DNA from: Bacteroidota bacterium
GTDB lineage: Bacteria > Bacteroidota > Ignavibacteria > Ignavibacteriales > Ignavibacteriaceae
NCBI GenBank assembly: GCA_020161395.1
Contig: JAIUOE010000003.1
Span: 62,001-126,000 of the forward strand
Length of the DNA: 64,000 nucleotides
Direction: 5' to 3'
This document shows, piece after piece, positions 1-64,000 of this stretch. Made by a program: the position numbers and the translations under genes. A model generated the notes under the pieces. It searched no databases. It saw only the letters and a list, made by a program, of their open reading frames with translations, and was not told the origin of the DNA. The stretch's first letter is position 1; each line of letters opens with the position of its first letter.

Positions 1-227
1 AATTTTGTGTTTTTCCATTCGAGGTGGCATGCTGACAGAGAGATGGAAATTTTTCTTTCGACTTCATTAGCTGTGTAGTCTGAGATTGTATTTCCTTCTT
101 CGATTTTGCCGATACGGGTGGTTTCACCGCCAATAAACAATGCCAGTTCGTTAAATGTTGTCTTTCCGGCACTGGCATGACCAAAAAGACCGATGTTCCG
201 GAGGACTTCCGGAGTATAATCTTTCAC
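1..227 (-). CDS. Elongation factor G-like translational GTPase (N-terminal fragment)
   Basis: Only the first 75 codons lie in the window; the gene continues past base 1. The fragment has a P-loop GHASAGKT at residues 16-23 and a switch I-like stretch (SDYTANEVERKISIS) at about 49-63. These fit the EF-G-like (EF-G II/TetM-type) branch rather than canonical EF-G, whose loop reads AHIDAGKT. Start is GTG, preceded by AAGGAG at good spacing. It sits 12 bases after the DUF948-like gene and is probably the last seen gene of the YtxH operon. Family members act on the ribosome in translocation or recycling; which applies here is unknown. Confidence 0.8.
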   Translation of the reverse strand, partial: MKDYTPEVLRNIGLFGHASAGKTTFNELALFIGGETTRIGKIEEGNTISDYTANEVERKISISLSACHLEWKNTK

Positions 228-239
228 AGATGATCTCCT

Positions 240-626
240 TTATTTCTTTACAAAAAAAGCTCTGAAGATGGCAGAAATGCCACCTCTCAGAGCCGTTAAA
301 TTAGATAATAACTTTTCAACAGGAGACTCAAGGCTTTCCTTGACCTTCTCTTCGAAACCAAAAAGACTTTCCAGTCTCATTTTGACCTGATCCACTATCC
401 AACCCGTTTTATCAAGTTGTTGCTGTATTTCACTTGAAGTCTGATTCAACGAGTCAGAGAGTGTTTTCACTGAGTCAATTAAAGGTTCCATTCTGTCCTT
501 CAACTGTCCGATATCTTCCTGCATCTGCTGAACACTTACGGTCAGCTTTTTCAAATAGATGATAAGAGCGATACACAGAGCCGAAGCACACAAATAAAGG
601 ATTACCTGAAAAATCTCCGTTAACAT
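240..626 (-). CDS. DUF948-like membrane-anchored coiled-coil protein
   Basis: A 128-residue protein with one N-terminal hydrophobic helix (about residues 7-25), then a long heptad-rich region (about 28-95, with QQMQEDIGQLKDRMEPLID and SLNQTSSEIQQQL) and a short basic C-terminus. This is the layout of DUF948/YtxG-type general stress proteins, which often neighbour YtxH proteins, as here (23 bases downstream of it). A role at the inner membrane is likely; no enzymatic motif is visible. The family assignment rests on architecture and context, not on a diagnostic motif. Confidence 0.65.
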   Translation of the reverse strand: MLTEIFQVILYLCASALCIALIIYLKKLTVSVQQMQEDIGQLKDRMEPLIDSVKTLSDSLNQTSSEIQQQLDKTGWIVDQVKMRLESLFGFEEKVKESLESPVEKLLSNLTALRGGISAIFRAFFVKK

Positions 627-649
627 AAGCTAATCTTTCAAATTAATTG

Positions 650-988
650 TTAGGCGTGTTCAGTTTCCTGTTCTGCTGCCGGTTTTTCCTTTGCACCTTT
701 CATCAGTTTTTCAGCATCGGATTTGATTTCCTCTGCTTTTTTCTTTGCATCTTCAATTATCTGCTGACCTTTTTTCTTGCCTTCGTTCAGCACTTCCTGT
801 GCTTTTTCCTTGGCTTTTACCAACTGGTTTTCAGCTTCTTTTTTGAAGTCATCCGCCTTGTCTTGAATGTCCTTGCGGAGTTCTTTGCCACTCTTGGGAG
901 CGAAAAGCAGAGCTAACGAAGCGCCTACCAATCCACCGGCCAATAAGCCCAAAAGTAATCCTTTGCTTAGATCTTTGTCACTTGACAT
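650..988 (-). CDS. YtxH domain-containing protein
   Basis: A 112-residue protein with an N-terminal Gly/Leu-rich transmembrane helix (about 9-30), the typical LLFAPKSGKELR motif at 27-38, and a Lys/Glu/Ala-rich coiled coil to the end. This matches the YtxH family of small membrane proteins, often stress-linked. The longest reading frame begins 12 bases earlier at a TTG, but GGAGG lies inside that extension and serves the ATG at 988, so the ATG is preferred. First gene of a likely operon with the DUF948-like and EF-G-like genes; a promoter candidate with a palindrome over its -35 lies just upstream. Confidence 0.8.
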   Translation of the reverse strand: MSSDKDLSKGLLLGLLAGGLVGASLALLFAPKSGKELRKDIQDKADDFKKEAENQLVKAKEKAQEVLNEGKKKGQQIIEDAKKKAEEIKSDAEKLMKGAKEKPAAEQETEHA

Positions 989-1007
989 TGCTACCTCCAA
1001 TTTTTTT

Positions 1008-1022
1008 ATGGGTTTACAACAA
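1008..1022 (-). repeat. 15-base leader motif shared with the 5' region at 5710-5724
   Basis: The minus-strand sequence TTGTTGTAAACCCAT lies 20 bases before the ytxH-like start and recurs exactly 13 bases before the FN3-like gene start. Both copies read in the direction of the gene. Function unknown; chance is not excluded. Confidence 0.4.
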
Positions 1023-1039
1023 TTTTTTAATTGTATTAT

Positions 1040-1068
1040 AATATACTTCCATTTTGAAATAAAATCAA
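1040..1068 (-). promoter_or_regulatory. Candidate sigma-70-like promoter of the ytxH-like operon
   Basis: On the minus strand TTGATT and TATATT are separated by exactly 17 bases, about 45 bases upstream of the ytxH-like ATG. Pattern match only. The -35 overlaps the palindrome at 1064-1082. Confidence 0.4.
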
Positions 1069-1082
1069 AGACATTCTTTGAT
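1064..1082. promoter_or_regulatory. Perfect 8-3-8 palindrome overlapping the -35 (operator candidate)
   Basis: ATCAAAGA, then three bases (CAT), then TCTTTGAT. The symmetry is perfect and one half-site overlaps the candidate -35 of the ytxH-like operon, a geometry typical of a repressor or activator site. No regulator gene is adjacent. Confidence 0.4.
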
Positions 1083-1147
1083 GTTCCTTAAAAATAAAAA
1101 TATATAATACTGTCAAAAATAATAGTTATTAAGATACCGTCAAATAA

Positions 1148-1173
1148 AAAAAGGAGACCGAAGCCTCCTTTTT
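1148..1173 (-). terminator. Rho-independent terminator after icd
   Basis: The stem AAAAAGGAG / CTCCTTTTT closes an 8-base loop. On the minus strand the poly-A arm becomes a U-run, fitting termination of the icd operon about 60 bases past its stop. Confidence 0.7.
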
Positions 1174-1230
1174 GAAAAAATAGTGTGATTAATGGATTTA
1201 AGGGTTCAGAAGGATCCTCGAATCCGGAAA

Positions 1231-2484
1231 TCAACCCATGTTTTTTACTATTTCGTTTGCGAATTCGCTGGTTTTCACTTCCCTGGCACCATCCATCAGT
1301 CTTGCAAAGTCGTAGGTAACCACTTTGCTCGAAATGGTTTTTTGAAGTGCTGATTCGATAAGTCTGGCAACTTCAGTCCAACCAAGATAATCAAACATCA
1401 TCACACCGGAAAGAATAACTGAACCGGGATTGATCTTGTCGAGATTTGCATATTTTGGTGCAGTACCGTGTGTGGCTTCAAACAGTCCGATCGAGTAGCT
1501 GAGATTTGCGCCCGGAGCTATGCCGAGTCCGCCAACCTGCGCTGCAGCCGCATCCGAAAGGTAATCACCATTAAGGTTTGGAGTAGCTACCACATCATAC
1601 TCATCTGGTCTCAGAAGAACCTGCTGGAACATGCTGTCAGCTATTCTGTCCTTAATTAGCAGTTTGCCTTCAGGTACTTTACCACCATAAGTTGACCATA
1701 CTTCATCTTCTGTCACGGTCACATTTCCGAATTCTTCCTTGGCAACTTCATAACCCCACTCTTTGAATGAGCCTTCGGTAAATTTCATGATATTACCTTT
1801 GTGCACGAGGGTTACACTTTTTCTGCCATGATCAAGTGCGTATTCAATGGCTTTCTTTATTAACCTTTTTGAACCAAAAGCTGACATTGGTTTTACGCCG
1901 ATTCCTGATTCAGGACGAATATTTTTTCCGAACTTTTTATTAATAAGTTCGATTATTTCATTCGCTTCAGGTGAGCCCGCTTTGAATTCAACTCCGGCAT
2001 ACACATCCTCCGTGTTCTCTCTAAAGAGGACGATATCGAGTTTTTCAGGAGTTTTAACAGGGCTTGGGGTTCCGGTGTAATATTTAACCGGACGGACACA
2101 GGCAAAAAGATCGAGTCTCTGTCTTAGAGTAACATTAAGGCTTCTGATTCCGCCACCAACGGGTGTGGTAAGCGGTCCTTTGATTGCCACGAGATACTCT
2201 TCAATCGCCTGCAGTGTTTCTTCTGGGAGCCATTCGTTTTCACCATATACTGCGAGAGATTTTTCACCTGCAAATATTTCAGCCCAGGCAACTTTTTTCT
2301 TTCCGCCGTACGCTTTTTCCACCGCTGCGTCAAATACTGTCTGTGATGCTTTCCAAATATCAGGACCTGTACCATCCCCTTCAATATATAACAACACCGG
2401 ATTATCGGGCACTACCAGTTTCCCTTTATCAACCGTAATTTTTTCACCAAAAGCGGGAACTTTAATGTGTTTGTAGTTTCCCAT
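1231..2484 (-). CDS. icd: Isocitrate dehydrogenase (NADP+)
   Basis: Cytoplasmic TCA-cycle enzyme that oxidatively decarboxylates isocitrate to 2-oxoglutarate. The 417 residues match the E. coli-type enzyme: substrate ligands S115, N117, R121 and R131 in SLNVTLRQR...VRPV, the ENTEDVYAG loop at 157-165, the metal-binding acids in [10 protein letters not shown], and HGTAPKY at 339-345. The Lys-Tyr pair at 344-345 is the NADP-specificity signature. Last gene of the run from the FN3-like gene; its start touches the stop of the flippase-like gene. A terminator follows. Confidence 0.97.
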
Positions 2485-3452
2485 TAGCTGACCTCCTTCT
2501 CATTAAGTTTGTTTAAATCGATTTTCCCTGAGCGCCTCTGAAACAAGCCAAAAGCAACCAGTCCGACGATTACAGCGAACCAGAGTGTTGCCACTCTGAT
2601 CAGTATCGTCGAAGAAACAGCAATGGCTTCAGACTTCCCAAGGGACTGAATGAACAGTGTAAAAAGTGCATCCGCAGCTCCAAGTCCCCCGGGCAGAAAC
2701 GACAAGGCTCCTGCAACTGTTGCGAATGAATAATAGAATGATGCTCTGAACAGCGAAACATCAACAGAAAAATCTTCCAAAATCAAAAAATACGCATAAC
2801 ATTCGAAAAACCACGACAATAAACTGAATATCGTCATTAGAAAAATCGGCTTGGGTTTTAACAGTATATACGCACTTTCGTACAACTCATGAAGGTGAGG
2901 AATAATCTTCTTCAAAAACCCGATTTTCCCCAGTAAATCAATTATCCCCAATGAAAGTTTACGGTTCGAAATCACAACGATCATAACTATGAATGCAACG
3001 ATCGCTCCTATAGCGAACACCCTCCCGTAGTTAAAACTCATCGCTCCCACCAAAGCGATTATCATCAGAGCAGTCATGTCAGTTACCCTCTCTGCAAAAA
3101 TCACCGGAGCGGTTCTGCTGACGGCAACCCCCGTTCTCTCTTTCAAAAGAAAAGATTTCAAGACTTCTCCCATCTTTCCCGGAGTTACGCTTAATACAAA
3201 CCCGCTTAGAAAAATGAGAAACGACTCCCCTGCTCCAATCTTAACCCCTATCAGGCCCAGGTAATAGTGCCATTTGATAAAACGGAATATGTAATTTGCA
3301 AATACCAGTAAAAGTATTACCGGAATCAGATAAAGGCTGAATCCTGAAAGTGCCTTTAACACCTTGTCGAGGTCGGCATAAATCGAAAAACCCAGATATA
3401 TGATCACCGATGCGATTATTGAAATGATGATCTTTTGCTTGTAGTTTTTCAC
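2484..3452 (-). CDS. Flippase-like (UPF0104 / lysylphosphatidylglycerol synthase TM-region) membrane protein
   Basis: A 322-residue polytopic inner-membrane protein with about eight hydrophobic helices. It carries the family hallmarks: a [13 protein letters not shown] segment near residue 90, an ERVTD motif soon after, and [12 protein letters not shown] near 255. The family includes AglD- and MprF-like proteins and is linked to lipid or lipid-linked substrate movement; the actual substrate here is unknown. It overlaps maf by four bases (ATGA-type coupling) and abuts icd. Confidence 0.8.
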
Positions 3453-4027
3453 TTCAAAACTTTCTTAAGAGCCTTGTAAACGGCATTAGTGGGAAGACCC
3501 ATCACATTGTAATAACACCCCGAAATACTCTCCATGAATATGGAACCGTAGCCATCCTGTACACCGTACCCGCCAGCTTTGTCGAATGAACTTCCTGTTG
3601 CAACATAACCATCTATTTCTTCTTCTGTAAGGTGAGTAAACTTCACCTTGGTTTCCACTGCTGAATCGATCCGCTTTCCGTTTTTTGTATTCAGGACAGA
3701 AAATCCCGTGACAACAACATGTTCATTTCCACTAAGCATACCCAGCATCTTTTTTGCTTCAGTTGCATCTGCCGGTTTTCCGAGTATTTCATTGTTTAAA
3801 ACCACTATTGTGTCCGCAGTAACTATAATACCCTCTATGCCGCGTCCAAGCGCATCATCCATTTTCCGTTTTGCGAGAAGTGTCGCCACTTCCTTCCTGG
3901 GAACCTCCGCATCAAACGACTCATCGGTATCAAGGGAAATAAATTCCAGTTTACGGACTATCTGACCGAGGAGAAAACGCCTTCTTGGTGAGGCGGATGC
4001 GAGAACCACTTCTATATCAATTATCAT
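3449..4027 (-). CDS. maf: Maf-type nucleoside triphosphate pyrophosphatase
   Basis: A 192-residue protein of normal Maf length with the signature SASPRR at 11-16 and the catalytic-base region TADTIVV (Asp72). Maf enzymes hydrolyse non-canonical or pyrimidine NTPs to the monophosphate plus pyrophosphate (house-cleaning) and have been linked to septum formation. The ATG lies inside the end of the SpoIID-like gene (11-base overlap), and the stop overlaps the next gene, so translation is probably coupled. The substrate subtype (YhdE or YceF) was not resolved. Confidence 0.92.
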   Translation of the reverse strand: MIIDIEVVLASASPRRRFLLGQIVRKLEFISLDTDESFDAEVPRKEVATLLAKRKMDDALGRGIEGIIVTADTIVVLNNEILGKPADATEAKKMLGMLSGNEHVVVTGFSVLNTKNGKRIDSAVETKVKFTHLTEEEIDGYVATGSSFDKAGGYGVQDGYGSIFMESISGCYYNVMGLPTNAVYKALKKVLK

Positions 4028-5288
4028 AAACTTGAGTTATTTCAGTACCCGGGAAATAGTGTAAGAGAATTTCGGTAAATGGTGTTTTGCTACGGCTTTG
4101 ATTTAACGCTCCCCATTGGCACATACCAACTCCATGACCATTACCCTTGCCTGTAAAGACTATCTTGCTAAGAATCCCCTCCTTTTCAATCAATTCAATA
4201 GTGAAATTGGAACTTCGGAGGATGGAATTATCCTTTTTGCTCTTAATAACATCCCTGATCTTTGAACCGGGGATTAAAAATGGTTTCTGATCCCTTATAT
4301 TGACAACAAGTCCTTTTGCCCGTCCCGATCTGTAGCGCTCTTTTATCTCAAGTCCCTCAAGAACAAGGTTTTTTGACTTGATTAACTGAGCGTCAAAAAG
4401 ATATCTTATGATTTCGAACGGAGTGTAGGTCTCTGTCCAGCGGTACGAGGGTGATTTTTCGCAGTATGGCGGATCTCCGTCAGGAACCCCTTTAAGGTAC
4501 GGGAGATCAACAGGACCAAATACATTCGCAATATCCTCGGTATGCCCGCCACAATTGGCGTGGTAAAAGACGAGCGCAGGTTTTTTATTATAGGTCAAAA
4601 TCAGACCTTCGGTCTCCCTAACAGCCCTGCTGTCAATTCCTGTTTCGACATCAAGTCCACCATATGCCTGATCCTTCACTCCATCAGTCACATCAAAAAA
4701 AGCTCTCTTCTCAACAATACGATTTAAGGCAAAGGTCCTTCCCGCAACTGCTGCACATTTCAAAGCTTCGAAAAAATGATTGTCTTTCAACCCTATCTCA
4801 AGAGGGACCACGCCAAGGAGGTAGTCTTCAAGATCGAGATAATTAACAACAAAAGTCTTTGATCCCTGAGCCAAAAACCAGAGTTCACCCCTGTAAGATT
4901 TTTTATGGAAATTTATAAATTCCTGGTTGTTGGCAGGTTTCATTTTAACAAACGGAGCAGAGATCGCGCCGGATGGTAATGTAATATTTACAACGCCTTT
5001 TGCGGAACTGACAACAATTTTTTCACCATCATTTATAACCCCTTTTCTCTCTTCACCCACAAGAAATTCTGCATCAATATCCAGTTTAAAGGAAAATTCC
5101 TTAACCTCTTCATCCAGCAATACACGAATGTTTTGCCTTAATTTTGACGTGGAATTGTTGCTGTTTTGCCCGGGAATCTTTCCCGATGAACTCCTGATTG
5201 TTGTTGCACAGGAAGAAAATAGAAAAGGAAATACTAAAAGGAGGTAAAAGAGGATTCTTTGTTGGGATTTGAGAGGGAAAGGAACCAA
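4017..5288 (-). CDS. SpoIID/LytB domain lipoprotein (putative lytic transglycosylase)
   Basis: A 423-residue protein. An N-terminal hydrophobic helix ends in a lipobox (FLFSSC, Cys27), so it is probably a lipoprotein. The SpoIID domain follows: LEDYLLGVVPLEIG, where E164 aligns with the catalytic Glu of SpoIID, then AVAGRTFALNR, YHANCGGHTE and the C-terminal GKGNGHGVGMCQWGA. SpoIID enzymes cleave denuded peptidoglycan glycan strands. In non-sporulating Bacteroidota the role is probably wall remodelling (inference). The start is TTG, the only start upstream of the signal, with no clear Shine-Dalgarno. Confidence 0.85.
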   Translation of the reverse strand: MVPFPLKSQQRILFYLLLVFPFLFSSCATTIRSSSGKIPGQNSNNSTSKLRQNIRVLLDEEVKEFSFKLDIDAEFLVGEERKGVINDGEKIVVSSAKGVVNITLPSGAISAPFVKMKPANNQEFINFHKKSYRGELWFLAQGSKTFVVNYLDLEDYLLGVVPLEIGLKDNHFFEALKCAAVAGRTFALNRIVEKRAFFDVTDGVKDQAYGGLDVETGIDSRAVRETEGLILTYNKKPALVFYHANCGGHTEDIANVFGPVDLPYLKGVPDGDPPYCEKSPSYRWTETYTPFEIIRYLFDAQLIKSKNLVLEGLEIKERYRSGRAKGLVVNIRDQKPFLIPGSKIRDVIKSKKDNSILRSSNFTIELIEKEGILSKIVFTGKGNGHGVGMCQWGALNQSRSKTPFTEILLHYFPGTEITQVYDN

Positions 5289-5301
5289 TTTATCGTTTAT
5301 T

Positions 5302-5697
5302 CTAACGGAACATTGCCTTTATGCTGCCCCAGGTCTTCTTGAAACCTGAAACTGAATGACTGACCGACACTTCTTTTGAATAAGAAGCCGAATTATCCCT
5401 GTCATTTATTCTGAGACGGTAAACATATATGACATCGGTGGTTTTGTAGGCACCTTCGTCATAATAGACATAGTAGGAGTTGTTACCTTTTGGTCTTACA
5501 GTGGTAACTTCTGTGAAAGGGGTGTTGTGCGTTCTTCTCTCAATGGTAAACTCTCTGAGATTGCTTTCAGAGGTGGTTTTCCATTCAACCTTCACTTTCC
5601 CGTCTTCACTTTTTGCATAGAAAAAGTCGAGAAATGCGCCGGCTACAAGCGTGCCGATAGAAAAAAGGAGTGCGAGAAAAATTACTTTTACTTTCAT
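5302..5697 (-). CDS. Secreted protein with a fibronectin type III-like domain
   Basis: A 131-residue protein with a signal peptide (about residues 1-20, cut near LVAGA) followed by one beta-rich domain. The pattern VEWKTTSESNLREFTIERR ... YVYRLRINDRDNSASYS is the FN3-like module seen before T9SS sorting domains in Bacteroidota. No sorting domain is present, so it is a small periplasmic or surface protein of unknown role. It precedes the SpoIID-like gene by 13 bases. The 15-base leader motif shared with the ytxH-like gene lies 13 bases before its ATG. Confidence 0.6.
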   Translation of the reverse strand: MKVKVIFLALLFSIGTLVAGAFLDFFYAKSEDGKVKVEWKTTSESNLREFTIERRTHNTPFTEVTTVRPKGNNSYYVYYDEGAYKTTDVIYVYRLRINDRDNSASYSKEVSVSHSVSGFKKTWGSIKAMFR

Positions 5698-5709
5698 ACA
5701 TGCAATATA

Positions 5710-5724
5710 ATGGGTTTACAACAA
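5710..5724 (-). repeat. Second copy of the 15-base leader motif (see 1008-1022)
   Basis: Exact copy of TTGTTGTAAACCCAT on the minus strand, just before the FN3-like gene. Upstream, TTGATT and TATATT spaced 16 bases could be its promoter. Confidence 0.4.
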
Positions 5725-5772
5725 AAATCAAAGAGAAAAAGAAATATTTTTTTATCTCGTGTGATGTAAAAT

Positions 5773-5836
5773 ACTTCAGTACTTCAGAAAATCAGCAGTT
5801 CTGAAGCTCCGGGGTCCTGAAGTTCCGAAATTCTGA
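5773..5836. repeat. Degenerate 8-base tandem repeat directly after rsgA
   Basis: Eight consecutive octamers, e.g. ACTTCAGT, ACTTCAGA, AGTTCTGA, GGTCCTGA, AGTTCCGA, AATTCTGA, close to the consensus ASTTCYGA. The array ends three bases short of the rsgA stop codon (5840-5842). It contains a perfect inverted repeat CTTCAGAA / TTCTGAAG (5782-5806), so the transcript can fold. Origin unknown. Confidence 0.6.
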
Positions 5837-5839
5837 ATC

Positions 5840-6757
5840 TCAATATACCATATCCTCTTCAATGTTATCCAAAAGCCGAAGATAGCTGTCGTATCTTTCG
5901 GGAGATATCTCCTCCCTTTCGACAGCTTCAATTACTCCGCAGCCGGGTTCATGCAGATGAGTACACGGTTTATATTTACATTTTTGGAGATGATCTGCAA
6001 ACTCGACAAAATAGTGGCTTAAATCATCTTTTTGAATACCGAAGGGGGCGATTTCCCTGATACCGGGAGTATCAATAAGGAAGGTATCATTGTCAATTCT
6101 GTTCATGTTAACAATAACAGTGGTGTGCTTTCCCCTTTGTGAATAGGCGCTTATATCCCCGGTCGCAAGATTGAGTTCAGGGAAAAGCGCATTTATCAGA
6201 GATGACTTGCCCACACCAGAGTGTCCCCAAAACAGACTCTTCCTTCCGGTAAATCGTGTTCTTAAGTCATCAATTCCCTCCCCTGTCAATGCCGAGACAG
6301 CATACAATTCATATCCCAAACCGGTGTACAGTTCAGCCCAAAGTTCTGGTTCCTCGGGTATTTCAACAAGATCCAGCTTGTTAAACACAATTACCGGATG
6401 AATATTTGAACTTTCGGCAATCACAAGAAATCTGTCGAGAGCCTTGTTGTTGAATGGTGGCACTCCAAATGAACAGATAATAAAAATCTGATCTATATTG
6501 GCAGCGATTACCTGTTCGAGGCGTTCCCCCCTTAGAGTTGAACCTTTGATTTTAGGTGCTTTTCGTGAAATGTAATTTTTTCTTGAATCAACGGCAAAAA
6601 TCACACCCGAGGTGTCATCTATCAAGTCAAATTCTACGAAATCTCCTACAACCGCAATGTCAGTAAGCAGGAGCTTGTCCTTTTTCATTCGGAGGTCGTG
6701 CTTGAACCTGCCTCGAAGAACACACCTGATGACCCGGTTTTCTCTTTCAGGCATCAC
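5840..6757 (-). CDS. rsgA: Ribosome small subunit-dependent GTPase A
   Basis: Circularly permuted GTPase that helps 30S subunit maturation. From the GTG at 6757: N-terminal OB fold, G4 NKLD at 126-129, G1 GHSGVGKSS at 178-186, G3 DTPG at 229-232, and the C-terminal zinc site C260, C265, H267, C273. In-frame codons upstream of this GTG encode KGLLIRIEGQSHWV, which looks like the missing first OB strand. The only well-placed Shine-Dalgarno (CCGGAG) sits six bases before an in-frame ATT at 6799, so the real start may be ATT 6799 (or CTG 6790). The outer-membrane protein gene lies just upstream. Confidence 0.95.
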   Translation of the reverse strand: MMPERENRVIRCVLRGRFKHDLRMKKDKLLLTDIAVVGDFVEFDLIDDTSGVIFAVDSRKNYISRKAPKIKGSTLRGERLEQVIAANIDQIFIICSFGVPPFNNKALDRFLVIAESSNIHPVIVFNKLDLVEIPEEPELWAELYTGLGYELYAVSALTGEGIDDLRTRFTGRKSLFWGHSGVGKSSLINALFPELNLATGDISAYSQRGKHTTVIVNMNRIDNDTFLIDTPGIREIAPFGIQKDDLSHYFVEFADHLQKCKYKPCTHLHEPGCGVIEAVEREEISPERYDSYLRLLDNIEEDMVY

Positions 6758-6813
6758 CCAGTGGCTTTGGCCCTCAATCCTGATAAGCAGACCCTTAATG
6801 GGAAACTCCGGAT

Positions 6814-8229
6814 TTAGAAACGGAAAGAAACACCAAAAACAGCATTGTGATAAGTTATATCCTGAAGGGTTCTTGACTGATTAAACCCGTAGTTTTCACC
6901 AAAATCTTTCCACCAGCCATACATGTAAGCCACATCAAAAGACAATTCTCCGTCGAGCAGATAGCCAAACCCAAAAGTCAGGAATTTTCTGTCATATTCT
7001 GAAGGATCCTCTTTATAGGGTGATTTCAAAGTGAAATATCCCGCTCTTACCCGTGCATCAATGACAGGGATTGTGTATTCCGCACCGAAATTGTAATTGA
7101 GTACCGCCCTGAGAGTTGCCTGCACATCTTTATTGAGACCACTGACGAATGAATTTCCAAGTCCTGAAATATCTCTGAATTTTGTCTGCGAGTAATCCAT
7201 AAATGATGCCTGTCCGGAAATAATCAGTCCTCTGAAATTGACTGAAACACCACCAGTAAACTTAAACGGTTTCGAAATCTCATATTCAACATCACTGGCA
7301 TAATCAGCGGGATCAACAGAAACCACTCTTCCATTACCCCAGGAAGACGAAGCTTCAACACCATATTTTTCCTTGATGGTGTAGGTTGTAGGCATTTCGA
7401 CGGCAACTCCGACTCTTGCCAGGTCCCTCACTTGATAAAGCATTCCTAATTTTATGTCGTAGAAACTTACATCCCAGTTTAGCATTGTTTTATAGTCAAA
7501 TGTTCTGAACTGTTTGGTAAAGGCATTTCCCGGAGCCAGTTCATTTCCTTCATAAACACCATTGACATCTTTTTCACGAAGATCAAAATTATTTTCATAA
7601 TCTCCCCGTCCGATACCTATTGTGACACCGAGAAAGAGATTTTTATAAGCCTCATACGCTGCCGAGAAATTCCAGACGCCGGTTGAGCCAGTCTGAAGTC
7701 TTGTCCCTGACTGATTGAGTCTTCCATTGATTTTCGTGACCGAATTATCATCAGTAAGATAAAGCTCGAAAGGAATGTTCGAATAGCTGTTCAGATTCTG
7801 AATCATGGAATTGCTGCCAGCGTTAAAACCGTTGAAAGCCAGCTTACCGGAAAAGTCATGTACATTATTGTAGGAAGTTCCGAGAACGAGACTTCCTCTC
7901 AAAGTGGGAACCGGGATAAGAATTGAAAAATTATCCAGAAGTGCTGCAGAATTGTTCACACTGTTCTGATTTCCGAAGAATGTGGTATTATTGCCTGTAC
8001 TTGAGTACTTGAATCCTGTTCCAAGCTCGAACCTTCTGACCAACGCAATGCCGGCTGGGTTGGAATTCATACCCAATCCGTCATCGCTCATCGCCACGAA
8101 AGCGTTTCCCATTCCGATCGACCTGGCTCCGGATCCGAATCCGGGCATCGCAAGCCTGACAGCGTCATTAACAGTCTGAGAGAAAATCAAACCCGTAGAA
8201 AAAAGAAATAATATCATCAATTTTTTCAT
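6814..8229 (-). CDS. Outer-membrane beta-barrel protein (FadL/PorV-like)
   Basis: A 471-residue protein with a signal peptide (about 1-17), then an N-terminal GSGARSIGMGNAFVAMSDD motif and NSNPAGIAL, the signature of the OMPP1/FadL and PorV/UPF0164 group. Alternating beta-strand character follows, with a terminal aromatic residue (VSFRF), as in proteins handled by the Bam machinery. It could be a transporter for hydrophobic compounds or a T9SS shuttle-type protein; sequence alone does not decide. Its ATG overlaps the stop of the upstream lipoprotein gene (ATGA). Confidence 0.75.
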   Translation of the reverse strand: MKKLMILFLFSTGLIFSQTVNDAVRLAMPGFGSGARSIGMGNAFVAMSDDGLGMNSNPAGIALVRRFELGTGFKYSSTGNNTTFFGNQNSVNNSAALLDNFSILIPVPTLRGSLVLGTSYNNVHDFSGKLAFNGFNAGSNSMIQNLNSYSNIPFELYLTDDNSVTKINGRLNQSGTRLQTGSTGVWNFSAAYEAYKNLFLGVTIGIGRGDYENNFDLREKDVNGVYEGNELAPGNAFTKQFRTFDYKTMLNWDVSFYDIKLGMLYQVRDLARVGVAVEMPTTYTIKEKYGVEASSSWGNGRVVSVDPADYASDVEYEISKPFKFTGGVSVNFRGLIISGQASFMDYSQTKFRDISGLGNSFVSGLNKDVQATLRAVLNYNFGAEYTIPVIDARVRAGYFTLKSPYKEDPSEYDRKFLTFGFGYLLDGELSFDVAYMYGWWKDFGENYGFNQSRTLQDITYHNAVFGVSFRF

Positions 8230-8774
8230 TTTCTTCCGCCTCCTGAATTGGTCCGCCCTGAACTGTTTTTATTATCACCGGAATTACCGCTTCTGCTGTT
8301 ACTGTTGTCATCACTATTGGATGATTTTTTTGCCGGAGCTGTTGAAGTGGAAGTGGTAGTCGGGGTTGTTGAACCCGAATTACCGCTCGAACTTCCCGAA
8401 CCGCTTCTGGTAGTCGTAGCTCCGGAATATTCACCCGAAGAATTTCTTCCGCCGTCACGATTTCTAAGATTTGTCTTCTCCCTGTCTCTTTTTCTTGTAA
8501 CCGGAGATTCGGCATCATTTCCATCCAACGAGCCGCTTGAACCCACTGTCACCGGGGTGATGGAGTACCACCAGGGAAGCCCGTGGTAGCTTGAATATCC
8601 GCCAAAATAATTACCCGAATAGTAAGATTGGACATAATCCTCTTCATCGTAGTCTCTTTCTATCTCGGTTATCTCCTCTTCAGAAAGACTCTGTCCGGTG
8701 TCAACTATCGTATAACAACCGCTCAAAACGAGAGGAGAAAAGAGCAAAAGGAATATCAAAATCAAATTTTTCAT
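8226..8774 (-). CDS. Low-complexity Ser/Asn/Gly-rich lipoprotein
   Basis: A 182-residue predicted lipoprotein (lipobox LSGC, then YT). The mature part begins acidic (SEEEITEIERDYDEEDY), has a short aromatic segment (YYSGNYFGGYSSYHGLPWWY), and ends in about 90 residues of Ser/Asn/Gly/Thr/Arg low complexity. It resembles the upstream lipoprotein in its GCYT start, aromatic block and RNRDGG-type tail, so the two are likely diverged paralogues. No known domain is visible. Stop overlaps the next gene's ATG. Confidence 0.6.
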   Translation of the reverse strand: MKNLILIFLLLFSPLVLSGCYTIVDTGQSLSEEEITEIERDYDEEDYVQSYYSGNYFGGYSSYHGLPWWYSITPVTVGSSGSLDGNDAESPVTRKRDREKTNLRNRDGGRNSSGEYSGATTTRSGSGSSSGNSGSTTPTTTSTSTAPAKKSSNSDDNSNSRSGNSGDNKNSSGRTNSGGGRK

Positions 8775-8785
8775 ATTAAACCTCG

Positions 8786-10081
8786 TTATCTCGAACCCGA
8801 CCGTCTGCTGCTGCCTGAGCTCGATCCTGAATTGGAACGGGACGAACCTGATGAATGACCACTGCTTCCTGAGGAGGAAGAAGGTGACCTGTAACTCCCG
8901 CTGCCCGATCCGCCGTCATTTCTGCTTGAGCCCCTGTTACTTCTTCCAGAACTTCCTGATCCGCTGGAGTTACCGTCATTTCTTGATGGTGATTTATACG
9001 ATTTTCCCGAATTTCCTGATCCGCTGGAGTTACCGTCATTTCTTGATGGTGATTTGTAGGTTTTACCGGAACTGTTGTTGTCACCGTCATTTCTCGAAGG
9101 TCGTTTTGTTTCCCTTCCTGTACTGCCTGAATTGTCATTCTTTTTTGTCTCCCGGGTTGATTTTCTGGTTCCCGAGTTGTTGTTACCCTTTTTCTCGCCG
9201 TCATTGCGGTTATCTCTTTTGCGGGTAACTGCAGGTGATTCACCGTCATTTCTGTCAGTTGACCTTTTTTCAATTTTTTTGGTATCGTTTCCCGTACCAT
9301 CGGTTCTGTCACCCGAACGGACATCCCGTTTAGTAACTTCCCTGCCGGAATTTCTTTTTACCACAGGTTCCTCATCCCGGTTCCAGGTATCAAAACCACC
9401 CCGTTTGCGTTCAGTTTTCACTTCATCATCTGTGGCTCCTGAACCGTTTCGTGAACCGTCATTCCTTACGCCTGAGCGTTTTGCAGCCTGATCATTGCCT
9501 CCGGTGATTCCGGGAGTTCTCGCACCTGATCCGTCACCTCCAGATCCTCTCGATCCTCTGCCTCCATCTCTGCCACGAATGGAACTGATATCTCTGTCAC
9601 GATATTTGTATTTCGAGAAACCATCGTTGTAACCGTAATGTCCGCCATAATGATGCCCGTAGCCGTAGTTCCAGCCATAGTAATAAGGATAGGGGTCATA
9701 CCAGTAGTACCACGGATGATAAACCCATCTTGGATAATAGATGTATGGATTGTAATACCATGCCCAAAAAGGATCATAACAAAAATTATCCCAAACATAA
9801 CCGTAGCCGTAACCAATATTGACGGAGACTACCGGACGGGTCCAGTAATCATCCTGTTCCACATATTTATATCTTTTGATGGTTATGTCGTAGTCGGTGT
9901 CAGTTTCAATTTTGGAGACGACTGTAGTATCATCAATTTCAGAGACGGAATCATCAGAGTCTCTTTGGACTACTTCAATCTCTACCTCCTTGGTTTCGGG
10001 TCGCTGCACTTCAAACTGGGTGTAGCAGCCCGTAGCCCAAAAGGCGAACAATAAAACTGGTATAAAAATCGTGGTTTTCAT
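8786..10081 (-). CDS. Lipoprotein with aromatic-rich block and RNDG repeats
   Basis: A 431-residue lipoprotein (lipobox ATGC, then YTQF). After an acidic, beta-prone region comes a striking Trp/Tyr/Pro/His-rich block of roughly 65 residues (e.g. YYPRWVYHPWYYWYDPYPYY), then some 270 residues of basic low complexity with at least seven RNDG/RNDGG units and a Ser/Gly tail. A longer frame starts 30 bases upstream, but AGGAG spaced for the ATG at 10081 and the signal peptide support this start. A 60-base period is visible in the gene (8953-9055). Function unknown; adhesive or glycan-binding roles are only guesses. Confidence 0.65.
   Translation of the reverse strand: MKTTIFIPVLLFAFWATGCYTQFEVQRPETKEVEIEVVQRDSDDSVSEIDDTTVVSKIETDTDYDITIKRYKYVEQDDYWTRPVVSVNIGYGYGYVWDNFCYDPFWAWYYNPYIYYPRWVYHPWYYWYDPYPYYYGWNYGYGHHYGGHYGYNDGFSKYKYRDRDISSIRGRDGGRGSRGSGGDGSGARTPGITGGNDQAAKRSGVRNDGSRNGSGATDDEVKTERKRGGFDTWNRDEEPVVKRNSGREVTKRDVRSGDRTDGTGNDTKKIEKRSTDRNDGESPAVTRKRDNRNDGEKKGNNNSGTRKSTRETKKNDNSGSTGRETKRPSRNDGDNNSSGKTYKSPSRNDGNSSGSGNSGKSYKSPSRNDGNSSGSGSSGRSNRGSSRNDGGSGSGSYRSPSSSSGSSGHSSGSSRSNSGSSSGSSRRSGSR
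8953..9055. repeat. Two-copy 60-bp tandem repeat inside the RNDG lipoprotein gene
   Basis: A 43-base exact match (8953-8995 and 9013-9055) at a period of 60 bases, encoding SPSRNDGNSSGSG units. The period keeps the reading frame, so copy number could vary by slippage without breaking the gene. Confidence 0.75.
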
Positions 10082-10172
10082 GACGGCTCCTTTTTTTAAA
10101 TGATTCAGCAAATATCGTGCCTGATCATTTGTGCCTTGTTTCTTCTAAATTCAAACATCAACGAATTGCACA

Positions 10173-10212
10173 TTGTTCAATAAAACAAACAACTGTTTAA
10201 TTTATTGAACAA
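10173..10212. promoter_or_regulatory. Perfect 12-bp inverted repeat upstream of the lipoprotein genes
   Basis: TTGTTCAATAAA and TTTATTGAACAA separated by 16 bases, between the receiver-like gene and the RNDG lipoprotein gene. It is too AT-rich and lacks a U-run for a standard terminator; an operator or mRNA hairpin is more likely. Confidence 0.5.
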
Positions 10213-10221
10213 ATTACAATT

Positions 10222-10249
10222 ATCCAATGGTTTAATATATCAATTGGAT
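10222..10249. promoter_or_regulatory. Second inverted repeat beside the 12-bp one
   Basis: ATCCAAT and ATTGGAT, 14 bases apart, starting ten bases after the first repeat. The close pairing suggests a compound regulatory element; the sequences are unrelated to each other. Confidence 0.35.
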
Positions 10250-10283
10250 TCCCAATAAAAAGGGTAAAAACGGGTTGGAAGTG

Positions 10284-10637
10284 CTAATTTGCCATCAAAA
10301 TGTCGATTTTTCCCGACATTTCTTCAAAATCAAATGGCTTGTAAAGAATGGCATTTACATAGCTGCGAATCTGGGATTCCAGCGACAAAATATTCCTTGT
10401 GAATACATATGTCATTATGATGGGCATGGGTTGTATATTCTTGATGAGATTTTCGATCTTCTCATTCGGCTGGCAGTCAATAATAAGCATGTCGAAATCT
10501 GAACTCTTCAGAAATTTTTCGATTTGATCAAAATCATTTGTCGTGGTAACTGCGTACTTCTTCTCAAAGTACATCAGCACACTGGCACAAAAACTAAGAT
10601 CTGGTGAATAAAAAAGTATGTTTTTCATTTTCTTCAT
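10284..10637 (-). CDS. Stand-alone receiver-like (CheY-fold) protein, partly degenerate
   Basis: A 117-residue protein with no output domain. The alpha/beta pattern follows a response-regulator receiver: ILFYSPD at strand 1, phospho-acceptor candidate Asp54 in MLIIDCQ, Thr76 in IIMTYVF, and the Lys100-Pro101 pair in ILYKPFD. The usual Asp-Asp acidic pair of strand 1 is replaced by Tyr-Ser-Pro-Asp, so only one Mg-binding acid may remain (Asp13). It may be a weakly phosphorylated or pseudo-receiver. No kinase gene is adjacent. Confidence 0.6.
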   Translation of the reverse strand: MKKMKNILFYSPDLSFCASVLMYFEKKYAVTTTNDFDQIEKFLKSSDFDMLIIDCQPNEKIENLIKNIQPMPIIMTYVFTRNILSLESQIRSYVNAILYKPFDFEEMSGKIDILMAN

Positions 10638-10806
10638 GCTTGTTGCTTTTTTATAAGCGAATTTTATGCCAAACTCTTTGAGGTATTATTTTTTAAAGAT
10701 ATTTTGCGTTTTTATACAGATTTTGGGTAATTTGCCCGGGAAATAATTCTCTTTTTCGGTAATACTTTTACTCAATTCTCAATTTTGAAAATTTGATCGA
10801 TACAAA

Positions 10807-11709
10807 ATGAAAACTTTGAAGTTTATAGCTGTATTTATTTTTCTCCTGTTCACAACAAACTTTGCGCAGGAAAACCCCGATTCTTCATCCGTACCGGAAG
10901 GACAGGACTCACTTGTAGCAGGGTCAGATACGAGTACCGTTTTTGTTGAAGACTCCGTTGGAGTTTATGTGATTGAGTCATATGTTAGGGAAGAAGAGAA
11001 AAATGAAATCGTTATCTATTTCTTCACCACTTCACCTGCAAAAGCAACAGTCGTTTTTGAAGGGAAACAGCGATTTGTCGTATCCGACACCCTTGGTGAA
11101 AGTTTTCGGTTTACCACGGATGTTTCAAATGTGAAGGCTTCTTCCCAATTGTTGAAAACAATAATTTATGTTGAGGATGCATTGGGGAACAAGAGTTCGA
11201 GTGAGGAGTTTGAAATAAAGTTACCTTTCGAACCTCAGATTGAAGGAACATGGCTTGGTTACCTTACAGATTGTACGCTCGGTGGAATTGCTTTTCTTGT
11301 ACCTTCTGTCGGTACTTCCCTTTTCAAAAATGAGAGCAGATTCTCATTCTTTAAAGAAATCCCTGTAGTTGTTTTTCAAAGTGCGATCTCAGAGCTCCCT
11401 TGGATGGCGCTTTCTTTGGAATACGCTCACACACCTGACATTGATTTCAGGAATCGCTTTTTCACAGGTCTAAAATTTCCGTTTGAAATTCCAATTATAA
11501 AATACGCGGCTCCGGGAATAAGCTACACGACCAACTTTCTCGGTGTAAATGGTATTTCCCCTGAAATTTCCTTCGGATTTTTCGATATTTTCAGAGTGAT
11601 TAATTTTAATCTGAAAGCAAGATACAACTTCTTCCCTTCAGCTGAAATCTTGAATCATTTTGACATAAACATAGGTCTCACTTCCTATTTTCTGACCTTC
11701 TCCTTTTAA
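10807..11709 (+). CDS. Secreted protein of unknown function, C-terminal beta-barrel-like
   Basis: Not recognised as a named family. The 300 residues start with a signal peptide (about 1-20, cut after FAQ). A Ser/Asp-rich linker follows (about 21-50), then an Ig-like beta domain (about 55-145) and a C-terminal half with alternating amphipathic strands ending in FLTFSF. A terminal Phe after such strands is typical of outer-membrane proteins. It is divergent from the receiver-like gene and 81 bases upstream of the TonB receptor, which may be co-transcribed. Confidence 0.55.
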   Translation: MKTLKFIAVFIFLLFTTNFAQENPDSSSVPEGQDSLVAGSDTSTVFVEDSVGVYVIESYVREEEKNEIVIYFFTTSPAKATVVFEGKQRFVVSDTLGESFRFTTDVSNVKASSQLLKTIIYVEDALGNKSSSEEFEIKLPFEPQIEGTWLGYLTDCTLGGIAFLVPSVGTSLFKNESRFSFFKEIPVVVFQSAISELPWMALSLEYAHTPDIDFRNRFFTGLKFPFEIPIIKYAAPGISYTTNFLGVNGISPEISFGFFDIFRVINFNLKARYNFFPSAEILNHFDINIGLTSYFLTFSF

Positions 11710-11753
11710 GCAAAAGAAAGCTGATGACTTTGGAATTTATGTTATCAGTCATG

Positions 11754-11763
11754 TGTTATAACA
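11754..11763. promoter_or_regulatory. 10-bp palindrome TGTTATAACA before the TonB receptor
   Basis: A perfect palindrome 28 bases upstream of the receptor ATG, in a short non-coding gap. Possible operator; weak evidence because it is short. Confidence 0.25.
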
Positions 11764-11790
11764 TATGATGTGTATCATAATCGAGGAACC

Positions 11791-14319
11791 ATGCTTAAGA
11801 AATTTGCTTTTATCTCTATTTTATCTGTAGTCTCACTTTTAGCTCAATCTGGAAGCGTTAAAGGCGTAGTCTCAAGTCAGGGCAAACCTTTACCGGGAGT
11901 AACTGTAAAAATCAAAGATACCAGACTTGGTGCTGTCACTGACCTTGATGGTTATTATGAAATAAAAAACATCCCGGCGGGAAAAAAGACTATCTCTTTT
12001 TCGTACATTGGCTTTTCAATGGTTGAGAAGAGCATTCTGATAGAAGCGGGAAAAACACTCACAGCAAATATTTCCCTCTCCGAAACTAATATTCTGCTCG
12101 ATGAAGTTGTCATTTCAGAGAAATCGCGGGATGCTTCCGACACTGAAACGAGTGTAATCGAACTTGAACCCGAACAGGCTAAGGTACTCCCCGGTGCCGG
12201 TGAGGATGTTCTCAGAACTCTCCAGGCTCTCCCCGGAATTGTAGCCCCAAACGATTTTTCCTCTCAGCTCGTTGTAAGAGGTTCAGGTCCCGACCAGAAT
12301 CTGATAATCATGGACAATGTCGAGGTTTTCAATCCCTACCGGCTTTATGGATTCATCAGCATGTTCAATCCCGATGCAGTTTCAGATATCACTCTTATTA
12401 CAGGTGGTTTTCCGACAAATTACGGTGACCGGCTTTCAGCAGTCCTCGAAGTATCAAACAGAGAGGGTTCAACAAAAAAAGGCATTACCGGAAGTCTAAA
12501 TGCTTCCATCACCAATGCTAATCTGGTACTCGAGGGAAAAAATCCCTTTAACATTAAAGGGAGCTGGTTGATAAACAGCAGAAGAACATATTATGATTTG
12601 ATTCTCGAACCTTTCGCAAAAAGTGCCGGACTTATCGAGGACGACTCGGCTTTCCCCAATTTTTATGATATTCAGGCAAAATTTACCTTCGGTCCTTTCG
12701 ATGGACATAAAATCAAACTTTTTGGAATTTACTCCGCAGATGGTGTAAATATCGTCTCAGGTAAGGACCGTGTTTCACCGGACAGCATCTCGGTTAATAA
12801 TGTTACGAGAAACGATGTTATCGGTTTGACATGGGATTATGCACCGAACTCGGATCTGTTTTTTCAGTCAACCCTTTCCTGGTATAAAAACAGCGGCGAT
12901 GCCGGGTTTGACTCGGAAGTCCTTGATCCATCTTTGAACAGAGAAAGTTTTAAAGGATTCGATTCTGATACACTAAGCCCCTATCTCCTGAACTTTAAGT
13001 TTAAGTCAGAATTTATTTTTGAAAAATACTCATGGGACTCGAAACTCAACCTGCTTTGGGGAAACAACAATCTTCTCGAGGCTGGTTTTGGGCTCGACCG
13101 TCTGACAACCACCCTTGCATTTGACTTTGAATTTGACCCCCAGCTTCGGGCTTTGTTCTCAGCAAATCCAAATTTTCGTTCCTCAATCGACGATCTAAAC
13201 GACACAAAAACCTATTATCGCTACAGAGCATATCTTCAAAACAGATTTAATCTGTGGGAAAGGTTTTACATAAGTGCAGGACTTCGATTCGATAATTATC
13301 AGATTCTTGAAAAATCATACATAGCCCCAAGAATATCAGCTTCATGGGCATACGATGACCTTACAACGATAAGGGCTTCCTGGGGTATATTCTATCAGTC
13401 CCCCGGTTACGAAAAACTTCAGGATGCAGGAGTTCTCTACGATTTTTCCCGTCAAAATACTGAAACACTGGAAGCATCCAAAGCGATTCATTATATCCTG
13501 GGTGTTGAAAGATGGCTTTCCTTCGAATGGAATCTGAAAGTGGAAGCCTACTACAAGGATTTTCATAATCTGGTGGTTCCAAAAATAGTTACCGGCACCC
13601 GTTTCTACACCGAACGGATTCCGGGACAGGATCCAAACTCAAGTTCCGGTTGGACGAGACCGGTTAGGGTGCAGTCAGATTCACTCACCCAGATTCCTGT
13701 AAACGATTCCTATGGTGAATCTTACGGACTGGAAGTGATGCTTGCAAAGAAAAACCTTGACAGAAATTCCAAAATCAGCGGATGGATTTCATATTCATTT
13801 GCCGTGGCTGATCGATTCGAGAGAAATTTTACCGTGCCATTCAGATTTGACCAAAGACATACAATAAACATCGTGCTCGATTACCAGTTTGCCAAATCGT
13901 GGAATCTGGGTGTCAGATGGCAATATGGTTCAGGATTTCCTCTGACAACTCCCGAGGGAGTTGCTCCCAGGGTTATTTTTATGGATACCGACGGAGACCG
14001 TCAACTCGACTCCCCCATCCTCGCTGTCAGAAGAAGTGCCAACGGAAGTTTTTCGGAAGTCATCTACGATGTGGCATTCGAGGACAGAAACCGGTTCAAC
14101 TCGAGAAAACCGGAATACCACAGGCTTGATGTAAGGGTAACCGCACTCGCCCGGTTCTGGGGTCTCGACTGGAGTTTCTATCTTGATGTTATAAATGTAT
14201 ACAACAAATCAAACATTATTGGCTATAATTATTATGTAACGGAGGATAAAAAACTGGGTGTCAGACCGACCTCCATGTTTCCAATTCTTCCCACTCTGGG
14301 TTTTAGCATAAAGTTTTAA
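11791..14319 (+). CDS. TonB-dependent receptor with carboxypeptidase-regulatory-like N-terminal domain
   Basis: An outer-membrane active transporter of 842 residues. Signal peptide about 1-18, then a CarboxypepD_reg-like domain (about 20-95, with GVTVKIKDTRLGAVTDLDG), then the plug (about 125-230, with LPGIVAPNDFSSQLVVRGSGP and ITGGFPTNYGDRLS) and a 22-strand-type barrel ending in GFSIKF. A longer frame opens with GTG 21 bases earlier, but GAGG before the ATG at 11791 and the signal peptide support the ATG. No SusD partner is adjacent, so the substrate is unknown. Confidence 0.9.
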   Translation: MLKKFAFISILSVVSLLAQSGSVKGVVSSQGKPLPGVTVKIKDTRLGAVTDLDGYYEIKNIPAGKKTISFSYIGFSMVEKSILIEAGKTLTANISLSETNILLDEVVISEKSRDASDTETSVIELEPEQAKVLPGAGEDVLRTLQALPGIVAPNDFSSQLVVRGSGPDQNLIIMDNVEVFNPYRLYGFISMFNPDAVSDITLITGGFPTNYGDRLSAVLEVSNREGSTKKGITGSLNASITNANLVLEGKNPFNIKGSWLINSRRTYYDLILEPFAKSAGLIEDDSAFPNFYDIQAKFTFGPFDGHKIKLFGIYSADGVNIVSGKDRVSPDSISVNNVTRNDVIGLTWDYAPNSDLFFQSTLSWYKNSGDAGFDSEVLDPSLNRESFKGFDSDTLSPYLLNFKFKSEFIFEKYSWDSKLNLLWGNNNLLEAGFGLDRLTTTLAFDFEFDPQLRALFSANPNFRSSIDDLNDTKTYYRYRAYLQNRFNLWERFYISAGLRFDNYQILEKSYIAPRISASWAYDDLTTIRASWGIFYQSPGYEKLQDAGVLYDFSRQNTETLEASKAIHYILGVERWLSFEWNLKVEAYYKDFHNLVVPKIVTGTRFYTERIPGQDPNSSSGWTRPVRVQSDSLTQIPVNDSYGESYGLEVMLAKKNLDRNSKISGWISYSFAVADRFERNFTVPFRFDQRHTINIVLDYQFAKSWNLGVRWQYGSGFPLTTPEGVAPRVIFMDTDGDRQLDSPILAVRRSANGSFSEVIYDVAFEDRNRFNSRKPEYHRLDVRVTALARFWGLDWSFYLDVINVYNKSNIIGYNYYVTEDKKLGVRPTSMFPILPTLGFSIKF

Positions 14320-14354
14320 TTTCGTATTATTATAGTTTCATTTTTTAAATATTT

Positions 14355-15545
14355 ATGCAACTCCCGCAATACAAATCTGTAACTAAACTGACTCTCGAAA
14401 TCAAGGCAACCCTGGAGATGGGGTTCCGGAATGAGACAATTATTGGTGAAATATCCAACTTCAAAGCTCATTCCTCGGGACACTGGTATTTTACACTGAA
14501 AGATTCCGATGCTTCCATCTCCTGTTCGATGTGGAGCAGTAACAACAGGAAGCTTGGGTTTACTCCAAAAGATGGAATGCAGGTGATCTGTAGCGGGCCC
14601 GTGACGGTTTACGCACCCAGAGGCAGTTATCAGCTTGATGTTCAGACTATGAAAAATGTCGGGGTTGGTGATCTGCAGGTTGCGTTCGAATTTCTAAAGG
14701 AAAAGCTCGGCAAAGAGGGGCTTTTTGATGCCTCACGGAAGAACCCGGTTGGTTCATTTCCTTCCAAAATCGGAGTGGTCACCTCTTCTACCGGTGCCGC
14801 CTGGCAGGATATCATCGCTGTTGCCAACAGAAGATTCCCGATGGTCGAGCTGGTTCTCGCCTCAGCCAGGGTTCAGGGTGAAGGTGCCGCTCAAAGTATC
14901 GCCGAAGCCATTGATCAACTTAATAAATATGATGATATCGAAGTAATTATTGTCGGCAGAGGTGGAGGCAGTCTTGAAGATTTGTGGGCTTTCAATGAAG
15001 AGACAACAGCAAGAGCTATTGCCCGTTCGCGCATTCCTGTAATCTCGGCTGTCGGTCATGAAGTTGATTTCACCATTTCAGATTTTGTCGCCGATTTGAG
15101 AGCAGCCACTCCCACTGCAGCTATGGAACTCGTCACTCCTGATTTCAACGAGGTTTTATCGGCAGTAAAAAACCTCTCTCAAACGATTGAAAACAGAACA
15201 CTTGCAAACTTTAAATCAAAACAGGAACGGGTTTACAGATTTGTTGAATCTCCGGTGATGTCGGCTCCTCTAAGCCTTATTAAATTCAACAGTCAGCGAC
15301 TCGATTTTGCTCTGATGCAAATCGACAATAATATAAACAATCTCGTCAAGGATTTTAAAAACAGAGTAAATTCGGCATTGCTCCATTTGAAATCAAATGA
15401 TCACAAACGAATTCTTAAAAAGGGATTCGTCTATGTTACACAGGATGGGAAATTTGTAAAACTTTCCACCGGGCTCGACAAAGAAAAATCTTTCGACTTG
15501 AACTTTTTTGACGGAAAAATTCTTATTAAAGGTAAAGATGAGTAA
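14355..15545 (+). CDS. xseA: Exodeoxyribonuclease VII large subunit
   Basis: Catalytic subunit of ExoVII, which degrades single-stranded DNA from both ends. The 396 residues have an N-terminal OB fold (about 1-100, with GEISNFKAHSSGHWYFTLKD), then the catalytic core with VTSSTGAAWQDI near 142, GRGGGSLEDLW at 201-211 and GHEVDFT at 234-240, then a helical C-terminus. Slightly short for the family but complete. It overlaps xseB by eight bases, as usual for this pair, and heads the run to menD. Confidence 0.96.
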   Translation: MQLPQYKSVTKLTLEIKATLEMGFRNETIIGEISNFKAHSSGHWYFTLKDSDASISCSMWSSNNRKLGFTPKDGMQVICSGPVTVYAPRGSYQLDVQTMKNVGVGDLQVAFEFLKEKLGKEGLFDASRKNPVGSFPSKIGVVTSSTGAAWQDIIAVANRRFPMVELVLASARVQGEGAAQSIAEAIDQLNKYDDIEVIIVGRGGGSLEDLWAFNEETTARAIARSRIPVISAVGHEVDFTISDFVADLRAATPTAAMELVTPDFNEVLSAVKNLSQTIENRTLANFKSKQERVYRFVESPVMSAPLSLIKFNSQRLDFALMQIDNNINNLVKDFKNRVNSALLHLKSNDHKRILKKGFVYVTQDGKFVKLSTGLDKEKSFDLNFFDGKILIKGKDE

Positions 15546-15750
15546 CAATACCAGCGAAGTGTCGCAATTTAAAATTAAACTCGAGAGGATTGAGCAAATA
15601 TCCTCGCTGTTGGAGGATCCTGATCTGGATCTTGAACAGGCGATTCTGCTTTACGAAGAAGGCATGAAACTTTCTCAGGAGTGTCTCTCTTCGCTCAAAC
15701 AAGCTGAACTTAAAATCACGGAATTGAAAAATTCCTTTAAATCATATTAA
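15538..15750 (+). CDS. xseB: Exodeoxyribonuclease VII small subunit
   Basis: A 70-residue helical subunit of ExoVII with the family core LEDPDLDLEQAILLYEEGM and ECLSSLKQAELKI. A longer frame begins at 15508 inside xseA, but the ATG at 15538, with AAAGG just upstream and an ATGAGTAA overlap with the xseA stop, gives the normal family length. Translation is probably coupled to xseA. Confidence 0.92.
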   Translation: MSNNTSEVSQFKIKLERIEQISSLLEDPDLDLEQAILLYEEGMKLSQECLSSLKQAELKITELKNSFKSY

Positions 15751-15789
15751 TGATCACCAATGTTTTAATCTATTTTTTGGAGAATAAGA

Positions 15790-17709
15790 ATGGTTGATAT
15801 GAACAACTACCCTGCTCTTTCAAAGGTAAATGTTCCTGCTGATTTCAGAGACTTTTCCATCCCTGAACTGCGGCAACTGTGTACCGATGTCAGACAATAT
15901 ATGGTAGATGTTATTTCTGTAGTCGGTGGTCATTTCGGTGGCGGACTCGGAGCAGTAGAACTTACCGTCGCGATGCACAAAGTTTTCAATACACCCGAAG
16001 ATCAAATCGTTTGGGATACAGGTCATCAGGCATATCCGCATAAAATTCTGACCGGAAGAAAAGAACTGCTCCCCACTATCAGACAATTAAACGGGCTTTC
16101 CGGATTTCTGAAGAGAAATGAAAGCGAGTATGATGCATTCGGTGCAGGTCATGCTTCAACCTCTATTTCCGCTGCACTCGGTATTGCTGAAGCCAATAAA
16201 TACATGAATACAAACCGGAAAGTTATTGCAGTCATCGGTGATGGTGCAATGACAGGTGGCATGGCTTACGAAGCAATGAACAATGCCGGTATGCTCCACT
16301 CGAATCTTATTGTCGTGCTAAACGATAACAATATGTCTATAGCGCAAAATGTATGGCAGTTTTCCAACTATTTTACTTCGATTATTACGAGTCCCGATTA
16401 CAATAAATTTAAGGGTTATGTTTGGGATTTAACCGGTAAAATGGACAACTTTGGAGACAGATTGAGAAAAGTTGTCGGCAGGGTTGAAGGGGGTATCAAA
16501 TCAATAGTGACCCCCGGCATGCTTTTCGAAGCTCTCGGGTTCAGATATTTCGGACCGGTAAACGGTCACAATGTCCATCAGCTCGTTAAAGTTTTTGAAG
16601 CTGCAAAGAATTTAACGGGACCCATCCTTATTCACGCTAACACGGAAAAAGGAAAGGGCTACGCCCCTGCTGAAAAACATGTACAACGGCTTCACGCTTC
16701 CACACCTTTTGACAAGGTTACCGGAGTCGCCTACAAAAAAGAGGGTGCTCCACCTGCCTATACAACAATTTTCGGTGAGGCTCTTGTTGAACTTGTAAAA
16801 GCAAACCCTAAAATTGTTGGAGTTACTGCTGCCATGCCCGACGGGACAGGCCTTAATATTCTGCAAAAAAATTGTCCGGAAAACTATTATGATGTAGGTA
16901 TTGCTGAGGAACATGGTGTTACTTTTGCTGCCGGTTTGGCAACTCAGGGTGTCATTCCCGTTGTTGCCATTTACTCGACCTTTATCCAAAGGGCAATTGA
17001 TCAAATAATTCATGACATAGCATTGCAAAAACTGCATGTCGTATTTGTGCTCGACAGAGCGGGACTTGTAGGTGCAGATGGTCCGACTCATCACGGAACA
17101 CTCGATCTTACATTCCTGAGAATGATTCCACATCTTGTATTAATGGCTCCGAAAGATGAAAATGAATTAAGGAACATGCTTTACACCGCCACAAAACTGA
17201 AGGGCGGTCCCGTTGCAATAAGATACCCAAGAGGAAACGCGCTTGGTGTACCCCTCAGTGATGAATTTGTTGAGTATGAGGTCGGCAAAGCTGAGGTTTT
17301 GGAAGAAGGAAATGATGTAGCCATTCTCGCTGTTGGGTCAATGGTAGATTATGCAGTCAAAACGCTCCCCAAGCTCGAAGCTGCCGGCATTTCTGCAAAA
17401 CTTGTTAACATGCGATTCATCAAACCGCTCGACGAGAAACTTCTCGATGAGATTTCGACAACTCATAAAAAAATCGTCACTCTCGAAGAGAACACCATTG
17501 TAGGTGGTTTCGGTTCTGCTGTTGCGGAATACTTTGTTGACAAAGGGTATAAAAATGATATACTGCGCATCGGACTCCCGGATAAATTTGTTGACCACGG
17601 TACTCAGGCTGAACTTCACAGAATCCTCGAAATCGACCCCGAAGGTATCCTGAAAAGAATCACTGATTTTGTTGAAATAGATAACCATATAAACAAGGTT
17701 TTAGTCTGA
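15790..17709 (+). CDS. dxs: 1-deoxy-D-xylulose-5-phosphate synthase
   Basis: First enzyme of the MEP isoprenoid pathway: joins pyruvate and glyceraldehyde 3-phosphate using thiamine diphosphate. The 639 residues contain GGHFGGGLG near 47, the ThDP-binding GDGAMTGGMAYEAMNNAG starting at 150, the catalytic Glu in GIAEEHGVTFAAG, and DRAGLVGADGPTHHG. GGAG precedes the ATG. Its stop overlaps the next gene's ATG. It supplies prenyl precursors for the menaquinone made by the menF-menD pair downstream; ispE of the same pathway lies at 42212-43045. Confidence 0.97.
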   Translation: MVDMNNYPALSKVNVPADFRDFSIPELRQLCTDVRQYMVDVISVVGGHFGGGLGAVELTVAMHKVFNTPEDQIVWDTGHQAYPHKILTGRKELLPTIRQLNGLSGFLKRNESEYDAFGAGHASTSISAALGIAEANKYMNTNRKVIAVIGDGAMTGGMAYEAMNNAGMLHSNLIVVLNDNNMSIAQNVWQFSNYFTSIITSPDYNKFKGYVWDLTGKMDNFGDRLRKVVGRVEGGIKSIVTPGMLFEALGFRYFGPVNGHNVHQLVKVFEAAKNLTGPILIHANTEKGKGYAPAEKHVQRLHASTPFDKVTGVAYKKEGAPPAYTTIFGEALVELVKANPKIVGVTAAMPDGTGLNILQKNCPENYYDVGIAEEHGVTFAAGLATQGVIPVVAIYSTFIQRAIDQIIHDIALQKLHVVFVLDRAGLVGADGPTHHGTLDLTFLRMIPHLVLMAPKDENELRNMLYTATKLKGGPVAIRYPRGNALGVPLSDEFVEYEVGKAEVLEEGNDVAILAVGSMVDYAVKTLPKLEAAGISAKLVNMRFIKPLDEKLLDEISTTHKKIVTLEENTIVGGFGSAVAEYFVDKGYKNDILRIGLPDKFVDHGTQAELHRILEIDPEGILKRITDFVEIDNHINKVLV

Positions 17710-18710
17710 TGTCAAAAATAAAATTCGGCATAATCGGGCTGGGCGGTATTTCCCAACTGATACACCTCCCCGACCTCTTCCGAAACAAAGAGGTCGAGAT
17801 CACAGCCATTGCTGATATTAATAAAAACGCACTGCTTGAGGTTGCCTCAAAATTCAAGGTGAACCATGCGTTTACTGATTATCATAAAATGCTGGAGCAG
17901 GTAGAGATTGATGCAGTTATAATTGCCACTCCTACAAAATCACACATGCAGATAGCTCTGGATTGTCTCAATGCAGGTAAACACATACTTGTTGAAAAAC
18001 CCCTTGCCAGAACCATTGAAGAAGCACAAAAAATTGCTGACACCGCCAAAGAAAAGGGGCTCATAGCAATGGTGGGGATGAACATGAGATACAGACCGGA
18101 CATCATGCTCCTGAAGGGTATCATCAACTCAGGAGAACTTGGCGATCCATTCTTTGTTAAGTGTTCCTGGTTCAAGTCCCAGTCAAGTTCTGCAAAATGG
18201 TTTACCAAAAAAGATGAATCCGGAGGAGGTGTAATTTTTGACCTTGGCATTGTTTTGCTTGATGTAGCACTGTGGTTTCTTAATTTTCCCGAGATACTTT
18301 CGGTCTCTACCCATAATTTTTTCATTAACACTAAAAATGTTGAGGATTCCTCCGTAAGTATGATTAGAGCCAAGTCAAACTCGATGATTTACCTCGAATC
18401 ATCCTGGGCGATCGCTTCTCAAAAGAATACTTTCGATTTGGAAATCTACTGTACTAAAGGGAATGCTCTGATTAATCCTCTCAGGATTATCAAAAATATT
18501 GACGGGCAGGATGTCGAGTTGAAACCAATGCTGAATGACAACAGGAAAGCCCATCTGGAAAAATCATATCAGAATGAACTGAATCATTTCATTGGTGCAA
18601 TAAAAGGACTTAACCCTGTACTCTCCTCTGCAGAAGATTCGGTCGCACGATTAAAAATTATCCAAAACATGTATTTGTCAGCTTCCACCAGAAAAGAGGT
18701 CTTGGTTTAA
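17709..18710 (+). CDS. Gfo/Idh/MocA family NAD(P)-dependent oxidoreductase
   Basis: A 333-residue oxidoreductase with an N-terminal Rossmann fold (GIIGLGGISQ at 7-16), the family EKP motif at 96-98 (Lys97 being the usual catalytic/binding Lys), and a C-terminal alpha/beta substrate domain. Such enzymes act mostly on sugars or related polyols. No neighbour identifies the substrate: it lies between dxs (one-base overlap) and a two-component system (2-base gap). Confidence 0.85.
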   Translation: MSKIKFGIIGLGGISQLIHLPDLFRNKEVEITAIADINKNALLEVASKFKVNHAFTDYHKMLEQVEIDAVIIATPTKSHMQIALDCLNAGKHILVEKPLARTIEEAQKIADTAKEKGLIAMVGMNMRYRPDIMLLKGIINSGELGDPFFVKCSWFKSQSSSAKWFTKKDESGGGVIFDLGIVLLDVALWFLNFPEILSVSTHNFFINTKNVEDSSVSMIRAKSNSMIYLESSWAIASQKNTFDLEIYCTKGNALINPLRIIKNIDGQDVELKPMLNDNRKAHLEKSYQNELNHFIGAIKGLNPVLSSAEDSVARLKIIQNMYLSASTRKEVLV

Positions 18711-18712
18711 CA

Positions 18713-19408
18713 ATGGCAACTAAAATACTCATCATTGAGGACGAAAAAGATATTATTGAGTTCATCAAATACAATTTGGAAGAAGATGGATTCGAAGTAA
18801 TTTCTGCAACCGATGGTGAAGAAGGACTGAAGATGATGAGTCACGACCCTGATCTCGTTTTGCTTGATATAATGATGCCAAAACTTGACGGGTATGAAGT
18901 CTGTCGTAAGATACGAGCCAACAAAGCAACTGAAAAAACTCCCGTTATTTTCCTTACTGCCAAATCAAGTGAGTATGATGAGATAAAAGGCCTGGAACTT
19001 GGTGCCAATGACTTCATTACAAAACCAATTTCCCCTACCAAACTTGTCGCCAGAATCAAAGCCACTCTCAGAAACTCCACCAGGGCAGAATTCAGTTTTG
19101 AGGATGCCGCAAACCTTATCAAATACGGGCCCATAGAGATTGACCGTGATAAATACATTGTGGTTGTTGATTCTGAGGAAAAGATTTTTCCGAGAAAAGA
19201 ATTTGAACTTCTTTTTTTCCTCCTGAACAGTCCGGGTATCGTTCACAGCAGAACTGCTCTGCTTAAATATGTATGGGGTTCCGATGTGTTCGTAGTTGAA
19301 AGAACTGTCGATGTTCATGTAAGAAAAATAAGGGAAAAACTGGGTGCATTTCAGGATCTCATAGAGACTGTCAAGGGTGTCGGATACCGGTTCAAAGAGC
19401 TTGATTAA
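18713..19408 (+). CDS. OmpR/PhoB-type response regulator
   Basis: A 231-residue DNA-binding regulator. The receiver has the acidic pair D10/E11, phospho-acceptor Asp52 (LVLLDIMMPKLDG), Thr82 and Lys104. The C-terminal winged helix-turn-helix (about 135-231) contains RKEFELLFFLL and RTVDVHVRKIREKL ... VKGVGYRF. It precedes the histidine kinase gene and is most like PhoB/ResD regulators. Target genes are not known from the sequence; the menF-menD genes just downstream are candidates only by position. Confidence 0.92.
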   Translation: MATKILIIEDEKDIIEFIKYNLEEDGFEVISATDGEEGLKMMSHDPDLVLLDIMMPKLDGYEVCRKIRANKATEKTPVIFLTAKSSEYDEIKGLELGANDFITKPISPTKLVARIKATLRNSTRAEFSFEDAANLIKYGPIEIDRDKYIVVVDSEEKIFPRKEFELLFFLLNSPGIVHSRTALLKYVWGSDVFVVERTVDVHVRKIREKLGAFQDLIETVKGVGYRFKELD

Positions 19409-19442
19409 CAGCCTTCGTGCTGCGTCACGATACACGGAGGAA

Positions 19443-20417
19443 ATGATCTATTCGCTAGGCATCTTCCTTTTGTTGTCGTTGTGTGTATTCATTCTCAAAC
19501 TCGATTCCATCTTTATGCTCCTCCCGGGTCTTGTTTCGCTTGCTTTCTTCTTTTATTATATTGGTAAAAAAAGACAGTCTGATCTTTCCAATATAAAGCA
19601 AACTCTGAATTTGATTGCTTCCAAGGAGATTGACCTTACAGCCGAACTTGTTTTGAACGAGGGTCTTGAAGATATCCAGCTTGAAATGAATGAGATGGTA
19701 AAAAAAATTCAGTCCGATTTTATCTATCTCAAAAAACTTGAACAAATGAGGAAAGAGTTTCTGGGAAATGTTTCCCATGAATTGAAAACACCCATTTTTG
19801 CCATCAGTGGATACATCGAAACGCTTTTAAATGGGGCGATAGCAGATCCCAAAGTAAATATGCATTTCCTGAGAAAGGCTTATGAGCACACGGGAAATCT
19901 GAGCAACCTCCTGAACGATTTGATCGACATCTCTTTGATTGAATCCGGTCAGATGAAGATGAGTTTCAGATATTTTAACCTGAAAAACTCACTCGATGAG
20001 TTGTTGGACGAGTTTGAACCAACAATCGAAAATGATAATATCGAGCTGCTCCTTCACCCTGTAAGAAAGGGTTTACAAATTTACAGTGACAAAGCGAGAT
20101 TTCGTCAGGTAATGGTCAACTTGCTTCAGAATGCTGTGAAATACACGAACGAAGGAAAAGTTGAAATAATTGTTGAGGAAGAAGAGAGCGATTGTATCAT
20201 CAAAGTGAAAGATTCAGGTGTCGGCATTCATTCCGAGGATCTTTCCCGTATCTTTGAAAGATTTTATCGCATAGATAAGGCAAGATCGAGAGATGTCGGC
20301 GGAACCGGTTTGGGGCTTGCGATTGTTAAGCATATTCTCGAAGCACATGATTCAAAAATCGAAGTTGAAAGCAAATTTGGCGAAGGCTCCACTTTTTACT
20401 TCAGACTTAAAAAATAG
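19443..20417 (+). CDS. PhoR-like sensor histidine kinase
   Basis: A 324-residue membrane kinase with two hydrophobic helices (about 2-20 and 25-41) and almost no periplasmic loop. The DHp domain has His112 in NVSHELKTPIFAISGYIETL; the ATPase has the N box NLLQNAVKYTNEG, DSGVG, FERFYR and GGTGLGLAI. Alternative starts are GTG at 19377, which overlaps the regulator gene by 32 bases, and TTG at 19401. The ATG at 19443 follows GGAGG closely and leaves a normal gap, so it is preferred with modest certainty. Confidence 0.9.
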   Translation: MIYSLGIFLLLSLCVFILKLDSIFMLLPGLVSLAFFFYYIGKKRQSDLSNIKQTLNLIASKEIDLTAELVLNEGLEDIQLEMNEMVKKIQSDFIYLKKLEQMRKEFLGNVSHELKTPIFAISGYIETLLNGAIADPKVNMHFLRKAYEHTGNLSNLLNDLIDISLIESGQMKMSFRYFNLKNSLDELLDEFEPTIENDNIELLLHPVRKGLQIYSDKARFRQVMVNLLQNAVKYTNEGKVEIIVEEEESDCIIKVKDSGVGIHSEDLSRIFERFYRIDKARSRDVGGTGLGLAIVKHILEAHDSKIEVESKFGEGSTFYFRLKK

Positions 20418-20423
20418 ACTATT

Positions 20424-21767
20424 ATGAGAGACATCAAGGACCGGGTTTTCGAATTAAAAGAATCCCGAAGGTTCTGTTCAATAAACAAAATTACCGCACG
20501 CATATTCGAGACAGAACACTCAGGAAGAAAACTGTCTTCCCTGCTCAATGATCCCGATTTAGCGACATTCTATGTAGCCTCACCGGAAGAAGATTCTGAA
20601 ATAATTGCATTTGGGATCGTTGAAGATATTTCAGTGGATGATTATAACGGTTTACAGAAGCTTGTATTACCAAAAGCGGTCGAAGATTTCAGCCATTCCG
20701 GCTCACCGCTTCCCGATTTCTTTTCTTACATTTCTTTCCCTTGGCACAGTTCGGAAAACTCACTCTTTTCACGCTGGATAATGCCCGTTTCTGTGATCAG
20801 AAGAAAAGGAAATAAATATCATATCAGGCTGAACACGCCTGATGGTGACGAGACCATACCGGAATTCATCCACAATTTCTTTTCACCTCCAGATTTTAAT
20901 AGCGACTTCTCTCCCCGGACAAAGCAGCAAATATTTGTTGAGGGAATTAACGATGAATCTTTTGAAATATTTGCATATAAAATTTCTGAAATGAAAGCCG
21001 AAATAGCTGCAGGAAAAATTTCAAAAGGAGTTATCTCGAGAGAAAGGAAAATTAAATTCTCAGGTGATTTTGATTTTGAAGCTGCCGTATCATCACTCGC
21101 ACTCTCTTATCCGGAGTGTACAATTATCCTTACCAATTACTCAGGTAGATATTTCCTTTGCGCAACCCCTGAAAAGCTTTTTAAACTGCAGAGCGGTAAA
21201 CTTACGGCTGAAGCATTGGCCGGTTCTATCAGATCTTCCGAGAAACCCCGTTTACAGGATACTCTGGAAGATGAATTACTTGGTTCTTCAAAAAACCTTC
21301 TGGAGCACATGATTGTGAGGGATTTTATCGTCTCAAATCTAAGAAAAATATCCGATGACATAAGATACGATGAGATGCCTACAACCAAAAGACTTTCGAA
21401 TGTGACTCACTTAAGGACTCCTGTAACTGCAATTGTTGATAAAGAGATAGCACCTCTCGTGCCTTTGAATCTTCTCTTCCCCACACCTGCACTTTGTGGT
21501 GAGCCAAAAATGGAAGCTGCACGGATAATTAACAAAATAGAGGGGAAACCGCGCGATCTCTACGGCGGAGTTTTGGGCTACACTTCTGCCGGGGGTGTAA
21601 CAGAATTTTTTGTTTCCATCCGCTGCGGATATATTGATGAAGGGTCTGCAACACTTTATGCAGGAGGCGGCATTGTTGGTGAATCCGACCCGCAAAGTGA
21701 ATATTCCGAGACAGAACTGAAGTTCATTCCACTCACTGCACTGTTTCTCGATGAAAACCAATCTTAA
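20424..21767 (+). CDS. menF: Isochorismate synthase
   Basis: Chorismate-binding enzyme (447 residues) that converts chorismate to isochorismate for menaquinone. The C-terminal catalytic half has KGVISRERKIKF (general-base Lys), LTAEALAGSI, the His of SNVTHLRTPV, PTPALCGEP, YGGVLGY and the Mg-binding GESDPQSEYSETELK. The adjacent menD supports the menaquinone role over siderophore or salicylate synthesis. It starts six bases after the histidine kinase gene and overlaps menD by 17 bases. Confidence 0.94.
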   Translation: MRDIKDRVFELKESRRFCSINKITARIFETEHSGRKLSSLLNDPDLATFYVASPEEDSEIIAFGIVEDISVDDYNGLQKLVLPKAVEDFSHSGSPLPDFFSYISFPWHSSENSLFSRWIMPVSVIRRKGNKYHIRLNTPDGDETIPEFIHNFFSPPDFNSDFSPRTKQQIFVEGINDESFEIFAYKISEMKAEIAAGKISKGVISRERKIKFSGDFDFEAAVSSLALSYPECTIILTNYSGRYFLCATPEKLFKLQSGKLTAEALAGSIRSSEKPRLQDTLEDELLGSSKNLLEHMIVRDFIVSNLRKISDDIRYDEMPTTKRLSNVTHLRTPVTAIVDKEIAPLVPLNLLFPTPALCGEPKMEAARIINKIEGKPRDLYGGVLGYTSAGGVTEFFVSIRCGYIDEGSATLYAGGGIVGESDPQSEYSETELKFIPLTALFLDENQS

Positions 21768-23496
21768 TTATTTCTTTTCTTCAATTATTGTCAGTACCCT
21801 AAAGGAATTAGGACTCAAACATGTGTGTATATCCCCTGGTTCGCGAAATACGCCAATTACACTCGCCTTTGCAGCAAATGACTCAATAAAAAAACATCTG
21901 ATAATAGATGAAAGAGCTTCCGCATTTTTTGCATTGGGGATTGCAAAAATTACGAGAGAACCTGTGGCAATTGTGTGTACATCGGGAACTGCTGTTGCAG
22001 AATTATACCCTGCTATAATCGAGGCATATAACTCTCAAATTCCGTTGATTATTCTTACAGCCGACAGACCTTCAAGGCTTTTAAATACCGGCTCGAACCA
22101 AACAATTAACCAGATCGGAATTTTTAATTCCAATTGTGAATTCTTCTATAATTTAAAGGTAGATAATCCTTCAGAATCGGGATTTTTGGAAACAATTTTC
22201 GAACTCGGTACTGCTTGGAGTAACTCGCTGTTCCCCTATCCTGGTCCCGTTCATATCAATCTTCCTTTCGAAAAGCCTTTGGAGCCTGATACCTTCAATG
22301 TGGAAATCGACGATGAAACTGAATCAAGACTGAGAGACTCCGTTTCTAAACAGAAGGTTTTAAATTTTTATAAAGACCTTGAATATCGTCCCGGGAATGA
22401 ATTTGATATTTCCAGAAACAGTAACATCCTCATTTTGCTCGGAAACGATAACTATTCTGATGACTTTATTCAGGATTGCTTGCGGTTAAGTCAAAAATAT
22501 TCAATACCGGTTTGTGTTGAGTCACCACTCCTTAACCCGGTGATACTCGAACCCGGAATGATCAGGAATTTTGGTAATCTCCTTCAGTCAGCAGAATTTG
22601 TTAAAAAACTTGATATCGATAAAATCATTATTTTTGGACGCAATTTCACATCCAAAAACATTGAAAGATTCCTTGACAGGTTTGAAAAGGAAATACTAAA
22701 GATCAGTCAAAAAGGTGAAGGTTTTGGGGAGTTCTCCGAACAAAGGGAGACTGCAAGGCTTTCGAATGAAGAAGCAATTAAAATTCTTGACAGTCTTTTA
22801 ACAGATCCTCCAGAGAAAAGAACCGCCTTTCACAATTTGCTCCAGTCTTTTGATTCACAATTCTCTGCTCAATTGGGGAAGCAGTTTGGCGAGGATAAAA
22901 TCTCCTCTGAATTGGAGGCAATTTCATCGCTGGCTCATCTGCTGAATAAATTCAGTTCTGCACCCGTCTTTTTTTCAAACAGTCTCCCTGTCAGGGATTA
23001 CGACTATCTGAAAGAATTCTTCCACAATCCTGTGCTCGTCAGCAGAGGCGCGAGTGGAATTGATGGTATCTTGGCAACTGCTGGAGGTATTTCAACAGGG
23101 TTGAACCAACCGACCGTCCTGGTTATTGGTGATATAGCATTTCACTACGATTCAAATTCACTTCAGTTTATTAAGAAATACTCCATTCCTTTGTTAATCA
23201 TTTTGATTAATAATGGCGGTGGCAGTATATTTGAATACCTACCCGTCTATAAACAATCGGAAGAATTTTCGACCTACTTTAAAACTGAAACCGGTTTGAA
23301 TTTTGGAAATCTGGTGAAGGCTTATGGTATCAATTATAATTTGATTGGAAGTGTTGGCGAATTCAAAGAGAGCGTTGATAATTTTTTCGAGTCTCCTTCA
23401 CCGAGGGTGATTGAGATTCAATTTGACTCCCAAATATCAAAAAAGAGGAAAGATACCATAAAAAATGATATCATTTCCTCTCTTAAAGTCAATTAA
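21751..23496 (+). CDS. menD: 2-succinyl-5-enolpyruvyl-6-hydroxy-3-cyclohexene-1-carboxylate synthase
   Basis: Thiamine-diphosphate enzyme (581 residues) that couples isochorismate with 2-oxoglutarate in menaquinone synthesis. Visible motifs: SPGSRNTPITLAF near 29, the ThDP-activating Glu in IIDERASAFFALG, CTSGTAVAELYPA, and the C-terminal GDIAFHYDSNSL / NNGGGSIFEYLP cofactor-binding loop. It is the last gene of the xseA-menD run and meets the acyltransferase gene tail to tail, two bases apart, with no obvious terminator between. Confidence 0.95.
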   Translation: MKTNLNYFFSSIIVSTLKELGLKHVCISPGSRNTPITLAFAANDSIKKHLIIDERASAFFALGIAKITREPVAIVCTSGTAVAELYPAIIEAYNSQIPLIILTADRPSRLLNTGSNQTINQIGIFNSNCEFFYNLKVDNPSESGFLETIFELGTAWSNSLFPYPGPVHINLPFEKPLEPDTFNVEIDDETESRLRDSVSKQKVLNFYKDLEYRPGNEFDISRNSNILILLGNDNYSDDFIQDCLRLSQKYSIPVCVESPLLNPVILEPGMIRNFGNLLQSAEFVKKLDIDKIIIFGRNFTSKNIERFLDRFEKEILKISQKGEGFGEFSEQRETARLSNEEAIKILDSLLTDPPEKRTAFHNLLQSFDSQFSAQLGKQFGEDKISSELEAISSLAHLLNKFSSAPVFFSNSLPVRDYDYLKEFFHNPVLVSRGASGIDGILATAGGISTGLNQPTVLVIGDIAFHYDSNSLQFIKKYSIPLLIILINNGGGSIFEYLPVYKQSEEFSTYFKTETGLNFGNLVKAYGINYNLIGSVGEFKESVDNFFESPSPRVIEIQFDSQISKKRKDTIKNDIISSLKVN

Positions 23497-23498
23497 AT

Positions 23499-24620
23499 CT
23501 ATATCTTTATAAATATCTTATAATGATAAAGTATCCACAATATTCCCAGCCAGAATGTGATAAAGAGTATTGCAAAGACCAGTGATGCGTTAATCGGATC
23601 GAAGTAAGGGAGAAGTAACGCCTGATAAATGTAATCCTTTGAATTTATTTCTTTTCCGTCCAGTCCTGTAACCTTTATCATTCCCATTATTTTCGCCATC
23701 AAACCGGAACCCGCAAAAACTGTGATTGCATTCATTCCGTAAACGACGAATGGTTTTGCCCACTTCTTATAACCTTGAACATCTGCTATCCAATAACAAA
23801 AGCCGAAGAATATCAAAGCCACACCCGTTGTGTAAACGACATATGAACTGCTCCAAAGACCTTTATTCAACGGGAAGAAAATACTCCAGATTGAACCGGC
23901 GAAAATAAGGAAAGCTCCCGCAGTAAATATCCAGGAGACCTTTTCAGCATCGCTGAGTTTCGTTCGTAGAAAATGACCAAGAAGAACGCCACTCAAGCAG
24001 GTTGAAATCGCGGGGATGGTGGAGAGAACTCCTTCAGGATCCCATGTTTTTGTCACTTTCCACATATGCCCGGTGAGAATTTGACTGTCCACCCAGGCAG
24101 CAAGGTTTTTCCCCATTTCATAATTAGCATCGCCCACACCCGGCACAGGTATCAGTGCCATCGCGAGCCAGTAAACCACCAGTAATCCGATTGCGATATA
24201 AATCTGACTTTTAAGCGAGGCTTTAAGAAAAATGACGGCAGTTATAAAATATACTATTCCTATTCTTTGTAAAACTCCAGGAATACGGAGTTCTGCAATA
24301 TTGAAATAAGGGAAGGCATTGAGAAACAGACCAACGAGAAAAATCATCGATCCTCTTCTGAAAATGTTCAGAATGAGTTTATTCTGATCGTCGCCTCTTT
24401 CTTTTCGTTTTGTCAGCGACAGGGTAACTGCCACACCGACAATGAAAAGAAAAAACGGGAAAATCCAGTCTGTTGGTGTACATCCATGCCATTCGGCATG
24501 TTTCAAGGGTGGATAAATAGCACTCCATGAGCCGGGATTGTTCACCATTATCATTCCGGCAATTGTGATTCCTCTAAAAATATCAAGAGAAATCAGGCGC
24601 GTGGTTTTTACTTCTTCCAT
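23499..24620 (-). CDS. Multi-pass membrane acyltransferase, HGSNAT-like (DUF5009/DUF1624)
   Basis: A 373-residue integral membrane protein with about ten helices. The N-terminal RLISLDIFRGITIAGMIMVNNPGSW and the following HAEWHGCTPTDWIFPFFLF segment are typical of proteins related to heparan-alpha-glucosaminide N-acetyltransferase, which move an acetyl group across the membrane onto an amino sugar. In bacteria these are usually tied to cell-wall or glycan acetylation. Substrate unknown. It is divergent from the YqaA-like gene. Confidence 0.8.
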   Translation of the reverse strand: MEEVKTTRLISLDIFRGITIAGMIMVNNPGSWSAIYPPLKHAEWHGCTPTDWIFPFFLFIVGVAVTLSLTKRKERGDDQNKLILNIFRRGSMIFLVGLFLNAFPYFNIAELRIPGVLQRIGIVYFITAVIFLKASLKSQIYIAIGLLVVYWLAMALIPVPGVGDANYEMGKNLAAWVDSQILTGHMWKVTKTWDPEGVLSTIPAISTCLSGVLLGHFLRTKLSDAEKVSWIFTAGAFLIFAGSIWSIFFPLNKGLWSSSYVVYTTGVALIFFGFCYWIADVQGYKKWAKPFVVYGMNAITVFAGSGLMAKIMGMIKVTGLDGKEINSKDYIYQALLLPYFDPINASLVFAILFITFWLGILWILYHYKIFIKI

Positions 24621-24703
24621 TTTGTTTCCGGTTGTTCGTTAAGTTGTCTATATGCCATCGTTTTAGCATATTAGAAGTTTGTATAAAAATAATTTCGAGC
24701 CTT

Positions 24704-25318
24704 ATGAAATACATTAGACGATTATATGACTGGATGCTGCACTGGGCGGACACTCCCTACGGTCCTGTAGCATTGTTCCTTATTGCCTTTGCAGAATCCT
24801 CATTTTTCCCGATTCCCCCGGATGCTCTTCTAATAGCACTTGTGCTTGGAGCTAAAGCCAAAGCCTTCAAATTTGCCCTGAACTGTACGATTGGTTCAGT
24901 CCTCGGAGGAATTGCCGGGTACCTTATCGGTTTCCTGGTATGGTGGTCATCCCCGGGAGAATTCTCCGGAGTTGCAAACTTCTTTTTTGCTTACATCCCA
25001 AGTTTCACTCATGCACTTTTTTACGACATCCAAAAACTGTTCGAACAATATAATTTTTGGATCGTCTTTACCGCCGGATTCACCCCTATCCCCTATAAGG
25101 TTTTCACCATTGCTGCAGGTGCATTCGATGTAAATTTTGTAATGTTTATGCTTGCATCAGTCATAAGCCGTGGGGCAAGATTCTTCCTTGTTGCCACTCT
25201 TTTATGGAAATATGGTGAACCGATTAAGGCATTCATTGACAAATATTTTGACTGGCTCGCAATCGGATTTACACTGCTGCTAATCGGTGGCTTTGTTGTA
25301 ATAAAATTTGCGATCTGA
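24704..25318 (+). CDS. YqaA/DedA-family membrane protein
   Basis: A 204-residue membrane protein with the SNARE-associated/DedA core: AESSFFPIPPDALLIAL near 27, GSVLGGIAGYLIG, and the re-entrant motif AGFTPIPYKVFTIAAGAF. Relatives (YqaA, YohD, DedA) are linked to lipid scrambling/undecaprenyl-phosphate recycling and membrane homeostasis. A longer frame reaches back to 24632, but the ATG at 24704 starts directly with the family N-terminus and leaves room for a divergent promoter. A strong terminator follows. Confidence 0.85.
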   Translation: MKYIRRLYDWMLHWADTPYGPVALFLIAFAESSFFPIPPDALLIALVLGAKAKAFKFALNCTIGSVLGGIAGYLIGFLVWWSSPGEFSGVANFFFAYIPSFTHALFYDIQKLFEQYNFWIVFTAGFTPIPYKVFTIAAGAFDVNFVMFMLASVISRGARFFLVATLLWKYGEPIKAFIDKYFDWLAIGFTLLLIGGFVVIKFAI

Positions 25319-25334
25319 CAGTCCGTTCTAAATT

Positions 25335-25375
25335 AAAAAAAGGATATCGTTAAATCGACCGATATCCTTTTTTTT
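25335..25375. terminator. Bidirectional Rho-independent terminator
   Basis: The 15-base arms AAAAAAAGGATATCG / CGATATCCTTTTTTT are perfectly paired around a 10-base loop, with a T-run on one side and an A-run on the other. It serves the YqaA-like gene on the plus strand and the GHL10 operon on the minus strand. Confidence 0.9.
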
Positions 25376-25379
25376 ATCT

Positions 25380-27263
25380 CTATTTCAAAAGAACCATTTT
25401 TCGCGTGATCCTTGTTTCCCCCGTCGATAACCGGTAAAAATAGACACCACTTGGTAACGAATACTTTGCCGCATCGAACACAATCTCATGTTTTCCTGCC
25501 TGCTTAAATCCTTCAGTCAGCTTCACAACCAAACTTCCTGTGATGTCGTAAATATCGAGTGAAACAACTGATCCTGCTGAAAGTGAATACGGAATTCTTG
25601 TCTCAGGATTAAACGGATTCGGATAATTTTGTTGCAAAGAAAAACCTGACGGGATCTCGTCGTCGTCGGTTACATTGTCATTTTCAGTTGAGGTAACGAC
25701 GATATTGGGTGATAATTTTCTGTTCAAAATAAGCATTGTCGCATCTGCTATCAGGTACTTCCCGTTTTCCACAAAACTGTTATCAACTTTAAGTACGGTC
25801 TTTTTACCGGGAGTGACATAGACATCACCGAGTTTTATCCATGATTTGTTCGCGGTACTACGCTGGCTGAAGAGAAACTTTAGCGAATCATTGTTGCTGT
25901 ACATTGTATAGTAAGCACTGTCTGTGAAAGTAAAATTGGGGATAAAATAAGCATACAGGCTGTACCATGCCGGAACCGCAACATCAAACTGCCATTCAAA
26001 AGATGCATAACTTGTATCTTTAGTCCAGTATATTTTGGGATTGTATCCCAGGACGCTTACCTGCTCCCAGTTACCCTTCCTCATTGTGTTGGAAGAGCTG
26101 TCTTCGTTAATTATGGAAGCCTTCGGTCGCCAGAGATTGTCTCCCCGGTAAGGAAGCGTAGCCCTCTCCCTGTAAATCCGTTTGAGTGTATCTCCAAGTG
26201 CTCCGTTATTGGCTTTTAGAGCCTCATAAAAGAAAAGACTTTCCCCATTCACACCCTGAAATCTGTTTTCCTGTATGCAGTCTTTCAGCAGTTGCTGATT
26301 CACGACATATGAGCCGGCTTTTGCCAGTACACCCGCAAAGAAAATATTCTTTTTACCCGCCGGTATATAAGTCAATGCCTGACCAAGCTCGTAACGATAC
26401 GAAATAATATCCTGACGGTAGAGTTGAGGAATAAAATTATCCAGAAGTGAAGAGTCCATCCATGCCTTGGAATCCTGAAGATAGTTGTCATAACCCCATG
26501 GGTAAACACTTGGAGCAACTGACAGAATGTAGTTCTCGCTTCGTGTTTTTACACTGTCGCGCCATCTTTTCAAAAAGCTGCTGAGTTTATTTGCCCGCCA
26601 CTTTTTCCAGTTTGCATCATATTCATTAGCAGGTGGATTCTGTCCGGAATTCTCAAGTTTATAGATTGCCACAGTGGTACTGTCGTACCCTCCCTCAAAT
26701 GGCATTGCGGGCAGTCTGTCGTCTCCCTGAACTCCGTCAACCTCGTAATTGTCGAGTACTTCGGTTGTCAGTGAGATAAGAAAATCCTGAACCTCGGGGT
26801 TGGTTCCCGCCATCCAGTCAAAACCGTTTTTTACAACCAGTTCACCGTTATATTTTTTCGCTGCCCAGGAGGGCTTTGTTGCGAGTATATGTCCGCCATT
26901 TTCGGAATAACCACAAGAGAAACCAAACTCGAACCATGGTATCACTTCGATACCATTTCTGTGAGCTTCGATAATAATTTTTTTAAGGGGGTCTCTGCCG
27001 GCAAACTGAGGAATGATCGGTTTCTGAAAAATTGAATCCATTATCCTGCTCGGATAGAGAGTGTATCCTTTATTCCAAACCACCGGGAAAACAACATTTA
27101 TTCCGATTGATGCAAGGTAGTCCATTGCAGATGCAATTTTTGCATCGTCAAAAAGGACATCGCTGTCAACATTCGTGATCCAAACTGCCCTCATCTCCTT
27201 TTTAGGCTGTGCCAAGAGGACAAAAGGTAAAACAATCAAAACAACTAACAACTTCTTGATCAT
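25380..27263 (-). CDS. GHL10-family glycoside hydrolase-like protein with T9SS sorting domain
   Basis: A 627-residue secreted protein: signal peptide (about 1-18), GHL10/DUF187-type TIM barrel (about 22-370, with EMRAVWITNVDSDVL, NKGYTLYPSR, PWFEFGFS and VDGVQGDDRLPAMP), a beta domain, and a C-terminal T9SS type A domain (about 545-627, with LQQNYPNPFNPE and SGVYFYRLSTG). The acidic DGVQGDD segment sits where GHL10/YngK relatives carry catalytic acids. Substrate unknown. It is the last gene of the TonB-receptor operon and a clear paralogue of the upstream lipoprotein. Confidence 0.85.
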   Translation of the reverse strand: MIKKLLVVLIVLPFVLLAQPKKEMRAVWITNVDSDVLFDDAKIASAMDYLASIGINVVFPVVWNKGYTLYPSRIMDSIFQKPIIPQFAGRDPLKKIIIEAHRNGIEVIPWFEFGFSCGYSENGGHILATKPSWAAKKYNGELVVKNGFDWMAGTNPEVQDFLISLTTEVLDNYEVDGVQGDDRLPAMPFEGGYDSTTVAIYKLENSGQNPPANEYDANWKKWRANKLSSFLKRWRDSVKTRSENYILSVAPSVYPWGYDNYLQDSKAWMDSSLLDNFIPQLYRQDIISYRYELGQALTYIPAGKKNIFFAGVLAKAGSYVVNQQLLKDCIQENRFQGVNGESLFFYEALKANNGALGDTLKRIYRERATLPYRGDNLWRPKASIINEDSSSNTMRKGNWEQVSVLGYNPKIYWTKDTSYASFEWQFDVAVPAWYSLYAYFIPNFTFTDSAYYTMYSNNDSLKFLFSQRSTANKSWIKLGDVYVTPGKKTVLKVDNSFVENGKYLIADATMLILNRKLSPNIVVTSTENDNVTDDDEIPSGFSLQQNYPNPFNPETRIPYSLSAGSVVSLDIYDITGSLVVKLTEGFKQAGKHEIVFDAAKYSLPSGVYFYRLSTGETRITRKMVLLK

Positions 27264-27267
27264 AAAC

Positions 27268-28470
27268 TCACTTTAATAATTTCGGAAAATCGACTCTCTC
27301 AGTATAAATCTCATTTTTCAATAAATCAGAGTATTTCTTAATGCCTTCATAGAAGAAAAAGACTTCTCCCTGAATTCCAAGTTTCCTGTTCTCTTCAATC
27401 ATCTGAACAAAAAGCTCATCCGTTGGTTGGTAACCTCCAACTTTGATGAGAACTCCCGGAAAGAATATATTTTCATATCCCTTGGGGAGCCAGGTCAAAT
27501 AAGCCTCAGAGAGTGTGCTTGAATATTCTTCAATTTTATATCTGTACACCTGAGGACAGAGGAGCTCAACATAACCCCTTAGTACCCACTCGGGCCAGTC
27601 CTGAAGGTATTCCTCCTTACTCCAGGGGTAGATACTTGGAGACATGGAAACGATACACTTTGGATTTATCGCTTTCACAGTTTTAAATATTTTCCCTCCA
27701 AATTCTGTCAGGATGTTCGCACGCCACTGAACCCATTTCTCATTTTTTGAGTCTTCGGGAGGCAATGCTCCATTGTTTTGTTGTTTGTACAGGTTGGTCG
27801 TGTAAATGTCATAACCTGCTTCACTTGGCATTGCGGGCAGTCTATCGTCTCCCTGGATACCGTCGACTTCATAGTTTGCAACCACTTCGGCAATTAGTGA
27901 GAGCATGAAACTTTGGACATCGGGATGAAATCCGTTCATCCATTCAAAACCGTTTTTCATGGTCAGGTTTCCCTGTTTGTCCTTCGACGCCCACTCCGGT
28001 TTTGCCTGAAGAAGATGGCCACCACCCAGTTTGAAAGAGGAAGCAAATCCAAACTCAAACCATGCGAAAACCTTAATATTCTGAGCATGAGCTTCTTCAA
28101 TGAGTTCCTTTAAAGGATCCCTTCCGGTTAGTGCAGTATCAATTTCAATGCCGAAAGTGTTCTTCATTACCTTGCTCGGGTAGAGAGTGAATCCTTTGTT
28201 CCAAACTACGGAAAAAATTGTGTTTATCCCGAGCTTTTTGCAAAGAGTTACCGCCTCTTTTATTCCTTCCCGTGAATTGAGAACCTTGCTGTCAACATTG
28301 GTCAACCAGACTCCCCTGACAGCCGGAACTCCGGTTCGCTCAGTTGCGGGTGGAGGTGGTGCACCACCACTTCCCCCGCTCCCTTGGGAAGTGTCTGAGT
28401 AGGAGCTGCAACCCTGGATTAGCAAAGCGAGAAACAGAGCAAGAGACAAGCGAAAAAGTTCACGAACCAC
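27268..28470 (-). CDS. GHL10-family glycoside hydrolase-like lipoprotein
   Basis: A 400-residue lipoprotein (lipobox LIQGC, about residue 21, then a Ser/Gly/Pro linker) with the same GHL10 barrel as its downstream neighbour: RGVWLTNVDSKVL, NKGFTLYPSK, AWFEFGFASS, MKNGFEWMNG and VDGIQGDDRLPAMP. It has no T9SS domain. Start is GTG with GAGG upstream; the GTG shares one base with the stop of the barrel gene before it. The pair suggests one enzyme held in the membrane and one sent out by T9SS. Confidence 0.85.
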   Translation of the reverse strand: MVRELFRLSLALFLALLIQGCSSYSDTSQGSGGSGGAPPPPATERTGVPAVRGVWLTNVDSKVLNSREGIKEAVTLCKKLGINTIFSVVWNKGFTLYPSKVMKNTFGIEIDTALTGRDPLKELIEEAHAQNIKVFAWFEFGFASSFKLGGGHLLQAKPEWASKDKQGNLTMKNGFEWMNGFHPDVQSFMLSLIAEVVANYEVDGIQGDDRLPAMPSEAGYDIYTTNLYKQQNNGALPPEDSKNEKWVQWRANILTEFGGKIFKTVKAINPKCIVSMSPSIYPWSKEEYLQDWPEWVLRGYVELLCPQVYRYKIEEYSSTLSEAYLTWLPKGYENIFFPGVLIKVGGYQPTDELFVQMIEENRKLGIQGEVFFFYEGIKKYSDLLKNEIYTERVDFPKLLK

Positions 28471-29165
28471 TAAAACCTCGCTCTAAGCGTGGCTTTTATG
28501 TCGATCATCTGCATTGAAGCCACATTCTCAAAATCGAGTTTCAGTGTCGACCACAATTCACCGAGAATGTTTTTATAGCCAGCGGAAATTGAAAACCACA
28601 ACGGATCAACAATCTGAACTCCAAATTCAGCCCCAACATTGAATGTTCCGCTCCAGTCATCCTGATCGAGAGTCGGTACCTGAAGAGCTTCCTGCAGTTT
28701 GCTGACTCCAGCTGTATCAGGGGCAAAAAGTGAATCAGAGTAACTTCCTCTGCTGAAATTCCATTTGTAGATACCAAAACCAAGATTCAATTTAACATCA
28801 TACCATGTATCCCGTAAAATATGGTAGTCAGCCTGAAAAGACGCTCCGTAAGCCTTCAAATCCATTTTCAGGGACTTTATCGGGTAAGTGAATGATTTAT
28901 TTTGTGTTCCAATCAGGTATTCCCGTTTGATGTTCATCTTATCTTCGTTTATCTTATCGAAGACCAGATACTCAAGCTTTCCGCTTAAAGTCCATTTGGC
29001 AGACATATCCTTTCCGAAGAACACCGAGGCACCATAACCAGGACTAAACCGGTTCTTCAGCTCACCAACGGGAGTGAGGTAGGAGTAACCGGCACCCGCA
29101 AAATATTTGCCCTGTGCGAGCAATCCTGTTGACAGCAGTAGTAGTATTGTAAATATCTTTTTCAT
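28470..29165 (-). CDS. Outer-membrane beta-barrel protein
   Basis: A 231-residue protein with a signal peptide (about 1-17, cut after LLAQ) and alternating beta strands (GAGYSYLTPVGELKNRFSPGYGAS, FNVGAEFGVQI, WFSISAGYKN), ending in KATLRARF with a terminal Phe. This fits an 8-stranded porin-like OM barrel. No specific family was recognised. It lies in the middle of the TonB-receptor operon with a 7-base gap to the next barrel gene. Confidence 0.65.
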   Translation of the reverse strand: MKKIFTILLLLSTGLLAQGKYFAGAGYSYLTPVGELKNRFSPGYGASVFFGKDMSAKWTLSGKLEYLVFDKINEDKMNIKREYLIGTQNKSFTYPIKSLKMDLKAYGASFQADYHILRDTWYDVKLNLGFGIYKWNFSRGSYSDSLFAPDTAGVSKLQEALQVPTLDQDDWSGTFNVGAEFGVQIVDPLWFSISAGYKNILGELWSTLKLDFENVASMQMIDIKATLRARF

Positions 29166-29172
29166 AATCTGA

Positions 29173-29892
29173 TCAATAACTGAATGATAAACCGAATTTA
29201 AAGTTTAAATTGTTTCCGAATGGAAGTTCCGAATAACCCATCCCGTCAGTCTCAACGAAATGAGTGTAATTAAACTCACCCGTCAAATTGACAAAATCGA
29301 TCAATGGATATTCCAGGGATATTCCTCCGTGCAACATTATCGGGTTACCCTGCTTGGAAGGAGCGAAGTTCCGATAGTTGTAGTTGAAAGTTGAATTAAG
29401 TTTAGTCAATTTCTTGGTCCAGTCTTCCACAACATAAAACCAGCGCGTGAAGAAAAAGATACCCGCTCCTGCATATGGCTTTATTTTTAAATCGCCCAAC
29501 TTTGTCTCATAACCAATGAGTACAGAAACAGGGATGCTGCTGATTCCCTGGTTTGGAGTAAGGACTAACTGATACTTTGCTGTATCGGTAAGATCAGCCC
29601 GTATGCTTCCGTAGTACCTGTTATCCCAAAAGTACCACTTCCACTGTGTTAATGCGGAATCCTGGTCGATCGAAAATGACTGATAACCGGCAGAGAGAGA
29701 GACATAAAAATTATCAAATGTCTTAAAATTCACTTTTATACCGCCCCCAAAACCACTGGCTTTGGTTACGGCATTTTTAAGTGAACCTGCTGTCGAAAAT
29801 GATCCTGTGGTTTCGATGGTGGTTAGCTGGGCAAAAAGTGCCGGTGACACAACCAGCGAGATAATGCACAAAAGTAAAATTCTTGATTTCAT
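29173..29892 (-). CDS. Outer-membrane beta-barrel protein
   Basis: A 239-residue protein with a signal peptide (about 1-21, cut near LFAQ) and beta-barrel strand patterns (GFGGGIKVNFKTFDNFYVSLS, PYAGAGIFFFTRW, LNFKFGLSFSY), ending with an aromatic residue. It resembles general OmpA-barrel-like or OMP_b-brl proteins. It is not clearly a copy of the downstream barrel. Ten bases separate it from the PorV-like gene upstream, placing it in the same operon. Confidence 0.65.
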   Translation of the reverse strand: MKSRILLLCIISLVVSPALFAQLTTIETTGSFSTAGSLKNAVTKASGFGGGIKVNFKTFDNFYVSLSAGYQSFSIDQDSALTQWKWYFWDNRYYGSIRADLTDTAKYQLVLTPNQGISSIPVSVLIGYETKLGDLKIKPYAGAGIFFFTRWFYVVEDWTKKLTKLNSTFNYNYRNFAPSKQGNPIMLHGGISLEYPLIDFVNLTGEFNYTHFVETDGMGYSELPFGNNLNFKFGLSFSY

Positions 29893-29902
29893 TTTCTCCT
29901 CC

Positions 29903-30841
29903 CTAATAATTCAGATTAAGAGTAAAACGGAGAATATTTCCAAGCCTTCCATAGTCGGCAAATGAAAAATCAACACCGACCGGAATTTGAGCCGAAGGAG
30001 TCAAACCAACACCAAAGCTCCAGGTTTCTTCATCGTAGAAGAATTTATAGCCACCCCGCAGAAAAACCATATTCTTCCAGCCAACTTCGAGACCGGCATT
30101 CATTTTTTCATCACCATCATTAGGATGCAATGCCTCTACTATCCCGGTAACCCGGTATTCCGATTTCATATCACCAAGAAGTTCGGCTGCAAGTCCAAGT
30201 TTAAGTACTGATGGCATCTTGAATGGATCATTAATGTACTTGGTCTCCACCCCAAAGTTTTGGATGGAAGCTCCGATCCTGAGAGAAGAAAGTCCTGTGT
30301 AATACAACACTCCTCCATCGAACAGGATGTTGCTCGCTGAATAGTCATCAATCCCCTCTCTTACATATTTTACGGTAACACCAAACGAGAATTTGTCTGT
30401 AAGAGCCCGGGAATAACTTAATCCCACGGCAATGGCATTGGCGCTGAAATTACCAATGACTTCGTAGACTTTTTGTCCCGCAGTCCTTTTGGTCTTCGGC
30501 ATCGTACCATAATCCACAGCGAGTGCACCGAGAGCAATAACGCCAAAATCAGTGTTGATCGAGTATGCTGCAGCATAGTGTTTGATTTCCGCTATCCAGG
30601 GAGAGTAGGAAGCTGAAAATGAATGCTGCTTCTCATTGAATCCCATCCCGGCAGGGTTGGTAAAAAAGGATGCAGAACCCATATCTGCCAAAGCGACAGA
30701 GGACTCACCGAGTGAGGCGCTTCTCGCAGTTACCGGCAGTTGCAGAAACACAAATCCTGCAGTTGCGGTCTTCTTAAATTCCTGCCCGTAGTTCAAAAGC
30801 GAGCAGAGCATCACAAAAAATATTATTGTTCTAATTTTCAT
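29903..30841 (-). CDS. PorV/PorQ-family outer-membrane protein
   Basis: A 312-residue protein with a signal peptide, then the family signature GFVFLQLPVTARSASLGESS and GSASFFTNPAGM near the N-terminus and a barrel to the C-terminal LRFTLNLNY. PorV is the T9SS shuttle that delivers substrates to the sortase; PorQ and other homologues have related roles. Its place next to a T9SS-tagged protein in the operon is consistent with that. The frame extends 12 bases to a GTG, but GGTGAG spacing favours the ATG at 30841. Confidence 0.8.
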   Translation of the reverse strand: MKIRTIIFFVMLCSLLNYGQEFKKTATAGFVFLQLPVTARSASLGESSVALADMGSASFFTNPAGMGFNEKQHSFSASYSPWIAEIKHYAAAYSINTDFGVIALGALAVDYGTMPKTKRTAGQKVYEVIGNFSANAIAVGLSYSRALTDKFSFGVTVKYVREGIDDYSASNILFDGGVLYYTGLSSLRIGASIQNFGVETKYINDPFKMPSVLKLGLAAELLGDMKSEYRVTGIVEALHPNDGDEKMNAGLEVGWKNMVFLRGGYKFFYDEETWSFGVGLTPSAQIPVGVDFSFADYGRLGNILRFTLNLNY

Positions 30842-30849
30842 ATCAGCGC

Positions 30850-32886
30850 TCACCTTATAATTGCGAATTTACCGGTTGAGTTTCCATACTGTGATTCAAT
30901 ATGGAAAATATAAACGCCGCTTTCGACATACTGACCAAAATCTGTAACCTGATTCCAAGTAACGATTCCACCTCTGGCATCGCTGACTGCAATCGTTTTT
31001 ACGAGGTCGCCCCTGACGCTGTAAATTCTTATGGTACATGGATTCGGCACATTCACAAACTGAATCTGGTCAGACTCTCCGGGCTGGCTTGATCCTTCAC
31101 CAATTACGAACGGATTGGGAACCACAAGTACCTCATTCACGCTGTTCGGGGCAGGAAGTGTGGCAAGAAATGGTCTGGTCGTCCTGTTGGCAAACAGTGA
31201 CGATTCCATGGCAGGCACCCGTACGGTATTTCCCGTTTCAGGGAATCTCTGAGTCGGATTGATTGCCCAGTTCACCTTTCCTGTGTCGTAAGCTGTGATC
31301 GAGTAATAATAACCTGTTCCGATTTGTACCGTTGAGTCGATGAATGTGTATTTATTGCCTGAAATGTAGCCGGCATCACCTTTTTTTATGTCTGCAATCT
31401 GTGTCCAGGGACCCATCGGCAGGAAGTCGGATCTGTAAATCCTGTACCCCGCGAGATCAAACAGACCGTCATCGGGATCAGGGAGGGATTCAGAACTGTT
31501 GTCCCATGTCACCACATTAGCAACTTTCCGATCGGCTCCCGAGTAAAAATTGACATTGAATTTTGGTGCCGCAGGTGGATCGGGGTGGTTGAACTTGTTT
31601 TCATAGGTCAACTGCGCCCTTCTCATCGCCGGAATAAAATTCTGGGTATAGCTTAAATTGAAGATCAGGCTTGGGGAAATCGACTTGTCAAGAGCATAGG
31701 AATAATCCATTCCCGCAACGATTTCTGCCAATACAATCTTAATAGTGTCCTTAGGCTTCATTGTCCAGGGACCCAAAGACATCAATGACCATTTCCTCGC
31801 GTTATTAATGAAGGTGGTATCCGTGAGATTTCTGGGAAACTGAACAAACCGGAATGCATTTGTCGGATACTTAAGAACCTGATACTTTACTTCGTTGAAT
31901 CCGGAGACACCATTGAAGGGACCACTCAGATCGAGTGTAGCCTCACCTTGTGACCAGCCAACTTTTGTTTCATCAACTCTGGTTGCAATTCCTGATGAGT
32001 CAGGAGAAGAGTAAATAAGCTTTACGCCCGCGTAACCGGGTGCAAGCCATTCTCCCTGCGGATTGCCGTTTACAACCCTGCCTAATGAATTCGTAAAGCC
32101 ATAATTGGCGTTCTCTGCCTGAAACATCTTGTTCACACGATCATAGACAACTTTTGTGTTCCTCGCTCCATTTGTCTCCTGCGGAAACAGTACACGCCAT
32201 GAGCGGGAATTTGCCTGCATCGCATATGTAAGAAGCATCTGGACTCCATAAAGTGTATCAGAAACCTTCTTCTGCGGATATGCAGCTTTTATTTCGTCAG
32301 AGATGTTAATGAAATAATATTCGTACAAAATGTAATTTTCATCTCTCTTCGAACCGCTCCACTGATGAGCCCGTCTCACCACTCTCATTGGCAACTGAAG
32401 TTCGTCTTCCTGGCTTGGAGTGTAATAATTGGGGTTGTATTCCCAAACCGACTCTATCACTTCTTCACCGACGAGAGGATTAGCCTGTAGCCAGTAGTTT
32501 TCACCATTCGGAAAGAGCTTCCTGTGGGTTTTCAGAGTATATTTTGATGACTGTTCTGTGGAGACTGTAGAGCCGTAAATTGCCCAGTCTTCAACTGTAA
32601 TCACCGAGTCTTTTTTATTTTTGGCACCGATCCAAAAGCCGCCCGTAGCCATATGACTGGCGGTACCGCCAATGTTTTCACCGATCCACGAAGCATCGAA
32701 TCCGGGCCAGTCCAATGTAGGTCCGGTTGGAGCCCAGTTATTGTAAGCAGGACCCGATTTTGACGGAGAGAGTGAATGCCAAAGGGAACCACGGTTAAAA
32801 ATGAGAAGTGGAGATTCCACTTGTGCCATCAAACCGGTGGTCGCAATTAAAAGAAATACTGTTAATTTAATCTTTATGTTGTTCAT
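30850..32886 (-). CDS. Secreted FN3-containing protein with T9SS-type C-terminal domain
   Basis: A 678-residue protein: signal peptide (about 1-22), a long unassigned N-terminal domain rich in Trp/Tyr, an FN3-like module (about 440-545, with AGYRIYRSDFLPMGPWTQIAD), and a C-terminal domain with VLVVPNPFVIG and ESGVYIFHIESQYG of the T9SS type A class. The N-terminal part was not recognised. The longer frame starts at a TTG; the ATG at 32886 opens the signal peptide. It sits directly after the TonB receptor gene. Confidence 0.7.
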   Translation of the reverse strand: MNNIKIKLTVFLLIATTGLMAQVESPLLIFNRGSLWHSLSPSKSGPAYNNWAPTGPTLDWPGFDASWIGENIGGTASHMATGGFWIGAKNKKDSVITVEDWAIYGSTVSTEQSSKYTLKTHRKLFPNGENYWLQANPLVGEEVIESVWEYNPNYYTPSQEDELQLPMRVVRRAHQWSGSKRDENYILYEYYFINISDEIKAAYPQKKVSDTLYGVQMLLTYAMQANSRSWRVLFPQETNGARNTKVVYDRVNKMFQAENANYGFTNSLGRVVNGNPQGEWLAPGYAGVKLIYSSPDSSGIATRVDETKVGWSQGEATLDLSGPFNGVSGFNEVKYQVLKYPTNAFRFVQFPRNLTDTTFINNARKWSLMSLGPWTMKPKDTIKIVLAEIVAGMDYSYALDKSISPSLIFNLSYTQNFIPAMRRAQLTYENKFNHPDPPAAPKFNVNFYSGADRKVANVVTWDNSSESLPDPDDGLFDLAGYRIYRSDFLPMGPWTQIADIKKGDAGYISGNKYTFIDSTVQIGTGYYYSITAYDTGKVNWAINPTQRFPETGNTVRVPAMESSLFANRTTRPFLATLPAPNSVNEVLVVPNPFVIGEGSSQPGESDQIQFVNVPNPCTIRIYSVRGDLVKTIAVSDARGGIVTWNQVTDFGQYVESGVYIFHIESQYGNSTGKFAIIR

Positions 32887-32908
32887 CTTTATTTCACTGC
32901 CTTTATTG

Positions 32909-35900
32909 TTAGAATCCAAATCCAAGTGTCAGATACACCTGTCTTGGAACATTTCTGTAAGCTTTATAGAATGATGAAATATAGCTTATCCTGTAGGGAT
33001 CATTGCCCGGCTGGTCGATTGTGGTTCCATAGTCAACCCAGTTAATAAGATCATTTCCTGATACAGGTGTAAGCCATTTGTTCTCGAACAGGTTCATGAC
33101 TCTGAGTCCGATTACGAATCTGTAACCCCCTTCGAGCACCACATTCTTTGTGAAATTAAGATCAAACATCGATTCAAGAGGATACCTTCTGTTATTCACT
33201 ACATCCTTCAGGTCGAAAGAGGTGCGATAAGTGAAAGGTGTACCCGACTGAACAGAATAAGTAAAACTTATACTTGAGTTTTCAAGCAGATTTATACCAA
33301 ACAGTTCAGGTCCCTCACCTGTGCCCCAGTTGTACTGAAGCAATGCCCTGAAATTATGGGTTCTGTCGTTGCCTGAAATAAACTCACCGGTATAGTCTCT
33401 CGATTCACCTGCAGCAGAAGTAACGGGGTATATTACCTGAGGTCCGTAATTTCCTTCCGATGTCTGTGAAATGCTGTAAGTCAGCCTGTACATCCAGTTT
33501 CTGGCATTTACTTTCTCGAGTGAAATCTCGAAACCAAGTGTGGCTCCAAAGGCATTGTTCGAAAATGTGGTGTAGTTGAACAACGGTGTGTTATCTGATG
33601 TGTAGGCAGAGGGACTGTTCAACACGGTTCCTGTAAAGGCTGCGTAACGGAGAAGTCCGATTTGGGTCACTCTGTCATTATAATAGAGAGCCATGTCGAT
33701 TCTGTTATCATCATCAATCACCTGCTGAAGTCCGAATTCATATTGAATGGTCTTCTTGGGCTCAAGGTTGGCATTACCGAAACCGGTTATACCTTTATTG
33801 CCACGGTTCGAGAGAGCCTGACTAAAGGTAGGCATGGAGGTAAAATGACCATACTGTAGCCTGAAGGCAGTGTTTTCTCCAATCGGGAATGAAAGTCCGA
33901 CACGGGGAAGCAACATAAAATAAGTTTTTGATTTTTCGGTATTCAGGTTACCGTTCTCAGGTCCCTCGGTTCCGATGTATACGATATTGAAGGGGTCGAC
34001 CGGTACATCTGCACCAAAATTGTATGCTTCTGCCCTGACACCGATGTTGGCTATCATTCCTTCATATTCCATTTTATCCTGAATGTAGAAGGCGATGTTG
34101 TATGGTTTTGCAGTGTAATATTCTGCAACGCCTGTCGTTGCTACAAGGGCATTTGCTTTGAAACGGGAATTTACTCCATTATTGTAGAGATCCCAGTAAT
34201 AGAATCTTAATCCGGCTTTTAAGAGGTTTCCCTGGTTTATCTGACTTGTAAAATCGAGATTGGATGCAAGGTATTCTGTCCTTGTATCCTGATAATACAG
34301 AGTACTGAATGCATCGGGAGCTCTGAAATATTGAGTATCCCACCAGGCACCTGCTTTAAGCAGATTCCCCTGCCTGTCATACAAACTGTCCAATCTGTCT
34401 CTTTCCTGAGAATAGCTTGTCAGATATTCGTAGGGCAGTTCATACTTCTCGCTCATATGTGTAATGGTGGCCTCAAAGAACGACTTTGCGTCGATGGTAT
34501 AAACATAATTAAGACTTTGCGTTACAGTCTGTTCAGTTCTGATCGGATCAATCAAAACATAATATTTGTAAGAAGTGGAGGGAGGTGAAAAAGCCAGACC
34601 CGACCATCTTATGTCATCAGAACCTGACCAGATACCACCACGGTAATTCTGATATCCGAGCATGAGTTTAAATTTATGAGCAGAAAGTGGTGTCCAGGTA
34701 AGGTTCAGGATGTAATTCTGAAAAATCTGATCTTTCTCTGCGGTTGGCAGTCTTGTTGGATTCTTTTTATACTCACCTGAGAAGAAAAACTTCAGTTTGT
34801 CAGGATTTTTCCCTAACGGACCGCCAAAACCGACCATCACTCTTGCATATCCGCGTTCTCTGTAGTCATAAACGCCAAGGGGATTGTTGTCACCGGGCAT
34901 GTGGTTGTTTAGCCAGGTATTGAAAGCCCAGTTTATTTCACGATTCAAAACTTCATTCCACGCTGCAACCTGATCCGGAGTGGCTGTACCGTTTTTCACT
35001 TTATCATAAAGCCATTTGTATCTCCCTTCGGAAGTGATTCCGAGATCCTGAAGGAAAAACGAAGAATCTTTGTACGCCATCCACCGGTCGATATTGCCCC
35101 ACCTCTGCCACTCGTAAGTGGAAGGATCATAGATATATTTTCCGAAGTGGTACTGACCGGGTGGTCTGTATTCAACCCTGACCTCACCCGATAGGCGTGG
35201 TGAACCTTCCTTAAGAACAACTTTCACAACACCGGCTTGAGCATTTCCATATTCCGCGGAAAAACCACCGGATATCAACTGCATCTGCTGAACACCGATA
35301 GGATTTACATCATATTTCCAGGAGTTATTGGCTTTTTCAACTCCAAAAGATCCGGGTGAAGTAGTGGTGGAATTTATTTGATCAACCCCGTTAATCTGGT
35401 AATTCACCTCATATGAACCGGAACCTCTTACAGAGTAGGTTCCTTTTTCATTTTTCTGGAAACCGGCAGTAAGGTCAAGGATACCCCTTAATCCTTCAAT
35501 AGGAGCTGCAGATATTTGTTCATCGTCAATTGTGGATGAGGAGGAGGTTTGATCTTTTATGATCTTCGGCTTTTCAGCGACGACGATCACTTCATCCATC
35601 TCCATCGTAGATTGTTTGAGCTTGATATCAAGTTCGGTGGTTCGGTCAACATTGATATCAACATTGGAGACAATGTACTTTGCATATCCGACATAACTGG
35701 CAGTAACTGTGTACTTGCCTGCCGGAATATTCAGAACGAAAAATTTCCCGTTCAGGTCTGATACGCCACCAAGAGTGGTTCCGTCAATCCTGACAGCCAC
35801 TCCGGGAAGCCTGTCGCCCGTCTGTGCATCTTTAATTTCGCCTGACAGCTTTCCTCTTTGTGCGTGGACTAATGATACTCCCGTTAAAAGTATCAATAAA

Positions 35901-35962
35901 AATAGTATTTTAGCCGGCACAAATTGTCTTTTTTCCCGATAATAGTGTAGATTATTCTCCAT
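32909..35962 (-). CDS. TonB-dependent receptor with carboxypeptidase-regulatory-like domain
   Basis: A 1017-residue outer-membrane receptor. Signal peptide about 1-34, then a CarboxypepD_reg-like domain (about 38-115, GVAVRIDGTTLGGVSDLNG), then the plug (about 140-250, with TAGFQKNEKGTYSVRGSGS and ISGGFSAEYGNAQAGVV) and a large barrel to the C-terminal YLTLGFGF. It heads the seven-gene operon ending at 25380. Receptors of this type next to T9SS and PorV genes are common in Ignavibacteria; the imported substrate cannot be read from the sequence. Confidence 0.9.
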   Translation of the reverse strand: MENNLHYYREKRQFVPAKILFLLILLTGVSLVHAQRGKLSGEIKDAQTGDRLPGVAVRIDGTTLGGVSDLNGKFFVLNIPAGKYTVTASYVGYAKYIVSNVDINVDRTTELDIKLKQSTMEMDEVIVVAEKPKIIKDQTSSSSTIDDEQISAAPIEGLRGILDLTAGFQKNEKGTYSVRGSGSYEVNYQINGVDQINSTTTSPGSFGVEKANNSWKYDVNPIGVQQMQLISGGFSAEYGNAQAGVVKVVLKEGSPRLSGEVRVEYRPPGQYHFGKYIYDPSTYEWQRWGNIDRWMAYKDSSFFLQDLGITSEGRYKWLYDKVKNGTATPDQVAAWNEVLNREINWAFNTWLNNHMPGDNNPLGVYDYRERGYARVMVGFGGPLGKNPDKLKFFFSGEYKKNPTRLPTAEKDQIFQNYILNLTWTPLSAHKFKLMLGYQNYRGGIWSGSDDIRWSGLAFSPPSTSYKYYVLIDPIRTEQTVTQSLNYVYTIDAKSFFEATITHMSEKYELPYEYLTSYSQERDRLDSLYDRQGNLLKAGAWWDTQYFRAPDAFSTLYYQDTRTEYLASNLDFTSQINQGNLLKAGLRFYYWDLYNNGVNSRFKANALVATTGVAEYYTAKPYNIAFYIQDKMEYEGMIANIGVRAEAYNFGADVPVDPFNIVYIGTEGPENGNLNTEKSKTYFMLLPRVGLSFPIGENTAFRLQYGHFTSMPTFSQALSNRGNKGITGFGNANLEPKKTIQYEFGLQQVIDDDNRIDMALYYNDRVTQIGLLRYAAFTGTVLNSPSAYTSDNTPLFNYTTFSNNAFGATLGFEISLEKVNARNWMYRLTYSISQTSEGNYGPQVIYPVTSAAGESRDYTGEFISGNDRTHNFRALLQYNWGTGEGPELFGINLLENSSISFTYSVQSGTPFTYRTSFDLKDVVNNRRYPLESMFDLNFTKNVVLEGGYRFVIGLRVMNLFENKWLTPVSGNDLINWVDYGTTIDQPGNDPYRISYISSFYKAYRNVPRQVYLTLGFGF

Positions 35963-36070
35963 AGTGTCTTCGTTTCTACATATTATGAAATATTTTCATT
36001 TAAAAATAAATAATTATCAGTATCTAAATCTCCAAATTTATTCCTTAACTAACAAGCACTTTTTACAATT

Positions 36071-36922
36071 ATGAAATATTTTTATCAAGTAGATATCATT
36101 TCTGATCCCGCATTGAATGATGAGGATGCAGCCTTTCTTTGGATGTTCAATCCAGACGGTATTAATTTCGAAAACAACACCACAAGGCTTTTCTTCTCTG
36201 AATTGCCCGACGGCGTGATCGATCAGTTAAGGTCAGGAATGAATGATCTTCTCTCCTCGAATATCGTTGAAAAATTTGATATTTCCGTAACCAAAGAGCT
36301 CCAGAAAAACTGGAACGAGGAGTGGCAGAAAAATCTAAAAGTGCTGAAAGCCGGCAAACACTTCGCAATTAAGCCTACTTTTGTGGACTATACCCCTGCC
36401 GAAAATGAGATTGTGATAGAAATTGATCCGAAAATGTCATTTGGAACAGGAGAGCACGAAACAACAAGACTGATTCTTTCTCTCCTCGAAAAATATGGTC
36501 ACAACAGGGAATTCGTTCTCGATGCAGGTGCCGGAACTGCAATACTTGCAATAGCAGCCGTGAAACTCGGAAGCAAAAAAGCAATCGCATTTGACAACGA
36601 TGACTGGTGTCTCGAGAACGGTATTGAAAATGTAAAGTTGAACAATGTTGAAGAGCAGGTTGAAATCAGGATATGCGAGACAAGCGACATTTCTGAAAAT
36701 AATTTTGATCTGATTCTTGCGAATATTCAAAGAGATGTGCTTCTGGTTATAGCCGGGGAATTGCAGAAAAGACAAAAACCCGGTGGAACCCTTATCCTCT
36801 CAGGTCTTCTGATTACCGATGAAGAGATTATTATGCCGGCATATGAATCCCTTGGTTACAGGTTGATTGAGAAAACGGGCGAGAACGAGTGGATCAGCCT
36901 CGTCATGGAATTGGCTTTATAA
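36071..36922 (+). CDS. prmA: Ribosomal protein L11 methyltransferase
   Basis: SAM-dependent enzyme (283 residues) that trimethylates ribosomal protein L11. It has the PrmA N-terminal substrate domain (about 1-95, with NWNEEWQKNLKVL) and a class I methyltransferase fold: KMSFGTGEHETTRL near 125, motif I LDAGAGTAILAIAA near 153, and LILANIQRDVL near 223. Divergent from the TonB receptor gene; a strong hairpin follows its stop. Confidence 0.93.
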   Translation: MKYFYQVDIISDPALNDEDAAFLWMFNPDGINFENNTTRLFFSELPDGVIDQLRSGMNDLLSSNIVEKFDISVTKELQKNWNEEWQKNLKVLKAGKHFAIKPTFVDYTPAENEIVIEIDPKMSFGTGEHETTRLILSLLEKYGHNREFVLDAGAGTAILAIAAVKLGSKKAIAFDNDDWCLENGIENVKLNNVEEQVEIRICETSDISENNFDLILANIQRDVLLVIAGELQKRQKPGGTLILSGLLITDEEIIMPAYESLGYRLIEKTGENEWISLVMELAL

Positions 36923-36936
36923 ATTCAGTTTCATCA

Positions 36937-36972
36937 GGAAAGAGTTAAAGATATCCGGCTTTAACTCTTTCC
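36937..36972. terminator. Hairpin between prmA and the amidohydrolase gene
   Basis: Perfect 14-base arms GGAAAGAGTTAAAG / CTTTAACTCTTTCC around an 8-base loop, between convergent genes. There is no long U-run on either side, so it may stop transcription weakly or act as an mRNA 3' stabiliser. Confidence 0.65.
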
Positions 36973-36986
36973 CTTAAATCGATGAC

Positions 36987-38639
36987 CTATCTTTTGTAGA
37001 CAATCCTGCCGTCAACAATTGTGTAAAGAACTTTAGTTTCTTTAATTTCCTCAAGATCAATTTTGAATATATTCCGGTCCAAAATTGTAAAATCGGCATA
37101 CTTCCCCGTTTCAATTGTACCGAGTTTATCCTCCATAAAAGCGGCATAAGCATTGTTAATGGTATAACCTCTTACCGCATCCTCAACACTTATTTTTTGG
37201 TCGGGTATCCAGCCCTCGGGGTTCTTGCCGTCAAGTGTTCTTCTTGTCACAGCAGCATAAATTCCTGACAATGGATTCAGTGGAGCAACTGTCCAGTCAG
37301 AACCAAAACAGAGATTTACTCCTTCATCTATCATCTGTTTGAATCGGTAGGATGAGGAAATTCTTTTCTTTCCAATTCTTTTGTGTGCCCAGACACCATC
37401 ATCGATGCAATGATAAGGCTGAGCAGAGGCAATCACACCCAGTTCCTTAAATCTTTTAACATCCTCCACTCTCAGATGTTGAGCATGTTCTATCCTGAAT
37501 CTTCTGTCTCTTGCGGGGTTGGTTTTAACAATTTCTTCAAACATATCCAGAACGAAACTGTTAGCCCTGTCCCCTATCGCATGAATTGAGAGCTGTAATC
37601 CCGCTTTGTCAGCCTCGAGTGACCAGACTCTTAGGCTGTCAGTAGTGACAATCTCCATAGGCAAACCACAGGTTGAGTGATCACTTTCATAAGGATCAAA
37701 GAACCAGGCTGTGGATGAACCCAAAGAACCATCTGCAAAAGCCTTTAACGAACCAATCTTCAGAAAATCGCTACCAAACCCGTTTTCGATACCAAGTTCC
37801 GAGTGCTTTCTTACTTCAGCAATCGGCAGTCTGCAATATATTCTGCATGAAAGTTTTCCCTCTTTCTCAAATTTTTGATATACCCTCAGATCGTTTCTGT
37901 AGGTTATATCGTGCACCATGGTTACACCAAGTCTTGCAGCTTCCTGGAGTGCGAGAGTCAGGGCGGATTCCATCTCTTTTGGCGATGAAGCAGGAATCAA
38001 CTTCGAAACAAGGTCCATAGCGTTGTCTTTAAGTATCCCTGTTGGCTCTCCCGTGGTTTTGTCGAGGACAATCTCTCCCCCGGCAGGAACAGGAGTTTTG
38101 GAATTTATGCCTGCAAGGCGAAGTGCAGCACTGTTTGCAAGTGCAAGGTGCCCGTCAAACCTGTTTATAAAAACGGGATTATCTCCGGTAAATTCATCTA
38201 TCATCTCTTTTGTCGGGAGATTTTTCACTTCCCATGCTTCATGATCCCAGTCACCACCGGTGATCCATTCCCCTTTTTCCTTTTTAGCGACATATGCTTT
38301 CAACAGTGATTTAAATTCTGATGTCGACTTTGCAGGTCTGAGATCCAGTCCCCCAAGATAAAATCCACCTGCGGTAAAGTGGACATGGTTATCTGTCAAT
38401 CCTGGAAGCATAAGGGCACCCTGAAGATCAATTGTCGTTTCGATTTGTGGAAACTGTTTATTTACCTCTCTCAAATCTCCGGTGTAAACAATCCTGTTCG
38501 CCTCGGTGACAACGCATTCCACGAATTTCTTTTGACTGTCACCAGTGTAGATTATACCGTTCTTATATAAAACTCGTGGCATCTGGCAGACTCCTTCGAC
38601 TGAAAGAATAAATACAAAGAATAAAATCAGTTGTCGCAT
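36987..38639 (-). CDS. Secreted amidohydrolase family 3 (YtcJ-like) protein
   Basis: A 550-residue metal-dependent hydrolase with a signal peptide (about 1-18), so periplasmic or secreted. Motifs: LPGLTDNHVHFTAGG (metal HxH), a central barrel with HAIGDRANS and RIEHAQHLR, and GSDWTVAPLNPLSGIYAAVTR, followed by the C-terminal composite domain (GKYADFTILD). YtcJ-like members hydrolyse amide or formamide bonds of varied small molecules; the substrate here is unknown. Single gene between two hairpins. Confidence 0.85.
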   Translation of the reverse strand: MRQLILFFVFILSVEGVCQMPRVLYKNGIIYTGDSQKKFVECVVTEANRIVYTGDLREVNKQFPQIETTIDLQGALMLPGLTDNHVHFTAGGFYLGGLDLRPAKSTSEFKSLLKAYVAKKEKGEWITGGDWDHEAWEVKNLPTKEMIDEFTGDNPVFINRFDGHLALANSAALRLAGINSKTPVPAGGEIVLDKTTGEPTGILKDNAMDLVSKLIPASSPKEMESALTLALQEAARLGVTMVHDITYRNDLRVYQKFEKEGKLSCRIYCRLPIAEVRKHSELGIENGFGSDFLKIGSLKAFADGSLGSSTAWFFDPYESDHSTCGLPMEIVTTDSLRVWSLEADKAGLQLSIHAIGDRANSFVLDMFEEIVKTNPARDRRFRIEHAQHLRVEDVKRFKELGVIASAQPYHCIDDGVWAHKRIGKKRISSSYRFKQMIDEGVNLCFGSDWTVAPLNPLSGIYAAVTRRTLDGKNPEGWIPDQKISVEDAVRGYTINNAYAAFMEDKLGTIETGKYADFTILDRNIFKIDLEEIKETKVLYTIVDGRIVYKR

Positions 38640-38701
38640 GTTAAGAATGTTTTTTGTTGGGAAAGTCTAATTTAAGCAAATTCTGCAAAAAATGGCATAA
38701 A

Positions 38702-38729
38702 AAAAGGCTGCCGTTTCGGGCAGCCTTTT
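38702..38729 (-). terminator. Rho-independent terminator of the choice-of-anchor J gene
   Basis: AAAAGGCTGCC / GGCAGCCTTTT around a short 6-base loop, 20 bases past the stop of the minus-strand gene at 38750. It is similar in sequence to the terminator at 60316-60344. Confidence 0.85.
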
Positions 38730-38749
38730 CAATCTTTAAGAAAGAATTT

Positions 38750-40003
38750 TTATTTGTTAAGCATCATTTTGATGTTCGAAACAAAATTCTGTCCATCAAC
38801 ACCGATAGCATTGATTTTTGCAATGTAAAGACCGGAAACGAGAGCTGAGGCATCAAAGTTTACACTGTGAACGCCGGCTGAGATGTTACCGTTTACGAGT
38901 GTTGCAACTTCCTGACCAAGTACATTGAATACAGAAAGAGTAACTTTTGCATCTGAAGCGAGGCTAAAGCTGATCTTGGTTGAAGGGTTGAACGGGTTAG
39001 GATAGTTCTGGCTAAGTGAATATGTGTTTGGAGCAGCTACATCAACTTCAACTGATTTTGAGTATGCGGATGTTCCGTCAAAATCAACCTGTTTCAGTCT
39101 GTATGTATATGTACCAACATTCACGCCTTTATCTGTAAAGCTGTATTCTCTGTTTGAGGTGGAAGAACCTGCGCCGGCGATAAATCCGATATTTGCAAAT
39201 TCACCGTTAGCGGTTTTTCTTTCAACAAAGAAACCCTGATTGTTGGTTTCTGTTGCAGTTGACCAGCTAAGCTGAACATCTGAACCAACTGAAGCTGCAT
39301 TAAAGGAAACAAATTCAACTGGAACAACACCGCCACCTGCTTGTACATCATCAATAAAGAATGCTGCACCGTCGTTGAGGTTGTCGGTAACTCTTTCTCT
39401 GAAAGCAATGTAGATGTTTGATCCGGCAGGAACTGCAGGAACCAAAGCATAAGATTTCAATGACCAGCCTGAGTCAGCAGCAGTAAGAGCGAGAGTAACA
39501 AGGTTTACTGTGAAAGCAGCAGTCGAAGAATTGGTTGTTGTCGAAATCTTTATATCAAGATTGTCAGCATATGTTCCGAATTTTCTGAACCAGAATTTCA
39601 ATGAATCACCAGCCTGAACATTCAGAAGCTGTGGTGTGATTAACCATGAATCGTTGGATGTGGCACCACCGAACTGATATGACATAAAAGCCATGCCTGT
39701 TCCTCCGTTACCCGGGTAGTTAATGACAGTACCGCCGTTCCATCCTGGAATTGGGGTTGTTCCAACAATGCCGTTTGACCAGCCTGTGCCACCGTCAGGT
39801 GTCAGTTTTGCCCATCCGGCTGGTGGGAATGTTGCACCTTCGAAGTTCTCATTGATTGAGTTGGTGCTCTCTGCCCATGGTCCTTTGATAAATTCAGGAG
39901 CTTCGGATTTTGCGCCTCTTTTTGTATTTTCAGCTTTTTGCTGTGCCTGAGCATAAGTGAAAACAAAAACGGTTAACATGAAAATACTGAAGATTTTTTT
40001 CAT
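38750..40003 (-). CDS. Choice-of-anchor J domain protein with T9SS sorting domain
   Basis: A 417-residue surface or secreted protein: signal peptide (about 1-20), a MAM/choice-of-anchor J-type jelly roll (about 50-225, with NENFEGATFPPAGWAKL, DSWLITPQLLNV and AAFFIDDVQAG), an FN3-like module (about 228-320, LSWSTATETNNQGFFVERK), and the T9SS type A sorting domain (about 330-417, LSQNYPNPFNPSTKISFSL). Likely binds carbohydrate or protein at the cell surface (family inference). It has its own promoter candidate and terminator, so it is probably monocistronic. Confidence 0.85.
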   Translation of the reverse strand: MKKIFSIFMLTVFVFTYAQAQQKAENTKRGAKSEAPEFIKGPWAESTNSINENFEGATFPPAGWAKLTPDGGTGWSNGIVGTTPIPGWNGGTVINYPGNGGTGMAFMSYQFGGATSNDSWLITPQLLNVQAGDSLKFWFRKFGTYADNLDIKISTTTNSSTAAFTVNLVTLALTAADSGWSLKSYALVPAVPAGSNIYIAFRERVTDNLNDGAAFFIDDVQAGGGVVPVEFVSFNAASVGSDVQLSWSTATETNNQGFFVERKTANGEFANIGFIAGAGSSTSNREYSFTDKGVNVGTYTYRLKQVDFDGTSAYSKSVEVDVAAPNTYSLSQNYPNPFNPSTKISFSLASDAKVTLSVFNVLGQEVATLVNGNISAGVHSVNFDASALVSGLYIAKINAIGVDGQNFVSNIKMMLNK

Positions 40004-40096
40004 GGATTGTTCCTTTGATTGATGATGAGATTATTGATTGATATAAATTCGTTCGCAGTTCTTGTCAGTTGGAATTTCAAATAAATTCCGCTGCTA

Positions 40097-40125
40097 ATAT
40101 TACGGCTTTTTTTTTATTTGTCCAA
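40097..40125 (-). promoter_or_regulatory. Candidate promoter of the choice-of-anchor J gene
   Basis: On the minus strand TTGGAC and TAATAT lie 17 bases apart, giving a leader of about 87 bases before the ATG at 40003. Pattern match only. Confidence 0.4.
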
Positions 40126-40215
40126 ATTTTTTAAAGATTTTTCTATTAATTTCGTTTATTTTTGATTTTATAGCTACATTCGTATCGGTCTATTTAAAGA
40201 TTTATTGCAAATATT

Positions 40216-41196
40216 ATGTACGCTCAAAGATTAAAAGCCGGTCAGATATCTCTTTTTGTCGGTATCTCCATGTTAATTATGAAATTTGGTGCCTACCTCC
40301 TCACAGATTCCGCAGCCATCTTTTCTGACGCCCTCGAATCAGTTGTTCATATCGCTGCCACTTCCATGGCACTTTTCAGCATAATCTATTCTTCAAAGCC
40401 ACCTGACAAGGAACATCCGTACGGTCACGGCAATATGGAATATTTTTCAGCCGGAGTTGAGGGGCTCTTAATCCTGATTGCAGCAATCGGGATAATCTAC
40501 TATGCCACTATGGATATTATCTATCCTCCGGAGATCAAAAAACTGGATATCGGTATGGGAATCATTGCCTTTGCCGGTCTGATCAACCTCTTTTTAGGGC
40601 TTTTCCTTATTCGTACCGGAAAAAAAACAAACTCGATCACTCTGATTGCTGATGGTAAACATGTGCTGACAGATTCATATACGAGTCTGGGTGTGATTAT
40701 TGGTTTAACCATAGTTTACTTTACAGATTTCGCAATCATTGACCCACTTTTTGCAATTTTTGTTGGTATGAATATTATCTATACTGGCTACAAACTGCTA
40801 AGAGAAGCCTTTGGTGGACTGATGCATGAAGCCGATCCAGGGACTGTTACCAAGGTATCAAAAGAAATTGTCTCTCTTCGAAAAGAAGACTGGATTGATG
40901 TCCATGAACTAAGATGCAGACGATCAGGCAGTTTCATATCTATCGATTTTCATCTGATTCTCCCCTTCTACCGGACCATTAAAGAGTCACACGATGAAGA
41001 AACGAGAATCAAGAATGACCTGCGGGAAAAATTCAGCGAGTCTGATGTAAAAATACACTTCGATTATTGCCAGCCAAAATTATGTAAATACTGTTCGTAT
41101 GCAAATTGTACAGACAGAACCGAACCATATTCGGTTAATTTTGACTGGAACGAGGAAAAAACTGCCGGTCGACCAATTTATGAATTTTTAACTTAA
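40216..41196 (+). CDS. Cation diffusion facilitator (CDF) metal transporter
   Basis: A 326-residue inner-membrane cation/proton antiporter, probably exporting a divalent metal. Six helices; the metal sites are the Asp residues of TDSAAIFSDALES (TM2) and the His/Asp of DGKHVLTDSYTS (TM5), and the KEHPYGHGNMEYF loop is a family hallmark. The C-terminal cytoplasmic domain ends in an unusual Cys cluster (YCQPKLCKYCSYANC), which could sense or bind metal. The DD/HD site is common in zinc, cadmium or iron members; the metal is not certain. Confidence 0.9.
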   Translation: MYAQRLKAGQISLFVGISMLIMKFGAYLLTDSAAIFSDALESVVHIAATSMALFSIIYSSKPPDKEHPYGHGNMEYFSAGVEGLLILIAAIGIIYYATMDIIYPPEIKKLDIGMGIIAFAGLINLFLGLFLIRTGKKTNSITLIADGKHVLTDSYTSLGVIIGLTIVYFTDFAIIDPLFAIFVGMNIIYTGYKLLREAFGGLMHEADPGTVTKVSKEIVSLRKEDWIDVHELRCRRSGSFISIDFHLILPFYRTIKESHDEETRIKNDLREKFSESDVKIHFDYCQPKLCKYCSYANCTDRTEPYSVNFDWNEEKTAGRPIYEFLT

Positions 41197-41215
41197 CTAT
41201 TAAACAGGACTGTAT

Positions 41216-42199
41216 ATGCCTGATCTTAGTGTAAATTATCTGAATCTAAAACTTAAAAATCCGGTAATTGCTGCATCTTCCGGCCAAACGAAAACTCTTG
41301 ATAATCTCGTAAAATTACAGGATAACGGAATTGGTGCTGTGGTTCTAAAGAGTTTCTTTGAGGAGTCTCTTCCCAAATCGCAAAAACTGGATCCTGCCGA
41401 AAATTATCACCCCGAGATTTATGAATATTTCGGTTACGAACATGATAAATACTTTGGGTTGAAGGATTATTGTGAACTTGTCTCAACAGCAAAATCAAAA
41501 TTGTCGGTTCCGGTAATAGCAAGTATCAATTGTGTAAGTGCCGACTGGTGGTTCCGGTTCTCTGAACAACTTGAAGCAGCTGGAGCTGATGCCATCGAAT
41601 TGAATGTGTTTAATTATGCATCGTCGAAAAATTTTGCATCTCCGAATATCGAAAAGATATATCTTGATATTGTGAAAGGTGTTAAAAATACCGTAAAAAT
41701 ACCGGTTGCAATCAAAATAGGACAGAATTTCAGCAGTCTCCCAAACTTTGTCTCATCCCTAGAACGGAACGGTGTAAACGGAATTGTCCTTTTCAACCGA
41801 TTCACAGATCTTGATATTGACATCAACACATTTAAATTTAAAACGACATTTGAATTCAGTGACAGACACGAATTTTTTGTACCATTGAGATGGATTGCGA
41901 TACTCTACAGACAGGTGAAGTGCAGCCTGAGCGCTTCCACGGGAGCCAAAAGCCACGAAGAAATCATTAAATTCCTGCTTGCCGGCGCATCCACTGTGCA
42001 ACTTGCTTCTGTAATCTACCAAAAAGGACCTTCGGTTGTTTCAGAAATTCTGAAGAATATTGAAAAATGGATGGGAGAACACAATATCGATAAACTCGAT
42101 AGCTTAAAAGGGAAATTGAGTTTCTCTCAGGATGCAGAAGGGATTGCGAACTACTATATGCGCTCGCAATTCATGGAAAAAATTACTAAAGTGGAGTAG
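41216..42199 (+). CDS. Dihydroorotate dehydrogenase-like flavoprotein, function unassigned
   Basis: A 327-residue FMN-type TIM barrel of the DHOD family: NPVIAASSGQTKTLDNLVKL at the start, VPVIASINCVS near 98, VPVAIKIGQNFS near 161, and a C-terminal SASTGAKSHEEIIKFLLAGASTVQLAS phosphate-binding region. The usual ELNLSCPN catalytic loop reads ELNVFNYASS, so the normal Cys base is missing; it is probably not a true pyrD. Transcribed with the CDF gene (19-base gap). Confidence 0.8.
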   Translation: MPDLSVNYLNLKLKNPVIAASSGQTKTLDNLVKLQDNGIGAVVLKSFFEESLPKSQKLDPAENYHPEIYEYFGYEHDKYFGLKDYCELVSTAKSKLSVPVIASINCVSADWWFRFSEQLEAAGADAIELNVFNYASSKNFASPNIEKIYLDIVKGVKNTVKIPVAIKIGQNFSSLPNFVSSLERNGVNGIVLFNRFTDLDIDINTFKFKTTFEFSDRHEFFVPLRWIAILYRQVKCSLSASTGAKSHEEIIKFLLAGASTVQLASVIYQKGPSVVSEILKNIEKWMGEHNIDKLDSLKGKLSFSQDAEGIANYYMRSQFMEKITKVE

Positions 42200-42211
42200 A
42201 ATCCTCTTTTT

Positions 42212-43045
42212 CTAAAGTTCCTCGAAATAAACAAAATAATTTTGCGGAAGAGTTTTTGCGAATTCTTCCGCTTTTTTTATACTGTCAAAAATCCCAAAAA
42301 CAGTCGAACCACTGCCACTCATTAGAGCAAATTCTGCACTCTCTTTATAGAACAACTCTTTAAGTCCGCCGATTTCCGGGTGGTCAATAAAAACCGTCTC
42401 TTCAAATGCGTTTTTAATCATTTGCTGTAACTTGTTGTAATCATATGACTTTTGCTGATTTAACTCAAGCAGGTTGAATGGTGCTTTCCCCGGTTTACAG
42501 TTTTTATAAGCGGGTCCCGTTGCAACATGAATACCCGGGTTTACAACAACCATCACACCCGCGAGTTCAAAATCCAGAGGTGTGAGTATCTCACCCCTGC
42601 CTGATCCGAATGAAGGAACCGGATGAATAAAAAACGGCACATCAGAACCAAGTTCCGCTCCAAACCCGCGTAAATCTTCCTTTGTATATTTGAGATCAAA
42701 AAGGTCATTCAAACCAAGTAAAACCGATGCAGCATTTGAGGATCCCCCTCCAAGACCGGCTCCCATCGGAATTCTTTTTTCCAGACTTATCCTGCAATTA
42801 AGCTGCCTGCCTGTCTTCGATTCCATCAGTTTTACTGCTTTAAAAATGAGATTGTTTTCAATATCAATATTCAGGTCAGGACTGTCTGTCTCTATCAGAA
42901 GGTGATCACATTCCCGCATTATGATCTGGTCACACAACTCCAACGGGTAAAAAATCGTTTCAATGTTATGAAAACCATCTGCGCGTTTTTGCGTGATGAA
43001 AAGTCCAAAATTTATTTTTGCAGGTGAGTTTATTATTAGCTTCAT
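42212..43045 (-). CDS. ispE: 4-diphosphocytidyl-2-C-methyl-D-erythritol kinase
   Basis: GHMP-family kinase (277 residues) of the MEP isoprenoid pathway that phosphorylates CDP-methylerythritol. Motifs: PAKINFGLFI at 8-17 with the substrate-binding Lys, the ATP loop PMGAGLGGGSSNAASVL near 91, and ALMSGSGSTVFGIF near 239. It follows the GT9 genes by 33 bases on the same strand and is probably in their operon; it is convergent with the DHOD-like gene. Confidence 0.94.
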   Translation of the reverse strand: MKLIINSPAKINFGLFITQKRADGFHNIETIFYPLELCDQIIMRECDHLLIETDSPDLNIDIENNLIFKAVKLMESKTGRQLNCRISLEKRIPMGAGLGGGSSNAASVLLGLNDLFDLKYTKEDLRGFGAELGSDVPFFIHPVPSFGSGRGEILTPLDFELAGVMVVVNPGIHVATGPAYKNCKPGKAPFNLLELNQQKSYDYNKLQQMIKNAFEETVFIDHPEIGGLKELFYKESAEFALMSGSGSTVFGIFDSIKKAEEFAKTLPQNYFVYFEEL

Positions 43046-43078
43046 TCTGTGATATCCCGGAAATGCTCCCTCTTAAAG

Positions 43079-44200
43079 CTATTTAATCAACCTGGAGGCT
43101 GCGTCAATTACGGAATTATACATTCCATCAAGATCAATTTGATCGATGCATTCCAGCTTGTAAGGACAGCTTTTCTTCCAGCACGGGGCACACTCAAGAT
43201 CTTTCGGATAGAACATTACTCCGTGACCATAAAGATCGATCTCTGTCCAGCAACTTAAACCAAACCAGGAAACAATATATTTTTCAAGTGCAATACCCAG
43301 ATGCATCCCAAATGAATCACCTGTCACGATTATGTCTGCCAATGCCTCATAGACAGCACCCATACGAACGCCTTCATTTGTGGGAGTACTGATGACTTCG
43401 AGAGGAAATGCATTTGCTATCTCTTTGTTTCTTTCTGCATCCTCGGGACCCCCAAGAAGTATTATCCTGTAATCTGTCTCTTTCAACAATCTGTCGATAA
43501 TCTTGATGTGCTGGTCGACCCTCATTTTTTTGTTCGGAAAAAGGGTGGAACAGCCTGTATTAAATCCGATAACTATCTCTTTTTTATTGAAACTGAAGCG
43601 TTTCCTTAAGCTCTCTACCTTCTCCTTCTCTTTTTCGGTTAATTCGAAAACATATCTGGTTCTTTCGTATTCCAAATCGAGTGTTTCAGCTACATATTCC
43701 TGTTTCGTGCGTCTGTTCACCCTGAATTTTAGATGATCATCCAGCCCAAGCCGGTAGTTATACCACGCTCCGTCATTTACGGGAACAATTTTTCCGTCAG
43801 GATTCAGTCCGAATCCCTTCTTTTCATTTGCATGAATTGAATTAAGGAGTGCGCACGCCCTGTGAGATTTGTCGAGATTGGCTGCAAAATCAAACTGCAT
43901 GTTCCTCATTACATTCAGGGATTCAAAATTGTAAACGAAAACTCTTTCCAACAAAGGATTATTCTCAAGCAACGGGGCAGAAATCTTGTCGGTGACCCAA
44001 TAAATTGAAGAAACAGGATATTTTTTCTTAAGCAACGGCAACTGGGCGGTTGTCATAATTACATCGCCCATCGCATCCAGATTGATGATAAGTATCTTCA
44101 CACCTATCGGGTTATCTTCTTTGCATCCTTGTTCAAGGCAGTTATATCCGGGGAAACACGGTTTATATCCGTTGAAGTTTTTACAATTTGGAATCTTCAT
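43079..44200 (-). CDS. GT9 heptosyltransferase-like glycosyltransferase with N-terminal Cys motif
   Basis: A 373-residue GT-B enzyme of family 9, which adds heptose or related sugars to lipopolysaccharide core in the cytoplasm. The core starts at KILIINLDAMGDVIMTTAQLPLL (about 31); the C-terminal donor site includes IILLGGPEDAE and VTGDSFGMHLGIAL. An N-terminal extension carries four spaced Cys (C6, C15, C21, C26), and a C-terminal CAPCWKKSCPYKLEC cluster follows, which suggests metal binding. It overlaps its upstream neighbour by 20 bases. Confidence 0.85.
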   Translation of the reverse strand: MKIPNCKNFNGYKPCFPGYNCLEQGCKEDNPIGVKILIINLDAMGDVIMTTAQLPLLKKKYPVSSIYWVTDKISAPLLENNPLLERVFVYNFESLNVMRNMQFDFAANLDKSHRACALLNSIHANEKKGFGLNPDGKIVPVNDGAWYNYRLGLDDHLKFRVNRRTKQEYVAETLDLEYERTRYVFELTEKEKEKVESLRKRFSFNKKEIVIGFNTGCSTLFPNKKMRVDQHIKIIDRLLKETDYRIILLGGPEDAERNKEIANAFPLEVISTPTNEGVRMGAVYEALADIIVTGDSFGMHLGIALEKYIVSWFGLSCWTEIDLYGHGVMFYPKDLECAPCWKKSCPYKLECIDQIDLDGMYNSVIDAASRLIK

Positions 44201-45281
44201 AGGTCTTTACTTCACGATTTAGAAATGGTTCGAATTTTTCAATTACTTTATGCCACTGTACGAATTTTAAAGTGGGCTCCCTGGTTACAACCGCGTCGTA
44301 ACGCGTATTATACGGATACCAGATAACATCCTCGGTGTCATATTTTACATATAACCCAAAAACAGGTACACCATAAATGGAAGCCAGGTGAACTGTTGCC
44401 GTATCAGGACTAAACAAGAGGTTTATTCTCCCGATCATGGCACAAAACTCACCAAAATCCGGTGTATAGTAGGTTCTCTCGGAATATGGATCAATTTCGA
44501 GGCTCAATTTAATATCTCTGGTCGAACATAACAAAAGATATTCAATATTTTTTTCTTTAAGATACTTCACCAGGTGTCTGAAATTTTCTGTACCCCAGTA
44601 TCTTGCCAGACTCCCTGCTGAAATATTGATTCCAACTACGAATTTTCCCGGTTCAAATTTTGACTCAAAATATTTTTTGGTGACCGAAATATTCTCTTTG
44701 GTCGGAAAATATCTGATCCGGCTAAGGTCTTCGATGTTTTCATCCGGATCCATACCGGTCGTAACTTCGAATAAGTCAGCCAGTCCGAGAGATCGTTCTA
44801 TAACATGATGATCGATGGAACTTAGTCTGGGTGCCAGGTGGGTATATATCGCACCGTTCCCCTTTTCCAACCCGGCAATATATTCAGTTTTCAACTTCGT
44901 AAGAAGAAAACTGACCGTTACAGAGACATCGTCATGCAGATCCAGTACAGCTTTAAAACCCGATTTTTTGACCTGCCTGATAATCTTTTTTGTCCCTTTA
45001 CTTCCCTTCTCAAAAATGATCACCTCGTCGATGTCGGGATTGTTTCTGAAAACAAAGTGGTTGTGCCGGTCAGCCAATACTGAAATACTGCACCCGGTAA
45101 TTTTTTTTATTTTGTGGAGCAGCGGGGTAACCACTAAAGCATCCCCAATCCTGTTTAATCTGACACACAGGATCTTATCTCCCTCATTTAACACGATTTT
45201 ACCGGTTTCTTTTTTTCTTTTCCCGATAAAAAGAATCCACTTTAAAAATAGATTTTTAAAGAATATTTCAATTTTTTTCAT
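44181..45281 (-). CDS. GT9 heptosyltransferase-like glycosyltransferase
   Basis: A 366-residue paralogue of the two flanking genes: GT9 core with ILCVRLNRIGDALVVTPLLHKI near 34, GINISAGSLARYWGTENFRHL near 216, and FSPDTATVHLASIYGVPVFGLY near 289, the family's donor-binding region. It lacks the Cys motifs of its neighbours. Together the three genes look like an operon for several steps in a lipopolysaccharide or lipooligosaccharide core. It overlaps both neighbours (14 and 20 bases). Confidence 0.85.
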   Translation of the reverse strand: MKKIEIFFKNLFLKWILFIGKRKKETGKIVLNEGDKILCVRLNRIGDALVVTPLLHKIKKITGCSISVLADRHNHFVFRNNPDIDEVIIFEKGSKGTKKIIRQVKKSGFKAVLDLHDDVSVTVSFLLTKLKTEYIAGLEKGNGAIYTHLAPRLSSIDHHVIERSLGLADLFEVTTGMDPDENIEDLSRIRYFPTKENISVTKKYFESKFEPGKFVVGINISAGSLARYWGTENFRHLVKYLKEKNIEYLLLCSTRDIKLSLEIDPYSERTYYTPDFGEFCAMIGRINLLFSPDTATVHLASIYGVPVFGLYVKYDTEDVIWYPYNTRYDAVVTREPTLKFVQWHKVIEKFEPFLNREVKTYEDSKL

Positions 45282-46314
45282 CTGTATTCATGTTTATTTG
45301 GTTTTTGTTGATGAGGACATCAATCTTCGACATAATCCTCTCCAGGGGCAGATCAAGAAAACATTCATGTTTTCGATTGCAAACAAGAAGATTACAGCAG
45401 ATACAGTCCAGTTCATCCAATCGTACAGTTTCATGATTTTTCCCAAATGGTCCCTGCAGTGACGGGTCTGTTGGACCATGCAGAGCCAGCACTGGGACTC
45501 CGAGTGATGAAATAAGGTGCATGGGCCCGCTGTCGTTGGCAACGGCAAATTTGCAGAACTCAGCTACAGCACCCATCTCAATGAATGTCGTTTTTGGTGC
45601 AAGGAAAGCCCTCTCCCCCATGAATTTCTTTATTTCTTCAGCTTCCTCAAGGTCCCCTTTACCCCAAAGTATCAGGCACTTTACCCCAAATCTGTCATAA
45701 ACAGCATTCCCGATCTCCGCAAACTTAACAGGATCACATCTTTTAGATTCCCAGCCACCGCCCGGAACAAGAGCAACAAAATTTTTACCGGTGTCGGTTG
45801 TATTGAAATAGTTTCTTGCAAAGTTTTTGGCTTCCCCGGGTATTACGATGTATTGTGCTCTGTGCCTTACGGGAATCCCGATTTTCTCGAGGAACTTTAG
45901 ATGAAGATCACCCGCGTGGTGAATTCCTCTCTCTTCAGGTCCAAAAAGGTTATATGCATATTTCCTCCCTCTGTAGGGAAAACCTGCTCTGAACCTGGCA
46001 CCACTCGCAAATGTCAGTTGTGCAGATTTTGGATTCGAATAAAGGTCGAGCACAAGATCGTATCTGTTCTTTCGTACTGCAAGTATCTGTTTTACGATTT
46101 CAAATTTGTTCTTTGTATTATAGACAAAAACCTCATTGATCAAAGGTATTTCGGTCAATAACGGAGCAGAAGGTTTTTCGGTCAGGAAATCAATTTTTGC
46201 ATCCGGATACATCGCCCTGATGTTCTTTAGCACAACCGTGCTCAGGATTACATCGCCAATTCCTTTGAATTTTATCAATAATATTTTCTTTACAGGAGAT
46301 TTCGGAGTTAGCAT
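45268..46314 (-). CDS. GT9 heptosyltransferase-like glycosyltransferase
   Basis: A 348-residue GT9 enzyme and first gene of the set. Visible: ILLIKFKGIGDVILSTVVLKNI near 11, LVPGGGWESKRCDPVKFAEIG near 186, and VANDSGPMHLISSLGVPVLALHGPTDP near 261, followed by the usual GT9 C-terminal Cys cluster (CICCNLLVCNRKHEC). The promoter candidate at 46354-46384 drives this gene. The sugar donor (heptose or other) is not shown by the sequence. Confidence 0.87.
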   Translation of the reverse strand: MLTPKSPVKKILLIKFKGIGDVILSTVVLKNIRAMYPDAKIDFLTEKPSAPLLTEIPLINEVFVYNTKNKFEIVKQILAVRKNRYDLVLDLYSNPKSAQLTFASGARFRAGFPYRGRKYAYNLFGPEERGIHHAGDLHLKFLEKIGIPVRHRAQYIVIPGEAKNFARNYFNTTDTGKNFVALVPGGGWESKRCDPVKFAEIGNAVYDRFGVKCLILWGKGDLEEAEEIKKFMGERAFLAPKTTFIEMGAVAEFCKFAVANDSGPMHLISSLGVPVLALHGPTDPSLQGPFGKNHETVRLDELDCICCNLLVCNRKHECFLDLPLERIMSKIDVLINKNQINMNTDEKN

Positions 46315-46353
46315 GGCTGATTTTCTTAACCTTGTTCATATATTTCACCGTTG

Positions 46354-46384
46354 CAAATCTATAAATTCTGAATTAGTTATACAA
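46354..46384 (-). promoter_or_regulatory. Bacteroidota-type promoter for the GT9-ispE operon
   Basis: On the minus strand TTG and TAGATTTG are separated by 20 bases, matching the Bacteroidota -33/-7 pattern TTG-N(17-23)-TAnnTTTG. It ends 40 bases before the first GT9 ATG. The sugar-acid cluster has the same spacing. Confidence 0.5.
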
Positions 46385-46399
46385 TTATTGAAGAGCCCA

Positions 46400-47263
46400 A
46401 TGCCCACTGTACTGGAAATTTTAGACAAATCCACCACTTTTTTAAACGAAAAAGGTATTGAATCGCCAAGACTGAATGCCGATCTGTTAATGGCAAATGT
46501 TTTGAATTGCAGAAGACTAGACCTGTATCTTATGTTCGACCGTCCTCTTAAGGAGAATGAACTGGAAAAATACAGGGATTTTATCAGGAGGCGAATTAAA
46601 TTTGAACCGCTTCAGTACATTGTCGGAAATGTTGAATTTTTCGGATTAAATCTCACAGTTACCCCCGCAGTACTGATCCCCAGACAGGAGACCGAACTCC
46701 TCGTCGAGATCATCGTCAACGAAAACAAAGATATTCCAAACCTGAAAATACTCGATCTGGGTTGTGGAAGTGGCAACATTTCGATTGCGCTTGCCAGATC
46801 ACTCCCCGGTTCTGAAGTTACCGCTTTGGAGATCAGCAATGAGTCAATTCAGATCGCAAAAAAAAATGCAGTCGACAACGGTGTGGAAAACATCTCCTTT
46901 ATCAACTCCGATATGTTTGATTTTTTCCACTACAGTGGAGAACCGAACCGGATTTTCGATCTTGTCATCTCAAACCCGCCGTATGTATCGGAACTTGACT
47001 ACAAAACGGTACAAGAAGAAGTGCTTCGATACGAGCCTTCGATAGCTGTTACAGATTTTTCAGATGGTTACAAGTTTCACTCGGAAATTATTAAAAACGC
47101 CGGAGAGATTCTCAAAATGAACGGGAAAGTATATCTCGAGATGGCGCTTGGACAGGACACTTTGCTGAAGGAAATGATGGAGAGCGAAGGTTACTCGGCT
47201 ATCGAGATCTACAAGGATTATAATCGCATCAGCCGGTTTATCAGAGGGGTAAAATCAAAATGA
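46400..47263 (+). CDS. prmC: Peptide chain release factor N5-glutamine methyltransferase
   Basis: Methylates the Gln of the GGQ motif in release factors RF1/RF2 using SAM. The 287 residues have the N-terminal helical domain (with FEPLQYIVGNVEFFGL), IPRQETELLVE, motif I LDLGCGSGNISIALA, and the substrate NPPY in LVISNPPYVSEL. The open frame reaches back to 46136 over the divergent GT9 gene, but the ATG at 46400 matches the family N-terminus. The stop overlaps dtd by four bases. Confidence 0.94.
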   Translation: MPTVLEILDKSTTFLNEKGIESPRLNADLLMANVLNCRRLDLYLMFDRPLKENELEKYRDFIRRRIKFEPLQYIVGNVEFFGLNLTVTPAVLIPRQETELLVEIIVNENKDIPNLKILDLGCGSGNISIALARSLPGSEVTALEISNESIQIAKKNAVDNGVENISFINSDMFDFFHYSGEPNRIFDLVISNPPYVSELDYKTVQEEVLRYEPSIAVTDFSDGYKFHSEIIKNAGEILKMNGKVYLEMALGQDTLLKEMMESEGYSAIEIYKDYNRISRFIRGVKSK

Positions 47264-47709
47264 TAGCACTCGTGCAAAGAGTCTCGGAAGCCGGAGTTTA
47301 TATCGAAGAACCTGCCTATACGGCAGAAACAGGACCGGGTATGGTGATTCTGTTGGGTGTAAAGGAAGGAGACACGCCAAGTGATGTTCTCTTCACCGCC
47401 GATAAATGCTCCAACCTCCGTATTTTCGAGGATTCAGAGGGTAAAATGAACATCTCCATAAAAGAAACACAGGGTGAGGTGCTCATTATCTCTCAATTTA
47501 CGCTGTATGGTGAGACCGCAAAAGGTAACCGTCCAAATTTCACAAAAGCAGCAAAACCTGATGTCGCAAATACTCTTTATGAAGCATTCGTTGAAAGAAT
47601 GAGACAAAACCTGGGAAGTGAAAAAGTAAAAACAGGTGTGTTTGCTGCCATGATGACGGTAAAAATAATTAACGACGGTCCTGTGACCCTGATTGTTGAA
47701 TCGAAGTAA
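47260..47709 (+). CDS. dtd: D-aminoacyl-tRNA deacylase
   Basis: A 149-residue homodimeric proofreading enzyme that removes D-amino acids (and Gly) from mischarged tRNAs. It begins MIALVQRVSEAGV and has the catalytic SQFTLYGETAKGNRPNF motif, with the second NDGPVTLIVE motif at the end. These are the SQxT and GP motifs (the latter an NxGPxT-like site) of DTD1. Four-base overlap with prmC. Confidence 0.95.
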   Translation: MIALVQRVSEAGVYIEEPAYTAETGPGMVILLGVKEGDTPSDVLFTADKCSNLRIFEDSEGKMNISIKETQGEVLIISQFTLYGETAKGNRPNFTKAAKPDVANTLYEAFVERMRQNLGSEKVKTGVFAAMMTVKIINDGPVTLIVESK

Positions 47710-47710
47710 A

Positions 47711-48655
47711 ATGGACGGAAAAAAATGTAACGGGTCAATTTTACTGTTTTTCATCGATGGTGTGGGCATTGGTGAACCGGATCTCGACAAAAATCCATTT
47801 TTCTCTTATCCCTTCAAAGTCTTTTCTGAATTTTTCACCCAAATACCACATTTGGAGAATGTGCCTTTGTCAGCAGGTAGAGCGGCGCTGTTCCCCGTGG
47901 ATGCTTCTCATGGATACCCCGGTTTTCCACAGAGTGGAACCGGACAACTTTCCATTTTTGGTGGATATGACGCCATAGAATCATTTGGAGGTCACTTTGG
48001 TCCTTATGCACCTCTGTCTCAAGTCGACAGAATTTATGAGTCAAATCTGTTCAAAAATGCCATCTCCAATGGCTATAATTTCAAATTTCTGAACGCATAT
48101 CCCCGTCCGTTTTTTAACTATTTGCGTAAGAAGCCAAAACGGTTGAATGTAACTGCTCACTGTATGATCTCCTCAGAAAGAGCATTCAACAATTCAAGAC
48201 AAGTATATGATAAACAAGCACTTACCGCCGAAGTAACAAACTATCGCTGGAGGCAAAAACTTGGTTCAAAACTGCCTGAAATCACTCCGGAAGAAGCAGG
48301 AAAGATATTTTTAAGAAATTCGCGAAAAGCGGACATTTCTGTTTTCGAATACTATCTCACTGACTATGCCGGTCACCGGAGATATGATGGAAAGATCGAA
48401 GAAATATGTGAAATTATCGACAGGTTTCTGCTGCACCTCCTGATGAATCTCGACAATGAAAACGATACCCTTCTTGTCTGCTCAGATCATGGAAACTTCG
48501 AAGACATCTCGATAAAGACACATACAAAGAATCCGGCGATGTTCATCGCCTCCGGAAAATATGCCTCAGATGCACAAAATGAAATAAAAAACCTGTCTGA
48601 TATAACCCCTTTCATCTTTCGAAAATTGAAAGAAAATGAAAAAACTGAGTCTTGA
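47711..48655 (+). CDS. Alkaline-phosphatase-superfamily metalloenzyme (phosphoglyceromutase-like)
   Basis: A 314-residue protein of the metalloenzyme superfamily that includes phosphopentomutase and cofactor-independent phosphoglycerate mutase. It shows the metal Asp in LLFFIDGVGIGEPDLDKNP, the nucleophile region FPQSGTGQLSIFGGYDA, and the C-terminal metal cluster DYAGHRR ... LVCSDHGNFEDI ... THTKNPAMF. It is shorter than true phosphoglycerate mutases, so a phosphatase or mutase with another substrate is likely. It starts one base after dtd ends and overlaps comEC by 20 bases. Confidence 0.75.
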   Translation: MDGKKCNGSILLFFIDGVGIGEPDLDKNPFFSYPFKVFSEFFTQIPHLENVPLSAGRAALFPVDASHGYPGFPQSGTGQLSIFGGYDAIESFGGHFGPYAPLSQVDRIYESNLFKNAISNGYNFKFLNAYPRPFFNYLRKKPKRLNVTAHCMISSERAFNNSRQVYDKQALTAEVTNYRWRQKLGSKLPEITPEEAGKIFLRNSRKADISVFEYYLTDYAGHRRYDGKIEEICEIIDRFLLHLLMNLDNENDTLLVCSDHGNFEDISIKTHTKNPAMFIASGKYASDAQNEIKNLSDITPFIFRKLKENEKTES

Positions 48656-51143
48656 TGATATAAAATATTTTCCGGCTATCCCTTTCACAATAACACTTTG
48701 TTTTGGGATAATAATCGCAAATGTTTCACCTTTCCCCCTCTGGTTCTCAATTCCTCTTTTTGTCATTTCAACCACACTTTTTTTCCTTCTTAAGTTAAGA
48801 AATCTTGAAAAAATCGTATTGCTTTTTGCATTCCTGTCGGGATTCGGGTTTGGTATCTCAGCATTAAAGATTTCCAATGATTCGCTTATGTTGAACCCGT
48901 TTAACACACCAAGAAAATCGGGTATGGAGGTGTATGCAAAAATTAATGAAGTGAGAGAGATGAACAGGGAAAACTTCATTTTCACCGGTGAGGTAACATC
49001 AGCAAGTTTCGATTCATCACAATTTAATCAAAATGGGAAGAAAAACAAAAAAAGAGTCTCTCATACTTACGACCCTGCTCCCAAACTTATATTTAAAATA
49101 AGAGATGCAGAACCGGAAGTCTTTAACTATGTGAAACAAAATCTCAAACCCGGCAGAAATGTCCATCTATTTGGCACATTTACTCTTCCACAGGGTAAAC
49201 GAAACCCTGGTGGATTTGATTATGCTGCATATCTGAAGAATGAAATGATTTCCGGAACTTTCTCAGTTTATTCCGACTCAGTAATTGAAATTTCAGGAGA
49301 AAAGGATTTTATAACCGGAAACATCTTCGATCTGAGAAAAAGTATTGCCGAAATACTCGACTCACTGCATGATCCCGCAACTGCTGCCATTCTAAAAGGG
49401 TTGATCATTGCTGACAGGAGCGAAATCGATGAAGAGACAGTTAATACTTACATCGATACCGGAATTGCTCATATTCTGGCGGTTTCTGGTTTCAATGTCG
49501 GTATCATTTATCTTTTAACGCTACTTCTCTTTCAAAAAATAAAACCCCGCAGCAGATGGTTCGATATAATTGCCCGCTTGATAATATTGTTTCTTTTCCT
49601 TATGCTCACTCAATTTCAGGTTACCGTGTTAAGGGCGGTGATAATGTTCTCAGTCCACTCCATTTTAAAATTTTCCGGACGACCGACAAACCGATGGAAT
49701 ACCCTTGCAATCTCTGTTTTTATAATTCTGCTGCTTAATCCTCAGGATCTTTTCAGCACCAGTTTTCAACTTTCAGCCGCCGCCGTGGCAAGCCTTTTTA
49801 TTGCAGAATCAATCTACTCATCTTTCAGATTTTCCCTAAGCTCAATTCTTAAATCAAAAAAGGAGGAGGTCTATAGAAAAGCACACTCGTTTTTTGATTC
49901 ATTTGTTTTCAGAAATTTATCAGAACTCGTGATTGTGACTTTTTTCGTTCAACTTGGGATGTTACCGTTTTTACTCATTTACTTCGGAAAGATTACCTTC
50001 CTCTCGTTACCCGCAAATATTGTGGCTGTTCCGGTATCCTCGGTTATGTTACTAAATGGCCTATTGACACTGTTTGTTTCCGTTTTTTCCGCTTCTTTGG
50101 CGGGCCTCTTTGCTTCAGTTTCCGGGCTGCTCAATAAGCTCTTGAATATTACAATCCTCGCCTTAAAAGATACAAATTGGGGCAAAATGGAACTGCAAAA
50201 TTTTTCATTTGAAGAAGGAATTGTCTTTTATCTCTTGATTTTCGTCCTGATTATGATCTTTTCAAGAAAAAGGGATCTGAAATGGAGGTTGTCATCTGTC
50301 ATAATTTCCTTACTCATAATGGTTTTTACTCACTCTGCATTTGCAGCCACAGGGTTAAGCAAAACCGCGTCACACCTGGTGGCAATAGACACCGGTCAGG
50401 GCGATTGTTATCTCCTTAAAGACAAATCAGGAAAAACGGTTCTGATAGATGCAGGTGTTCTTACTGAACGGTATGATGCAGGAAAATCAACGGTTTTCCC
50501 CACACTCAAACGACTGGGAGTCGACTCAATCGACATTGCTTTTATCTCCCACTACGATACCGATCATGCCGGAGGAATGGTGACCCTTCTGAGGCAGGGT
50601 ATAATAAAAAAACTGTTCCTGCCCCCTCCCGATTCATCTGACATTTCTGCTCTGTCGCTTTTTGCACTCTTTTCAAAATTTATTACTCCGACAGTTTTTA
50701 GAGAGGGAGAAATTCTTAGAACAGGTGAATTCACCATAAAATCACTGATCCACACTGATTCTTTGGATGAAAACAGTGAAAGCAACCGAAGAAGCATGGT
50801 TTTAAGTATTTCTGTGAATAACTTAAAAATGTTGTTTACGGGTGATCTTGACAGAGTTGGAGAAAGGAAGTTAATCAAAAATAATATAAATTTGAATTGT
50901 GATTTGTTAAAAGTTAGTCACCACGGCAGCAATTCAGCAACGACGAATCTCTTCCTGGATGCAGTAAGACCAAAGGTTGCAATAATCAGCGCCGGTGTAG
51001 CGAACAGGTATAATCTTCCACACCCCCTTGTAATAGAAAGGCTTGAGAATTCGGGATGTTCGATTTTACGAACTGACCTTGAAGGATGTATAATTGTTGA
51101 AATTGATGATGAAAAAAAATTGCATAAAATTGACTGGAGATAG
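48636..51143 (+). CDS. comEC: ComEC/Rec2-type DNA uptake channel
   Basis: An 835-residue inner-membrane protein for moving single-stranded DNA into the cytoplasm during natural transformation. An N-terminal OB-like soluble domain (about 60-220), the Competence domain with AILKGLIIADRSEID and HILAVSGFNVGIIYLL near 280, many helices, and a C-terminal metallo-beta-lactamase domain (about 580-835) with DTGQGDCYLL, SHYDTDHAGG and KVSHHGSNSAT. The HxDxDH metal motif is complete, so the domain may be an active nuclease. Confidence 0.92.
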   Translation: MKKLSLDDIKYFPAIPFTITLCFGIIIANVSPFPLWFSIPLFVISTTLFFLLKLRNLEKIVLLFAFLSGFGFGISALKISNDSLMLNPFNTPRKSGMEVYAKINEVREMNRENFIFTGEVTSASFDSSQFNQNGKKNKKRVSHTYDPAPKLIFKIRDAEPEVFNYVKQNLKPGRNVHLFGTFTLPQGKRNPGGFDYAAYLKNEMISGTFSVYSDSVIEISGEKDFITGNIFDLRKSIAEILDSLHDPATAAILKGLIIADRSEIDEETVNTYIDTGIAHILAVSGFNVGIIYLLTLLLFQKIKPRSRWFDIIARLIILFLFLMLTQFQVTVLRAVIMFSVHSILKFSGRPTNRWNTLAISVFIILLLNPQDLFSTSFQLSAAAVASLFIAESIYSSFRFSLSSILKSKKEEVYRKAHSFFDSFVFRNLSELVIVTFFVQLGMLPFLLIYFGKITFLSLPANIVAVPVSSVMLLNGLLTLFVSVFSASLAGLFASVSGLLNKLLNITILALKDTNWGKMELQNFSFEEGIVFYLLIFVLIMIFSRKRDLKWRLSSVIISLLIMVFTHSAFAATGLSKTASHLVAIDTGQGDCYLLKDKSGKTVLIDAGVLTERYDAGKSTVFPTLKRLGVDSIDIAFISHYDTDHAGGMVTLLRQGIIKKLFLPPPDSSDISALSLFALFSKFITPTVFREGEILRTGEFTIKSLIHTDSLDENSESNRRSMVLSISVNNLKMLFTGDLDRVGERKLIKNNINLNCDLLKVSHHGSNSATTNLFLDAVRPKVAIISAGVANRYNLPHPLVIERLENSGCSILRTDLEGCIIVEIDDEKKLHKIDWR

Positions 51144-51149
51144 CCGGAA

Positions 51150-52286
51150 GTGTATACAATAGGTTTTTTGGGTGGTGGTCAGCTCGCACGAATGTCTGCC
51201 ATGGCAGCATACAGACTCGGCTTTAAAGTTGCTGTGTATGATGCCAAACTTGACTCTCCTGCTGGTATGATGACAAAACTGGACTTTGCAGGATCGATAG
51301 ATGATGACGCAGCTCTAAGCAATTTCGCTGATGCCTGCGATATTATAACTTTGGAAAATGAATTCATTAACCCCGACAGGTTACGGTTTTTAAAATCACT
51401 GGGGAAAGAAGTATATCCGACTCCGGAGACGATTGGACTTATTCAAGACAAACTTACTCAGAAAATGACTTTTCAGGCTGCAGGTCTGCCTGTCCCCCGT
51501 TTTCTACCTGTTTCAGATTCAGATAATTATTCAGACCTGAACTCTGTTTTTGGTTCTGAATTCATCCTGAAATCAAGAAAGATGGGATATGATGGTTACG
51601 GGAACCACTTTGTCAGGACCGAACAGGATTTTCTTGAGGGGATGAAGAAACTTTCTTCAAGACACTCGGCAGTAATGGCTGAAGAAGTCATACGGTTTTC
51701 CAAGGAACTTGCAGTAATGGTTGCAATAAATACTCATGAAGTTGCGGTCTATCCTGTTGTTGAAACCATTCAGGAAAATCACATCTGCAAATTCGTACTC
51801 GCTCCGGCAGAGATAAGCAAGGCGACGGAATCGCGGATTTTGGATACAGCGGTGAATGCCATAAGAAGTGTCCACGGAAAAGGTATATTTGGTGTCGAGC
51901 TTTTTCTGACAGAGGCTAACGAAATTTATATAAATGAAATAGCTCCCAGACCTCACAATTCAGGGCACTATTCAATAGAAGGATGTGTAACATCACAATT
52001 TGAAAATCACATCAGAGCCATCCTTGAGCTCCCTTTGGGAAACACTTCGCTGTTGAAGAATTGTGCGGTGATGGTGAATACTCTCGGAAAAGCGGATGGT
52101 GAGGGTAGGATATTCAACTACGACGAAATTTTATTTGATTCATCAGTTCATCTCCACTTTTATGGCAAGTCGGAATCACGAAAAGGAAGAAAAATGGGCC
52201 ATCTTACCAAAACTGGAGAGAATATTGCCCGAACACGACTTGAACTCGAAAAACTCGAAAACAAAATTAAAATTGGAAAGCCTTAA
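51150..52286 (+). CDS. purK: 5-(carboxyamino)imidazole ribonucleotide synthase
   Basis: ATP-grasp ligase (378 residues) that carboxylates AIR to N5-CAIR in purine synthesis. N-terminal GFLGGGQLARMSAMAA, ATP-grasp segments FILKSRKMGYDGYGN near 132 and FLTEANEIYINEIAPRPHNSGHYSIEG near 257. Start is GTG with GGAG upstream. It abuts purE (stop to ATG without a gap), a standard pairing. Confidence 0.95.
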   Translation: MYTIGFLGGGQLARMSAMAAYRLGFKVAVYDAKLDSPAGMMTKLDFAGSIDDDAALSNFADACDIITLENEFINPDRLRFLKSLGKEVYPTPETIGLIQDKLTQKMTFQAAGLPVPRFLPVSDSDNYSDLNSVFGSEFILKSRKMGYDGYGNHFVRTEQDFLEGMKKLSSRHSAVMAEEVIRFSKELAVMVAINTHEVAVYPVVETIQENHICKFVLAPAEISKATESRILDTAVNAIRSVHGKGIFGVELFLTEANEIYINEIAPRPHNSGHYSIEGCVTSQFENHIRAILELPLGNTSLLKNCAVMVNTLGKADGEGRIFNYDEILFDSSVHLHFYGKSESRKGRKMGHLTKTGENIARTRLELEKLENKIKIGKP

Positions 52287-52784
52287 ATGACAAAATCAGC
52301 CGCACCACTCGTAGGTATTATAATGGGCAGCGATTCTGACCTTCCGGTCATGAAAGAAGCTGCTACTGTTCTCGAAATTTTTGGGATAGAGTATGAGATC
52401 AATATCGTATCCGCACACAGAACTCCGGAATTAATGGCAGAATACGCTTCTAATGCTCATCTTAGGGGTATTAAGGTGATTATTGCAGGTGCAGGTGGCG
52501 CAGCACACCTTCCGGGTATGACCGCGGCTTATTCCCCGCTTCCTGTTATCGGCGTACCTGTAAAATTAAAATCGCTTGACGGACTCGATTCACTGATGTC
52601 GATTGTTCAAATGCCCGGTGGAGTGCCCGTGGCTACTGTTGCAATAGATCAGGCAAAAAATGCAGGAATTCTCGCTGCTCAGATACTCGCAACATCCGAC
52701 AGCTCTCTGTTGCAAAAAATCATCAAATACAAGAACTCCCTCAGCGAAATGGTGGTTACGAGAAACAAAAATCTGACAACTTAG
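52287..52784 (+). CDS. purE: N5-CAIR mutase
   Basis: Octameric enzyme (165 residues) that isomerises N5-CAIR to CAIR. The signature [16 protein letters not shown] is at 10-25, VSAHRTPE follows near 45, and [14 protein letters not shown] is near 72. It follows purK immediately. Its stop overlaps the stop of the convergent S66 gene by four bases, leaving no space for a separate terminator. Confidence 0.96.
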
Positions 52785-53704
52785 CTGACGGCACTCTCCT
52801 TATAAACAACGAGACCCGAGTCTGAATCTATCTCCACTTCAATCCCGAAAGGTATTGTGTAAAGATCCTTTACATGACCAAACGGGAAATTGGTTATCAC
52901 CGGCTTGTTAATATTAGAAATGTAATGCTCAAATACCTCTGACTGGGTAAGTGTTGGTCCGTCTCCGGGATCTCCGTCAGTAAACTGACCAAAAATAAAT
53001 CCTGCCGCTTTTTCGAAATATCCGTTTAGAAAGAGTTGATTCAGAAAACGGTCGATCCTGTAGGGAGGTTCTGAAACATCCTCAAAAAAGAAAATTTTAC
53101 CGGTTGGATCCGGTAAATATTCACTTCCCAGCATGGAGCAATAAACGGCGAGATTGCCACCGTAAATCTTTCCGCATGCCGCGCCCTTCCGGTTTCCTGA
53201 CATGGCAGTCCCGTTTGGTGGGATCACTTCCCCGCTTTTCCCGGCTTCAACTATGTCAAAAAAACTTTTCAAAGTATATTCGCTTGTTTCACCCGCAAAA
53301 TCGACTGCTGCCATTGGTGCTGCGAACGATACCAGACCAGTTTTTACAAGAATCGCCATTTGAAGTGTGGTCAGATCGCTGTATCCGCAAAATATCTTGG
53401 GGTTTGACCGGATGATTGAATAGTCAACTCCGTGAAGTAACCTGCCAGCACCATACCCGCCTCTTAAAGAGATTATGGCTTTTATTTCTTCATTCGAAAA
53501 AGCACGATGAATGTCGTCAATTCTTTCCTCATCACTTCCTGCGAGATATCCATTTTGCTTCATGCAGTTGGGTAACATGACCGTTCTGTATCCCTTCTCA
53601 TTCAGAAATTTAATCCCCTCTGCCACCCGGCTCATTTTTGAAGGAGAGGATGCGGGAGTGATTAAAGCAATCAGGTCATTTTCTTGAAGTCTGGCAGGTT
53701 TCAT
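52781..53704 (-). CDS. LD-carboxypeptidase (peptidase S66)
   Basis: A 307-residue enzyme that removes the terminal D-Ala from muropeptide tetrapeptides during peptidoglycan recycling. LITPASSP at the start, [10 protein letters not shown] near 79 and [15 protein letters not shown] near 99 match the family, the Ser of GYSD being the expected nucleophile; the C-terminal half has [16 protein letters not shown] and NFPFGHVKD (catalytic His). No signal peptide, so cytoplasmic. Divergent from the sugar-acid cluster. Confidence 0.92.
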
Positions 53705-53727
53705 TTTCTGTTTTCTCGGTGTGTTAT

Positions 53728-53803
53728 TTTATCGTTATGTTTGAAAGTGGTAATTGATTTACAATTCATTTATCGTTAATTTTGAATCTGCAAATTTACA
53801 ATT
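53728..53803. repeat. Imperfect direct repeat in the S66 / sugar-cluster promoter region
   Basis: Two copies (53728-53766 and 53769-53803) share TTTATCGTTA, TTTGAA and ATTTACAATT in order. Each copy contains a TAnnTTTG-type -7 element (TATGTTTG and TAATTTTG). It may be a duplicated promoter or regulator site. Confidence 0.5.
53754..53784 (+). promoter_or_regulatory. Bacteroidota-type promoter of the sugar-acid cluster
   Basis: TTG and TAATTTTG separated by 20 bases, matching TTG-N(17-23)-TAnnTTTG. Transcription would start near 53791, about 30 bases before the TTG start codon at 53820. The TTG at 53754 is the -33 element, not the gene start. Confidence 0.5.
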
Positions 53804-53819
53804 TAATACGATTTATATA

Positions 53820-54926
53820 TTGCTACAAAATCAAACTGAAGCAAAAAAACGAAATATTCTTTTCATTGGCGGCTCTCTTAACCAGACCACAATGATGCAC
53901 GAGATTTCAAAGCATTTTGAGAACGACGACCTCTATTTTTCACCCTACTACGGTGACGGTTACATCCATTTGTTAAGACGGGCAGGAATTCTCGATTTCT
54001 CAATCCTTGGAGGTAAATTCTTCGAAACAACAATGAGGTACCTTGAAGAGAACAATCTTAAAATCGACTACCGGGGTTTGCAGAGAAAATATGACCTCGT
54101 TTTCACCTGTCAGGATTTGATCTTCCCGAAAAACATTAAAAATTCGAGAGTAATTCTCGTTCAGGAAGGTATGACAGACCCGGAAAACATTATGTATTAC
54201 CTCGTAAAATATCTTGGATTCCCCCGGTACGCTGCCAGCACTTCAACCACAGGACTCTCTGATTTGTACGACCGCTTTTGTGTGGCATCTGAAGGATACA
54301 AGGAACACTTCATCAAAAAAGGAATAAAAAAAGAAAAACTGGTCGTTACCGGCATTCCCAATTTTGATAATTGTGAACAGTTCCTGCGGAACGAATTTCC
54401 TCATAAAAATTTCGTTCTTGTCGCCACATCCGATGCAAGAGAAACTCTCAAATTGGAGAACCGTATAAAGTTTATAAAAGAAGCAATCAAAATAGCCGGT
54501 GGCAGACAATTGATATTTAAACTTCATCCGAACGAAAAAGTGGAGAGGGCAACCGCTGAGATCAAAGCACTTGCCCCTGATGCAATAATCTATCCGACAG
54601 GTAACATCAATGAGATGATAGCAAATGCTGATGTGCTGGTTACGCAGTACTCTTCATGTTCATATGTCGGATTGGCACTTGGCAAGGAAGTTCACTCATA
54701 CTTCAACATAGAAGACCTCAAAAAGATGCTGCCGCTCCAAAACAAAGGTACTTCAGCAAGATCGATAGCTCAGGTTGGTATGTCACTGCTTGAAATGTCA
54801 CTCGATGAAGTGAAAGGAAGCAATAATGGGGGCACAACATCCTCCAAAATCAACTTTACAGACAAATCGAAATCGATTTCAGAAACCCGGTTAAACCGTT
54901 CACTTTCCACAAGAGAGAAATTTTAG
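53820..54926 (+). CDS. GT-B-fold glycosyltransferase / epimerase-like protein
   Basis: About 368 residues from the TTG at 53820. The core starts at RNILFIGGSLNQTTMMHEI and ends with the GT-B-type KLHPNEK and ADVLVTQYSSCSYVGLALGK motifs, seen in CDP-glycerol transferases, TagF-like and UDP-GlcNAc 2-epimerase-fold enzymes. Its exact activity is not clear. A longer frame opens at 53754, but that TTG is part of the promoter. The C-terminal 40 residues are Ser/Lys-rich and disordered. First gene of the sugar-acid cluster. Confidence 0.6.
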   Translation: MLQNQTEAKKRNILFIGGSLNQTTMMHEISKHFENDDLYFSPYYGDGYIHLLRRAGILDFSILGGKFFETTMRYLEENNLKIDYRGLQRKYDLVFTCQDLIFPKNIKNSRVILVQEGMTDPENIMYYLVKYLGFPRYAASTSTTGLSDLYDRFCVASEGYKEHFIKKGIKKEKLVVTGIPNFDNCEQFLRNEFPHKNFVLVATSDARETLKLENRIKFIKEAIKIAGGRQLIFKLHPNEKVERATAEIKALAPDAIIYPTGNINEMIANADVLVTQYSSCSYVGLALGKEVHSYFNIEDLKKMLPLQNKGTSARSIAQVGMSLLEMSLDEVKGSNNGGTTSSKINFTDKSKSISETRLNRSLSTREKF

Positions 54927-54927
54927 A

Positions 54928-55737
54928 TTGATACCTGTTGAAAAAATCGCCACTGTTATTCAAGCGAGAATGTCATCTACCCGCCTTCCGTATAAAGTGA
55001 TGCTTTCTTTGGCGGGGAAACCCCTGCTACAAAGATTGTACGAAAGAGTAAATGCCTCGGTACTTAAAGGAAGTGTAATAATTGCTACCTCAACAGATTC
55101 ATCCGATGATCCTGTGGAAAATTTTTGTAAAAGTGAAGGAATCAGATGTTATCGCGGGAGTTTGAATGATCTGCTTCAAAGGCATCTTGGTGCTGCCGAA
55201 ACGATTGGTGCAGAATTCGTAATCAAGATTCCTTCAGATGTCCCGCTGATTGATACAGGGGTTATAGGACGGGTTGTTACTGAATTTTTTAGAGACGGTG
55301 CCGGTTATGATTATCTTTCCAATCTCCATCCTGCAACTTATCCTGATGGAAATGATGTGGAGATCATGAAAATTGATGCTCTACGAAAAGCTGACCGGGA
55401 GGCAACCAAAGATTTTGAAAGAGAACACACCACCCCCTATCTTTGGGAAAATCCTCACCTTTTCAAAATCGGTAATGTCACCTGGGAGACTGGTTATGAC
55501 TACTCAATGTCCCACAGATGGACCATTGATTATGAAGAGGATTACCTGTTTATCAAAACGGTGTACGACGAGCTTTGGTCGCCGGATTACCATTTTTCCA
55601 TGATTGATATTCTAAATCTGCTCGATAGAAAACCCTCAATCGCTGCAATAAACAGCAAATTTGCGGGAGTAAACTGGTACAGGCACCACCTCAACGAACT
55701 CCATACAATTTCCAGTGAACAGACCAAAATTTTATAG
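54928..55737 (+). CDS. SpsF/NeuA-like cytidylyltransferase family protein
   Basis: A 269-residue nucleotidyltransferase-fold protein. The N-terminal KIATVIQARMSSTRLPYKVM is the SpsF/CMP-sugar-synthetase signature, with the basic ARxxSxRLPxK loop; the metal-binding IPSDVPLIDTGV follows near 93. SpsF-like proteins belong to spore-coat and surface polysaccharide clusters and are predicted to activate acidic sugars with CTP. In this context it may activate the product of the NeuB-like enzyme. Start is TTG, one base after the previous stop. Confidence 0.75.
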   Translation: MIPVEKIATVIQARMSSTRLPYKVMLSLAGKPLLQRLYERVNASVLKGSVIIATSTDSSDDPVENFCKSEGIRCYRGSLNDLLQRHLGAAETIGAEFVIKIPSDVPLIDTGVIGRVVTEFFRDGAGYDYLSNLHPATYPDGNDVEIMKIDALRKADREATKDFEREHTTPYLWENPHLFKIGNVTWETGYDYSMSHRWTIDYEEDYLFIKTVYDELWSPDYHFSMIDILNLLDRKPSIAAINSKFAGVNWYRHHLNELHTISSEQTKIL

Positions 55738-55764
55738 TAGTTAGAAAAACAAGAAAGTATTTGA

Positions 55765-57102
55765 ATGAGCAATAAAATAGCGTTTAACGAGAATTATCCT
55801 GACATCTCCGAGTCGAATAAACTTTATGAGAGATCGAAGGGGCTTATCCCTGCCTTCACTCAGACTCTGGCAAAAGGACCCGCACAATATGTAAACGGTG
55901 TCGCACCCAAATATCTGAAAAGAGGTAAAAACGCCCATGTCTGGGATGTGGATGGAAACGAGTATATTGATCTGAATATGGCTATCGGTCCTCTCTCTCT
56001 CGGTTACGCCATCCCTGAAATTGATCAGGCGATAAAAGATCAACTGGAAGACGGCATCACCTTCTCATTGATGCATCCGTTGGAAGTTGAAGTCGCAGAA
56101 TTGATTAGAGAAGTGGTGCCAAATACTGAATCGGTGAGATACAGCAAGACTGGTGCCGATGTGGTAAGTGCTGCTGTTCGCCTGGCAAGAGCTTTTACAA
56201 AAAAGAATAAAATCCTCTGTTGTGGATATCACGGGTGGCACGACTGGTATATTTCTGTCACCGATCGCAACGCAGGTATTCCTAAAGTAATTGAGGATAT
56301 GAGTTTTACAATCAATTACAACGACATCCAATCGGTAATCGATTCGATCGATGAAGATGTCGCATGCATTATCCTTGAGCCTTTCGTTTTTCAGGAACCA
56401 AGAGATAATTTTCTTCAGGAACTAAGAAGAATCTGTGATGAAAAAGGGATACTTCTTGTTTTCGATGAAATGTGGACAGGATTTCGCGTAGCCCTCGGAG
56501 GTGCACAGGAGTATTTTGGAGTAAGGGCGGACCTCGCTCTCTTCTCAAAGGCAGTTGCAAATGGAATGCCAATCGGCATCCTGACAGGCAGGAAGGACAT
56601 TATGGCACTGCTTGACAAGGATGTGTTTTTCTTCACGACTTTTGGTGGTGAAGCCCTCTCGTTAGCCGCAACCAAAGCTACGATTGAGTTCATGAAGAAG
56701 AACAATGTGCAGGGTGTAATAGCAGAAAAAGGAAGAAAACTGAAGGATGGCTATAATAAAATTGCCGCGGAACTCGGAATGAATTACACTTCATGTTCAG
56801 GATTCGACTGCAGAACCATTATGTCGTTTGACGCCTCCGCCGGAAATCCCCTTGAAATGAAATCACTTGTTCAGCAGGAAATGATAAAGAGAGGAGTGCT
56901 CTGGGGCGGATTCCACAATGTAAGTTTTTCACTCACTGATGAGGACATAGAACATGTGATTGCCTGCTACAGAGAAGTGCTCCCCATATTAAAAAAAGCA
57001 GTTCAGGATGGCAATGTTAAGGAATTGCTTCGCGGTGAACCAGTCGGACCTGTCTTCCGTAAAACATCGAATTTCAATATGAAACCCAGGAATATAGGTT
57101 AA
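55765..57102 (+). CDS. Class III aminotransferase (glutamate-1-semialdehyde aminomutase-like)
   Basis: A PLP enzyme of 445 residues, fold type I, class III. It shows YSKTGADVVSAAVRLARAFT, the YHGWHDWY substrate loop, the cofactor Asp in LLVFDEMWTGFR, and the Schiff-base Lys in ALFSKAVANGMP. Similarity is to the GSA aminomutase group, but the position between SpsF- and SDR-type sugar genes suggests transamination of a sugar intermediate rather than haem synthesis. This is an inference; a haem role would need hem genes nearby, and none are present. Confidence 0.8.
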   Translation: MSNKIAFNENYPDISESNKLYERSKGLIPAFTQTLAKGPAQYVNGVAPKYLKRGKNAHVWDVDGNEYIDLNMAIGPLSLGYAIPEIDQAIKDQLEDGITFSLMHPLEVEVAELIREVVPNTESVRYSKTGADVVSAAVRLARAFTKKNKILCCGYHGWHDWYISVTDRNAGIPKVIEDMSFTINYNDIQSVIDSIDEDVACIILEPFVFQEPRDNFLQELRRICDEKGILLVFDEMWTGFRVALGGAQEYFGVRADLALFSKAVANGMPIGILTGRKDIMALLDKDVFFFTTFGGEALSLAATKATIEFMKKNNVQGVIAEKGRKLKDGYNKIAAELGMNYTSCSGFDCRTIMSFDASAGNPLEMKSLVQQEMIKRGVLWGGFHNVSFSLTDEDIEHVIACYREVLPILKKAVQDGNVKELLRGEPVGPVFRKTSNFNMKPRNIG

Positions 57103-57103
57103 A

Positions 57104-57925
57104 ATGGAAAATATATTTAGCCTGTCCGGAAAGGTTGCAATTGTAACAGGTTCACTCGGACTGATCGGAAAAAATCACTGCCGGGCTCTTATAAATGCTG
57201 GAGCGAATGTTGTGGTCACCGATATAAATGGTGCGCAATGTGAAGAGTTTGCACGGGAAATCTCCCCTGACAATGACTCGACAAAAGTAATTGGTTTCGG
57301 AGCAGACATTACTTCTCCAAAGGAAATAGAGAATCTGCGTGATTTCACTTTGGAAAGATTGGGAAGAATCGACATTCTCGTCAATAATGCTGCAATTAAC
57401 GACAAATTTGAAGATCCCGCAGCACTTTTTGAGCAATCCAAATTTGAGAACTACCCTCTTGACCTGTGGAACAAGTCCCTGACTGTAAATGTCACCGGTA
57501 TGTTTCTTTGTTCTCAAATTATTGGTAAAGTGATGGCAGATGCAGGTAAAGGCAGCATTATAAATGTCGCTTCAACTTACGGGGTTGTTGCTCCCAATCA
57601 GGACCTGTATATAGATTCTGAAGGAGTTCAGAAATTCTATAAAACTCCTGCCTATCCTGTAACCAAAGGAGCGGTAATCTCATTCACAAAATATCTCGCC
57701 GCCTATTGGGGTGAAAAGGGGGTCAGGGTAAACACTCTCACGCCCGGCGGAGTCGAGAACAATCAGGATGAGTATTTTATAAATGAATATTCAAAACGCA
57801 CACCATTAAAAAGGATGGCTCAACCTGATGATTACATGGGGGCGCTTGTTTTCCTCGCATCAGATTCCTCCTCTTACATGACAGGAGCCAACCTTGTGGT
57901 TGATGGAGGATTCACAATATGGTAG
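57104..57925 (+). CDS. SDR-family oxidoreductase
   Basis: A 273-residue short-chain dehydrogenase: cofactor loop TGSLGLIGKNH near 15, NNAAIND near 91, the catalytic Ser in NVASTYG, and YPVTK as the YxxxK motif (about 185). C-terminal MTGANLVVDGGF is the classical SDR ending. It probably reduces or oxidises a sugar hydroxyl. It lies between the aminotransferase (one-base gap) and the KdsC-like gene (seven-base overlap). Confidence 0.88.
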   Translation: MENIFSLSGKVAIVTGSLGLIGKNHCRALINAGANVVVTDINGAQCEEFAREISPDNDSTKVIGFGADITSPKEIENLRDFTLERLGRIDILVNNAAINDKFEDPAALFEQSKFENYPLDLWNKSLTVNVTGMFLCSQIIGKVMADAGKGSIINVASTYGVVAPNQDLYIDSEGVQKFYKTPAYPVTKGAVISFTKYLAAYWGEKGVRVNTLTPGGVENNQDEYFINEYSKRTPLKRMAQPDDYMGALVFLASDSSSYMTGANLVVDGGFTIW

Positions 57926-58449
57926 ATTTGTCAGGACTTAAGATTCCTCTCGATGAGGCAGTCTTAAAAGCAAAAAAATTAAAAATAATCATCACTGATG
58001 TTGACGGAGTTCTTACCGATACTGGGGTTTTTTATTCCGCAGAAGGGGAAGCGATGAAAAGGTTTTCCATCAGGGACGGAATGGGAGTCGAAAGACTGCG
58101 CACTGAGTGTGGAGTTGATACAGGTATCATGACCGGTGAAAACTCGCCGGCTGTCACGAAACGGGCGGAAAAACTGAAAATCGTTCACTATTTCCCTGGA
58201 ATAAAAGACAAAAAATCAGTCTTCCGGGAAATTATTGCTTCAGGAAATTTTTCACCGGAAGAAATAGCATTCATTGGAGACGATTACAACGATATCGGCA
58301 TTATTGAAGAGGCAGCTTTCACGGCTTCCCCTGCCGATGGAATGCCGTATATCAGATCCCTTGTTGATTATGTCTGTTCAGTGAATGCGGGTTATGGTGC
58401 CTTTAGAGATTTTGCCGAACTGATAATCCATCTCAGGCAGAATTATTAA
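57919..58449 (+). CDS. KdsC-like HAD phosphatase
   Basis: A 176-residue HAD phosphatase without a cap, like KdsC, which dephosphorylates KDO-8-phosphate. Nucleophile motif ITDVDGVLTD (Asp27, Asp29), MTGEN at 71-75, Lys99 of motif III, and GDDYND at 120-125. Next to a NeuB-type synthase the natural role is removing phosphate from a nonulosonic acid or a related 3-deoxy sugar acid. Four-base start coupling with the SDR gene is likely. Confidence 0.85.
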   Translation: MVDLSGLKIPLDEAVLKAKKLKIIITDVDGVLTDTGVFYSAEGEAMKRFSIRDGMGVERLRTECGVDTGIMTGENSPAVTKRAEKLKIVHYFPGIKDKKSVFREIIASGNFSPEEIAFIGDDYNDIGIIEEAAFTASPADGMPYIRSLVDYVCSVNAGYGAFRDFAELIIHLRQNY

Positions 58450-58495
58450 CCAATCGGGTTTGAACAGGTATTTTACAAGTTAAGCGGACCAAATT

Positions 58496-58507
58496 CTTAT
58501 ATATAAG
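58496..58507. promoter_or_regulatory. 12-bp palindrome CTTATATATAAG before the NeuB-like gene
   Basis: A perfect palindrome overlapping the Shine-Dalgarno (AAGAGG) of the next gene. In a 67-base gap it is the only notable structure; it could be a -10 region, an operator or a short mRNA hairpin. Confidence 0.3.
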
Positions 58508-58516
58508 AGGTTTTTT

Positions 58517-59398
58517 TTGAGAAATGAAAGATTAATTAAGGTTGGTAATCGATTTATTGGTGACGGACAACCTTGTTTTGTGATTGCCGAGATTGGCATC
58601 AATCATAATGGATCAGTTGAAATTGCTAAAAAACTGATAGACGGAGCTGCAAATGCAGGATGCGACGCAGTCAAATTTCAGAAGCGGACTCCCGAAATTT
58701 GTGTACCCAGGGATCAGTGGAATATCGAGAGAGACACTCCATGGGGCAGAATGACCTATATCGATTACCGTCACAGAATGGAGTTTACACCCGACCAGTT
58801 TGGAGAAATAGCAGAACATTGCAGGGCAAAAGGAATTGAGTGGTTCGCTTCGTGCTGGGATGAAGATGCTGTCGATTTTATTGAAGAGTTCAATCCCTCA
58901 CTTTATAAAATCGCATCTGCTTCCCTGACTGACCATAATCTGTTAAAAAAACATGTAAATTTGGCAAAACCATGTATTTTGTCTACAGGAATGTCGACGA
59001 TAGATGAAATTGAAGAAGCCGTTGAAGTTTTTGATATTGAAAATCTTTTACTGGCTCACGCTACTTCAACTTATCCTTGTCCACTTGAGGAACTAAACCT
59101 GAAGATGATTTTAACTCTCAAAACCATGTACCCTCACACTGTAATTGGTTACTCAGGTCACGAGACGGGTCTGGCACCAACCGAGGCTGCTGTTGCAATG
59201 GGTGCAGCTTTTGTAGAACGACATATTACCCTCGACAGGGCAATGTGGGGCTCTGATCAGGCTGCTTCAGTAGAAGTCGGAGGATTTGCGAAGCTTGTCG
59301 CCAATATCAGAGATATCGAGACAGCTCTGGGTGACGGTATCAAAAAAGTTTATGAGAGCGAAAAAGGTCCAAGGAAAAAACTGAGAAGAGTATTGTAG
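58517..59398 (+). CDS. NeuB-family sugar-acid synthase (no SAF domain)
   Basis: A 293-residue TIM barrel of the NeuB/SpsE family, which condenses phosphoenolpyruvate with an amino sugar to give a nonulosonic acid. Motifs: AEIGINHNG at 24-32, AVKFQKRTPE near 53, LSTGMST, ATSTYPCP and YSGHETG. Two oddities: the C-terminal SAF/antifreeze-like domain of standard NeuB (about 350 residues) is absent, and the usual GPDH of the LDRxM loop reads GSDQAAS. Start is TTG with AAGAGG upstream. Confidence 0.85.
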   Translation: MRNERLIKVGNRFIGDGQPCFVIAEIGINHNGSVEIAKKLIDGAANAGCDAVKFQKRTPEICVPRDQWNIERDTPWGRMTYIDYRHRMEFTPDQFGEIAEHCRAKGIEWFASCWDEDAVDFIEEFNPSLYKIASASLTDHNLLKKHVNLAKPCILSTGMSTIDEIEEAVEVFDIENLLLAHATSTYPCPLEELNLKMILTLKTMYPHTVIGYSGHETGLAPTEAAVAMGAAFVERHITLDRAMWGSDQAASVEVGGFAKLVANIRDIETALGDGIKKVYESEKGPRKKLRRVL

Positions 59399-59409
59399 GA
59401 GAGTCTGTT

Positions 59410-60228
59410 TTGGAAATCATCATAAATTTCATAAAAAATTACCTGCTAAATCTTGACACAGCGACTGTTGTAACAGGTTCGATAATCGTCATCTTCGCCA
59501 TAACCCTCATACTTCTCGAAAAAAAATTTCCCTACACAAAAGGGCAAAAGCTCCTTCGTGAGGGATTTTTCAACGATCTTGTTCTTTACACCATTGTTCA
59601 GTCGTATGTTTTGGGACTTGTCATCGGTGAATTAATTAAGTTTATCGACAGTCAGACCGGCATCCAAAGATACCAGCTTCTTACGGATGTGCCGGTGTGG
59701 ATTATCGTACTCGGCTCCCTCTTCTTTCACGATTTCTATATCTACTGGTTCCACAGGTGGATGCACAACAACAAATATTTGTGGAGACTGCATGAGGCTC
59801 ATCACTCGACGAAGGAGGTTGACTGGTTGTCGGGCTCCCGGTCACATGCTCTGGAAATCCTGATCAACCAGACTGTTGAGTTTGCCCCTTTCATTCTGTT
59901 GGGCGCTCCTGCTGAGGCTGCCATTATTAAAGGGTGTATTTCCGCTGTCTGGGGAATGTGGATTCATGCGAATCTCGATGTCCACACCGGGAAACTCCAC
60001 TACATAATTAACGGACCTGAAATGCACCGCTGGCACCATTCAGACAAACACGAGGAAGCCTATAACACCAATTATGCAACCAAGTTTGCTTTCTGGGATT
60101 ATCTTTTTGGGTCTGCTTTCTTCCCTGATGGCGAAAAACCAAAATATTACGGATTGTCTGAGTTTTTCCCCTCAAATTATGTAAAACAGTTCTTCTACGC
60201 ATTCAGAAGGATGAGAGAAGAGGGATGA
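59410..60228 (+). CDS. Sterol desaturase / fatty acid hydroxylase family protein
   Basis: A di-iron membrane oxygenase of 272 residues with four hydrophobic segments and the three His boxes: HDFYIYWFHRWMH near 109, LHEAHHSTKE near 129, and MHRWHHSDKHEEAYNTNY near 204. It probably hydroxylates or desaturates a lipid. TTG start with GGAGAG upstream. The last seven or eight codons and the stop are made of units of the 14-base repeat array (60206-60310), so its C-terminus may be a late addition. Possibly unrelated in function to the sugar genes. Confidence 0.85.
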   Translation: MEIIINFIKNYLLNLDTATVVTGSIIVIFAITLILLEKKFPYTKGQKLLREGFFNDLVLYTIVQSYVLGLVIGELIKFIDSQTGIQRYQLLTDVPVWIIVLGSLFFHDFYIYWFHRWMHNNKYLWRLHEAHHSTKEVDWLSGSRSHALEILINQTVEFAPFILLGAPAEAAIIKGCISAVWGMWIHANLDVHTGKLHYIINGPEMHRWHHSDKHEEAYNTNYATKFAFWDYLFGSAFFPDGEKPKYYGLSEFFPSNYVKQFFYAFRRMREEG

Positions 60229-60310
60229 ATTACGAAGGCTGAGGAATGAATGGTGAAGGATGAATAGCGAAGGATGAAGTCAGAAGGCTGAATAGCGAAG
60301 GATGAATTGC
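60206..60310 (+). repeat. 14-base (7-base) tandem repeat array across the desaturase stop codon
   Basis: Units in phase from 60206: GAAGGATGAGAGAA, GAGGGATGAATTAC, GAAGGCTGAGGAAT, the half unit GAATGGT, then four 14-base units (60255, 60269, 60283, 60297) close to GAAGGATGAATAGC. The first two lie in coding sequence and the second supplies the stop codon TGA. The half unit shows that the basic period is seven bases. Confidence 0.8.
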
Positions 60311-60315
60311 AAAAG

Positions 60316-60344
60316 AAAAGGCTGTCGGGTTTCGGCAGCCTTTT
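60316..60344. terminator. Rho-independent terminator after the sugar-acid cluster
   Basis: AAAAGGCTGTCG / CGGCAGCCTTTT stem with one G-U pair around a 5-base loop, then a T-run. The A-run on the other side makes it usable for the minus-strand FG-GAP gene as well. Confidence 0.85.
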
Positions 60345-60379
60345 TTATTGAGATCTAAATTATCAGTTTGCAGTGTTAT

Positions 60380-62368
60380 CTATTTCAGATAAACTATTTT
60401 AACCACTCCGGAAGTTTTGCTGTTTGAAACTGAAAACAGATAAACACCCGAGGGTACTGAAAGTTCCGAAAAATCAATCGAATAGTCAACCGCTCCGGCT
60501 TGAGATACATTCATTACTTTCCTTGAGATCACTTCGCCTGTAATTCCGGTAATTTGAATGGTATACTCTCCTGCATCCGCAAATGAAATCTGTATTTTCG
60601 CCATATTATTAAACGGATTGGGATATGCATTTGAGATCGTGAATGTATTTGGTACAGGGGTGACGTCATTCACTGAAACAGGTGCAAAAAGATTTTTGTA
60701 TGCGAAGAAGTTTCCATCCGAATCTCCGATTATCAGATCCTTTTTTGTGTCTCCATCGATATCAGCAAAATATGGTGTGGAATTTTGATCCATCTCAATT
60801 CCTGCAACCAGAGTACTGTTGTTGGTCCAGACAGGTGCAGTTGCAGTTCCGGAGTTTTCATAATACTTAAGGTCTCCCCAGAGGCTCCCTATTATGAGAT
60901 CGTAATCACCGTCATTGTCAACATCACCGAACGAGGGACGGTTGTAAGATCCAAAGTTGATCCCGGCTATCATCGAAGGATTGGAGGTAAAGGTGTTGTT
61001 TCCGACATTCTCCATAAAAACTACATTTGATGCTGTTTCAGCTCCGACAAGAAGGTCCATGTCTCCGTCTCCATCCAAATCGACGGGTGCCGGAACGCTC
61101 GTCCAACCAATGTCAACTGCTGAAAACCAGTTAGCCTGTGTGAAACTGCCGTTATTATTTAAATAGAGGTAAACTTTTCCATCGGTGGCACCGGTAACCA
61201 CATCATAATCTCCATCTTTGTCGAAGTCAGCAAATCTCGGTATCGAATACGAGGAAGTTGACATATTCCCGTAATTACCGGAGGTCAGGGCAAACTGGGG
61301 AGCAAATTTAGTACCATTGTTTTGCACGAGTCTGATCTGTCCTGTGGAAGTTCCTGTTATCAAATCAAAATCGCCATCATTATCAAAATCTGCGAGGGAT
61401 GCTGTTGAGTTGCCGGACACCTTAACCACGGGGAAATATGTACCATTATATGCAAAGACAGGTGATGTCAGGGTACCATTATTTTGATACATTAAAATGT
61501 TGCCATCATCAGTCCCGTAGATGAGGTCGCGATCACCATCGTTATCGATATCCACAAGGTCAGGATTCTTCCAGTAGTGGGAAGTTTCGGTCGTAAAAAC
61601 ATCAGCAACGCCTGTCCAAACGGGTGCATTCACTGTACCGCTGTTTCTGTAATAAAGAAAAGAAGCCAGATCCCTGCCAAGCAAAAGATCAAGTTTCCCG
61701 TCATTATTCAAATCTGCAAGTCTTGGGTAGGAATTTCTTCCTATGTCCGGAATTCCGGCAACAAATGCCTGATACTGTTCGAATACAGGCTCTGTCGGAG
61801 TGCCGATATTCCTGAAACCAAGAGTAAGTCCCGGGGTTGGTCCACCAAGAAGCGACTCCCCTATTCCGGCTAAAAGATCAAAATCACCATCTCCATCAAG
61901 GTCACCAAATTCAGGTTTGGCATCAGTCCCAATCAGATTGTTCACATTAATAAAAATTGAGTCCTTTTTCACCCATTCCGGAGCTGATATTGTGCCAAAA
62001 TTTAGAAAACAGGTAAATCCTCTGAATCCTCCTGTTACAAAATCCATTTTACCATCACCATTCAGATCCACAAAAACACCATATGAATAGCTGTTTGTAG
62101 GATCCAAAAGAGCAATTTGTGCGAGATAGACAGTGTCCTCTGTAAAATGAGGTTTGCCGTTTACCGGATCATTACGGTAAAATCTGGCATCACTGCCAAG
62201 GTAACACAGACTTAAGTCTTTGTCTCCGTCGTTGTCATAGTCAATGAAAAACGGTGCAGTGAAATGCTTCATTAACAGGCCTGTAGGATTAAACACTCCC
62301 TTCATTTCTGACCAGTTTTGAGAAAATAGGTTAATAGTAAAAAGTAAGGATAATATTAGGTATCGCAT
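60380..62368 (-). CDS. FG-GAP/VCBS repeat protein with T9SS sorting domain
   Basis: A 662-residue secreted protein with a signal peptide (about 1-17). Around ten repeats carry Ca-binding loops of the type DLDGDGDFDLLAG, DVDNDGDYDLIIG and DFDNDGDFDLITG, giving an integrin-like beta-propeller region (about 35-565). A C-terminal T9SS type A domain (about 575-662) has SNAYPNPFNNMAK and SGVYLFSVSNSK. It is probably an adhesin or binding protein at the cell surface; ligand unknown. Single gene. Confidence 0.88.
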   Translation of the reverse strand: MRYLILSLLFTINLFSQNWSEMKGVFNPTGLLMKHFTAPFFIDYDNDGDKDLSLCYLGSDARFYRNDPVNGKPHFTEDTVYLAQIALLDPTNSYSYGVFVDLNGDGKMDFVTGGFRGFTCFLNFGTISAPEWVKKDSIFINVNNLIGTDAKPEFGDLDGDGDFDLLAGIGESLLGGPTPGLTLGFRNIGTPTEPVFEQYQAFVAGIPDIGRNSYPRLADLNNDGKLDLLLGRDLASFLYYRNSGTVNAPVWTGVADVFTTETSHYWKNPDLVDIDNDGDRDLIYGTDDGNILMYQNNGTLTSPVFAYNGTYFPVVKVSGNSTASLADFDNDGDFDLITGTSTGQIRLVQNNGTKFAPQFALTSGNYGNMSTSSYSIPRFADFDKDGDYDVVTGATDGKVYLYLNNNGSFTQANWFSAVDIGWTSVPAPVDLDGDGDMDLLVGAETASNVVFMENVGNNTFTSNPSMIAGINFGSYNRPSFGDVDNDGDYDLIIGSLWGDLKYYENSGTATAPVWTNNSTLVAGIEMDQNSTPYFADIDGDTKKDLIIGDSDGNFFAYKNLFAPVSVNDVTPVPNTFTISNAYPNPFNNMAKIQISFADAGEYTIQITGITGEVISRKVMNVSQAGAVDYSIDFSELSVPSGVYLFSVSNSKTSGVVKIVYLK

Positions 62369-62675
62369 GTTTTCTTCATTTATTTATAATAATAATTTGA
62401 TTATGCAATTTAGGAATTTTTATCCAATTATTGTTGATAGAGAGTACCTGATTCATATTTCTCTCCATGAGTGGAAATTTTGGAAGGCAAATGGCGCCAG
62501 TTCACTGAATTTATAGCGGATACTGAATCCGTAACAATCAGAAAGCAGAAAATATTTTTGCAAAATAAAAATAGTATGCAGATAATTTGAAATTTTTTTT
62601 GTAATTTTCAGTCATATTAGATGTGAAATAGTATATAATCAAAGATACTAACTTAATTAATGGTGAAAAATACAA
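62369..62675. other. Intergenic stretch with two divergent promoters
   Basis: About 307 AT-rich bases between the divergent FG-GAP and Xre genes. No small gene or RNA was recognised. The only clear structure is the inverted repeat at 62629-62650. A weak TTGGAT/CATAAT pair (16-base spacer) on the minus strand could serve the FG-GAP gene. Confidence 0.5.
62629..62650. promoter_or_regulatory. Operator candidate of the Xre regulator
   Basis: TAGTAT and ATACTA separated by ten bases, with a TATAAT -10-like box (62634-62639) inside. A repressor bound here would cover the promoter of the Xre gene 26 bases downstream, as in autoregulated Xre systems. Confidence 0.4.
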
Positions 62676-63083
62676 ATGAGGCAGGATATGTTATGTGATA
62701 GCACAAAAAAGGAGATAGCTGACAGATTACGGTATTATGCGCACATGAAGTTTGGTAGTCTGAAGTTGTTGGCGAGACAACTCGGAGTAACTTCAAGCAC
62801 ATTGTCGCAATATGCAACAGGCAAAAGCATTCCCGGTAACACGATGCAGAACAGGTTGCGCGAGATAGGGTGTGATGTCGAGTGGTTAATGACGGGAAAT
62901 TCGGAAAACATGGATGCGGAGGTGATTTCGATCCCAAACGAATTCAAACTTTTAAGACGGGATTTCACTGTCTTGATGAGAGACAATGAAATATTTAATC
63001 TGCGTCTTCAGAGAATTGAATCTGCGCTGGAATCTCTATCAGTCGAACTGAATTCCTACAGACGGGAAAACGATATGAGATAA
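62676..63083 (+). CDS. Xre-family helix-turn-helix regulator
   Basis: A 135-residue DNA-binding protein. Helix-turn-helix at about 27-52 (SLKLLARQLGVTSSTLSQYATGK), followed by the LREIGCDVEWLMTG motif typical of phage-repressor-like Xre proteins. The C-terminal 45 residues form a coiled coil (LRLQRIESALESLSVELN) in place of a peptidase domain, which suggests dimerisation. Starts at the first ATG; a second ATG (62688) is nearly as good. No phage or toxin gene is adjacent. Confidence 0.82.
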   Translation: MRQDMLCDSTKKEIADRLRYYAHMKFGSLKLLARQLGVTSSTLSQYATGKSIPGNTMQNRLREIGCDVEWLMTGNSENMDAEVISIPNEFKLLRRDFTVLMRDNEIFNLRLQRIESALESLSVELNSYRRENDMR

Positions 63084-63088
63084 GGGTG

Positions 63089-63161
63089 TGGAGCTACGGG
63101 GATTCGAACCCCGGGCCTTTTCATTGCGAACGAAACGCTCTACCAACTGAGCTATAGCCCC
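63089..63161 (-). tRNA. tRNA-Ala (anticodon CGC)
   Basis: The 73-base cloverleaf folds fully: 7-bp acceptor with the G3-U70 pair that identifies tRNA-Ala, D-arm GCTCAGTTGGTAGAGC, anticodon arm TTTCG-TTCGCAA-TGAAA (anticodon CGC, reading GCG), and T-arm CGGGG-TTCGAAT-CCCCG. The discriminator is A; CCA is not encoded. Confidence 0.96.
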
Positions 63162-63185
63162 CCATCATAAAGTTTGCGGGATTTG

Positions 63186-63218
63186 GGTACCTGTCCTCAT
63201 TGCATGAGAAGGGGTACC
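63186..63218. other. Nested palindrome between the PCuAC gene and tRNA-Ala
   Basis: Outer arms GGTACC / GGTACC and inner arms CTCAT / ATGAG around a TGC loop. It can form a long hairpin downstream of the copper chaperone gene, but has no U-run. It may be a terminator or processing site. Confidence 0.4.
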
Positions 63219-63226
63219 TCGGGATT

Positions 63227-63670
63227 CTATTTTTTCTTTTTGCTTGGTTTGGTATTCTTTGCAGGAGCTTTATCTGATGCCACGGCACTGACTTTTACTT
63301 TACCTGCTCTTTTGAATTTGTATGTCAAAGAGTACTTCTTTCCTTTTGCAATGTCTTTGTTCAGTTTGATCAGCATTATGTGCATCCCGCCGGGTTTCAA
63401 CTCAATGGTCTTCTTTGCAGGAATTACAATGAAATCGACTTTTCGCATTCCGGTTTTGCCGTTATCATCAAATGATTCGTGAATCTCTGTCACTTTCGCG
63501 AGATCGGATTCGACTGCATAGAGCGTATCAGCTTTATCGCTTTTATTAGTGATTTTGGCATATACTGCTGTATTGGTGCCCTTGGAATTGGGTCGTATCC
63601 AGTTGGATGAAACATCAATTTTGGGAGCAAGTGCAGTGATTAACAAAAGACTTGTGACTAATTTAAACAT
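63227..63670 (-). CDS. PCuAC-type periplasmic copper chaperone
   Basis: A 147-residue exported protein (short signal peptide, about 1-15) that delivers Cu(I) to the CuA site of cytochrome oxidase. The copper motif is exact: H64, then ten residues to M75, then 21 to H97, then M99 (HxM). The C-terminus is a Lys-rich tail (KKKK). It starts two bases after the stop of the SCO-like gene, so the two are co-transcribed. Together they point to a haem-copper oxidase elsewhere. Confidence 0.92.
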   Translation of the reverse strand: MFKLVTSLLLITALAPKIDVSSNWIRPNSKGTNTAVYAKITNKSDKADTLYAVESDLAKVTEIHESFDDNGKTGMRKVDFIVIPAKKTIELKPGGMHIMLIKLNKDIAKGKKYSLTYKFKRAGKVKVSAVASDKAPAKNTKPSKKKK

Positions 63671-63672
63671 TT

Positions 63673-64000
63673 TTACCTCAGTTTTTCAATATCCACAACG
63701 ATTTCGGAAGTGTTGGCTTTACTTCCGGAATATTCTTTTCTTAAAAATCCTTTTTTGTCTATCAATGATATCCTGTCTGTATGCGTGAAGAAATATGACA
63801 ATGTGCCGTCAACTATTGTCGAATCTTCAGGTACTGCAACTATTCTCATTGTTGACATGAGTGAATCAGTTATCTTTCTGTCCCCGGTAAGGAATCTGAA
63901 GTTCTTCTCGTTTATTTCCCTAAGCGCTGCAAACTTTTTTAACAGGGGGACGGTATCTCTTGCCGGATCGAAGGAAATCGCCACAAAAACCACATCGTCG
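63673..64000 (-). CDS. SCO1/SenC family copper-binding protein (C-terminal fragment)
   Basis: The last 109 residues are in the window; the gene runs past its edge. The thioredoxin-like fold of SCO proteins is visible: VVFVAISFDPARDTVPLLKKFA, then FRFLTGDR, and the copper-ligand His in YFFTHTDRISLIDKKG. The CxxxC motif would lie upstream, outside the window. SCO works with PCuAC in assembling the CuA centre. Confidence 0.9.
   Translation of the reverse strand, partial: DDVVFVAISFDPARDTVPLLKKFAALREINEKNFRFLTGDRKITDSLMSTMRIVAVPEDSTIVDGTLSYFFTHTDRISLIDKKGFLRKEYSGSKANTSEIVVDIEKLR

Follow-up and report, generated by a model that had tools for sequence, protein, structure and literature searches.

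A widely inherited bacterial gene set, with its own transketolase, for the probable synthesis and amination of a sialic-acid-like sugar

Seven open reading frames (ORFs) lie close together on one strand of the window, a stretch of 64,000 nucleotides from a member of the Bacteroidota (Ignavibacteriaceae). The gaps between them measure at most 67 bases, and the SDR and HAD phosphatase genes overlap. They are listed here together with a partner gene outside the window.

53754..54926, + strand: GT-B protein, probably a CMP-ulosonate transferase; start probably at 53820 or later, the conserved part running from about KKRNILFIGG
54928..55737, + strand: SpsF-type cytidylyltransferase, probable CMP-ulosonate synthetase (CTP_transf_3, 5.1e-27; solved cytidylyltransferase 6oew, 2.8e-39)
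55765..57102, + strand: class III PLP aminotransferase (AT) of the PRK06209 group, GSAM-like (Aminotran_3, 4.3e-49)
57104..57925, + strand: classical SDR dehydrogenase (adh_short_C2, 2.5e-51)
57919..58449, + strand: HAD phosphatase of the KdsC/KDN-9-phosphatase family (Pfam HAD hydrolase, 1.4e-8)
58517..59398, + strand: NeuB-family synthase without SAF domain (PF03102, 5e-76, 255.8 bits; PDB relatives)
59410..60228, + strand: FA_hydroxylase-family, sterol desaturase-like membrane protein (FAH; FA_hydroxylase, 2.3e-29)
G000:C11:23206-25182, another contig of the window's genome: fused transketolase (TK)

The ORFs and their Pfam matches bear out the gene order given in a preliminary description of this DNA, namely GT-B protein, SpsF, class III aminotransferase, SDR, KdsC-like phosphatase, NeuB, and sterol desaturase-like protein. 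That description had also seen no dehydratase and no DegT-type aminotransferase, which holds for the seven genes at the level of Pfam, and an acetyltransferase match was likewise not found among them. Promoter and terminator scans stayed at the level of shuffled sequence (14 promoter-like sites vs a mean of 13.1, and 3 terminator-like sites vs 5.7).

A search for related loci was run from the AT and used the best 80 of its 576 relatives, a limit within which the more distant loci were sampled. In 43 core loci the arrangement is found again, complete to a varying degree. Additionally, 148 sampled genomes of the phylum were searched for AT (E ≤ 1e-90), SDR (1e-75), FAH (1e-50), NeuB (1e-60), split TK (1e-55), and fused TK (1e-90), with thresholds that we picked to part close relatives from general family members. 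The AT was found in 34 genomes and the SDR in the identical 34, even where it is unlinked from the AT (G035, G109, G155, G163, and G167). NeuB and FAH are present in all 34, FAH also in genome G158. The co-occurrence has a Fisher value of 3.4e-32, which ignores kinship. On the strength of the recurrence in core loci and the genome-wide co-occurrence, the idea that the genes are chance neighbours was rejected. NeuB also turns up in 32 genomes that have neither AT nor TK; 30 of these belong to one family (f17) and carry a NeuB of 65-71% identity without AT, SDR, or TK, and of the other two, G137 holds a relative at 42% and G158 a fragment. Because 30 of the 32 come from a single family, the separability of NeuB may be a single event. 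Five stretches from families f15 and f30 (L098, L099, L101, L104, and L105) have NeuB at least 9 kb from the AT or on another contig. On a Methylomagnum plasmid, the genes lie together in the order GT-SpsF-TKN-TKC-AT-SDR-NeuB-HAD; FAH is absent from this 19-kb stretch, the HAD gene and an MFS gene annotated lplT overlap, and an N-acyltransferase and a lysophospholipid acyltransferase are encoded downstream.

Most relatives encode a split TK inside the cluster, between SpsF and the AT. In the window's genome the TK is fused and lies on a different contig from the cluster; it carries GDGE (the ThDP motif) and IAEQ (the catalytic Glu of the pyrimidine domain). Among the split TK seeds, the motif Asp and Glu are kept in 33/33 and the catalytic Glu in 34/34, and several active-site columns differ from human transketolase. 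One TK form occurs in 33 of the 34 AT genomes vs 0 of the 114 others. The split form is found in 29 genomes and the fused form in four, all within the AT set and never both. The one AT genome with neither clear form, G049, holds only short open frames, at 45% identity for the N part and 34% for the C part. A look-up of the fused TK by locus covered the window's genome and those of 30 of the 43 core loci; it was absent from the genomes of L039 and L044. Two stretches with an AT and a NeuB of SAF-less length (L053 and L075) have no TK. A dedicated putative transketolase is part of the gene set, and such an enzyme is not expected in a sialic-acid-like pathway. The preliminary view, a nonulosonate-like cluster of unusual enzyme make-up, is supported: the set is undescribed in the literature searched, and it is conserved. 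The preliminary list of genes was incomplete, as the transketolase was missing.

The NeuB-family synthase is 293 aa long and its sole Pfam match is the NeuB domain (40-276), from which it follows that the SAF domain is lacking. The best NCBIfam model of the HAD phosphatase is KDN-9-phosphatase (NF058599, 142.7 bits vs a cut-off of 180), slightly ahead of KdsC (NF007019, 133.8 bits); two of its relatives score 138.6 and 161.2 bits on the former model, and the protein exceeds the cut-off of the KdsC-family model TIGR01670. A Glu/Lys pair seen in 3e81, which we take to be BT1713, is kept in the window's phosphatase and shared by 38 of 39 family members, the remaining one having E/R. The corresponding residues are Arg/Asp in H. 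influenzae KdsC, and the chains 4hgq and 4hgr differ from 3e81 at this pair; we assume that it sets phosphatase specificity, as these variant chains also suggest. Three inspected loci (L095-L097) carry the phosphatase-NeuB pair alone, and the phosphatase was not found in the stretch at 11 of 37 NeuB-bearing core loci. The route that makes Kdn-9-P from Man-6-P and then uses a phosphatase is established (PMC6200933). A second NeuB (365 aa) is encoded on contig C6 of the window's genome, beside NeuC, NeuA-like, CBS-nucleotidyltransferase, Gfo/Idh, and SDR genes, and the present cluster as the sole nonulosonate (NulO) pathway of the genome was therefore rejected.

The AT scores best on PRK06209 (NF004856, 366 bits vs a cut-off of 486), and its assignment as HemL/GSAM proper was rejected (TIGR00713, 240.6 bits vs 527.3). 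For the SDR, PRK09186 (191.1 bits) and PRK08213 (189.4 bits) are nearly tied, both below cut-off; a search of phage records with it gave a marine virus on top at 40.7% and at most 32% for the remainder of the 25 matches listed of 125. The GT-B gene is found in 37 of the 43 core loci. The first ORF stays below the Pfam gathering cut-offs (Glyphos_transf 19.4 bits, Epimerase_2 19.2 bits), and its predicted model (pLDDT 85.8; structure prediction was confined to this protein) is closest in fold to NeuC and UDP-GlcNAc 2-epimerases (Z up to 18.1); TagF (Z 15.4) and polysialyltransferase (Z 14.6) rank lower. Across 31 aligned GT-B sequences, QEG (137-139) and HP (258-259) are invariant; D/E-D/E-G and HP motifs in a GT-B fold are presumably the signature of sialyltransferase-like CMP-NulO transferases. 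The segment expected to hold the epimerase His reads SDxRET in the consensus. The first ORF is predicted to be a CMP-ulosonate transferase.

What the sequences show directly is the gene set, the joint occurrence of its members, the partner transketolase, and the ability of phosphatase-NeuB to stand alone; the substrates and products given below are inferred. The genes may make up a route to a Kdn-type ulosonic acid that is modified, probably by an amino group, and activated with CMP, a reading that we consider about evenly poised between right and wrong. NeuB would condense PEP with a hexose 6-phosphate, probably mannose-6-phosphate, and the HAD phosphatase would take off the 9-phosphate. In the resulting Kdn-like acid, the SDR would oxidise a side-chain hydroxyl, most likely that at C8. 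The dedicated transketolase and the AT would then work on the carbonyl and install an amine. SpsF would activate the acid with CMP, the GT-B enzyme would move it onto an acceptor, and the membrane FA-hydroxylase would modify a lipid acceptor or a lipid-borne part. The terminus of 8-keto-Kdn, HOCH2-CO-, is the kind of unit cleaved by transketolase, and in the form of the amination step that we prefer, though it is more likely wrong than right, TK would remove C8-C9 and the AT would turn the C7 aldehyde into a terminal amine. Simpler would be a direct 8-amination, with the transketolase in another role. The full version of the former, in which a 7-amino-3,7-dideoxy-heptulosonic acid made by TK shortening is CMP-activated and put on a hydroxylated membrane lipid, is speculative and on the whole unlikely; if true, Bacteroidota-like bacteria would make glycolipids of a new class, built on an ulosonic acid.

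The preliminary description had offered two options, an amino-sugar substrate of NeuB or modification of an existing sugar acid. According to the first, a doubtful but serious contender, AT and SDR (with TK) would build the amino sugar and NeuB would condense this novel amino-aldose. Transketolases are able to make unusual aldoses, and the presence of NeuB in every AT genome is in line with such an order. Against it speak the NeuB of 30 of the 148 genomes, all f17, that occurs without AT, SDR, and TK, the loci in which NeuB stands beside the phosphatase only, and the KDN-9-phosphatase-type residue pair; these observations favour modification after NeuB, so that the second option fits better. 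TK as the supplier of the NeuB substrate is weakened likewise by the 32 genomes with NeuB and no TK. A rather improbable alternative divides the genes between two products: plain Kdn or a sialic acid would come from NeuB, phosphatase, SpsF, and GT, and another molecule, for example, an amino-polyol or a lipid group, from AT, TK, SDR, and FAH, the second being attached to the first or simply inherited alongside it. The separation of NeuB from the AT in the f15/f30 stretches, the lipid-related genes on the Methylomagnum plasmid, and the best model of FAH, the ornithine-lipid hydroxylase OlsE (NF052566, 118.9 bits, far under the cut-off of 475), are consistent with two molecules, but SpsF and the AT are fused in 6 of 37 distant loci (from the best 80 of 576 AT relatives), and SDRs of other NulO clusters (L085, L053, and L075) reach 199-256 bits against the core SDR profile.

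A Kdo-type (8-carbon) or 8-amino-Kdo pathway with NeuB replacing KdsA is highly improbable. The best NCBIfam models of SpsF are Kdo cytidylyltransferases, all below cut-off, the phosphatase passes TIGR01670, a second clear KdsC was not found in the window's genome, and Kdo8N is known from Shewanella (PMC3210612). On the other hand, a true KdsA lies elsewhere, separate from the cluster, in 8/8 genomes tested, adjoined by a KdsC-family match in 6/8 (three of them below cut-off), and the phosphatase has the 3e81-type pair. Least probable of all is a NeuC-like hydrolysing epimerase as first ORF that supplies ManNAc for sialic acid as the core product, as its fold and Epimerase_2 match might suggest, since that match is below cut-off, the expected His segment reads differently, and free ManNAc would need no phosphatase.

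The favoured reading, a modified Kdn-type acid, has partial parallels in known systems. The Kdn pathway of Bacteroides thetaiotaomicron and Prymnesium parvum, which starts from Man-6-P, shares a NeuB-family synthase, a Kdn-9-phosphatase, and a CMP-Kdn synthetase (PMC6200933) but is not known to include an aminotransferase, SDR, transketolase, or FA-hydroxylase. Acinetobacter EpaA/EpaB and AciE, which epimerise pseudaminic or acinetaminic acid at C8, resemble the cluster in using a CTP_transf_3 protein and an SDR on a nonulosonate, and EpaA with EpaB, which produce 8-epi-pseudaminic acid, set a C8 precedent for CTP_transf_3 plus oxidoreductase (PMC12053666). They differ in that they epimerise rather than aminate and act on a 9-deoxy substrate, and they are not reported to involve a transketolase. 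Pse-type clusters with an oxidoreductase, such as the group I flagellin islands of Aeromonas, also place a PRK06209-group AT (best model for L049 and L052) near SpsF and NeuB, but they contain PseB/PseC, their NeuB open frames, seen in 11 of 12 loci, span 350-426 aa, and none of the 12 loci bearing the PseB/PseC motif has a transketolase; that motif occurs in 0/43 core loci. Legionaminic, pseudaminic, and neuraminic pathways share NeuB and CMP activation; the window's seven genes differ in matching neither a dehydratase nor a DegT aminotransferase nor an acetyltransferase, and in having a NeuB without SAF domain. No description of a pathway with the same gene set was found in the open literature searched.

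The AT is carried by 27 of the 83 sampled genera (split TK by 22, fused TK by four), in genomes that also encode SDR, NeuB, and FAH; 33 of the 34 have a matching TK as well. Owing to this spread, the product is probably a common surface component that is undescribed in the literature searched. The gene set links sialic-acid-like chemistry with a transketolase and with a hydroxylase of lipid type, and it may be a source of genes for amino-ulosonic acids, of which an 8-amino-nonulosonic acid has been reported from the O-antigen of Flexibacter maritimus (PMC3210612). The carriers include Hymenobacter, Mucilaginibacter, Aquirufa, and Taibaiella, named records without a MAG label, which makes the pathway testable. 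Taken together, the genes resemble a pathway that is widely inherited among bacteria, is undescribed in the literature searched, and probably leads to an aminated sialic-acid-like sugar.

ORF and family scans bear out the gene list of the preliminary description, namely seven ORFs that lie on one strand in the following order (Pfam family and score):

53754-60228, one strand, whole cluster
GT, a GT-B protein and first ORF of the cluster: no Pfam model at or above the cut-off
SpsF: CTP_transf_3, 5.1e-27
AT, class III aminotransferase: Aminotran_3, 4.3e-49
SDR: adh_short_C2, 2.5e-51
HAD, KdsC-like phosphatase: HAD hydrolase, 1.4e-8
NeuB (293 aa, SAF domain absent): NeuB, 5e-76
FAH: FA_hydroxylase, 2.3e-29

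For none of the seven genes was a dehydratase, DegT aminotransferase, or acetyltransferase family the best match. The minus strand at 42212-45281, 8-12 kb upstream of the cluster, holds genes for a GHMP kinase and for two GT9 heptosyltransferase-like proteins. Within its genome (G000), the window corresponds to C3:62001-126000.

The AT was scanned for relatives, and the best 80 loci of 576 relatives were retained; Ignavibacteria MAGs were among the most similar named records. The 43 core loci (AT profile score >650, plus fragment L076) contain SpsF (39), transketolase (TK, 34), SDR (39), HAD (27), FAH (30), GT (37), and NeuB (37), counts that are lower bounds as contig ends truncate several loci. 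HAD was not found in the fetched stretch of 11 of the 37 core loci with NeuB and is fused to NeuB in L020, L021, L027, and L029. The PseB/PseC motif was detected in 0/43 core loci and in 12 of the 37 distant loci. Of these 37, 22 have NeuB, whose length is SAF-less in three cases (L053, L070, and L075), one has TK (L070), and six have SpsF fused to AT (L054, L057, L061, L068, L078, and L079).

In most core loci, the two genes between SpsF and AT are the N- and C-terminal parts of TK (Pfam, four loci checked), which are joined in one protein inside the L014 cluster. The pair is missing from the clusters of the window, L007, L011, L039, L042, L044, and L045. The window's own genome carries a fused TK of 659 aa (C11:23206-25182), distinct from its best Pfam-scoring transketolase on C1. 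Across 31 genomes (those of 30 of the 43 core loci and the own genome), a fused TK 68-70% identical to the C11 copy was found outside the fetched locus in four of the six genomes of TK-less loci (1012-1052 bits; own copy, 1505), and none was found in those of L039 and L044, both MAGs. The 23 split-pair genomes gave no match >250 bits, and the L014 protein shares 58% identity with the C11 copy.

Among 148 genomes of the phylum, each at least 90% complete, 34 have AT and exactly the same 34 have SDR. Split TK (29 genomes) and fused TK (four) occur solely inside this set and never together (Fisher's test for co-occurrence, 3.4e-32 over 148 genomes, a value that ignores kinship); of 83 genera, 27 have AT, 22 have split TK, and four have fused TK. 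Only G049 has AT without a clear TK; the frames found there are short and share 45 and 34% identity. The distance to AT is no more than 5 kb for split TK in 27/29 genomes and for NeuB in 28/34. NeuB is present in all 34 AT genomes and in 32 others. A single family, f17, accounts for 30 of these others (65-71% identity), and the remaining two are G137 (42% identity) and G158 (a fragment). In G158, which has no AT or TK matches, the fragment adjoins FAH (C116:13744-15029), a copy of the gene set that has decayed or is incomplete.

Three f17 genomes (L095-L097) carry the HAD-NeuB pair without the other cluster genes, which is probably a simple Kdn-type pathway. In five stretches from families f15 and f30 (L098, L099, L101, L104, and L105), NeuB is accompanied by FAH in all five, by HAD in four (L098, L099, L104, and L105), and by SDR in two (L099 and L105), with AT at least 9 kb away or on a different contig; the two TK genes are near AT in L100 and L105. 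HAD and NeuB can therefore form an independent unit, and TK accompanies AT instead of NeuB. This modularity fits a pathway for a modified, probably amino-substituted, CMP-activated Kdn-type ulosonic acid, our main reading. The separability of NeuB from AT in f17 is perhaps a single event, and for that reason we slightly lower our confidence in the main reading, to a middling level, and give slightly more weight to the option put first in the preliminary description, that AT and SDR make an amino-sugar substrate before NeuB acts, which we still consider rather improbable.

As to the base sugar of the Kdn-type pathway, the solved chain nearest to the window HAD is 3e81, which we take to be BT1713, the Kdn-9-phosphatase of B. 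thetaiotaomicron. The two columns at which the variant chains 4hgq/4hgr depart from 3e81, and which presumably set phosphatase specificity, hold Glu/Lys in 38 of 39 family HADs (the window HAD counted twice) and Glu/Arg in the other; H. influenzae KdsC has Arg/Asp. A separate KdsA was present in 8/8 genomes tested, adjoined by a KdsC-family match in six (three below cut-off), with none detected in the window's genome. Synthesis of Kdn-9-P from Man-6-P is established (PMC6200933).

With regard to activation and transfer, legionaminic acid transfer in Bacillus subtilis requires SpsF (PMC7439481). The predicted GT model has a GT-B fold (pLDDT 85.8) and matches NeuC best (Z 18.1), with TagF at 15.4 and polysialyltransferase at 14.6, and the first Foldseek rows are a CMP-bound capsule enzyme (TM 0.42-0.45). 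QEG and HP motifs, which resemble sialyltransferase motifs, are invariant in the aligned sequences (n = 31). A GT29 sialyltransferase gene adjoins SpsF in L070 (Pelagibacteraceae).

In pse-type loci, AT is close to SpsF and, in L052, to an aldo-keto reductase or, in L050, to a Gfo/Idh enzyme. Aeromonas group I islands are reported to pair a class III aminotransferase with a keto reductase (PMC7874193), and an 8-amino-nonulosonic acid has been reported in Flexibacter maritimus (PMC3210612). Together, these point to oxidation of the sugar acid followed by amination, for which C8 would be the most likely position. TK was found in 0/12 pse-motif loci. In the products of such loci, C9 should be a methyl group; TK is missing where C9 should be methyl and present in most core loci, where C9 should bear a hydroxyl, as predicted if TK acts on 8-keto-Kdn, a possible substrate. 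However, L053 and L075 combine a short NeuB with AT and are TK-less in their stretches.

Plasmid NZ_AP019784.1 of Methylomagnum (Gammaproteobacteria; L107) carries GT, SpsF, both TK parts, AT (59.9% identical), SDR, NeuB, and HAD in one run, with FAH absent from the 19-kb stretch; an MFS gene annotated lplT overlaps HAD and is followed by an N-acyltransferase and a lysophospholipid acyltransferase. A marine virus (MH319754.1, Kyanoviridae, 75839-94600; L106) encodes SDR, an SpsF-profile match, and a 278-aa NeuB, which the core NeuB profile matches at 340 bits. AT is also encoded on 20 putative uncultivated viral contigs (L108-L127), with NeuB matches in 13 and SpsF matches in 11; L114 and L115 are apparently the same virus.

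FAH likely belongs to the pathway because it is present in all 34 AT genomes, even where distant from AT; G158 is the only other sampled genome to have it. Its family and the Methylomagnum MFS and acyltransferase neighbors give a weak hint of a connection with lipid. The own genome has a second NulO-type cluster (C6:50000-68000) with NeuB (365 aa), NeuC, a CBS-nucleotidyltransferase, CTP_transf_3 (NeuA-like), Gfo/Idh, SDR, NAD-epimerases, and a UDP-sugar dehydrogenase, and no aminotransferase among its scanned genes. As no description of this gene set was found in the open-licence literature, we rate the cluster, relative to that literature, as a previously undescribed variant of nonulosonate biosynthesis.
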